32,930 bases of DNA. Origin: a virus. Made by a program: the position numbers and the translations under genes. This document shows positions 1-32,930 of this stretch, piece by piece. Positions within the stretch are counted from its first letter, which is position 1, and each line of letters opens with the position of its first letter. The notes under the pieces are model-generated. The model did not search any database. It saw nothing but the letters and a program-made list of their open reading frames with translations, and was not told the DNA's origin. Location of the stretch: IMG/VR virus record IMGVR_UViG_3300044634_000093, positions 1-32,930 of that record; one strand, 5' to 3'.

Positions 1-203
1 TCATCAACATTCACACCCCAAACTTGGGGGAAACGGTGACCATTAAAGCGAGCCCGCATTAACAACGCATTGTATGTGCTGTCAATGTTGTGGGGTTCTT
101 TTTCGCCTGCAAGTTTAGCACCAATGCTTGCAGCCCGCCATTCCCCAATAGGGACAATAGCTTCAACACCCAAACTGTCCCAAGAAATAAGAAATTCTGA
201 CAT
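1..203 (-). CDS. Hypothetical protein, 3' part cut by window edge
   Basis: An open frame runs from an ATG at 203 to the left edge of the window (67 codons visible, no stop reached). The product begins MSEFLISWDSLGVEAIVPIG and has no family motif I recognise. A strong Shine-Dalgarno (GGAGAGG) sits 6 nt before the ATG, and a near-consensus sigma70 promoter lies at 234-262, so this is clearly an expressed gene and probably an early one. It follows a small membrane-protein gene on the same strand. The function is unknown. Confidence 0.75.
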   Translation of the reverse strand, partial: MSEFLISWDSLGVEAIVPIGEWRAASIGAKLAGEKEPHNIDSTYNALLMRARFNGHRFPQVWGVNVD

Positions 204-233
204 GCTAACCTCTCCTTCGTTGCCTACATATAC

Positions 234-262
234 AATATAGCGTAAGATGTCTTACTTGTCAA
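234..262 (-). promoter_or_regulatory. Sigma70-type early promoter with spacer dyad
   Basis: On the minus strand TTGACA (257-262), a 17-nt spacer and TATATT (234-239). The spacer holds a perfect dyad GTAAGA-CA-TCTTAC (242-255). Five nt past the -10 is the box TGTAGGCAA (220-228). It drives the gene starting at 203. It is nearly identical to the promoter at 747-775. Confidence 0.85.
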
Positions 263-288
263 GAGTTATTTCACCAAAAGATGCGATT

Positions 289-441
289 TCACATCAAAAA
301 CTTTTCAACGAAGCGTTCGGCTACCAAGTAATAAGACCAAAACGGAATGATCACTGCAAAGAATGTGCTCCAAAAACCTTTTGCAAGCACGATACCTACA
401 ACGTAAGCCGCAAGCATTACAAGTCCTACGATATGTCGCAT
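289..441 (-). CDS. Small two-helix membrane protein (50 aa)
   Basis: A 50-codon gene with an ATG at 441 and a TGA at 289-291. The product is strongly hydrophobic, with two likely membrane helices (about residues 4-20 and 24-41), a short loop carrying a single lysine, and a charged C-terminus (AERFVEKFLM). The start lies 1 nt after the stop of the upstream gene (TAAC-ATG) with GGGTG upstream, so translation is probably coupled. It shares the early promoter at 747-775. Small inner-membrane proteins of this kind in T4-like phages may act in lysis timing or superinfection exclusion, but nothing in the sequence singles out one of these roles. Confidence 0.7.
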   Translation of the reverse strand: MRHIVGLVMLAAYVVGIVLAKGFWSTFFAVIIPFWSYYLVAERFVEKFLM

Positions 442-442
442 G

Positions 443-712
443 TTACACCCGAATAATGTTAGAGTTGCTCAGCGGAGCATCATAGTCCGCTGCAATTGTG
501 TCGCTTGGAAAGTAAAAGCGCCGTGAACCTGCACCATCTGCAGGATCAGTAATATCTAAGTAACGGAAGCCTTCGTAGTTACCTGTTTCAAACAGGATGG
601 CCTCCATCATTAAACACATCGCCTCACGCTCATCGGCGGAAGTATGTTTCGCTGCAAGGAAAGTGTTGACCATCTTCAACATCTTGCCAACTTCAACAGT
701 CTTACGTGCCAC
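443..712 (-). CDS. Hypothetical early protein (89 aa), GTG start
   Basis: The frame is open upstream to a TTG at 718, but the Shine-Dalgarno AAGAGGGG directly abuts that TTG. It stands 6 nt from a GTG at 712, so the GTG is the likely start (protein MARKTVEVGKMLKMV...). The N-terminal half is predicted helical; the C-terminal half has aromatic and acidic residues (YLDITDPADG, RRFYFPSDT). I recognise no family. It is first in a two-gene unit with the 50-aa membrane protein, behind the sigma70 promoter at 747-775. Confidence 0.75.
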   Translation of the reverse strand: MARKTVEVGKMLKMVNTFLAAKHTSADEREAMCLMMEAILFETGNYEGFRYLDITDPADGAGSRRFYFPSDTIAADYDAPLSNSNIIRV

Positions 713-746
713 GTGCAACCCCTCTTGCGCTATTGCCTACAGTTAC

Positions 747-775
747 AATATAGTGTATGACGTCTTACTTGTCAA
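747..775 (-). promoter_or_regulatory. Sigma70-type early promoter with spacer dyad
   Basis: Minus strand TTGACA (770-775), 17-nt spacer, TATATT (747-752). The spacer contains GTAAGACGTCATAC (755-768), a palindrome with one mismatched pair, at the same offset from the -10 as in the promoter at 234-262. TGTAGGCAA (733-741) follows the -10 by 5 nt. It serves the genes at 443-712 and 289-441. Confidence 0.85.
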
Positions 776-782
776 GTCTTTT

Positions 783-1235
783 TTAGAGTTTATCTAATCT
801 TTTTTGGTGACGACCACCTTCAAACTGTGCAGTGAAGAATGCATCTACAATAGCATATGCTTGTTCTGCAGTTGTTTGTCTACCGCCCAAACACAATACG
901 TTGGCATTGTTGTGCTGTTTAGTAAGTGCTGCGGTTTCTGCGTTGTAGCAAAGACCAGCTCTAATGTGGCTGTGGCGGTTTGCTGCAATGCTAATACCAA
1001 TACCAGTGCCACAGATTAGGATGCCAAATTCATTTTCACCGTCAGCAATGGATTTGCACACTGCTTGTGCATAATCCGGGTAATCTACACTATCTGTATT
1101 ATGACAGCCCAAGTCTTGAATGAAAACTGAATATTTGTCTGCAAACGGATCTTTCCTAAGCAAATATGAAACAATCGCTTGTTTAAGTTCGTATCCACCA
1201 TGGTCACAACCAATGGCAATTTTAAAGGCTGACAT
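783..1235 (-). CDS. rpiB: Ribose-5-phosphate isomerase B
   Basis: Predicted to interconvert ribulose 5-phosphate and ribose 5-phosphate, supplying ribose phosphate for nucleotide synthesis. At 150 aa it is the size of bacterial RpiB (about 149 aa). The family signatures are present in order: the phosphate-binding start IAIGCDHGG (residues 6-14), DYPDYA (51-56), GILICGTGIGISIAANR with the catalytic cysteine C75 and T77, the acid/base histidine in KQHNNANVL (H108), and the C-terminal EGGRHQKRL. No active-site residue looks lost, so the enzyme is probably active. The ATG at 1235 overlaps the 3' end of uvsY by 14 nt, and AGGA in uvsY serves as ribosome-binding site, so it is the last gene of the recombination operon. 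RpiB is unusual as a phage-encoded metabolic gene. Confidence 0.93.
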   Translation of the reverse strand: MSAFKIAIGCDHGGYELKQAIVSYLLRKDPFADKYSVFIQDLGCHNTDSVDYPDYAQAVCKSIADGENEFGILICGTGIGISIAANRHSHIRAGLCYNAETAALTKQHNNANVLCLGGRQTTAEQAYAIVDAFFTAQFEGGRHQKRLDKL

Positions 1236-1677
1236 CTTCTAATCCTGCTGCTCTGAGTTTTACGATATTGTTTATCTGATAACCTTTGGTATCAATGGCT
1301 TTGATAAGGCCCATGAATTTGTTACGCACCAATGCAAACTCGTTTACAATGTGCTGTAGATCCACAACTTCATCTACACCGTCAACATACTTTTCAGCAT
1401 CACGGCTGCTTAATGCACGGTTGTAGTGTTCTAAGAATTTTTTGTAGTGTTCAGTACGCTTTTTGCGTAGTTCAATGTTGAGGTATTCTAAGATACCCTC
1501 AATTTCCTGCAATTGGTTAAAACGATGTTCTACTACACCTGGCATGTCTCGACTGTGTTTTTCAACATTGCCTCTGAGGCCACATTCGAGTCTTGCTTCA
1601 GCAAGTTGTTGTTCGTAGTAATCAATTGCAGGTACAAGTTGAGATATATCCGCTCGGACTTGTTTAAACCAATTCAT
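1222..1677 (-). CDS. uvsY: UvsY-like recombination mediator
   Basis: In T4, UvsY loads the UvsX recombinase on gp32-covered single-stranded DNA. This 151-aa protein is close to the T4 length (137 aa). It is highly charged and helical, with a basic stretch (ELRKKRTEHYKKFLEHYNRA). Its C-terminal motif LIKAIDTKGYQINNIVKLRA matches the T4 UvsY pattern ALDAIKSRGFAIKHIQDMRA in spacing and character. The gene starts 2 nt after the upstream gene and overlaps rpiB downstream. Only a weak AAAG precedes the ATG, so translation is probably coupled. Its position downstream of gp32 and uvsX supports the call. Confidence 0.85.
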   Translation of the reverse strand: MNWFKQVRADISQLVPAIDYYEQQLAEARLECGLRGNVEKHSRDMPGVVEHRFNQLQEIEGILEYLNIELRKKRTEHYKKFLEHYNRALSSRDAEKYVDGVDEVVDLQHIVNEFALVRNKFMGLIKAIDTKGYQINNIVKLRAAGLEDVSL

Positions 1678-1679
1678 CT

Positions 1680-1931
1680 TTATGCATCGTTTTCATCAGT
1701 GTCATAGTCTGCAAATTTATCGTGGTCAATGTAGTTGTTTCTTATTGCTTTGTCGATAGTGCCGTCGAACCCGACCCACTCATCTGCCACTTCAACAAGT
1801 TCACAAACACTTTCATTAATCACACTCAAAAACTTTTCACATGCACTGTCACGATCCTTGGGATTCAAATAGGGTTTAATCGACATCCATAAGTCAGCGT
1901 ATACTTCAATTTCACTATCAGTCATTTTCAT
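1680..1931 (-). CDS. Small acidic hypothetical protein between uvsX and uvsY
   Basis: An 83-aa acidic protein beginning MKMTDSEIEVYADLWMSIKP and ending in an acidic tail (DHDKFADYDTDENDA). I do not recognise a domain. The ATG at 1931 overlaps the end of uvsX by 14 nt, with AGAGGA as Shine-Dalgarno about 12 nt upstream. The second Met (1925) is a possible alternative start. Being locked between uvsX and uvsY in an overlapping operon suggests a role in recombination-dependent replication, but this is inferred from position only. Confidence 0.8.
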   Translation of the reverse strand: MKMTDSEIEVYADLWMSIKPYLNPKDRDSACEKFLSVINESVCELVEVADEWVGFDGTIDKAIRNNYIDHDKFADYDTDENDA

Positions 1932-3033
1932 TGTTATTAATATCCTCTAAGATGCTTTGTTCATCTTGGGTATTTAGTTCTTCGACAACAGAATTAGTAT
2001 CGTGATCGTTCCATTGACGCATGATAAGATCCAAGTGTTCATTATCATTTGCTTCCCATGCTTTACGGAATTTAGTAAATGATTCACCTGTTTCTTTGTT
2101 AACATACTCCAAGCGATTGCCAGTTTTCTTCAACACACCCTTAGCTTCGAAGAAGTCAACCAGCCCACTGTAGGGGCTCATTCCGCTCTCATAGGGGATC
2201 TTAACTTGCACTGATTCGAACGGTTTAGCATAGCGTGTTTTCATAATCTTACAGCTTGCACGAATACCACGCACTTCTGAAATCTTATTGCCGTCCTCAT
2301 CTTCCTTGAGTTTAAGTTTACGCATAGCAACAACAATACTCGATGCATATACGAAACCTTGCCCACCGCTGATCTTGTCATCTGGGTCAAACATATCTTG
2401 ACTTTGATAAGTGTGGTTAGTACATACCATGCCAATGTTGTAATCACCAAACATGTTTACGCAGTTACGAACAAGCGCAGTAAGTGCTTTGGGCTTACGT
2501 CCCATATCACCTTTAAGATCACCTGCTTGGAACTGATTAACGTCTGTAGGTGTAAGCATCATACCCAACGAATCCAATACGAATAGGATTTTAGGACGAT
2601 CTACTACAGCCTTGTCGGCGTATTCTTTTTTATAGTCTGTCATAAAGTCGTTAATAACTTTAGCAACATCGTCAATCATTGCCATGTTGAGTTTAAGCAA
2701 TTTTGACTCATCAGTGTCAACGCCCAGCGCATGTAGCCACTTTTCGTCTAGTGCGTTTTCGGTGTCAATTAGAACAACAAAAATACCTTGCTGTTGTGCT
2801 TCACGCACTAAGTTACCAGAGCAAATAAACGATTTACCCGCACCAGATTCACCTGCAAACACTGTAACTTTACCCAACGGAATACCGCCATAAAAGTCAC
2901 CGCTTACCAGTTTGTTCAAGCAATAGTTACCTGTGCTAATCCAAGTATCGGGATCTCTAAATCCAACGCTTAGTCCAGGAACGCTTTTAGTAATGCTTTT
3001 GCGGAATTTTGAAATATCAAAAGGTTTAGCCAA
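1918..3033 (-). CDS. uvsX: UvsX RecA-like recombinase
   Basis: A strand-exchange ATPase that forms filaments on single-stranded DNA; in T4 it works with UvsY, gp32 and the replisome. The 371-aa protein has Walker A GESGAGKS (residues 61-68), the RecA-type catalytic region LIDTENALDEKW with E93, and Walker B ILFVLDS (149-155). The C-terminus is acidic (ILEDINNNEND), as in single-strand-binding partners of gp32. The start codon is TTG at 3033 (TTG GCT AAA, protein MAKPFDI...), preceded by AAAGG with 9-nt spacing. No ATG occurs in frame before Walker A, so the rare start is forced. It lies 3 nt after the stop of the preceding small gene. Confidence 0.96.
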   Translation of the reverse strand: MAKPFDISKFRKSITKSVPGLSVGFRDPDTWISTGNYCLNKLVSGDFYGGIPLGKVTVFAGESGAGKSFICSGNLVREAQQQGIFVVLIDTENALDEKWLHALGVDTDESKLLKLNMAMIDDVAKVINDFMTDYKKEYADKAVVDRPKILFVLDSLGMMLTPTDVNQFQAGDLKGDMGRKPKALTALVRNCVNMFGDYNIGMVCTNHTYQSQDMFDPDDKISGGQGFVYASSIVVAMRKLKLKEDEDGNKISEVRGIRASCKIMKTRYAKPFESVQVKIPYESGMSPYSGLVDFFEAKGVLKKTGNRLEYVNKETGESFTKFRKAWEANDNEHLDLIMRQWNDHDTNSVVEELNTQDEQSILEDINNNEND

Positions 3034-3036
3034 GAG

Positions 3037-3243
3037 TTATGACCTTTCCATAGTTGTTGCTTCGTGAATAAGTGTGGTTAGTTCTTCGACTGTGCTGCAC
3101 AAAATCCTTGCACTTGTCCATTCTTCGTTACTATCTTGACCACTAACGTCGATCATATATCCGTTGTCACACATGTTAACAGTGAAGTTGTCGTTTACTT
3201 TTGCGAGCTTATCGCTGATTGTTTTGATTGATTTTTTAGCCAT
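3037..3243 (-). CDS. Small hypothetical protein between gp32 and uvsX
   Basis: A 68-aa protein (MAKKSIKTISDKLAKVND...) with a lysine-rich N-terminus, a central beta-type stretch (NFTVNMCDNGYMIDVSG) and a helical C-terminus (TVEELTTLIHEATTMERS). It has no recognised family. AGGAGA precedes the ATG by 7 nt. It is the first gene after the terminator that follows gp32 and runs straight into uvsX, so it should be co-transcribed with uvsX. Confidence 0.8.
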   Translation of the reverse strand: MAKKSIKTISDKLAKVNDNFTVNMCDNGYMIDVSGQDSNEEWTSARILCSTVEELTTLIHEATTMERS

Positions 3244-3266
3244 GAAAATATCTCCTATAAAGGCAA

Positions 3267-3290
3267 ATAGGGCGACTTGTGCCGCCCTAT
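3267..3290 (-). terminator. Stem-loop terminator after gp32
   Basis: On the minus strand ATAGGGCG-GCACAAGT-CGCCCTAT (8-bp stem, GC-rich top), followed by TTTGCCTTT. It lies just after the gp32 stop. It probably ends or attenuates the gp32 transcript. The stem top and loop are almost the same as in the terminator after gp18 (12320-12343). Confidence 0.75.
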
Positions 3291-3304
3291 AGAGTTATTT
3301 TATA

Positions 3305-4321
3305 TTAGTTGTTACCACGAGCACGGATTGCTGCAAGGATATCTTGAGCACTTGGCTTTGCTTCACCACTTGCAGGAGTTTTTACAGGCGCCGCTGCTTT
3401 GGGCGCCGACTCAAAAGGGATCTCGTCATCCTCGTCAACATGTGCTTCTGCAGGGCGTGGTTGTGCTACGCTCTTTGCTGCTGGCTTAGGTGAACTGTTG
3501 TTTGCTGCACTATTGCTAGTGTCAATTTGCACACCTGCTGGGCGATAGAAGTTGCCCCAACGTGCAGGATCATACAATTGTCCATCTACGCTTGCTTCAA
3601 ACATTTCATGGATAGCATTCAGTTCATCTGCATTTGGTTGCTTTGGAAGATAGTCATTGAGAGTAAACAAACCATGTGCAGCAATTGCATCACGTTCTTT
3701 ACTATCCAAGCTACGTTCACGGCGTGCCCAAGTGCTTGTGCTGTAGTCAGCATATTGACCTTTTTGTGACTTAGTAAGACGGAAGTCTGTACCTGCCTCA
3801 TAATCAGTTGGGATATTTTCAAAATCAGTATCCATCAATGCACCTTTGATGATCTTAAAGATGCTAGGATTAATAATAAACCGACGGATTGGATTCTCTG
3901 GGATCGATTCTTCTTGCAAGCTACTTTCTGGTACAAAGCCTTGGAATACATAGCTCTTTTTCTTCCAATACTTACGTCCCATTTCTTCAAGATTAGTATC
4001 TTTAAACCAACCACGCACTTCGCTAAGAATTGGGCAGCTACCTACAGGACCCCACATTTCGTTGCAAGGAACGTTAACAGTAACTTTTTTACTGTCGGGT
4101 TGTCCAACTACGCCGTTAAAGTCCAAACGGATCATTTGACGTTCACGCCAAAAGTAAGTGTTGCTTGCATCCCCATCTGGGAGGAAGCGCATCACACTAG
4201 TTGTATTTTCTGGGATGTTCCAAAACGGGAAAATTGCGTTATCCCCGCCTGAGTTACCGCCACCTTGTGTGCGGGTCTCTTGTTCTTTGAGCTTTGCTCT
4301 AATTTCTGCCAATGAAGCCAT
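3305..4321 (-). CDS. gp32: gp32 single-stranded DNA-binding protein
   Basis: The T4-type replication SSB, which coats single-stranded DNA and organises replication and recombination proteins. The 338-aa product has the basic N-terminal co-operativity region (LAEIRAKLKEQETRT) followed by a Gly-rich linker. The core contains the relic zinc region PCNEMWGPVGSCPILSEVRGWF (C86 and C96 spaced as in T4 C77/C87). The conserved YWKKKSYVFQGFVPE stretch follows. The C-terminal arm is Ala/Pro-rich and acidic (VDEDDEIPFES), as used for partner binding. The third Cys and the His ligand of T4 are absent. A consensus promoter (4391-4419), a leader of about 60 nt and a strong AAGGAG Shine-Dalgarno precede it; a terminator follows. 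Confidence 0.92.
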   Translation of the reverse strand: MASLAEIRAKLKEQETRTQGGGNSGGDNAIFPFWNIPENTTSVMRFLPDGDASNTYFWRERQMIRLDFNGVVGQPDSKKVTVNVPCNEMWGPVGSCPILSEVRGWFKDTNLEEMGRKYWKKKSYVFQGFVPESSLQEESIPENPIRRFIINPSIFKIIKGALMDTDFENIPTDYEAGTDFRLTKSQKGQYADYSTSTWARRERSLDSKERDAIAAHGLFTLNDYLPKQPNADELNAIHEMFEASVDGQLYDPARWGNFYRPAGVQIDTSNSAANNSSPKPAAKSVAQPRPAEAHVDEDDEIPFESAPKAAAPVKTPASGEAKPSAQDILAAIRARGNN

Positions 4322-4355
4322 ATGTTTTCTCCTTAATGTGCCTGTATATTGTGCC

Positions 4356-4382
4356 TAAGTAAACCTAGTGATAACTTACTTA
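4356..4382 (-). promoter_or_regulatory. Hairpin in the gp32 leader (candidate operator)
   Basis: In the predicted leader of about 60 nt, TAAGTAA (4376-4382) can pair with TTACTTA (4356-4362) across a 13-nt loop. T4 gp32 represses its own translation by binding its AU-rich leader next to a structured element. A comparable role here is inferred only. Confidence 0.4.
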
Positions 4383-4390
4383 TTACCACT

Positions 4391-4419
4391 ATTATATTAC
4401 GTTTTATTTATCTTGTCAA
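4391..4419 (-). promoter_or_regulatory. Consensus sigma70 promoter for gp32
   Basis: Minus strand TTGACA (4414-4419), 17-nt spacer, TATAAT (4391-4396): both boxes are perfect consensus. The -35 box overlaps the TGA stop (4416-4418) of the upstream 455-aa gene. The spacer also contains GATAAATA (4405-4412), a late-type box, so gp32 might be transcribed in both phases. Confidence 0.88.
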
Positions 4420-5783
4420 TTAAAAAGTTTGTTGATATCGTAACTTCCAAACACTTCTTCAATTCTGTGTTGCCAAGCGTTGGTATCATCACTCACTCTT
4501 ACATCTTCGCTTGCTTTGGTGGTAAACTTAGGCATCATCTGTCTAATAGCATTTGCTGCTGTGTTTAACATAGCACGATCTTTGACATTGTCAACCAAAT
4601 CGTTCATCCTAGCAAGTAATACCGATAGTTGATCTTGATCCTTGCCGCCGTCGATGATACCGCTAAGATATTCGAAGATAGCACCAAGTTGAACTTGGGG
4701 CAATGCGTTCTTAACTGTATTGTTAACTAGTGGGTTCTCTGGATCATTCTTGATATCAGTTCCGGCTTTTAGTCTAATAACTTTAGATTTATTAATCGTT
4801 GCTACTAGACTGTCAAGCGTTTCACGAGCAAAATCATCTGCTTCACTAACCGCTTGCATTTCTTTAATAAGTGCATTTACATATGGAAGTGCTTCTTCCA
4901 TGCCTTCATCAAATGTTCTAACTGTAAACTTGTCTTTAATCTCGCTCAAATCATCTTCATTAATAGTTGATTCTCTTGCTTTGAAGTCTTCGATAAAACG
5001 TGCATAACTTTTACCGCTTTTGCTTTTACTTAAAGTTTCACGGATTGTGTTGATTCTGTTAGCTACTGCTTCAATTATGTCCGAAGTGCCTTCATTAACG
5101 AGCCCGTTACGCTCAGTATAGCGTTTGAATTCTTTTAGCTTCTTTAGCTCGCTGCACTGTTCAATGATGTTTTTACCAAAGTCATCATAAGGATTACCAC
5201 CTTCTTTAACATGGCGTAGCATAGCACGACCGCCAGCTAAGTTGTTAGTTGGCAGTTTGTAACGTTCACCATCTGCATTTTCAATATAAATTGCTTGAAT
5301 GTTACGGCTGCGGCTTCCACGCTGTTCTTCGTTAACTGCTTTGTTATGCTTAATAATAAGTTTAGCAGATTCCAACTGTTGATAGCTACTCTTTGTGCTA
5401 CCGTATGCGGCGCTGATTCCTTCTGATACAGTGTTCATGTCTCTTACCTTTTGTGCTTGGTAATCAAAGTCCTTGGGAGTAATTTGCTTAGTATATGTCT
5501 TTAGCGTGTACTCTATAATGCTTTGATTAGCTAAATTTTTGAGTTGTCCTAGTGTGTCTTTTAGTTGTTTTATTTGTGTGCCTGCACTAACGCTAACTTT
5601 AAGTTCACGACGGTTATCAGTTTCGTCTAAGTTAACCATAGTGAATGCATCAGGCAAATAGAAACGTCTAGCGTCTGTTGCATCAACAGTTGCTTTGCCT
5701 TCGTCAGTAAACATATTCACTGTATGACCGTTGCCTTTGAGTATCTTAAAAATCTTATCTGCAACTGTTTCTGAACTCAACAT
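4416..5783 (-). CDS. Unrecognised 455-aa protein between gp17 and gp32
   Basis: A long, mostly helical, charged protein starting MLSSETVADKIFKILKGNG, with ARRFYLPDAF near residue 40 and several predicted coiled or helical stretches. I do not recognise a catalytic motif, signal peptide or membrane segment. Its size, its position beside the large terminase and the late-type box CATAAATA just upstream suggest a virion or head-assembly protein. INE and VNE tripeptides (STINEDD, GLVNEGTSD) loosely resemble T4 prohead protease sites but are weak evidence. The ATG at 5783 has only a loose purine-rich AAAGAGAAAG as ribosome-binding site. Confidence 0.8.
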   Translation of the reverse strand: MLSSETVADKIFKILKGNGHTVNMFTDEGKATVDATDARRFYLPDAFTMVNLDETDNRRELKVSVSAGTQIKQLKDTLGQLKNLANQSIIEYTLKTYTKQITPKDFDYQAQKVRDMNTVSEGISAAYGSTKSSYQQLESAKLIIKHNKAVNEEQRGSRSRNIQAIYIENADGERYKLPTNNLAGGRAMLRHVKEGGNPYDDFGKNIIEQCSELKKLKEFKRYTERNGLVNEGTSDIIEAVANRINTIRETLSKSKSGKSYARFIEDFKARESTINEDDLSEIKDKFTVRTFDEGMEEALPYVNALIKEMQAVSEADDFARETLDSLVATINKSKVIRLKAGTDIKNDPENPLVNNTVKNALPQVQLGAIFEYLSGIIDGGKDQDQLSVLLARMNDLVDNVKDRAMLNTAANAIRQMMPKFTTKASEDVRVSDDTNAWQHRIEEVFGSYDINKLFN

Positions 5784-5805
5784 TTCTTAACACTTTCTCT
5801 TTGTA

Positions 5806-5814
5806 GTATTTATG
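5806..5814 (-). promoter_or_regulatory. T4-type late promoter box
   Basis: CATAAATAC on the minus strand, overlapping the gp17 stop codon and lying 22 nt upstream of the 455-aa gene. It matches the T4 late promoter TATAAATA in 7 of 8 positions. Confidence 0.6.
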
Positions 5815-7366
5815 TTAAAAAGACAAAAGGCATTGGCGCCATATCATCTTCATCGCTAAACGTGTCTCTTAGCTCGTTATACGTAACTTCATCATATTGT
5901 GCTACTTCTTGTGTAATACGAACAACTAACAATAGCGCCATAACTAAGTCATCTGTTTCGCCATCTTTTGCAGCAAACCCACTACCACGAGCAACGAATG
6001 TTTTTAACTCACGTAGCAATGCACTACTTGCAATTTCAATACGTTCGCTTTCTACCCAAGTTTTTAGTTTACTACATGCGCTGAGTTTTGACTTGTTAGT
6101 AGTTGTAAAGCCTTTTCTGTAGCGTCTGCCTAAGTTGTTACCTTTGGGTTGACTTAGGAATGTTCCGGGGATGTTTTCTTCGCCCATTTCTTCGATAACA
6201 ACAAGTGCTGCTTCACCTAGTGTGTTGTTTTCAACACTCCAGTATATTTCTGCCTCAGGTGCTTCATCTTTTATTTGTTGCAGCATACCTTTGAGTATTC
6301 TAATTTGCTCAGTAACTGTGGTCTTGTTATGTTTCCACTCTGCTACTTGTTTCATGTTAGGCAGTTCAAATATTTGTATTGCAGCATTGTCGCCGCCTGT
6401 GCCTAAACTAGGATCAAGTCCTGCAATATATGTTTTTGTTCTATCAACATTCTTGTACCATCTAACTTGACCTGTGCGTTTCCAAGGTTCTCTAGATTCC
6501 ATAATGTTGAGTTTTAGACTGTTAATAAGTGTTTCGTCTGCAGTGATGAATTCACAGCCGTGTTCACGACGGAATCTTTCTTCGCCAATTTTACCTTGTT
6601 CTTCTGCTGCCCATTTTGCATCTCTGTCTGGGTGTTCACGCCAATCAACAAGTATGCTTTTAAATCCGTTGATACCAACTTCAGTTTCGTTGCCATACTC
6701 GTCTTGTGTTTTGTTTGCTTGTTTCCAAATTTGTGCAAATTGATCGTTGTCCTGGCTTGGTGTTGATGTAATAAAGCATTTACCACCAGTTGACAATGTT
6801 GGACTTATTGATGTCCAAAATTCACTTGCCACACGTGGAGGTACGAACGCAAATTCGTCTAAGTAAACCAGCGTAATACTCATACCACGACCAGTATTTT
6901 CTGTAGTTGCTTGTGCTACAATACGTGAGCCGTTGTCAAACTCTAAACTACCTTTGTTATATGCAGTTGCACCTGCACGAATGTGATCTGGACACATTTC
7001 ATACATATAACGAACACGTTGCATGATTTCCTGTGCGCCACTGTATTTGTGCGCTGCGATAAGGATAACGCTGTCTGGTTTAAACATTGCATACCATAAC
7101 AAGTATGCTGCTGCACAAGTAGACTTGCCCGTTTGTCTAGGTAGCATTGCTATGCTGTAGCGATAGTTGTGATACACATCAACTAAGCGGTCTTGATATC
7201 CGTATAGTTCAAACTTCAATCGCCCTTTGGTAGGGTGTTGGATGTAACAAAAGTTTTTAATAAAGTATTTTGGATCAACTGTGCAACGTGCAAGTTCTTG
7301 CAATTGAGTTGAAGTAAACTTTTCTTTACTATATGGTTTTTTAACTAAATCTGTATTTGCTGCCAT
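5810..7366 (-). CDS. gp17: gp17 terminase large subunit
   Basis: The ATPase/nuclease motor that packages DNA into proheads and cuts concatemers. The 518-aa protein has the T4-type order: adenine-binding region, Walker A-like MLPRQTGKST (residues 74-83), Walker B TLVYLDE (165-171, D170 and E171) and coupling motif STPS (201-204). The RNase H-fold nuclease follows, with acidic residues D318 (AGLDPS), E379 (WSVEN) and D472/D473 (ETDDLVMALL), corresponding to the T4 triad. It is shorter than T4 gp17 (610 aa). The ATG at 7366 has no Shine-Dalgarno; instead a late box CATAAATA ends 5 nt upstream, which predicts transcription starting at the ATG itself. A terminator upstream insulates the gene. Confidence 0.96.
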   Translation of the reverse strand: MAANTDLVKKPYSKEKFTSTQLQELARCTVDPKYFIKNFCYIQHPTKGRLKFELYGYQDRLVDVYHNYRYSIAMLPRQTGKSTCAAAYLLWYAMFKPDSVILIAAHKYSGAQEIMQRVRYMYEMCPDHIRAGATAYNKGSLEFDNGSRIVAQATTENTGRGMSITLVYLDEFAFVPPRVASEFWTSISPTLSTGGKCFITSTPSQDNDQFAQIWKQANKTQDEYGNETEVGINGFKSILVDWREHPDRDAKWAAEEQGKIGEERFRREHGCEFITADETLINSLKLNIMESREPWKRTGQVRWYKNVDRTKTYIAGLDPSLGTGGDNAAIQIFELPNMKQVAEWKHNKTTVTEQIRILKGMLQQIKDEAPEAEIYWSVENNTLGEAALVVIEEMGEENIPGTFLSQPKGNNLGRRYRKGFTTTNKSKLSACSKLKTWVESERIEIASSALLRELKTFVARGSGFAAKDGETDDLVMALLLVVRITQEVAQYDEVTYNELRDTFSDEDDMAPMPFVFLT

Positions 7367-7371
7367 GTATG

Positions 7372-7379
7372 TATTTATG
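7372..7379 (-). promoter_or_regulatory. T4-type late promoter, leaderless geometry
   Basis: CATAAATA on the minus strand, followed by CATAC and then the gp17 ATG. T4 late RNA starts 6 nt past the last A of the box, which here is the A of the ATG. Confidence 0.65.
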
Positions 7380-7384
7380 ATAGA

Positions 7385-7418
7385 AAAGGGTTACATTTGC
7401 TCTGAAATGTAACCCTTT
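7385..7418 (-). terminator. Strong stem-loop terminator before gp17
   Basis: A perfect 14-bp inverted repeat (AAAGGGTTACATTT and its complement) around a 6-nt loop, ending in CCCTTTTCT on the minus strand. It closes the unit ending with the 123-aa gene. Its 3' edge is a few nt from the gp17 late box. Confidence 0.85.
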
Positions 7419-7429
7419 GTTGTAAACCC

Positions 7430-7801
7430 TTAAAGGCCTGCTAAAACTTTAAGGCTAGATAATTCGTTTGATTGTGGCATTGACCCGCTGCATTCGTCCA
7501 TCCCATGCATTGGGCAATGTTCGCCCTCCATGGTCATATTGCACTGATCACCTTCTTGCACTGATTCTTCTGGAGTTCCTGCGCCTGACATATGTGCCGA
7601 CATACCATATTCCGCATCATACATTGTTTCTAACAGTTCGGAAAATGCACCATCTATATCTTGCAGATAATTAATGTCGCCGCCAGCAGCAGCAACAGCT
7701 TGTGCAAACTTACCAGAAGGTCTAAACGCTGATCTTAAATTTTCAAGCTGATTTAATGCTTTTGCAAATGTATTATGTATCTTAGCTTCATTGTTAGCCA
7801 T
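7430..7801 (-). CDS. Probable head-interior protein (123 aa)
   Basis: The N-terminal half is helical (HNTFAKALNQLENLRSAF). The C-terminal half is rich in Met, Cys, His and acidic residues (DQCNMTMEGEHCPMHGMDEC) and might bind a metal. It ends in SSLKVLAGL, the same ending type as the neighbouring 539-aa protein (SYLKRLAGL). The start codon overlaps the stop of that gene as TAATG, so the two are translationally coupled. A terminator follows. Position between the small and large terminase genes suggests a head role, but the function is unknown. Confidence 0.75.
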   Translation of the reverse strand: MANNEAKIHNTFAKALNQLENLRSAFRPSGKFAQAVAAAGGDINYLQDIDGAFSELLETMYDAEYGMSAHMSGAGTPEESVQEGDQCNMTMEGEHCPMHGMDECSGSMPQSNELSSLKVLAGL

Positions 7802-9420
7802 TATAGACCTGCCAATCTTTTTAGATACGAAATTGATTCGCTTACTTTTTCTTTATCTTTAAGTGCTTTTTTCATTGGCTCTTTTTTGTTGCCGTCTTTG
7901 TCCATGTCTAGGAAGTCTGGCTTTGCAGCTTCATTTGTTGATTCACTTGCACTCCAGTTACCAACTTTTTTAAGTTCGGGGCTGTTCCATTTCATAGCTG
8001 GTTCGCCTTTGATATTAGTTTGGTATGGTTTGCCGTTCCACATAAACGTACCGCCAGCACCGCCTGCCGCTTTACGAGCTGCACGGAATGCATCTTTAAA
8101 TGATGCAGGCTGTGGCGGTGCTTTAGGCATAGCTGCTGCCGGACCTTCTGGTCTTGCTCCGCCGGGAGTTGCTCTTGGCATAGCTGCTGCCGGACCTTCT
8201 GGTCTTGCTCCGCCGGGAGTTGCTCTTGGCATTCCTGCTGCTGGACCTTCTGGTCTTGCTCCGCCAACATTTGGGCGGCTAACAGGCGGTGTAATGGTTG
8301 CTGACTTGTCGCCAATTCTTGGAGTATTTGGCGCTAGCCCACGACCCTTCATTCCAAAATCTGGAGCAGCAGGCATTCCAGCAGCTGGACCTTCTGGTCT
8401 TGCTCCGCCTGGTAAACTAGGCTTAACTTTTTTAATTGCAACATCACCGGGAGCACCACTATCACCAGGAGACCATGGTGCTCGCTCTAGACCTTTAATA
8501 CCACTGCCAGCGGGCTGTCGCATCAAATTATCGCTGCCAGTAGTTTGGCGTAACTGCGGCATAATATCGCCTAGTGATTTAGCTATATTATTTTTAAATG
8601 ATGTTACTCCGGTTGTATTCATTCCAAATTTACCGCCACTAATACCGCCGCCAATGCCACCAGCTTCGTTAAGAAGTTGTCCGGAATTTTTTAGAACTCT
8701 ATTCAACTCTGAGATATAACTTTCGTTAATGCTTTCATTCATACCTGTTTCATCTTTTGCAAACTGGTCCCAATTAAAAGTGTTATTTCTAAATGTGCCT
8801 GTTGCACCAGTGTCATCTGTAATGCTCATACCTTCGGGATTTAGATTATGCTTCATAGCAAGTTCAACAAACTTATCTGCTAATGGGTTACCGGTCGTAT
8901 TGGCTCCGAAGTAACCATTCCAATCTTCTATTTTTTCGCCGTTTTTGTACAGTGTAATCATACCAAAATCTTCGCTATAGTCATATTCTATTGCAGCATA
9001 AGTGCTTGGCATTGCCTCATCTGATGCTTCATCAATACCTTTAGCAATTTTGTGTGCTTTGTTAATGGTTGATTTTTTAAGCGGCGGCTTATCACCAGTA
9101 GTTTTCATTGCCGACGCCATACCAATTGCATATGGGTTTTTTGCTTTTTCTGCAGTATACGCTTCGTATGATTCTAAAACGTCGTCCACGCTATAATCTG
9201 GGTAAGTTGTTTCATCAACACTTACAGGCTGTCCTCTAGCTTTTAAGTAACGGCGTAAGCTAGTGTCGCTAACGCTACCTAAGTTACTTGGTCCATCTGG
9301 GAATATCTGCGGATCTGGTTTAGTATTAGCTTTGCCAGGTACGTCTTCTTCAACTTCTGCGTTAGCTGCTGGACTATGTACTGCCAATCCTGCTAATTTA
9401 AGTAGATTAATCAAATCCAT
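7801..9420 (-). CDS. Repeat-bearing virion/head protein (539 aa)
   Basis: The protein begins MDLINLLKLAGL and ends VSESISYLKRLAGL, with the LAGL motif at both ends. Residues roughly 145-235 form a mixed domain (FGMITLYKNGEKIEDWNGYF). LLNEAGG near residue 250 fits the T4 prohead-protease pattern (L/I)xE. A Pro/Gly/Ala linker with 17-residue repeats of GGARPEGPAAxMPRATP follows. Near the C-terminus DMDKDGNKKEPMKKA resembles a DxDxDG calcium-binding loop. I do not recognise the family. It is probably a late structural or internal head protein. AAGGTG precedes the ATG. The GC-rich repeat contrasts with the AT-rich surroundings. Confidence 0.8.
   Translation of the reverse strand: MDLINLLKLAGLAVHSPAANAEVEEDVPGKANTKPDPQIFPDGPSNLGSVSDTSLRRYLKARGQPVSVDETTYPDYSVDDVLESYEAYTAEKAKNPYAIGMASAMKTTGDKPPLKKSTINKAHKIAKGIDEASDEAMPSTYAAIEYDYSEDFGMITLYKNGEKIEDWNGYFGANTTGNPLADKFVELAMKHNLNPEGMSITDDTGATGTFRNNTFNWDQFAKDETGMNESINESYISELNRVLKNSGQLLNEAGGIGGGISGGKFGMNTTGVTSFKNNIAKSLGDIMPQLRQTTGSDNLMRQPAGSGIKGLERAPWSPGDSGAPGDVAIKKVKPSLPGGARPEGPAAGMPAAPDFGMKGRGLAPNTPRIGDKSATITPPVSRPNVGGARPEGPAAGMPRATPGGARPEGPAAAMPRATPGGARPEGPAAAMPKAPPQPASFKDAFRAARKAAGGAGGTFMWNGKPYQTNIKGEPAMKWNSPELKKVGNWSASESTNEAAKPDFLDMDKDGNKKEPMKKALKDKEKVSESISYLKRLAGL
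8110..8262. repeat. 51-bp tandem repeats coding 17-aa Pro/Ala-rich units
   Basis: Two adjacent 51-bp units (8161-8211 and 8212-8262) plus a partial, slightly diverged copy (8110-8160). A further isolated copy lies at about 8371-8415. Each codes for GGARPEGPAA plus a short variable tail. The unit length is a multiple of three, so gain or loss keeps the frame. Confidence 0.9.
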
Positions 9421-9421
9421 A

Positions 9422-9922
9422 TTATTTCACCTTATATTCTGTGTATTGCTCTGACTTAGGTAAATTTTTAATAAACTTAGCAACGAAGTCGTTACCAAAG
9501 TTATCTTCGTGTTTTACTTTGGGAGAGTCTTTATAATCTGCATCGGCAAGCACACTGGTTGGCTCAGTTTCTTTTTCTGGCTTCTCATTCCAAAATTCTT
9601 CGCTCTCTAGTTTGCTGTGAACTACAATTGATTGCATAGGAATGCCAGTTGCCTTAGCAACTTCTTCATGCATAATATTTGCAGTAATAGGTAATTTGGT
9701 TGTAATGTCGATAATGTAAACTTCTGCAGGACCAAACTCAGCAAAGCCGTAAGGTGACTTCTGCATGATAGTTTTCTTCGGAGTACTAACGTTCTCCACA
9801 TTGTATTTCAACAGATGTGTTTTCAATCTATTGAACTGATCGTCTGACATTTCAGTAACACAACGAACTCTAAATTCGTAAGTTTTATCAGATTCTGCCA
9901 AATAATGTTTTAAAGTTTTCAT
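9422..9922 (-). CDS. Probable internal head protein with capsid-targeting leader
   Basis: A 166-aa protein beginning MKTLKHYLAES. This matches the T4 capsid-targeting leader of internal proteins (MKTYQEFIAEA in IPIII), including the gp21 protease pattern (L/I)xE, here LAE before S11. The mature part would begin SDKTYEFRVRCVTEM. It has a compact mixed domain with KTIMQKSPYGFAEFGPAEVYI and a charged C-terminal tail. It is probably packed into the prohead and trimmed at E10; the function of the mature protein is not recognised. AAGGA lies 12 nt before the ATG, and a late box (9945-9952) overlaps the end of gp16. The stop is 1 nt before the next gene's ATG region. Confidence 0.75.
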   Translation of the reverse strand: MKTLKHYLAESDKTYEFRVRCVTEMSDDQFNRLKTHLLKYNVENVSTPKKTIMQKSPYGFAEFGPAEVYIIDITTKLPITANIMHEEVAKATGIPMQSIVVHSKLESEEFWNEKPEKETEPTSVLADADYKDSPKVKHEDNFGNDFVAKFIKNLPKSEQYTEYKVK

Positions 9923-9944
9923 CTCGTATAATCCTTGTTATATT

Positions 9945-9952
9945 TATTTATC
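9945..9952 (-). promoter_or_regulatory. T4-type late promoter box
   Basis: GATAAATA on the minus strand, overlapping the gp16 stop and 22 nt upstream of the 166-aa gene. A second AATAAATA overlaps it directly downstream (9941-9948). Confidence 0.55.
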
Positions 9953-10469
9953 ACACGTTGCTGGATTTCATTCTGTCGATAACCGCATTGATTAAACTAT
10001 TTCTATCTTCAAATTCTTCTGCTTTGCCTTCATATGGCTCATCTTTTTCTTCTTTTAGTGCTGCATCCACTTTACGGGTATCTAGATCAAGTTTTGCTTT
10101 ACGCATCTGTAACTCGATCATTTTTAACTTTTTATCCATCTTTGCAGTTTTAGCAGCAATAGCATTTGTCATCATCTTACCAGCAACATCAAATACTGCT
10201 GCTGCATTTCTGTCATCAACATTTGCGCCCAAGTCCATTAATGTTTTGAATGCTTCCATTGCTTTTGCAGCATAATTGTCCATATCTTTATCATGTGTTT
10301 CCATATCACGCACTTGTGGCAATGCAGCATCAATCTTATCTGCATCAGCAAGTGTGCTTTGTAGCTTGTACAAGTCAAACCCAGTTTCATCTTCGTGGAT
10401 CGGAGCATCTATTTCTTCTTCAGCAGTTGCTGGCGGTAAGTCAAATATTTCTTCTATTTTTCTGCTCAT
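9951..10469 (-). CDS. gp16: gp16-like terminase small subunit
   Basis: The small terminase recognises DNA for packaging and stimulates gp17. The 172-aa product matches T4 gp16 in size (164 aa) and layout. The N-terminus is acidic and starts MSRKIEEIFDLPPA (T4: NLFNLPHAS). A central helical pair follows, with DDRNAAAVFDVAGKMMTNAI (T4: SDHPRAYEVVGQLIKTVTD). Next is a long charged coiled coil (AKMDKKLKMIELQMRKAKLD), then an acidic tail. The ATG overlaps the gp4 stop (ATGA), so it is translationally coupled. Recognition rests on pattern, not an alignment. Confidence 0.75.
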   Translation of the reverse strand: MSRKIEEIFDLPPATAEEEIDAPIHEDETGFDLYKLQSTLADADKIDAALPQVRDMETHDKDMDNYAAKAMEAFKTLMDLGANVDDRNAAAVFDVAGKMMTNAIAAKTAKMDKKLKMIELQMRKAKLDLDTRKVDAALKEEKDEPYEGKAEEFEDRNSLINAVIDRMKSSNV

Positions 10470-10903
10470 TTTCGTTTTCCTGGATTGTTGAATAATTCAT
10501 TTTCAGTGAGGACTCTAAATCCCACACCTTGCTTTTCTGCAAACATTTTTGCTGCTGACCATTTTGCTTCGTTAATAACTGCTGCTGCTTTTTGTTGCGG
10601 GCTGCGGGCTGCACCTAAGATTTGTCCTGCGGGCTTTATCTCAATGAACTCAGCTTTACGTACCCCGTTCTTATCTTCATATATCATAAAGAAGTCGGGA
10701 ACATAAACAGTTGATTTACGTGTTAGGGGATTAATGTAAGGGATGCGGTGGCTTTCGCTTGCCCATGCAACAATGTTTGGGTGGGCATCTAACACTCTCA
10801 TAAATTTCAATTCCCAACTGCTTCTGTATCTCGGAGAATGTTTTCCGATATACTTTGCGGGGTTTTTCATTTCGAATATACCTTGTTGATACTTACTTGT
10901 CAT
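10466..10903 (-). CDS. gp4: gp4 head completion protein
   Basis: In T4, gp4 (also called gp50/65) completes filled heads before tail joining and has a nuclease-like fold. The 145-aa product fits the family length. Its core is YRSSWELKFMRVLDAHPNIV, then YVPDFFMIYEDKNGV and KAEFIEIKP. The E in SSWE, the D in VPDF and the ExK in FIEIKP form a PD-(D/E)XK-type active site. It lies upstream of gp16, which it overlaps by 4 nt. The ATG at 10903 has no Shine-Dalgarno. GATAAATA ends 8 nt before it, which predicts a transcript with a leader of about 3 nt. Confidence 0.9.
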   Translation of the reverse strand: MTSKYQQGIFEMKNPAKYIGKHSPRYRSSWELKFMRVLDAHPNIVAWASESHRIPYINPLTRKSTVYVPDFFMIYEDKNGVRKAEFIEIKPAGQILGAARSPQQKAAAVINEAKWSAAKMFAEKQGVGFRVLTENELFNNPGKRK

Positions 10904-10911
10904 TATATAGG

Positions 10912-10919
10912 TATTTATC
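10912..10919 (-). promoter_or_regulatory. T4-type late promoter, near-leaderless geometry
   Basis: GATAAATA on the minus strand, then CCTATATA and the gp4 ATG. With T4 late start-site spacing the RNA would begin 3 nt before the ATG. Confidence 0.6.
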
Positions 10920-10929
10920 GAAATGTAAT

Positions 10930-11664
10930 TTACGGAGTAAAGTTACTTGGCGTAAGATTTGTTGGAGTAGTTGGTATTATGGGATCATTAGTTGTTATCG
11001 TAGGCTCAACTGTGCTATCATTACCTGATTGGAGATTAACGTATTCTGGTTGAAATTGAACACTCCAAACAATCGGATCGCTCGAACTGTAGTCTAATCT
11101 GTCATGATTTATATTTGTAATCATACAGTTATACATAGATATTACACGTCCACTATTTGCAGTATCTACACTTATTATTCTTATGGAAGGGAAGAAATAT
11201 CGTTGTGCTGATGGAACTGTTCTTGCACCAAACACGCCAGCTATGCCTTGTGTAATTGTATCATACGATGCGATTGCATCTTCGGATATGCTATGTCCGT
11301 GGAAATAGTGTTGTGCATATGCTTGCATCAAATCCTGAAACTGATTATCTTTAGTATCGTAGAAGGTAATAGTAGCAGGTGTTATTTCTGATCTAGTCGG
11401 AACCCAGCGTAATCTGTTATATTGATTAGTTTTAACTAAGTTGTATTGGTAGTCGGGTAACGTAACACCTTGTACTCTGTGAAAGAAGAATTGTCTACCG
11501 TAGCTTTCGGCACGACCCAACTGTTGTGAAGGAATCGTTTCATTTATGGTAATCTCTACCATAAACTGAAATCTCTGCCTTGGTATTTTTGTCATTACTA
11601 TGTCATCAACACCGTAGTGTTCAGCAGCAGCATTATAGAAGCCAGTATTGTAAGTCAGTCCCAT
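10930..11664 (-). CDS. Tail tube-like virion protein (second gp19-type)
   Basis: A 244-aa protein directly downstream of the tube gene gp19. It has a similar beta-rich plan: an N-terminal strand with KIPRQRFQFMVEITIN, and the central HRVQGVTLPDYQYNLVKTNQ and TPATITFYDTKDNQFQDLM. These stretches recall the tube family (T4 gp19, gp48, gp54). The C-terminal 30 residues are Thr/Pro/Asn-rich (TTNDPIIPTTPTNLTPSNFTP) and probably disordered. It may form the tube base or a baseplate-tube junction; homology to gp54/gp48 is suspected, not shown. AAGG precedes the ATG and the gap to gp19 is 10 nt. Confidence 0.7.
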   Translation of the reverse strand: MGLTYNTGFYNAAAEHYGVDDIVMTKIPRQRFQFMVEITINETIPSQQLGRAESYGRQFFFHRVQGVTLPDYQYNLVKTNQYNRLRWVPTRSEITPATITFYDTKDNQFQDLMQAYAQHYFHGHSISEDAIASYDTITQGIAGVFGARTVPSAQRYFFPSIRIISVDTANSGRVISMYNCMITNINHDRLDYSSSDPIVWSVQFQPEYVNLQSGNDSTVEPTITTNDPIIPTTPTNLTPSNFTP

Positions 11665-11674
11665 TAGTTAAACC

Positions 11675-12268
11675 TTAGCTGCCTGTTGCGTTACTTGTAT
11701 TTTGCACTGGTGTGATACCTGTTAGTGTAGCATTGCCTGCGGCATCATAAATTTCTGCGTTATCATACTTAAGAGTAACAGTCATAGTAATTTGATCATT
11801 TGTGGCGTAGTTCACATCGCCATATGTTACACCACTAATATAGCAACCTGACAATTCATAAGTATCTAAAATACCCGGAGTTGGACTTGCACCGTCTAGT
11901 GTTTCTACTTTTACAGTAAACTTGTACCCTGAACCTGAACGTGATGAACTTTGGTTAGCATGATCGACTTGACGATTTAATTGTTGGTTTATTTCTTTCA
12001 TTACAGCACTATCAACATCGTCTCTTAGTATGATAGTAACATCACCCCAAGTATGCTTTCCTGCTAAGTAAATTCTGCTGTTGTATGCTTCTAATGTTAT
12101 CGGATCATGTGTTAGTGACGGGCGGGCAGCACTTACTACACTGCGAGTAGGTGTAGCTGAAAAGCCGTCGCCGATGAATGTTACACGGAATCTGTATTGT
12201 AGTTTTGGCATGATTGTTGTGGTATTACCTGTGTTATCAGGAACGCCTAGTGTTGTTAATACTGCCAT
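11675..12268 (-). CDS. gp19: gp19 tail tube protein
   Basis: The subunit of the inner tail tube through which DNA passes. The 197-aa product (T4 gp19 163 aa) has the typical N-terminus (LQYRFRVTFIGDGF), then RSVVSAARPSLTHDPITLEAYNSRIYLAGKHTWGDV. A tail-tube loop (VTIILRDDVDSAV) and the C-terminal strands (LDTYELSGCYISGVTYGDV, QITMTVTLKYDNAEI) follow. Many marine T4-like tubes have this same LEAYNSR...KHTW signature. AGAGGAG precedes the ATG, and a CTAAATA box (12296-12303) lies upstream after the gp18 terminator, so it has its own late promoter. Confidence 0.92.
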   Translation of the reverse strand: MAVLTTLGVPDNTGNTTTIMPKLQYRFRVTFIGDGFSATPTRSVVSAARPSLTHDPITLEAYNSRIYLAGKHTWGDVTIILRDDVDSAVMKEINQQLNRQVDHANQSSSRSGSGYKFTVKVETLDGASPTPGILDTYELSGCYISGVTYGDVNYATNDQITMTVTLKYDNAEIYDAAGNATLTGITPVQNTSNATGS

Positions 12269-12295
12269 CGAAATCTCCTCTTACTGGCTTATACA

Positions 12296-12303
12296 TATTT
12301 AGC
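12296..12303 (-). promoter_or_regulatory. Late promoter box (CTAAATA type) for gp19
   Basis: GCTAAATA on the minus strand, 27 nt upstream of the gp19 ATG and just past the gp18 terminator. The same CTAAATA variant precedes the gp14-like gene on the plus strand. Confidence 0.5.
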
Positions 12304-12314
12304 AAATTTTAGTC

Positions 12315-12343
12315 AAAAAAATGGGCGACCTGAGCCGCCCATT
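12315..12343 (-). terminator. Rho-independent terminator after gp18
   Basis: Minus strand AATGGGCG-GCTCAGGT-CGCCCATT followed by a run of seven T. A GC-rich stem and T tract make this a classic intrinsic terminator. The core GGGCGGC..CA.GTCGCCC is shared with the terminator behind gp32. Confidence 0.92.
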
Positions 12344-12363
12344 ATGTATTACGTTAATTTGTA

Positions 12364-14838
12364 TTAAACTGTGCCAGCTAGTGTACCAGTGTTAACAATT
12401 CTAATTGGAATATAGATAAATTCCACAGCCTTTGCTGGTTCAATAGCAACATCAATGTAAAGTTCATTACGATCAATACGTGCCGGTGTATTGTTTGTTT
12501 CATCACATACAACTGCAAAGTCGTAAATACCTCTGCGGCTTAGGATGTCTGCTAGGAAACGTTCAAACACTAGCTTTGCTCTTGCTCTTGTTTGTGTATC
12601 GTTTTGTTCAAACAAGAAAGGACGAGCAATACTATCAAATCTACCACGCAAGTATGCTACTAAACGTGCAACGTTTACACGGTCAAGTGCGCTTGTTCCA
12701 ACATGCAATGTTTTCTGACCAAAGATAATTGTTCCTTGACCCACAAACGTAGCAATTGGATTGAGGTTGTTTTGATACATGGAATCACGCTGACCTTGTG
12801 TCAATGCAACTGCTTTAAATTCACCTTCTGATGTAACATATCCAACTGCACTTGCGTTTTGGACAACACCACGTGTAGTTCCTGCTGGTGCAAACCATTG
12901 GAAACTAATGTTGTCATTATATGCGTAAGTGTATAGTGCCATATGACTTGGAGGAACAACAACAGTGTTACCGTTAACTGGTTCTGTTGTACTACCTGCT
13001 GGGTAATAAACTGCACTATAAGTGTTGTTAGTTACAAGTCCATCTTCGCCGTTTTCTGTTGCTACTGCATTGTTTTGTACCCAAAGAACTGCTTCTGTTG
13101 GATTCTTACGCATTGGGGTATCAATAATAATGAATGCAGTTTCGCCACGATCACTATTTAGAGTTACCAACTCATCTGTAAGTTCAGGGTAGTTAGGAGC
13201 ACAAAGTAAGCTAAATGTATACTGTTCATCACGTAGTTCAGTACCCGATGTTGCTGCTTGCATTGCTTGTGCAATAACAGCTCTTTGTGCATAACGTCCA
13301 AAACGACCGCTTCCGTCTGCATGATTAGGTGCAGCATTTCTCCAAGCAGTACCATTCCATTCACGAACAGTATTTTTACTTTGAGCCATGTTAACAACAA
13401 CCATATTGTTTGGATAAACAAGGGGGCTCGGAGCACCAGTAATAAGTGAGCTTGCATCACCCGCAGTATCTGAGATATTTGCAAACAATACACCACGGTT
13501 GGTTGATTGATCTGTGTTACTATGTGTAACCCATGCACTCAATGCACTGCTGTATACTTTAATAACAGGATATGATCTTTCGTTAGCTTGACCTTCTGCT
13601 GCATTAGTAGTATCAATCCAAATATCTCCGCCAGATGGCGAAGTAGGTGCAGTTGTTGAATATGTTGGTGTTGCTGCATCATACGCACCAGAGTTAACTA
13701 CATAAACATCAAGACTATTAATAGTATCGTCAAACCATAGTTGTCCAGTTGCTGCAGTTGCAGTTGGTGTGCTAGTTTGTGCAAATTTAGTTGTGTAGTT
13801 GCTTAATGTACTAACTCCGCCGACTGATGTAACACGTTGAACAATAATAAGGGCTTTTGTATTAACGTCTAAGTCAAGTAACAGTCTACCATTCGTAGCA
13901 GTTGAGCTTGTTAGTGCAGTTGTACTAGAACCGTCTTGTGGAAAGAAATCACCAATTGAAGTGCTTGCACCTGCAGTCTGTGCAGTTGTAACACCTTGCA
14001 CAGTTTTACTTACCCAAGCACTTGTGAATTCGCTGAATACCAAATTGATACCGTTGCCTGGACTTGTAGTTTTAATCCATACATCGCCGTCACCTGGCGC
14101 AGCTGGTGTGCTAAAGTGTCTAGCCCAAGTTACTGTATCACTGGTTGACAGTGTTGAATCGCTGTCCAGTTCTTCCCATGCATTGGGTGACCCGGTTTTA
14201 CCGATAAAGTATTCAAGTGATAAGTCACCTGTCTGACGAGCGTGTACTACAACTAAGAATTGACCAACTGTAACTGTAGCACTTGGCGTGTATGTGCCGC
14301 CGCCAGCTTCTAATGCAGTTGCATCAAGATTAACTTCAACTAACGGAGTTTGTGCAACCCAAAGACCTGTAGTGCTGTTGTATCTGTGAATACCATAGCT
14401 ACTAGCATCTGTATCTAACCAAAGTGAGTTAGCTGTACTGTATTCTGCTGTTGGTGTTGTTGTTGTTGCTTCTAATTCTGCAAGGTCAATATCTGCACGA
14501 ACAATATATGCCTGTGAACCTTGTCCTAAATAACTGTAGGCTGCTAATAGACCATATTCGCTTGTCTCGCTGCCTTGAACAATTGCTGTTCCATTAGTAG
14601 TGAACGTTGGATTGCCAAAATATTGAGTCAATTCACGCTGAGATGTCACTCTCACTACATCGCCAGCATACGTACTCTTGGTATACCTTGCAATGCCATC
14701 AGTTTCACTACCAGTGGGATCTGTTTTATTTTCTCTTGTAGCCAATACAAGTAGCGGAATTGTGCCGGCGCCTGGCGCACCATAAGCACTTTCGTCAACT
14801 ACTGTTACTGACACACCTGGGGATACTAAAGTAACCAT
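12364..14838 (-). CDS. gp18: gp18 contractile tail sheath protein
   Basis: The sheath subunit that contracts to drive the tube into the host. The 824-aa product is longer than T4 gp18 (659 aa). The start is typical (VTLVSPGVSVTVVDESAYG), and the C-terminal assembly domain is conserved (GQKTLHVGTSALDRVNVARL, FDSIARPFLFEQND, NELYIDVAIEPAKAVEFIYI). Between residues about 127 and 500 is a large exposed insertion with at least four copies of a Trp-ending module (SLWLDTD...LW, GDVWIKTT...AW, GQLWFDDT, GDIWIDTT...AW). AGAGGAG precedes the ATG, a GTAAATA box lies upstream and a strong terminator follows, as expected for an abundant late protein. Confidence 0.95.
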   Translation of the reverse strand: MVTLVSPGVSVTVVDESAYGAPGAGTIPLLVLATRENKTDPTGSETDGIARYTKSTYAGDVVRVTSQRELTQYFGNPTFTTNGTAIVQGSETSEYGLLAAYSYLGQGSQAYIVRADIDLAELEATTTTPTAEYSTANSLWLDTDASSYGIHRYNSTTGLWVAQTPLVEVNLDATALEAGGGTYTPSATVTVGQFLVVVHARQTGDLSLEYFIGKTGSPNAWEELDSDSTLSTSDTVTWARHFSTPAAPGDGDVWIKTTSPGNGINLVFSEFTSAWVSKTVQGVTTAQTAGASTSIGDFFPQDGSSTTALTSSTATNGRLLLDLDVNTKALIIVQRVTSVGGVSTLSNYTTKFAQTSTPTATAATGQLWFDDTINSLDVYVVNSGAYDAATPTYSTTAPTSPSGGDIWIDTTNAAEGQANERSYPVIKVYSSALSAWVTHSNTDQSTNRGVLFANISDTAGDASSLITGAPSPLVYPNNMVVVNMAQSKNTVREWNGTAWRNAAPNHADGSGRFGRYAQRAVIAQAMQAATSGTELRDEQYTFSLLCAPNYPELTDELVTLNSDRGETAFIIIDTPMRKNPTEAVLWVQNNAVATENGEDGLVTNNTYSAVYYPAGSTTEPVNGNTVVVPPSHMALYTYAYNDNISFQWFAPAGTTRGVVQNASAVGYVTSEGEFKAVALTQGQRDSMYQNNLNPIATFVGQGTIIFGQKTLHVGTSALDRVNVARLVAYLRGRFDSIARPFLFEQNDTQTRARAKLVFERFLADILSRRGIYDFAVVCDETNNTPARIDRNELYIDVAIEPAKAVEFIYIPIRIVNTGTLAGTV

Positions 14839-14874
14839 ATTTTCACTCCTCTGGGTTAGTATTCTTACTAATAC

Positions 14875-14882
14875 TATTTACC
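14875..14882 (-). promoter_or_regulatory. Late promoter-like box (GTAAATA type) for gp18
   Basis: GGTAAATA on the minus strand, 36 nt upstream of the gp18 ATG. It is a weaker match to the T4 late consensus than the boxes before gp17 and gp13. Confidence 0.4.
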
Positions 14883-14930
14883 AAAGAAGCTATATATTCG
14901 TATGATTATGGGGGTTAACTGCTTACTTAA

Positions 14931-15437
14931 CTATTTAAGTATCGTATGCATAAGTTCATTAATGTTAAAATGAAGTTCTTCTACTGTGCCGTTATTATCA
15001 ATTGTATAATCAGCCATCCACTGTTCTAGACTCATGCTATCTTTTGATTCAACTGGAAGATGATCGCTACGATCAACCCAGATAGCATAGTCAAATACTT
15101 TAGTATTTTTCATGGCATGGAATTCTTTTTTATTGCGTAGTCCACAATAAATGTCATGTGCGGCAAAAATTTCTCTGCCTAGGCGTGCTGCATCAGGTAA
15201 ATTATAATCGCAGATAGCATTATACCATTCTGCTCTGTGATCATGCCTGTCAGCATAACATTCTTCCTCATTAGCATATCCATATCTATCCTTCAACATA
15301 TCAAAAATAAAACGTTCACTACAGAACTTGCTGCTACTCTTAAAGTCAAATCTCATGTGTTTGTTTAGGTATTCGCATACAGTATCTTTACCGTGACGCC
15401 CGTGTCCGATAACAAGTAGCTTGGGTAGGTATTTCAT
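14931..15437 (-). CDS. P-loop (deoxy)nucleoside monophosphate kinase-like protein
   Basis: A 168-aa protein with an N-terminal Walker A/P-loop VIGHGRHGKDT (residues 9-19), the GKDT form seen in T4 gene 1 dNMP kinase and related NMP kinases. FKSSSKFCSERFIFDMLKD, NDAARLGREIF-type sequence (DAARLGREIFAAHDIYCGLR) and DYAIWVDRSD follow, consistent with a LID/base-binding region and a final Walker B-like strand. It would phosphorylate nucleoside monophosphates for DNA synthesis; the substrate cannot be told from sequence. It sits among late structural genes but has its own sigma70 promoter (15462-15490), so it can be made early. AGGGAT precedes the ATG. Confidence 0.82.
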   Translation of the reverse strand: MKYLPKLLVIGHGRHGKDTVCEYLNKHMRFDFKSSSKFCSERFIFDMLKDRYGYANEEECYADRHDHRAEWYNAICDYNLPDAARLGREIFAAHDIYCGLRNKKEFHAMKNTKVFDYAIWVDRSDHLPVESKDSMSLEQWMADYTIDNNGTVEELHFNINELMHTILK

Positions 15438-15461
15438 TGGATTATCCCTGTTGTTTGTATT

Positions 15462-15490
15462 AAACTACAACAAAAATGAACACTTGTCAA
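15462..15490 (-). promoter_or_regulatory. Sigma70-type promoter for the kinase gene
   Basis: Minus strand TTGACA (15485-15490), 17-nt spacer, TAGTTT (15462-15467). The -35 box contains the TGA stop of gp13 (15487-15489). The -10 is weaker than in the other early promoters. Confidence 0.7.
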
Positions 15491-16227
15491 CCAATAATAA
15501 TACCAAGCCCAACGCTACCGTCAACATAAGTTTTCAACTCATCTTCTAGCTTGTCAATGCTTGCTTGTGCATCTGATCTTAGCGCCTCTGCATTAAGACT
15601 AGTACCGCCTTGTGGACCTGCAATAGTTCCAAACTTACCACGTGCCTCTGATAACATTAGTTTTGCATATGCAAGTGCCAATTCTTTAATCCAAGGTGCG
15701 CTATAAGGATCTGTTAACAATTCTTCATCGGTTCGATACTTGTAAACGTGCAAGTATACAGTATCTTCTGCTTTTTGTCTGCGACCAATAAACAATTTTT
15801 TGGTTACAGTATTCCAAGTAAAGATAAGTTTTTCACCAAAAATTCTACTAAGTGTTTCTCTGTTTTGTGCAAGGAAATCAAATGTAGCCATGCCGCCAGA
15901 CATACCACTATACAGTAGGAAGTTATTCAAGTATGCAGTTTCAAAAGGTTCAATATCTCCGCCACTGCTGCCGTTCAAATGACCGCCTGTTCGTCTATAG
16001 ATATCCTTAACATCAATAATCTCGTCCGGTAATGTATATTCAGTTGTGTCTATCTGTAGTACGAGTGAGATGAAAGATTCTTGTACGGAGTTTTCTGCTC
16101 GTTGACGATATTTTTCGCCAGCTTTACGAATAGCTAACTCGTAATGCTCTGGGTCAAGTTCTACGTCGACCATTTGACCGCCTAAGCGGAGTTCGATTTC
16201 TTTGATGAGTTGATTTATCTTTGCCAT
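15487..16227 (-). CDS. gp13: gp13 neck protein
   Basis: In T4, gp13 joins gp14 in the neck that seals the filled head and accepts the tail. The 246-aa product aligns by pattern with T4 gp13 at the N-terminus: LIKEIELRLGGQMVDVELDP against [20 protein letters not shown], then a helix (YELAIRKAGEKYRQRAE). It then has TTEYTLPDEIIDVKDIYR, a Gly-rich loop, LIFTWNTVTKKLFIGRR and the C-terminal helix WIKELALAYAKLMLSEARGKF. No Shine-Dalgarno precedes the ATG at 16227; CATAAATA ends exactly 5 nt upstream, the same layout as at gp17. Its usual partner gp14 is probably the divergent gene at 17659. Confidence 0.85.
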   Translation of the reverse strand: MAKINQLIKEIELRLGGQMVDVELDPEHYELAIRKAGEKYRQRAENSVQESFISLVLQIDTTEYTLPDEIIDVKDIYRRTGGHLNGSSGGDIEPFETAYLNNFLLYSGMSGGMATFDFLAQNRETLSRIFGEKLIFTWNTVTKKLFIGRRQKAEDTVYLHVYKYRTDEELLTDPYSAPWIKELALAYAKLMLSEARGKFGTIAGPQGGTSLNAEALRSDAQASIDKLEDELKTYVDGSVGLGIIIG

Positions 16228-16232
16228 GCTAA

Positions 16233-16240
16233 TATTTATG
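16233..16240 (-). promoter_or_regulatory. T4-type late promoter, leaderless geometry
   Basis: CATAAATA on the minus strand, then TTAGC and the gp13 ATG. The predicted late start site is the A of the ATG, as at gp17. Confidence 0.65.
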
Positions 16241-16251
16241 CGTTGGCATGA

Positions 16252-17421
16252 TTAGAACACTTTGAGAATTACAGTGTCCTCATTGAATCGTCCGTTCATC
16301 TTAGTATCTGTCGTTTTTAGGAAGTCGAACTGGGCAGGCACTTTGTGTTTGGTTACTTTTTTCCAACCCGGCAACACTTCTTCTGGTTTACGGATGGTTT
16401 TCTGCACACTCTTGTCCTCGTCAAAGAACTGCAGTGTCGTGCCTTTGACTTGGAAAGTTTGTCCTGCTTCTGCATAGTAAACGCCTAGTTTACGATTCTT
16501 GGAGTTGAACACAACTGCAACAGTCGACCCAATGAGGTCTGCAGGGGGAACGCTTGCGATGCCGTAAGTGGGATCACTTGCTTTGAACTTCAAACTCTTA
16601 ACAAGTTCAGCAGCACTTTTTTGCTTTACTTTACGCACAGGACGCACTTGCTTCTTCTCTGCACGGAGGATGTCTAGTGCTTGGAACAATCGCTTATAAA
16701 AGTCGCTAAACTCTTTTTGCTGCAACTTAGTGAAGTGAGCAAAACCCTCTGCAAGTTGCTGTTGCATTTCAGTTTGTTTACTTGCAATGGGCAATGCAAC
16801 CAGTTCTTCAAGTTCAGCAGCAGGGCCTTCATACCACTTTTGGATAAAGCGGGCATGACCTAGGTTAATTTCTTTACCCTTAAGGTATGCTAGCGGCTGT
16901 TTATCTTTAAGAGGATTTGCTTTTGGATCACGGATAAAATCGTCAATCCACTGTTCAAGTTCTTCAAGTTTTGCTTCAGTAGCTTCTTGTAGCCGTTCCT
17001 GGATAGTGGGAACATATGCTACTTTTTTGGATTTAACTTCTTCATCTTGTACTGTAACCATTTGCTTACCTTCGTCGATAAGTGCAAGAAACAGTTTCTC
17101 AAGACCTTTTTTGTAAACATCTGGCACCATTTCGGGCTTATGTTCTAGCAAGTATGCAGTAGTAGCCCAGTGACTCCCGCCACCAACCTTCCACTCTGGC
17201 AATTTGTTAATTGCTGCAAAGTCTGCTTTGCTTAGATATTTCTTTGCATAGCCCTTGACAGCACTAATCCAGTCTTTGTTTTCAACTTCATAGTGAACGT
17301 AGAACTTTGCTTTGTTCCAGTCGGTCATGGGCATTGCTGCCATACCGCTGATACGGCGTGTTGCTCGCACTGTTTTCTTTTTGCGGGGAGCAGTTGCTCG
17401 TGGTGTTACAGACTTAGCCAT
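16252..17421 (-). CDS. Unrecognised 389-aa early-type protein
   Basis: A basic protein whose first 25 residues are Lys/Arg-rich (TAPRKKKTVRATRR) and may bind nucleic acid. A conserved-looking domain follows (WNKAKFYVHYEVENKDWISA, GGGSHWATTAYLLEHKP). Long charged helices rich in Glu, Gln and Lys occupy the middle (ERLQEATEAKLEELEQWIDD), with a beta-rich C-terminus (STVAVVFNSKNRKLGVYYAE, TLQFFDEDKSVQKTIRKPEE). I recognise no family. It is coupled to the 50-aa gene upstream (TAATG) and lies behind the sigma70 promoter at 17602-17630, so it is an early-type gene placed directly before late gp13. Confidence 0.82.
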   Translation of the reverse strand: MAKSVTPRATAPRKKKTVRATRRISGMAAMPMTDWNKAKFYVHYEVENKDWISAVKGYAKKYLSKADFAAINKLPEWKVGGGSHWATTAYLLEHKPEMVPDVYKKGLEKLFLALIDEGKQMVTVQDEEVKSKKVAYVPTIQERLQEATEAKLEELEQWIDDFIRDPKANPLKDKQPLAYLKGKEINLGHARFIQKWYEGPAAELEELVALPIASKQTEMQQQLAEGFAHFTKLQQKEFSDFYKRLFQALDILRAEKKQVRPVRKVKQKSAAELVKSLKFKASDPTYGIASVPPADLIGSTVAVVFNSKNRKLGVYYAEAGQTFQVKGTTLQFFDEDKSVQKTIRKPEEVLPGWKKVTKHKVPAQFDFLKTTDTKMNGRFNEDTVILKVF

Positions 17422-17573
17422 TATACATATTCCTTCAGCAGTTGTTCAAAGTCAGCTTTCATACCGTATGCAGCATCCAACGCCCGCTGGCGTTCGTCGG
17501 CATCCTCGATGAGCAGATAGTTGGCAATGTTAGTCTCACACGCTTTGATGTAACTTAGAAGTGCTTCTTTCAT
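17421..17573 (-). CDS. Small helical early protein (50 aa)
   Basis: A 50-codon gene from an ATG at 17573 to a TAA at 17421-17423, with AGAGGA 4 nt before the start. The product (MKEALLSYIKACETNIANYL...) is an acidic helical hairpin-like protein without membrane segments. Its stop overlaps the start of the 389-aa gene (TAATG), so the two are coupled. A near-consensus promoter lies 29 nt upstream. The function is unknown; it could be a partner or a regulator of the following gene. Confidence 0.72.
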   Translation of the reverse strand: MKEALLSYIKACETNIANYLLIEDADERQRALDAAYGMKADFEQLLKEYV

Positions 17574-17601
17574 AACGTCCTCTTTCCTTGCCTACATATT
17601 T

Positions 17602-17630
17602 ACTATATGCGAAGTATCTTGGTTTGTCAA
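17602..17630 (-). promoter_or_regulatory. Sigma70-type early promoter
   Basis: Minus strand TTGACA (17625-17630), 17-nt spacer, TATAGT (17602-17607). TGTAGGCAA (17588-17596) follows the -10 by 5 nt, as in the promoters at 234-262 and 747-775. It drives the 50-aa and 389-aa genes away from the plus-strand operon. Confidence 0.85.
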
Positions 17631-17642
17631 CCATTATTTGCA

Positions 17643-17650
17643 GCTAAATA
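17643..17650 (+). promoter_or_regulatory. Late promoter box (CTAAATA type), near-leaderless
   Basis: GCTAAATA on the plus strand, then TATATATC and the ATG at 17659. The 8-nt gap equals that before gp4. It is the only promoter-like signal seen for the plus-strand structural operon. Confidence 0.5.
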
Positions 17651-17658
17651 TATATATC

Positions 17659-18750
17659 ATGCCACGTTTATCAATGTATCAACCAACCAAAACGAACGAC
17701 TACAAATTTATGGACCGCACTATCCGTGAGCAGTTCTGGATAGGTGGTGTTGCGGCTATTATCCACAAATATGTTGGTCCTGCAGCACAACCAGACATGA
17801 ATGATCCCACTCAACCCAACTATATGGACGGTAGAGAGGTTGATCCACTAAGTGGTGAATTTATTAATGTTGATGGTATACTTAACGAAACAAAAATTCA
17901 AGACTTACTGTTTATGGAAAACAGAGATCGAAAGTATGATCCTGACATTTACGAATTGCGTGGTGTTTACAATGTTAGCGACAACGACTTTGATCTTAGC
18001 CAATTTGGATTATTTCTTAGCAACGATACGTTTTACATGACATTCCACATTAATGACATGGTAGAAATACTGGGACGCAAACTGTTATCAGGTGATGTTA
18101 TTGAACTACCTCACCTTAGAGATGAATTATTGTTAGATACGGGCAGACAAGCAGTTAACAAGTATTTCGTTGTTAATGATGCAAGCAAAGGCTCAGAGGG
18201 ATTTAGCAAAACATGGTATGCACATATTTGGCGTGTAAAACTTAGCCCGATTAACGATGCACAAGAATACAGAGATATACTTGGTAGTGAGCATGACGTT
18301 AACAGTCTCAAAAATGCTGTTAGCACATATAAAAGTGAATTTAACATTAGTGATGCTATTGTTGCTAGTGCTGCACAGGACGATCCAATTGGAAAATCTT
18401 TAATAGATCACTTGTTTGGATATGATTATGCAACAAGTGGTGGTATTGTTAATCGTGATGGTACTTACAATCACGGCGAAACAATATCAAGTGGCGGAGA
18501 ATTTCCAAATAATCCAAACGAAGGTGACTTCTTTATACGTAGTGATTTTTCACCCGCAAGAATGTTTGTTCGTAGAGGTAGCAAGTGGAACAGACGCTAT
18601 GATAATATAACAGATAAAACATGGACTGATCGTACCTACAATGCTAGCGGATTTATTAATAATGAACAACACACGACAGTTGTTGATAATCAAGAATTTA
18701 AAGAAAAACAAGCACTTAGCGATGTTATATTGCCTAAGTCAGATACATAA
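17659..18750 (+). CDS. gp14-like neck/virion structural protein
   Basis: A 363-aa protein starting MPRLSMYQPTKTNDYKFMDR. The region NIQDLLF-like sequence (IQDLLFMENRDRKYDPDIYE), then NDFDLSQFGLFLSNDTFYMTFHINDM and LSGDVIELPHLRDE, resembles the gp14 neck plan (FGxxxxDxxTFxI...GDLIxFP). Assignment to gp14 is by this pattern and by sitting opposite gp13, and is not certain. Residues about 275-315 form a Trp-ending module (NPNEGDFFIRSDF...SKW) like those in gp18 and gp15. The ATG at 17659 is preferred over an upstream TTG at 17638, because it matches the family-like N-terminus; it has no Shine-Dalgarno and a late box 8 nt upstream. Confidence 0.72.
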   Translation: MPRLSMYQPTKTNDYKFMDRTIREQFWIGGVAAIIHKYVGPAAQPDMNDPTQPNYMDGREVDPLSGEFINVDGILNETKIQDLLFMENRDRKYDPDIYELRGVYNVSDNDFDLSQFGLFLSNDTFYMTFHINDMVEILGRKLLSGDVIELPHLRDELLLDTGRQAVNKYFVVNDASKGSEGFSKTWYAHIWRVKLSPINDAQEYRDILGSEHDVNSLKNAVSTYKSEFNISDAIVASAAQDDPIGKSLIDHLFGYDYATSGGIVNRDGTYNHGETISSGGEFPNNPNEGDFFIRSDFSPARMFVRRGSKWNRRYDNITDKTWTDRTYNASGFINNEQHTTVVDNQEFKEKQALSDVILPKSDT

Positions 18751-18768
18751 TAGTTAAGGATTTATATT

Positions 18769-19350
18769 ATGGCCATTACATTAAGAAGTACAAAAGGATT
18801 AGCATTAACTTATTCAGAGTTGGACGGCAACTTTACCGATCTAGACACCAGAGTAAACACCAAGTTAGCTTCATCTAGTGTTAGTGCATTTGGACTAACG
18901 CTAATCGACGACGCAAGTGCTGCTACTGCAAGAGCAACGTTGGGGTTAGGAACAGGTGCTGTTGCAAATGAGTATGTTTTACCAACTTCAACAACATCGG
19001 TATTAGGTGGTGTTAAGATTGACGGAACAACTATTACCATAGATGGCAGTGGCGTTATTAGCGGAGCGACTGCATATACATTACCAACATCAACAACATC
19101 AGTATTAGGCGGTGTTAAGATTGACGGAACAACTATTACTATAAACGGCAGTGGTGTTATTAGTAGTGCAACTGCATATACATTACCAACTGCAACAACA
19201 TCAACATTAGGTGGTGTTAGGATTGACGGAACTACTATTACTATAAGTAGTGGCATTATTAGTTCAGGTCAATTCTTAGAAATTGATGGGGGCAGTGCTT
19301 CCACAACATATTCAACAGGCGATTTAGAAATCGACGGAGGCGGAGCATAA
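18769..19350 (+). CDS. Short repeat-rich tail fibre-type protein
   Basis: A 193-aa protein with an N-terminus common to marine phage fibre-type proteins (LRSTKGLALTYSELDGNFTD). Three tandem 34-aa repeats follow (LPTSTTSVLGGVKIDGTTIT plus a GSGVIS turn), and a Gly/Ser ending (EIDGGSASTTYSTGDLEIDG). The composition (Thr, Gly, Ser, Val) suggests a trimeric beta-structured fibre segment. AAGGA lies 9 nt before the ATG. It stands between the neck-like gene and a larger fibre-type gene in one operon. Receptor binding or a virion decoration role is possible but not shown. Confidence 0.75.
   Translation: MAITLRSTKGLALTYSELDGNFTDLDTRVNTKLASSSVSAFGLTLIDDASAATARATLGLGTGAVANEYVLPTSTTSVLGGVKIDGTTITIDGSGVISGATAYTLPTSTTSVLGGVKIDGTTITINGSGVISSATAYTLPTATTSTLGGVRIDGTTITISSGIISSGQFLEIDGGSASTTYSTGDLEIDGGGA
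18973..19276 (+). repeat. Three tandem 102-bp repeats
   Basis: Units begin at 18973, 19075 and 19177, each starting with the codons for Y-x-LPTxTTS. The first two are nearly identical; the third is shortened by two codons at its end. The unit is 34 codons, so copy changes keep the frame. Confidence 0.9.
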
Positions 19351-19351
19351 T

Positions 19352-20848
19352 ATGGCAAAAATTAAATTACGCAGAGACCTTGCTGCGACTTGGACCTCAA
19401 CTAACCCTACATTGGCGGCGGGCGAACCTGGATTCGAAACAGATACTAAAAAAATTAAATACGGTGACGGCACAACAGCTTGGACTAGTTTAGGTTACGC
19501 ACCTGGTTTTTTCACAATTGGTACTGAAGGTACAGCATCAGGTGATGGCGGTATTGCTTATAATATTAGTACAGCGGTGCTCACATACACACCACCTGAT
19601 CTGTCGACATTAATCGAATTAACAGACATCAGCGTAGGCACAGAAGCAGTTGCATCTGGTGACGGCGGCATTGCTTATAACAACACAACTGGCGTATTTA
19701 CATATACTCCACCAACTGCGTTAGGTATTGGCGCTATTGCGTTATCTAGTCTAAGTGTAGGTGCCGAGGCAGCAGCAAGTGGTGATGGCGGTATTGCGTT
19801 TAATAGCGGAACCGGTGTATTTACATATACTCCTCCGTTAAATATTACAGGAAACGCAGCTACAGCAACTACACTAGCTACTGCCAGAACAATTGCTATA
19901 AGCGGCGATGTAACAGGTACTGCAACTTCGTTTGACGGAAGTGCCGCTATTACTATTTCTTCTGCAATTACAGCAGATTCGATTGTAAACGCAGATATAA
20001 ATTCTACTGCTGGGATCGTAGATACAAAGCTAGCAACAATTGCCACAGCAGGTAAAGTATCTAATTCGGCAACTACCGCAACCGAACTTAATACTGCTAG
20101 TGCAATTGTAGCAAGAGACGCATCAGGTAACTTTGCTGCTGGAACAATCACTGCAGCACTAAGTGGTAATGCTAGCACTGCAACTACACTAACTAGTTTG
20201 ACCGCTAGCGTAACTGAACTCAATTATAATGATATTACTACGTTAGGCACAGTAGAAGCAAGTAAAACTGTTACTGCTGATGCGTCTAGTGTTGTCTTAT
20301 TTCTAGATAACGCTAAAGCAGCATTCGGTACAAGTAGCGACTTACAAATTTATCACGACGGTACTCACAGCTATATCAATGATGCGGGTACAGGAAATCT
20401 AAGGTTAGCTGCTAGTCAAATTGATTTGTTGGGTGGTACAGATGGCGCTGAAACAATGGCAACGTTTGTTGATGACGGGGCAGTAACACTTTATCATGAT
20501 AACGCTATAAAAATTGCTACTACTTCAACGGGTGTAAATGTTACTGGTAGTCTAATTGTAAACGGTTCAGAAGATTTAGCAGATGCTGGTGCAGCTAGTT
20601 TAGCATTAAATGCAAGCTACTTCACTACAGCGGCGGCTGAAACTGCAACACTGGCTGCTGGAACTGAAGGTCAAATCAAAACATTTATGATGGCGGGCTA
20701 CGTTGGAAACATGGTCATTACTGTTACTAACCCAGGTTGGGGTGGTGCTGGCACTATAACATTTAGCGCAGTTGGACAGGGATGTATCTTACAATACGTC
20801 AACAGTAAATGGTTTAGTATCGGCAATAACGGCGCAGTATTTGCATAA
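19352..20848 (+). CDS. Fibre-type virion protein with tropism-determinant-like N-terminus
   Basis: A 498-aa protein. The N-terminus (KIKLRRDLAATWTSTNPTLAAGEPGFETDTKKIKYGDGTTAW) is the module seen at the start of many phage fibre and tropism-determinant proteins. Three repeats follow (VGTEAVASGDGGIAYN...GVFTYTPP, residues about 57-165), then an Ala/Thr-rich shaft (NAATATTLATAR). A C-terminal part has SSDLQIYHDGTHSYINDAG, a segment frequent in marine T4-like structural proteins, and a closing domain with FSAVGQGCILQYVNSKWFSI. There is no S74 domain. GGAGG at the end of the preceding gene is the ribosome-binding site, with a 1-nt gap between genes. Confidence 0.82.
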   Translation: MAKIKLRRDLAATWTSTNPTLAAGEPGFETDTKKIKYGDGTTAWTSLGYAPGFFTIGTEGTASGDGGIAYNISTAVLTYTPPDLSTLIELTDISVGTEAVASGDGGIAYNNTTGVFTYTPPTALGIGAIALSSLSVGAEAAASGDGGIAFNSGTGVFTYTPPLNITGNAATATTLATARTIAISGDVTGTATSFDGSAAITISSAITADSIVNADINSTAGIVDTKLATIATAGKVSNSATTATELNTASAIVARDASGNFAAGTITAALSGNASTATTLTSLTASVTELNYNDITTLGTVEASKTVTADASSVVLFLDNAKAAFGTSSDLQIYHDGTHSYINDAGTGNLRLAASQIDLLGGTDGAETMATFVDDGAVTLYHDNAIKIATTSTGVNVTGSLIVNGSEDLADAGAASLALNASYFTTAAAETATLAAGTEGQIKTFMMAGYVGNMVITVTNPGWGGAGTITFSAVGQGCILQYVNSKWFSIGNNGAVFA

Positions 20849-20863
20849 TAAAGGAAATGGTTA

Positions 20864-22267
20864 ATGGCTTCTGGATCAACTAGTATAACAGCAGTACCTT
20901 ATTTCTACGATAAACAATTTCGTAGATACATTCAGCAATTTATTAGATTGTTTGCTGGGTTTCAATTTGTTGTGGGCTATACAAGCGAAGGTGATCCAAT
21001 CTATCAAACTGTTCCTGTACGTTACGGCGATATTAGCAGAATGGCAGCACATATTCAAAAACAAAACAGTGCAAATATACTAAGCACTGTTCCGTTTATT
21101 AGCTGCTACGTTACTAAATTAGACATGAATCCTAAACTTAGAACATATCCTCAGTTTGAAGAAAACATGCAAGTTATAGAAAAGAAATACGATGAGGCAA
21201 CTAGCAGTTACGTAAACGAAGCTGGTAACTCATATACTATTACTAGACACCAACCAGTCCCATATACTTTGTCGATGAATTGCGATATTTGGACCAGTAA
21301 CAACGAACAGAAAATGCAGTTACTAGAACAAATATTAGTGTTGTTTAATCCATCACTTAACATACATACCACAAACAATCCGTTAGATTGGAGTAGTTTA
21401 AGCTATGTCGAACTTTCTGGCATTCAATGGAGTAGCCGTGCTATACCGCAAGGTGTGGACGATGTAATTGAGGTTGCAACGCTAACTTTCGATATGCCAA
21501 TTCTAATAAACCCTTCAGCTAAAGTGCAACGTAATTCAGCTATTCATACTATTATTGCAAACATTTACGATGTCGATACAGGTACTGCTGAACTTATTAG
21601 AAACGGCGATAGTTTTACTCCGCTGTTTACAAGTTACAAGATTGTAACTCTTGAAAATTACAAAATGAGATTTACAGTTGACAACGCTGGCATTGCTACT
21701 GCTAAAATCTTAAACAGGGCCAATGGCGTAACTGACAATGACGGTCAACCACTTACGTGGGATAAAGTATTTGAGAGTTTTGGTGAGTTTAGAGCTGATA
21801 TTAGTCAAATACGATTAAAGCAAACAGACGACCCTGGAGATACTAGTGGTGATATTATAGGTACATTAGTTAGACACTCATCTGATGCTAGTTTATTAGT
21901 TGCAACTATAGATATCGATACAATTCCGGCAAACACAAAAACACCTGTTGACAGGATAGTTGATCCAGAATTAAGTTATCCTGGGGACGGCACATTGCCA
22001 GCAGCAGCTAACGGACAACGTTACTTGTTAAGTAACACTATACCACTAGGCAGTGCATGGGGCGGGGCGGCTGCTGATGCAAATGATATTATTCAGTATA
22101 GTGCAGGGGCTTGGAGTAATTCAACTTTTGATGCAAGTGCCAATACCACTAGTACATTCCACACAACTAATCTTTTCACATTAGATAAACTAAAGTGGAC
22201 AGGCAGTGCATGGATCAACGCTTATGAAGGCACATATAATCCAGGATTTTGGCGCATATACCTATAA
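20864..22267 (+). CDS. gp15: gp15 tail sheath stabiliser
   Basis: In T4, gp15 caps the tail and connects it to the neck. The first 250 residues match T4 gp15 in order: YFYDKQFRRYIQQFIRLFAG (T4 YFYNSSFRRYATLMGDLFSN), TVPVRYGD (RVPITYAS), PVPYTLSMNCDIWTSNNEQK (PSPIKMIYELSIFTRYEDDM) and LLEQILVLFNPSLNIHT (IVEQILPYFQPHFNTTM). T4 gp15 is 272 aa; this one is 467 aa, with an extra C-terminal part carrying Trp-ending modules (IQYSAGAWSNSTF, KLKWTGSAWINAYEG). AAGGA precedes the ATG. The stop overlaps the start of the Nudix gene (TAATG). Confidence 0.88.
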   Translation: MASGSTSITAVPYFYDKQFRRYIQQFIRLFAGFQFVVGYTSEGDPIYQTVPVRYGDISRMAAHIQKQNSANILSTVPFISCYVTKLDMNPKLRTYPQFEENMQVIEKKYDEATSSYVNEAGNSYTITRHQPVPYTLSMNCDIWTSNNEQKMQLLEQILVLFNPSLNIHTTNNPLDWSSLSYVELSGIQWSSRAIPQGVDDVIEVATLTFDMPILINPSAKVQRNSAIHTIIANIYDVDTGTAELIRNGDSFTPLFTSYKIVTLENYKMRFTVDNAGIATAKILNRANGVTDNDGQPLTWDKVFESFGEFRADISQIRLKQTDDPGDTSGDIIGTLVRHSSDASLLVATIDIDTIPANTKTPVDRIVDPELSYPGDGTLPAAANGQRYLLSNTIPLGSAWGGAAADANDIIQYSAGAWSNSTFDASANTTSTFHTTNLFTLDKLKWTGSAWINAYEGTYNPGFWRIYL

Positions 22268-22725
22268 TGATAACAGCAAGTGGGTGTTGCTTTCTAGCAC
22301 TCGACACAGGACGTATAATGCTACAGCAACGTAGCGAACATGTAACACATCCACTTACATGGAGTTTCTGGGGCGGAAAAAGTGAATCTAATGAACGTCC
22401 AATAGAAACATTATTACGTGAATGCAGAGAAGAAATGGGTGTTTTGCCGGATATTGAAAAAGTATATCCTATACACCAGTTTACAAGTGATGATGGAAAT
22501 TTTCAATACAACACATTTTGTGTAACAGTCTTTGAGGAATTCTTGCCCACGTGTAATATGGAAAGTGCAGGATATGCTTGGGTTAAATTGGGATCATGGC
22601 CCAAGCCTTTACACCGTGGCGCAAAACTTGTGCTTGACAAACCTGACATGGTAGATAAGGTTAAAGCAATATGGGAAAGACAACACGGAAAATTAGACTT
22701 ACCAAATTGGTTAGACAGCTTTTAA
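22267..22725 (+). CDS. Nudix hydrolase
   Basis: A 152-aa hydrolase of nucleoside diphosphate-linked substrates. The Nudix box is intact: GKSESNERPIETLLRECREE followed by MGV, residues 37-59, fitting Gx5Ex7REUxEExGU, with the metal-binding glutamates E52, E55 and E56. The preceding LTWSFWGG is also typical. The substrate cannot be predicted; T4 NudE and other phage Nudix enzymes act on ADP-ribose-type or dinucleotide substrates. I chose the ATG at 22267, which overlaps the gp15 stop as TAATG, over an upstream in-frame ATG inside gp15. The 3' end overlaps the convergent glycosyltransferase gene by 15 nt. It closes the plus-strand operon. Confidence 0.9.
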   Translation: MITASGCCFLALDTGRIMLQQRSEHVTHPLTWSFWGGKSESNERPIETLLRECREEMGVLPDIEKVYPIHQFTSDDGNFQYNTFCVTVFEEFLPTCNMESAGYAWVKLGSWPKPLHRGAKLVLDKPDMVDKVKAIWERQHGKLDLPNWLDSF

Positions 22726-23808
22726 TTTCTGTTCATACTCTTTGTATTGATCACTATCTTCACCGTAAATCCTTTTGATAACGTCTATCCGATTAGGATG
22801 CAAGTTAGCTCGTTCATTTCTTATAAATTCTTGACGTTCTTCAAATACTTTCTCTAGCCACTGATAGTTATTCAACAGATCAACATCGATAAATTCTTTT
22901 TCATTTTGCTTAACTGCACAGTTACATGCATCTCTTATGTAATCATTTATTCTAGAAGAATCTTTAGAAATGTAGTTTGCTAAGATTTTGTTTTTAAGTT
23001 TTTTGTTATTATTAGGAAACTTGTTTTGTATTAAAAGACTTGAAGTTGAAAATGCACGTTCCCATGCCTTTTTTGGATCAGACATGTCATCCACCTTACC
23101 AGCAATGATATCTACTTCTTTGTATTTTATTTCTACGGGTAAATCATTTTGTAAGGATAGTATATATTTTCTAGGTACTAAAATTAGATTGTAGTCTCCA
23201 TATATTACGTTTGTAGATTTATGATCCACTTTAAACATATATATTGTATCTTGCATGTTTGGAACAAAATCAAAATAGAAATCAGTGCGTAATTCGACAT
23301 CAATATCCACAAGCCATACATAATCTTCGATATAATCTAGGTTTATGTTTATTAAAATATCAGTTAATGACTTTCTACTTTTAATCAGTCTATACTGTTT
23401 ATCTTTTGGTCTTTCTAATAATTTCTTAATAGAAAACTTATCGTTGAATGAATAGTTATAAATCGGATATTCATACTCTACAAACGATGAAATTATCCGT
23501 TGTTTAACTTCTAAGTTTATTCTGTTAACAGAATTGGTAGGCACGAGTTTTGCTACATCCCAGTTGATAGGTTTTTTTGACTTAGCAAAACATCTAGGAA
23601 ACAAATGTATGTTAAACTTAACATCATCTTCGGGCCTGAACCCCCAATTGAAGTCATCTCTTATATTATAACTAGGGTTTACAAACCAAACATAAGGTGC
23701 TTTATCTTTGTATGCATCTGCTAACTCATACGAATCCATATTACTTGTTTCGATAACAGGCCACTTATTAAAATGTTGCTTAGTATAACTAAATGCTGTT
23801 TTAAACAT
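22711..23808 (-). CDS. Putative GT-A-type glycosyltransferase (large)
   Basis: A 365-aa protein with a central YVWLVDIDVELRTDFYFDFV (D168 and D170, a DxD-like metal/nucleotide-sugar motif after a hydrophobic strand). An N-terminal part has YVWFVNPSYNIRDDFNWGF, and the C-terminus is basic and helical. This resembles glycan-modifying enzymes of large marine phages, but the sugar and acceptor are unknown. The frame is open to an ATG at 23820, yet the ATG at 23808 (MFKTAF...) has GGTGAT at the right distance and overlaps the upstream gene by only 8 nt, so it is preferred. The 3' end overlaps the Nudix gene convergently. Confidence 0.65.
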   Translation of the reverse strand: MFKTAFSYTKQHFNKWPVIETSNMDSYELADAYKDKAPYVWFVNPSYNIRDDFNWGFRPEDDVKFNIHLFPRCFAKSKKPINWDVAKLVPTNSVNRINLEVKQRIISSFVEYEYPIYNYSFNDKFSIKKLLERPKDKQYRLIKSRKSLTDILININLDYIEDYVWLVDIDVELRTDFYFDFVPNMQDTIYMFKVDHKSTNVIYGDYNLILVPRKYILSLQNDLPVEIKYKEVDIIAGKVDDMSDPKKAWERAFSTSSLLIQNKFPNNNKKLKNKILANYISKDSSRINDYIRDACNCAVKQNEKEFIDVDLLNNYQWLEKVFEERQEFIRNERANLHPNRIDVIKRIYGEDSDQYKEYEQKLKAV

Positions 23809-24412
23809 TATAAATATCACCTATCTTTATTTCTAAATTAGCTAAATGAGCGCAATAGTTACTAGCATCTGCATCGACAAATACATCATAATCATATTCT
23901 TTTAGTAGTTCACAAAATACAATATCTTCACCTAAATATGCATCATAGGATGACATATATTTAAAACTAAACCAAGGTGCTACTATATTTTTAAATACAT
24001 CTGTGCTGGTTAGCATTATTCCCATACCAACGCTATTAACACTGTGTAGACCAGACTTTGCTTTTAGAGTTTTTGTCATATCTCTATTGTCTAAAAATGC
24101 AACACTTCTAAACGGTTCTGATCTTGTACTGTAATAACAAGCAACAACTGATTTATTGTGCTTTGCTAGTAGCTGATATATGTTACTTGGGAATACCATA
24201 TCACTGTCTAACCACAATATCTGTTTGCAGTTTGTAGATAAGGCTGATTTGGCTAGTAAATGTCTTTGCTCTGGAAGTACGCTGCCATTTTGAAAAAACA
24301 ACTGATAAGTTACGTTATCTTTTACTAATCTAGCAACCAACTCAGCTAAACAAAATGCAAATTTACTGTGCAGCATATCCCTAACAGGAACACATATAGC
24401 TAATTCGGTCAT
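23801..24412 (-). CDS. Putative family 2-like glycosyltransferase
   Basis: A 203-aa protein with a GT-A layout: an N-terminal strand LAICVPVRD, then KQILWLDSDMVFP (D69-S-D71, the DxD metal site), a central VNSVGMGIMLTS, and LGEDIVFCELLKEYDYDVFVD with H189 after it (the acidic and His positions usual for GT2-type active sites). It would transfer a sugar from a nucleotide sugar to an unknown acceptor, perhaps a virion protein, modified DNA or host surface glycan. The start overlaps the upstream stop as ATGA, and the 3' end overlaps the second glycosyltransferase gene. The two are clearly co-expressed. Confidence 0.75.
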   Translation of the reverse strand: MTELAICVPVRDMLHSKFAFCLAELVARLVKDNVTYQLFFQNGSVLPEQRHLLAKSALSTNCKQILWLDSDMVFPSNIYQLLAKHNKSVVACYYSTRSEPFRSVAFLDNRDMTKTLKAKSGLHSVNSVGMGIMLTSTDVFKNIVAPWFSFKYMSSYDAYLGEDIVFCELLKEYDYDVFVDADASNYCAHLANLEIKIGDIYNV

Positions 24413-24861
24413 TGCTTGGGCATTAGTTCGTTCGGAACGATGTCAGCAGGCATAACTTCTTTTTCTGCCTTTTGTGTAATATCATTCATATACGAACTTA
24501 GTTTTGTTGTTTCTTTGACACATTCTTCGTAGTCAAGACTTGATAATGAGGCCATTTTAAACATAATTTCTGCAGATACTTTACCTTGCGCTAGTAATTG
24601 TACAGCTCCATGTTTGGCTAAACGTTTAATCCAATATTCTTTTTCTTTTTGTTCAGTCATAACAAGTTCATCTGCTGGATATGATGATTCGTACTCGGCT
24701 TTTAATTCTTTTAAAATACGAATACAGTCTTTTTGTTCTTTACTTTTAAAAAACACATGTTCAAGTGTGTTTAAATCTTCGCAGATTTTTCTATACTTAC
24801 TTGCTACTGTAGTGTATTCACTTAGTTCAAAAGTAGTGTATTCAAATTTAGTGGTTGACAT
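24409..24861 (-). CDS. Hypothetical helical protein (150 aa)
   Basis: A charged, mostly helical protein (MSTTKFEYTTFELSEYTTVA...; then KSKEQKDCIRILKELKAEYE) with no recognised motif, membrane segment or signal peptide. It ends VMPADIVPNELMPKQ. AAGGAG lies 8 nt before the ATG. It starts 22 nt after the 55-aa gene and overlaps the glycosyltransferase downstream by 4 nt, so it belongs to the same unit. A role with the glycosyltransferases is a guess from position. Confidence 0.78.
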   Translation of the reverse strand: MSTTKFEYTTFELSEYTTVASKYRKICEDLNTLEHVFFKSKEQKDCIRILKELKAEYESSYPADELVMTEQKEKEYWIKRLAKHGAVQLLAQGKVSAEIMFKMASLSSLDYEECVKETTKLSSYMNDITQKAEKEVMPADIVPNELMPKQ

Positions 24862-24882
24862 TGATTTCTCCTTTGAGTTTTC

Positions 24883-25050
24883 TTATGGTTGTCCGCCAAA
24901 TGTGGCACTAAGATTAATAGTAGTACCTGCTGTAATGCCCATGTGATTCACCCCAAGCTGACTCATCGATTTAGTAGTGCCACTAGTTACCCCGTAATAG
25001 ACTTGGATACTGTTGATACTAATTGTCGAACCTGTCGCTGGTAGTGCCAT
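24883..25050 (-). CDS. Short Ser/Thr/Gly-rich protein (55 aa) with own promoter
   Basis: A 55-codon gene from an ATG at 25050 to a TAA at 24883-24885, with a modest TAGGAAAAA ribosome-binding region. The product starts MALPATGSTISINSIQVYYG and ends ATFGGQP. Its low-charge beta-type composition is like the tips of fibre or baseplate proteins in this window rather than a regulator. A near-consensus promoter (25072-25100) lies directly upstream, just after the tail fibre stop. The short glycosyltransferase operon follows it. The function is unknown. Confidence 0.7.
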   Translation of the reverse strand: MALPATGSTISINSIQVYYGVTSGTTKSMSQLGVNHMGITAGTTINLSATFGGQP

Positions 25051-25071
25051 AAATTTTTCCTATAATATTCT

Positions 25072-25100
25072 ATACTAGCATTATTTATTTAGAATGTCAA
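25072..25100 (-). promoter_or_regulatory. Sigma70-type promoter after the tail fibre gene
   Basis: Minus strand TTGACA (25095-25100), 17-nt spacer, TAGTAT (25072-25077). It begins 3 nt after the fibre stop codon. The spacer contains CTAAATAAATAAT, which also resembles late boxes. It should serve the 55-aa gene, the 150-aa gene and the two glycosyltransferases. Confidence 0.8.
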
Positions 25101-25103
25101 CCC

Positions 25104-28100
25104 TCAATTGTTGTCCTCAAGATCGGATAATCTTTGTGCTAGTTGACGATTCTGTTCAGTTAATTCTTTGATAGCTTCGATTAGTAAAGGAACCATTTTT
25201 TCATAACGCACTGCCATGTAACCGTTGTCTCTAACGTTGATTACTTCTGGAAGCACATCATTTACTTGTTGTGCAAGAACACCAACTTCTCTGACATTAG
25301 TATCTTTGTGTTCTACTTCGTGTGCAAGTTCGTTCCAGTTATAGGTAACACCGTTTAGTTGATTTACTTTTGCTAGTGCATCTGGAATATTTTCGATATT
25401 AGCTTTTAATCTGCTATCTGATGTAGCATATGCAGTAACATCAGCGCCTGCGTTAATAGCACCACTTACACCTAAGCCGCCTGTAATTACAACAGAACCT
25501 GTGGTGTTAGTAGTTGATGCAGTACCGTTAGAGAATGTTTTGATACCAGCAATTGACTGGTTACCTGTAGTTAATACACCATTTGTTACGGTAGCTGCGT
25601 TACCATCAATACTAACACCTGTTAGTGTTTGGGACGCAGTTGTTCTGTTTAGTGCAATTGAAGTTGTACCAATAAACAGCGCCGAGTTACCCAGTACACC
25701 ACTTGGAATAGTGCCAGATAAGTTACCAGCAGTTAAACTTGTTAAGTTTGCACCAGATACTGCACCAAACAATCCGCTCCAAGTACCACTAGTAACTGTA
25801 CCTGTTGTAGTCGCTGCTGCAGCATTAACGGCTGCGGTTGTTACTATTTCCGTTCTAGCATTTGCTAACGTCTTTGGTAGTATGTTTCCAGCAGTAGTTT
25901 CTACGTAGTAATGTGTTGCAGTTGTTGCAGTATCTGCTAAACCAGAGATTGTTATGTTTGGAGAACTAATAGTAGTAGTGCCTGCAACACTCGAACCGAT
26001 GTTTATGTTAGTAGTCGACCCAGCTGCACCACCAGTTCCTAAGTTAATTGTCTTAGTTGTAGCAGTTGCAGTTGCACCAGTTGAAATATTTGTTGTGCTT
26101 GCAGCAGTACCAGTATAACCAAGTGTTAGTGCAGTGGAACTTGCAAAAGCACCAAAAGTTGCACCACCATCAATGGTAGTAGTAAATGTTGGGGCAGTAG
26201 CAAATACTAATACACCCGAACCAGTTTCGTCACTAATAACACCAGCTAATTGTAAACTAGTGGTTGCTGCAAATTGTGCAAGTGTACCGCCTGTGTAAGC
26301 AACTGTGCCACCTCCTCCAAATGCAGCTGATATGCCATCAGTGCCAGTAAATGTTAGAGTATTGCTTGCTGTTAGTGTTTTACCATCAGCGATTGTTAAT
26401 GTGGAACCAGTGGCAGGTGCCGTTAATGTTACTTTGTTGATACTTGTTGCAGATGCAACGCCTAAAGTCGGAGTAGTTAGCGTTGGACTTGATGCAAACA
26501 CTAATGCACCACTTCCTGTTTCATCTGATATAACACCAGCTAATTCAGATGATGTAGTTGCTGCAAAAGCTGATAGCTTATTTGAGGTGGTTGCTAAAGT
26601 ACCAGTAGTTGGTAGAGTTATGCTTGTGCTAGCAGTAGTTGTAACTTCAAGAGTATGTGCACCAGTATGAGTAAAACTACCCCCAAGAGTGATAGTTTTT
26701 GCGCCATTATTGACGCCAGTACCGCCATATGTAGGATCAATAACTGTACCTTGCCATGTTCCACTTGTAACTGTACCAACAGTAGTTGCGGCGGCGCTAT
26801 TTACTGCAGCAGTTGTTACTATTTCAGTTTTAACATTTGCTAATGTTTTTGGTAATATGTTTCCACTAGCTGTTTCTACATAATAGTGTGTTGCGGTGGT
26901 TGCGGTGTCTGCTAGACTACTAATTGTTATGTTTGGAGAACTAATTGTAGTTGTACCAGCAACACTTGAGCCAATGTTAATGTTAGTGGTTGACCCAGCT
27001 GCACCACCAGTGCCTAAATTAACAGTTTTGGTTACTGTTGAAGCGGTTGCACCTGTTGAAATATTTGTTGTACTTGCTGCAGTACTGGTGTAACCTAATG
27101 TTAGCGAAGTAGAACTTGCAAATGCACCAAATGTTGCGCCGCCATCTATTGAAGTAGTAAATGTCGGAGCAGTTCCAAATACTAACGCACCGCTACCGGT
27201 TTCGTCTGTTATTGCAGAAAGTAAGTTAGCAGAAGAAGGTGTACCCAGCCAAGTAGCAACACCTGTGCCTAGGCTTGATAAACCAGTTCCGCCATAAGTT
27301 GCGCTGATGACACTGCCATTCCATGTACCACTTGTAATTGTCCCAACAGTTGTAGCTGCGGCGCTATTTACTGCAGCGGTGGTTACAATCTCAGTTTTAA
27401 CATTTGCAAGTGTTTTTGGTCTAACTGTACCATCAGTTGCTATTTCAACATAGTAATGTGTTGCTGCAGTGGCAGTATCTGCTACACCTGCAACTGTGAC
27501 TGTTGGACTAGCAATAGCAGTAGTACCGCCATCTGCATCACCAATGTTGATATTAGTAGTAGAACCGGCTGCACCACCAGTACCTAAGTTGATAGTTTTA
27601 GTTGTTGCGGATGCAACAGCACCTGTTGAAATATTAGTTGTGCTTGCTGCAGTACTAGTGTAACCAAGTGTTAGTGCAGTTGAACTTGCAAAAGCACCAA
27701 ATGTAGCACCACCATCAATGGTAGTAGTAAATGTTGGTGCTGTACCAAATACCAATACGCCACTACCTGTTTCATCTGATATAACACCAGCTAATTCAGA
27801 GGATGATGTTGCTGCGAACACTGAGAGTTTATTTGAAGTAGTAGCCAAAGTGCCAGTAGTCGGCAGAGTTATGCTTGTGGTAGCAGTAGTTGTAACGTCA
27901 AGAGTATGTGCACCAGTATGAGTAAAATTACCGCCAAGAGTGATAGTCTTACCTGTATTCGCTACCCCAGTACCGCCATACTGCCCATCAATAACAGTGC
28001 CCTGCCACTCACCACTTGTAATAATTCCGACAGTTGTAGCGGCGGCGCTATTTACTGCAGCAGTGGTTACGAGTTCTGCTGTGGCATTTGCTAGTGTTTT

Positions 28101-29816
28101 TGGTCTAATTGCACCATCACTTGCTATTTCTACGTAGTAATGTGTTGCTGCAGTAGCAGTATCGGCCGCACTTGTTGAGATCGTACCGGTCACACTCAAG
28201 CTATCGTGTAATATAGTTGTACCAGTTATTTCTACATTTTTTTGTATCCTAGCATCTTGATATACTACTAGATCATTTTTTATATGTACATCATTATTAA
28301 CGATAAATCTATTTCCAGTAACTCGAACCGATGGTGATGTTAAATCAAGTTCAAACGCTTTATCGTTACTAGCACAAATAATGAATAAACGATTTGCAGT
28401 TTCACTAAGTGCAATACCTACCGGGTTAGTTAAACTGGTGCCACCTGCATCACCAATGTCTAATTTATCAGTATAAACTGCGCTACTAATGTCCCACGCA
28501 GTGCTTAATGTAAATTTAACTATACTATCATATTTGCTGTCAGTAATATAAAGTATAGAACCGTCATTGGAGAACGTTATTGCAGTGGGGGTTTTTGCAG
28601 AGGTTGCTAAACTAAGTGTTTGCAAATAAGTCGCAGTAGATATGTCCCACGCCGTACTTAAATTGTATTGATACACATCTGCGTTTTGTTGTCCCAGCAA
28701 GTACATTTTAGTTCCGTCGGATTTAAAGAACAATCCAACAGGTATTGTATCAACTGCCGACACACTTAATGTAGAAGTGTATGTAGCACTAGATAACAAC
28801 CAAGCAGTGCTTAGTGTATATTGATAGATCGAACTATTATCTAATCCAGTAACATATAATTCTAGGCCGTTGGGCTTTAAAAATACAGAAGTTGGTTGAT
28901 CATCCTGTGCAGAGATACCGAGGTCGTCAAATGCATACAATAGTGTATCTATTTTATTAGTAGTTTGGAATACATATTTGTAAACGTTTGGAGGGCCGAT
29001 GCCTACAATGAAGGCTCTATCCCCAGTAGAGTCAACAAATATTCCCCCCGGATCTACGGTTTCGTTACTAAGATCAAAACTATTACCGTTATATTTCCAA
29101 GAATCAAACCCTGTAGTAACACCAATGTCAACATTACCAAAATCAACATTAGTAGCATTGATGCCGCCGTTTACATCAAGTACAAAATCTATTCCAGGAG
29201 TAGTAGTATCACTTTCTCCGTAACCCAATCTTAGACTGTGTGCAACACTAAGTTTACCGTCTGTAGAAAGTGCCATTGCGCCTTGTGCTACAGTGTGTGT
29301 TGTATCACCCCACCAGAAGCCTCTGTTTGCAGTGTCTGACATTTGAAATGTCATAGCATAATCATTATTGATTGCGCCAAATGTCACACTATTCTGCATA
29401 CCGATAGCATAATCGCTACTAGTCCAAACACGATATTTGTCTCTTGTACTGGTAGCAGTTAATGTTACTTGACCGCCGTTAACTACCAAGTCACCTGCAG
29501 TTGTTAAGTCGCCTGTACTTCCTATTCTCAAACTTTCAGTTGCAGCATTTCCACCTGCCATTGTTTTGAAAACAAAAGCAAAATCTTCGCTGGTAGAAGT
29601 CACATCAGTAGTAACAACATCAATTAAACCGCCAATTTCATTATTACCTGCACTGGTTTCAGTAATAAATTTTAAACCAGTACCAATCCCTGCGCCGGGT
29701 GTGGCGGTGGTAGTATGCGTTAGCGTAATGGGATACACTACACTTGTATTGAAAGCGTCATTTTCTGTATATGTGCTGAACGATGTGTTTAAAAAATCAC
29801 TTAACTTAACTACCAT
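25104..29816 (-). CDS. Long tail fibre with beta-propeller-like repeats and S74 chaperone
   Basis: A 1570-aa fibre protein. Residues about 1-240 form an N-terminal attachment and beta region. Residues about 243-498 contain five repeats of roughly 52 aa (LSTAWDISxATYxxxLS...FxxDGxxxYxxxxxxxxVxxY), like blades of an NHL/propeller. Residues about 540-1440 are a Thr/Ala/Gly shaft built of recurring modules (HYYVE, TTAAVNSAAATTVG, TSGTWxGTVI, GYTSTAASTTNIST). The C-terminus is an S74 intramolecular chaperone: SDSRLKANIENI with catalytic S1466 and K1471, then VGVLAQQVNDVLPEVI and a terminal coiled coil. After trimerisation it should cut itself off before S1466. It likely binds the host receptor. 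AAGGA precedes the ATG; the gap to the upstream gene is 9 nt. Confidence 0.92.
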   Translation of the reverse strand: MVVKLSDFLNTSFSTYTENDAFNTSVVYPITLTHTTTATPGAGIGTGLKFITETSAGNNEIGGLIDVVTTDVTSTSEDFAFVFKTMAGGNAATESLRIGSTGDLTTAGDLVVNGGQVTLTATSTRDKYRVWTSSDYAIGMQNSVTFGAINNDYAMTFQMSDTANRGFWWGDTTHTVAQGAMALSTDGKLSVAHSLRLGYGESDTTTPGIDFVLDVNGGINATNVDFGNVDIGVTTGFDSWKYNGNSFDLSNETVDPGGIFVDSTGDRAFIVGIGPPNVYKYVFQTTNKIDTLLYAFDDLGISAQDDQPTSVFLKPNGLELYVTGLDNSSIYQYTLSTAWLLSSATYTSTLSVSAVDTIPVGLFFKSDGTKMYLLGQQNADVYQYNLSTAWDISTATYLQTLSLATSAKTPTAITFSNDGSILYITDSKYDSIVKFTLSTAWDISSAVYTDKLDIGDAGGTSLTNPVGIALSETANRLFIICASNDKAFELDLTSPSVRVTGNRFIVNNDVHIKNDLVVYQDARIQKNVEITGTTILHDSLSVTGTISTSAADTATAATHYYVEIASDGAIRPKTLANATAELVTTAAVNSAAATTVGIITSGEWQGTVIDGQYGGTGVANTGKTITLGGNFTHTGAHTLDVTTTATTSITLPTTGTLATTSNKLSVFAATSSSELAGVISDETGSGVLVFGTAPTFTTTIDGGATFGAFASSTALTLGYTSTAASTTNISTGAVASATTKTINLGTGGAAGSTTNINIGDADGGTTAIASPTVTVAGVADTATAATHYYVEIATDGTVRPKTLANVKTEIVTTAAVNSAAATTVGTITSGTWNGSVISATYGGTGLSSLGTGVATWLGTPSSANLLSAITDETGSGALVFGTAPTFTTSIDGGATFGAFASSTSLTLGYTSTAASTTNISTGATASTVTKTVNLGTGGAAGSTTNINIGSSVAGTTTISSPNITISSLADTATTATHYYVETASGNILPKTLANVKTEIVTTAAVNSAAATTVGTVTSGTWQGTVIDPTYGGTGVNNGAKTITLGGSFTHTGAHTLEVTTTASTSITLPTTGTLATTSNKLSAFAATTSSELAGVISDETGSGALVFASSPTLTTPTLGVASATSINKVTLTAPATGSTLTIADGKTLTASNTLTFTGTDGISAAFGGGGTVAYTGGTLAQFAATTSLQLAGVISDETGSGVLVFATAPTFTTTIDGGATFGAFASSTALTLGYTGTAASTTNISTGATATATTKTINLGTGGAAGSTTNINIGSSVAGTTTISSPNITISGLADTATTATHYYVETTAGNILPKTLANARTEIVTTAAVNAAAATTTGTVTSGTWSGLFGAVSGANLTSLTAGNLSGTIPSGVLGNSALFIGTTSIALNRTTASQTLTGVSIDGNAATVTNGVLTTGNQSIAGIKTFSNGTASTTNTTGSVVITGGLGVSGAINAGADVTAYATSDSRLKANIENIPDALAKVNQLNGVTYNWNELAHEVEHKDTNVREVGVLAQQVNDVLPEVINVRDNGYMAVRYEKMVPLLIEAIKELTEQNRQLAQRLSDLEDNN
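25790..28170. repeat. Long imperfect repeats in the fibre shaft
   Basis: A composite module coding HYYVE...KTLAN...TTAAVNSAAAT...TSGTW and GGTGxxAGSTTNINIG recurs four times, marked by a TAGTAATGTGTTG-type segment near 25905, 26885, 27450 and 28135. Copies are diverged at third positions, so they are old or selected to differ. Boundaries are approximate. Confidence 0.8.
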
Positions 29817-29825
29817 TTTATTTCC

Positions 29826-32741
29826 TTACGCTTGCGCCTCTGACCATCTTAACAGAATGTGACCTGTTGCTGTACCTGTTGTTGTTCTAACATTAATAGC
29901 TAAAATATCGGGACCATCAGGAAACTTATAATCACCCCCTAGTGGTGCTCCAGTTAGTTCTTTCAACTTTGTTAAATCTAAAGCACCGTCAACCGATCCG
30001 TCAGTAGCAGACGGTGCAGTATACGCAAATACTTGTTCTCCAGGTAACGCAGCCGTACCGCTGGTATAAACAACTGTTGTTGCAACTTGAGCAAAACTGG
30101 GTTGTCCGCCCACCGATTCGGTATTAAGTGCAAACCATGTTGCACTACTATAATTTCTAGGATTTAACACACCTTCAACGATAACAGCACCAGCTGACGA
30201 ACCTCCAGAACAAGCAGTAGCAACTGCTTGCAACAGTAACTGACTTCTGTTTAGCAAATCTTTTGAACCCAATTGACCCACCGCACTGTTAGAAACGCTA
30301 GGCGCAAGTCTAATTAAGAATGCAGTTTTTGTGGAAGTAGTAAGAGCAAAACTAGTTCTTTGGTAGTTAAAGATATAACCACGATCTTCGTCATATCCGC
30401 CATCTGCAATCAATGCACTACCCCAGTGTGTAAGCGTAGGACTGCAAGTGTTACTAATAATAATAGCCCCTGTGTTTGCTGTGTGGGTTGTCGCAGAGCC
30501 GGCAGTAAGTGTATTAGTATTACCTTGCTGGTATTGCACTAACGTAGCTGCTCTGGTACATCCCGTAAAGTTTCCTGCACCTGACGTTACGCTTCTTCCA
30601 GTATAACTAATCATTTCGTTGTCAACATACATTGTCCCAGAATTAGGAAACAATGTTAAATCAGCCGCTGGTATAGTTGTTTGAGATGCATCCATACTAG
30701 CTGTTAGATAAGTGCTTGGACTATCGTTTTCAATACTATATCTAATAGGTAAGTTACCCGAACGCATATATGCTTCATCATTAATGTTATTGTTTTTAAT
30801 TCTATGAGCAAATACCCAGTGACCATCGCTTCCACGTACCATAAAGTCAACAAAGCCTGCACCATACCAACTGTATTGCAGTCCTATCATTTGCATCTTA
30901 TTCATATCTAGAACAAATCCACTCGGACCTGTTCCATCTAGATTATCTATGTTAAAGTCTCCTTGCTTCATTCGCAATTCTTCAACTAAGGTAATTCTAA
31001 CACCACTTGCACTAATACCACGATAGTCAGGTGTAACGTATAGATTAGTATCGTCGTACACTTGTGTTACAAAGTGTATCATACCTCTGATAACAACTCT
31101 GTCACCAACTCGTAGCTGTTTTGTAAATCTAGTCCCACTACCTGTTACTAAGTTGTTATTAGCAGCAACGGTAGCTGTTCCTGCAATTTGGAATGTAGCA
31201 CTGCGTCTAACGCAATACAAGTCAATACCGTTGAATTCCCAGAACAAACCATTCTGATCGTCAAATACTCCTGCACGTACCGCAGCGCCTTGCCAACTTT
31301 TTACATATACTTTGGTTTTCTGGTCCAGTGTTGGTGTTGCACTGCCTAAGAGTGATGTTGCAAGAACAGTAAACGCATAGTCACTTGTAATTGATGCAAC
31401 GGTATAAGTTCCATTATATCCGCTAGTAGTGACACCGGTTAGTTCAATCGAAGAACCTGCTTGAAGACCGTGGTCGATATCATCTGTTGTAATTGTAATA
31501 GTAGCACCTATACTAGTTCCACTTGCAGATACAGTGATAATGCTATAATTTGGTTTAAATAACGTACCCGAGGACCACAAGTAGCCTTTTCCTGACTGAT
31601 ATCTAAAATATTTCTTAGTTTGACGAACAACTGATGCACCATAAGTTGGCGTCTTAGTTGAAAGAATAACGCCCCCATCCATGGGTCTATGTAAGATAGT
31701 TGCGTTTGAATTTGCGTACAATGTTACAGTAGCAGGGCTAGAAACTGCACCACCGGCTCTTGCTAAGTATGTTAATGACGTTAAACTTGGTGTTGTTAGC
31801 ACAACAAATGGACCAGTAGCTAACGCAGCATTTGTACCACTAGCCATGTTAACATGAATCAGTGTGCCTGGTATAAGCCCATGTGGACCTAAGAAATTGA
31901 GTGTAATGGTACTTGGATTTGATCCGTTACTAGTAACAGTGTTATATGGTATGCTTGCACCAACATAAAATGCTCCTCGTTTCGCTAAGGTTTCGTCAGT
32001 TTTCAAACTTTGCCCGTTGCTGGTGCCGACTAAACCTCTTGCAAAATAAGTCGCCGTCGTCGATGTGGGAACAGAAAATACAACAAAATTACCGTCAGCA
32101 CGACCAAAACCAGTTATACCTGAGTCAAGTCCCGATACATTGACTACGAAGCCAGCAGACATACTATGTGCAGTGGTAAACGTAATAGTTATCAAGCTAT
32201 TTGTACTACTAGTAGTGGTATAATCAGTAGTAATAGCACTTACATCCAAGTCAATACCAGGAAGCTCATATGAGCCAGGATATCCTCTAATTGTACCGTA
32301 ACCTGCCCATTTAGTAGGCTGTAGACCATATTCAAAGTCAGCGTCAATTAGAGATTGTGGATTAGAAACACGCATACGTTCAATTGCATCTGTTCCAAAA
32401 TTCCAAGGTCTAATAGTTGTTGCTTCGTTTTCTTTGCCTTCAACATAAATTTGTAAACTATCATTTGCGCTCATGCTAGCTGTATTAGCAGCTAATGTAA
32501 TTGTAGTATATCCATCTGTTTTATAAGAAATTGTAGGGAAATTTGTGCTATCGTTTCCTGCAGTAAATGTAATTGTAGTTCCAGCAAATGCACTATCTGC
32601 AAAGTTATAAATGATAACATTGTCTGTGGTGTTAGTTATAACTAGCAGATCTGCTAGTGTATAGTTTCCTGGAAACTTTAATGTGCCTGATCCTGCTGAC
32701 CCAGGAGTAAACACATAATCTCTGATTCGTTTCTTAGCCAT
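29826..32741 (-). CDS. Large virion structural protein (971 aa), probably baseplate or fibre connector
   Basis: A beta-rich protein starting MAKKRIRDYVFTPGSAGSG, directly before the tail fibre. Three related modules (about residues 165-240, 265-335 and 395-460) share a pattern of a Thr-rich strand, AH-S/GL-xxG-xxxxVxG, a Gly turn and FxVxxxxTxxTYxAR. A more conserved central part follows (VYVKSWQGAAVRAGVFDDQN, FWEFNGIDLYCVRRSATFQI, MIGLQYSWYGAGFVDFMVRG). The C-terminal part has DRGYIFNYQRTSFAL and ends HILLRWSEAQA. Its neighbourhood suggests a part that joins fibres to the baseplate, but I cannot match it to a T4 gene. AAGGAT precedes the ATG. Confidence 0.8.
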   Translation of the reverse strand: MAKKRIRDYVFTPGSAGSGTLKFPGNYTLADLLVITNTTDNVIIYNFADSAFAGTTITFTAGNDSTNFPTISYKTDGYTTITLAANTASMSANDSLQIYVEGKENEATTIRPWNFGTDAIERMRVSNPQSLIDADFEYGLQPTKWAGYGTIRGYPGSYELPGIDLDVSAITTDYTTTSSTNSLITITFTTAHSMSAGFVVNVSGLDSGITGFGRADGNFVVFSVPTSTTATYFARGLVGTSNGQSLKTDETLAKRGAFYVGASIPYNTVTSNGSNPSTITLNFLGPHGLIPGTLIHVNMASGTNAALATGPFVVLTTPSLTSLTYLARAGGAVSSPATVTLYANSNATILHRPMDGGVILSTKTPTYGASVVRQTKKYFRYQSGKGYLWSSGTLFKPNYSIITVSASGTSIGATITITTDDIDHGLQAGSSIELTGVTTSGYNGTYTVASITSDYAFTVLATSLLGSATPTLDQKTKVYVKSWQGAAVRAGVFDDQNGLFWEFNGIDLYCVRRSATFQIAGTATVAANNNLVTGSGTRFTKQLRVGDRVVIRGMIHFVTQVYDDTNLYVTPDYRGISASGVRITLVEELRMKQGDFNIDNLDGTGPSGFVLDMNKMQMIGLQYSWYGAGFVDFMVRGSDGHWVFAHRIKNNNINDEAYMRSGNLPIRYSIENDSPSTYLTASMDASQTTIPAADLTLFPNSGTMYVDNEMISYTGRSVTSGAGNFTGCTRAATLVQYQQGNTNTLTAGSATTHTANTGAIIISNTCSPTLTHWGSALIADGGYDEDRGYIFNYQRTSFALTTSTKTAFLIRLAPSVSNSAVGQLGSKDLLNRSQLLLQAVATACSGGSSAGAVIVEGVLNPRNYSSATWFALNTESVGGQPSFAQVATTVVYTSGTAALPGEQVFAYTAPSATDGSVDGALDLTKLKELTGAPLGGDYKFPDGPDILAINVRTTTGTATGHILLRWSEAQA

Positions 32742-32753
32742 ATTATATCCTTG

Positions 32754-32930
32754 TTATCCTAATGCAATTGCTAATGCGACTGTTGTTGAAACTGGTGTAT
32801 CTATACCATTGGGTCCTGCGGGTCCTGTTGGACCTGCGTGTCCAACAGCAGCATATACCTGCCAGGTGGTACCGCTATACACAAAATCAACTTTGATTTG
32901 ACCTAAATCTAAAACAAAGTCGTCAGCAAC
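32754..32930 (-). CDS. Collagen-like virion protein, 5' part cut by window edge
   Basis: An open frame enters from the right edge and ends at a TAA at 32754-32756 (58 codons visible). The visible C-terminus has VYSGTTWQVYAAVG, a short collagen-like GPTGPAGPNG and a hydrophobic ending VALAIALG. A collagen-like Gly-X-Y run in a fibre-gene cluster suggests a trimeric fibre or baseplate component. The stop lies 12 nt before the start of the 971-aa gene, so the two are in one operon. Most of the protein lies outside the window. Confidence 0.75.
   Translation of the reverse strand, partial: VADDFVLDLGQIKVDFVYSGTTWQVYAAVGHAGPTGPAGPNGIDTPVSTTVALAIALG

Follow-up and report, generated by a model that had tools for sequence, protein, structure and literature searches.

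Late promoter boxes abutting start codons suggest leaderless mRNAs for the terminase and other late genes in a group of marine T4-like phages

Late transcription of phage T4 is a textbook system, and the late genes of T4 carry leaders. The terminase gene gp17 studied here raises the question of how a late gene is expressed when its promoter box lies almost against the start codon. In the window, by which we mean the whole stretch of DNA analysed, a 33-kb virus fragment of a marine T4-like phage, the minus strand between 7379 and 7364 carries a T4-type box, five nucleotides and the gp17 ATG, with no Shine-Dalgarno (SD) sequence in reach. This arrangement, from which the initial annotation had predicted a leaderless mRNA starting at the A of the ATG, was confirmed. 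We consider it very probable, judging from the sequence comparisons below, that the gp17 late box starts a leaderless mRNA at the A of the AUG, and that gp17 thereby belongs to a conserved class of such genes. That gp17 is one of many genes with this five-nucleotide spacing goes beyond what had been proposed. The features at gp17 are the following.

7372..7379, minus strand: late promoter box CATAAATA of gp17 (T4-type); its NATAA(A/G)TA form is kept in relatives
7367..7371, minus strand: spacer CATAC, 5 nt, predicted -5 to -1, with a pyrimidine at -1
7364..7366, minus strand: gp17 start codon ATG; its A (7366), at position 6 after the box, is the predicted +1
5810..7366, minus strand: gp17, terminase large subunit, 518 aa (phrog_36964, E 8e-138)
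7385..7418, minus strand: terminator-like hairpin separating the gp17 box from the upstream gene; its perfect stem has 14 bp and its loop 6 nt

The gp17 start site and other boxed genes of the window

Read on the minus strand, the region is ...TTTTCTAT CATAAATA CATAC ATG GCA GCA..., and a T4-type octamer resembling TATAAATA is thus present as CATAAATA at -13 to -6 relative to the predicted start. No SD-like tetramer was found in the 20 nt scanned upstream of the ATG. The ATG is the real start of gp17, since the alignment with homologues begins at residue 1 and an in-frame TAA nine codons before the ATG, with no alternative ATG, GTG or TTG in between, excludes other starts. The motif NATAAATA occurs nine times in the window, counting both strands (about 1.4e-4 per position); its exact placement at 5 nt is expected by chance about 0.004 times over 29 genes, compared to two cases observed. 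Both occurrences of NATAARTANNNNNATG in the window are at gene starts, those of gp17 and the head-tail adaptor gene, and the reversed control of this pattern had zero occurrences there. The initial annotation had also described the neighbours of gp17 as SD-led, which is correct for 14 of the 21 other window genes without a box (about two thirds) and incorrect for the remainder.

In the window, the gene upstream of gp17 ends at 7430, 63 nt ahead of the gp17 start, and the hairpin lying between them folds with -16.9 kcal/mol (z -6.0), with no SD between the hairpin and the gp17 start. A simple terminator scan of the window made no call at this hairpin because its T run lies partly within the stem. 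Its terminator-like nature is backed by the folding and by the relatives: a strong hairpin directly before the box, usually followed by a T run, was present in 13 of the 14 gp17 relatives with five-nucleotide spacing, in which the hairpin sequences vary while the layout is constant. A candidate sigma-70 promoter for the gp17 region (TTCAGA-18-TATCAT, 9/12) was rejected, as its -35 element lies inside the hairpin and the promoter is not conserved in relatives.

The window holds further boxes, at the same, a slightly longer or, for contrast, a leadered distance.

16225..16240, minus strand: second identical geometry, CATAAATA + TTAGC + ATG; same 5-nt spacing in the homologues of contigs G001 and G004
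15487..16227, minus strand: head-tail adaptor gene (phrog_211), predicted leaderless
10901..10919, minus strand: near-leaderless geometry, GATAAATA + CCTATATA + ATG, with a predicted 3-nt leader AUA
10466..10903, minus strand: head closure gene (phrog_218)
17643..17661, plus strand: near-leaderless geometry, GCTAAATA + TATATATC + ATG, of a virion structural gene (phrog_11591)
5807..5814, minus strand: leadered box CATAAATA, 23 nt upstream of the ATG that opens the virion gene at 4416-5783
9945..9952, minus strand: leadered box GATAAATA, 22 nt upstream of the ATG at 9922; the leader contains AAGGA

Both the head closure gene and the phrog_11591 gene have the box 8 nt upstream, and in both of them position 6 is an A that follows a pyrimidine. 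The 8-nt spacing of the head closure gene is also found in its G001 and G004 homologues, and the phrog_11591 gene has the 5-nt form in its homologues of the same two contigs. The long open reading frame of the phrog_11591 gene begins at TTG 17638 and its homologues begin at MPRL, corresponding to ATG 17659, which is likely the true start, the TTG being misassigned.

Other features of the window were noted in passing. In the interval from gp17 to the virion gene upstream of it, 7801-9420 on the minus strand encodes a protein with near-identical internal repeats, rich in Ala, Pro and Gly and built of units of about 51 bp (near 8130-8260 and 8380-8410), for which the PHROG match was weak and confined to the C-terminal end. 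A perfect sigma-70 promoter (TTGACA, 17 nt, TATAAT; 12/12) is located at 4391-4419 on the minus strand, upstream of a gp32-like ssDNA-binding gene (3305-4321), and two further sigma-70 promoters scoring 11/12 are found at 775-747 and 262-234.

Box spacing and start codons across the clade

For every ATG that opens a reading frame of 50 codons or more, the distance from NATAA(A/G)TA was determined in the window and in five contigs related to it (G001, 198 kb; G002, 75 kb; G004; G005; G006), together called the clade here; contigs G001-G010 are metagenomic. The distances were bimodal. A sharp group comprised 22 cases at exactly 5 nt, flanked by 2 at 4 nt and 3 at 6 nt; another 3 stood at 8 nt, there were none at 9-11 nt in the window and the five contigs, and a second, broad group followed at about 17-29 nt. 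Twenty letter permutations of ATAAATA, used as a control, gave about one case per distance and no peak at 5 nt, and NATAAATA alone was found at 5 nt 18 times in the clade vs about one expected (p ~2e-16 against permuted boxes). All 22 starts at 5 nt in the clade were ATG, with no GTG and no TTG. An SD was present in 31 of the 38 clade genes with a leadered (17-29 nt) box, and an SD motif was found upstream of none of the 17 five-nucleotide and none of the seven eight-nucleotide genes of the clade.

The bases around the predicted start point in the same direction. C or T immediately preceded the ATG in 21 of 22 five-nucleotide starts, whereas at the remaining ATG starts the share was 42% (p 2e-7), and when one gene per family was counted in the clade, HTVC008M, Mosig and Melnitz, a pyrimidine at -1 was found in 27 of 28 families (p 1e-9), hence the -1 signal does not result from repeated counting of homologues. 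A pyrimidine at -1 and an A at +1, here on the start codon, would fit an initiator signature. Position 6 after leadered boxes was a purine in 88% of cases in the clade, 77% in T4 and 95% in Syn9, with an enrichment over other boxes that reached significance in G007 alone (p 0.005, compared to 0.07 in the clade, 0.11 in T4 and 0.09 in Syn9), and this purine richness supports a +1 at position 6 without making use of the ATG.

The same counts bear on a different reading, according to which the A/T-rich element is no promoter and instead serves translation of a longer mRNA without an SD, as an A/U-rich site bound by the ribosome or by S1. The element does occupy the SD position, and about half of the box-less genes in these phages are also without an SD motif. 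However, its spacing is held to one nucleotide (5 nt, with few cases at 4 or 6), unlike that of ribosome sites, permuting the letters of the box yields no peak, and GTG and TTG starts are absent from the five-nucleotide class. Moreover, the octamer is also found 17-29 nt ahead of SD-bearing genes and a terminator-like hairpin stands ahead of the gp17 box. We therefore regard a translation signal of this kind as distinctly unlikely.

The five-nucleotide class of G001 includes three related proteins, at 136842 on the plus strand and at 61122 and 63433, the latter two counted on the reverse strand, which, judged by eye from their clustered cysteines, look radical-SAM-like.

Conservation of the arrangement in gp17 relatives

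The gp17 homologue set comprised eighty loci, among which the close relatives (74-85% identity) represented 16 distinct upstream regions. Their box has the form NATAA(A/G)TA and reads ACTAAGTA in one of them. The initial annotation had suggested checking whether related phages keep the 5-nt gap, and 14 of the 16 distinct close relatives do so, with spacers that differ among them (CTACT, TTACT, GTTGT, GTTAT, TACAC and ATACT). The remaining two have an 8-nt gap, CTACTATA and TTACTACA, in which position 6 is an A following a T, and the predicted +1 is thus still an A. The kept gap, together with the features of the five-nucleotide class, supports the leaderless gp17 mRNA with +1 on the A of the start codon that had been predicted. 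From L021 (71%) outwards the gp17 homologues have no box, indicating that the trait is a property of the clade and not general for gp17, and many of these distant homologues have a start codon overlapping the upstream stop (ATGA). The best cultured gp17 relative, PA5oct, shows the layout of a hairpin followed by ATG and has no recognisable box.

In PA5oct, a terminator-like hairpin (L120 1340-1376; MK797984, 128839-128875) holds the annotated terminase start in its loop. Judged by homology, the gene starts 27 nt downstream of the annotation, at an ATG that follows the hairpin with no SD or late box.

These relatives also allow a second alternative to be weighed, in which a genuine promoter contributes only a minor leaderless RNA, most translation of gp17 taking place on a longer read-through mRNA by coupling to the upstream gene. 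Such an arrangement would resemble that of the distant homologues, which overlap their upstream gene and have no box, and the two close relatives with 8-nt spacing are without the hairpin. In the window, however, the upstream gene stops 63 nt before gp17, and the 14-bp hairpin lies between the two with no SD after it, which makes predominant read-through very unlikely. Finally, although boxes with one mismatch abound in the window (74 matches, 69 expected), the enrichment at the exact spacing over permuted boxes and the conservation in relatives refute the idea that an A/T-rich octamer stands near the ATG by coincidence, leaving it practically no probability.

Proposed mechanism and comparison with known systems

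In the leaderless reading that we prefer, the gp17 box would be a T4-type late promoter of the gp55 class, with transcription probably starting at the A of the AUG. The intrinsic terminator presumed just upstream would stop the RNA of the preceding gene, and therefore most gp17 message would originate from gp17's own start. Other late genes of the phage group would use the same box 17-29 nt upstream and an SD-bearing leader, while on messages of the leaderless class ribosomes, probably as 70S, would bind the 5'-terminal AUG directly. We infer the start position, the gp55 dependence, the terminator function and the ribosome route from sequence.

Outside the clade, the Pelagibacter phage HTVC008M has 9 five-nucleotide genes vs about 0.5 expected, all at annotated CDS starts (6280, 7562, 16007 and 18916 on the minus strand, 19456, 31132, 49760, 75559 and 142360), and their products include a gp2-type DNA end protector, the tail tape measure, two baseplate proteins and CsgF. 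The signal is weaker in Mosig, with 6 genes, and in Melnitz, with 3, and the DNA end protector homologue is a five-nucleotide gene in all three phages. Weak enrichment (p ~0.03) was seen in PA5oct (4 genes) and G007 (5 genes). There were no five-nucleotide genes in T4, Syn9 and S-ShM2 and one in P-SSM2, which is chance level. A search for the pattern gave no match whatever in KVP40, Phosso and Vibrio 2.275, and 121Q and Atu_ph07 showed no clear excess over the reversed control.

One may speculate further that a whole late regulon is leaderless by design, and that the phage alters the host ribosome late in infection, e.g., by its own bS21, which would make 5'-terminal AUGs strong competitors of SD-led host mRNAs. 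The bS21 protein (PF01165) is encoded by HTVC008M, Mosig, Melnitz, PA5oct, G007 and G002, and was looked for and found absent in T4, Syn9, S-ShM2 and P-SSM2. Nevertheless, the link is weak because Phosso, Atu_ph07 and Vibrio 2.275 also encode bS21 without a 5-nt excess. As a cause of leaderlessness bS21 was thus rejected and is only a lead, and we hold the extended reading to be distinctly unlikely.

T4-type late promoters depend on gp55, gp33 and gp45 and have the sequence TATAAATA, or NATAAATA in cyanophages. The promoters described here share the octamer, have no -35 requirement and are predicted to start transcription some 6 nt beyond the last A. The relatives G001, G007 and PA5oct of the window phage, and HTVC008M as well, encode a gp55-like sigma. 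In T4, about one helical turn separates the start from the late TATA box upstream of it (PMC2988020), and the cyanophage late octamer has N at the first position (PMC2984593), as does the box of the window. Unlike in the T4-type system, NATAAGTA is used as well in the window clade and in pelagiphages. Furthermore, the late genes of T4, Syn9 and S-ShM2 are leadered, whereas a large share of those in the clade and in pelagiphages have a box positioned for leaderless mRNA.

The pelagimyophages HTVC008M and Mosig and the OM43 phage Melnitz show the same 5-nt peak, sometimes right after a terminator, but they belong to a different family (Kyanoviridae), and gp17 of HTVC008M and Mosig overlaps its upstream neighbour and is outside the five-nucleotide class. 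Prediction of late promoters in pelagimyophages was reported to be unsuccessful (PMC7029224), for which boxes abutting start codons may provide an explanation. The five-nucleotide genes would escape gene and promoter finders built on the assumption of a leader. If our reading is true, late promoters would also set the translation route of a large set of SD-free, AUG-initiated virion and packaging genes in marine relatives of T4, and HTVC008M on Candidatus Pelagibacter offers a cultured test case.

We found no earlier description of leaderless late mRNAs in T4-like phages in the open-licence literature; phage transcripts are described as often leaderless in general in the AR9 paper, AR9 itself having UTRs of 26-491 nt. 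The cI mRNA of phage lambda made from PRM is leaderless. With bacterial and phage leaderless mRNAs in general, the genes described here have in common a promoter some 12 nt upstream of a start that is always AUG and has no SD. The established mark by which leaderless bacterial genes have been found in silico is a -10-like signal some 10-12 bp ahead of the start (PMC3160421), and ribosomes load onto leaderless mRNAs mostly as 70S particles that bind the 5'-terminal AUG directly, with a strong AUG preference in E. coli (PMC9031893) that matches the AUG-only starts of the five-nucleotide class. Unlike in bacterial leaderless genes, the signal here is a phage late-promoter octamer, probably read by a different sigma class, and unlike known leaderless mRNAs, those proposed here would serve virion and packaging genes, whose products are needed in quantity.
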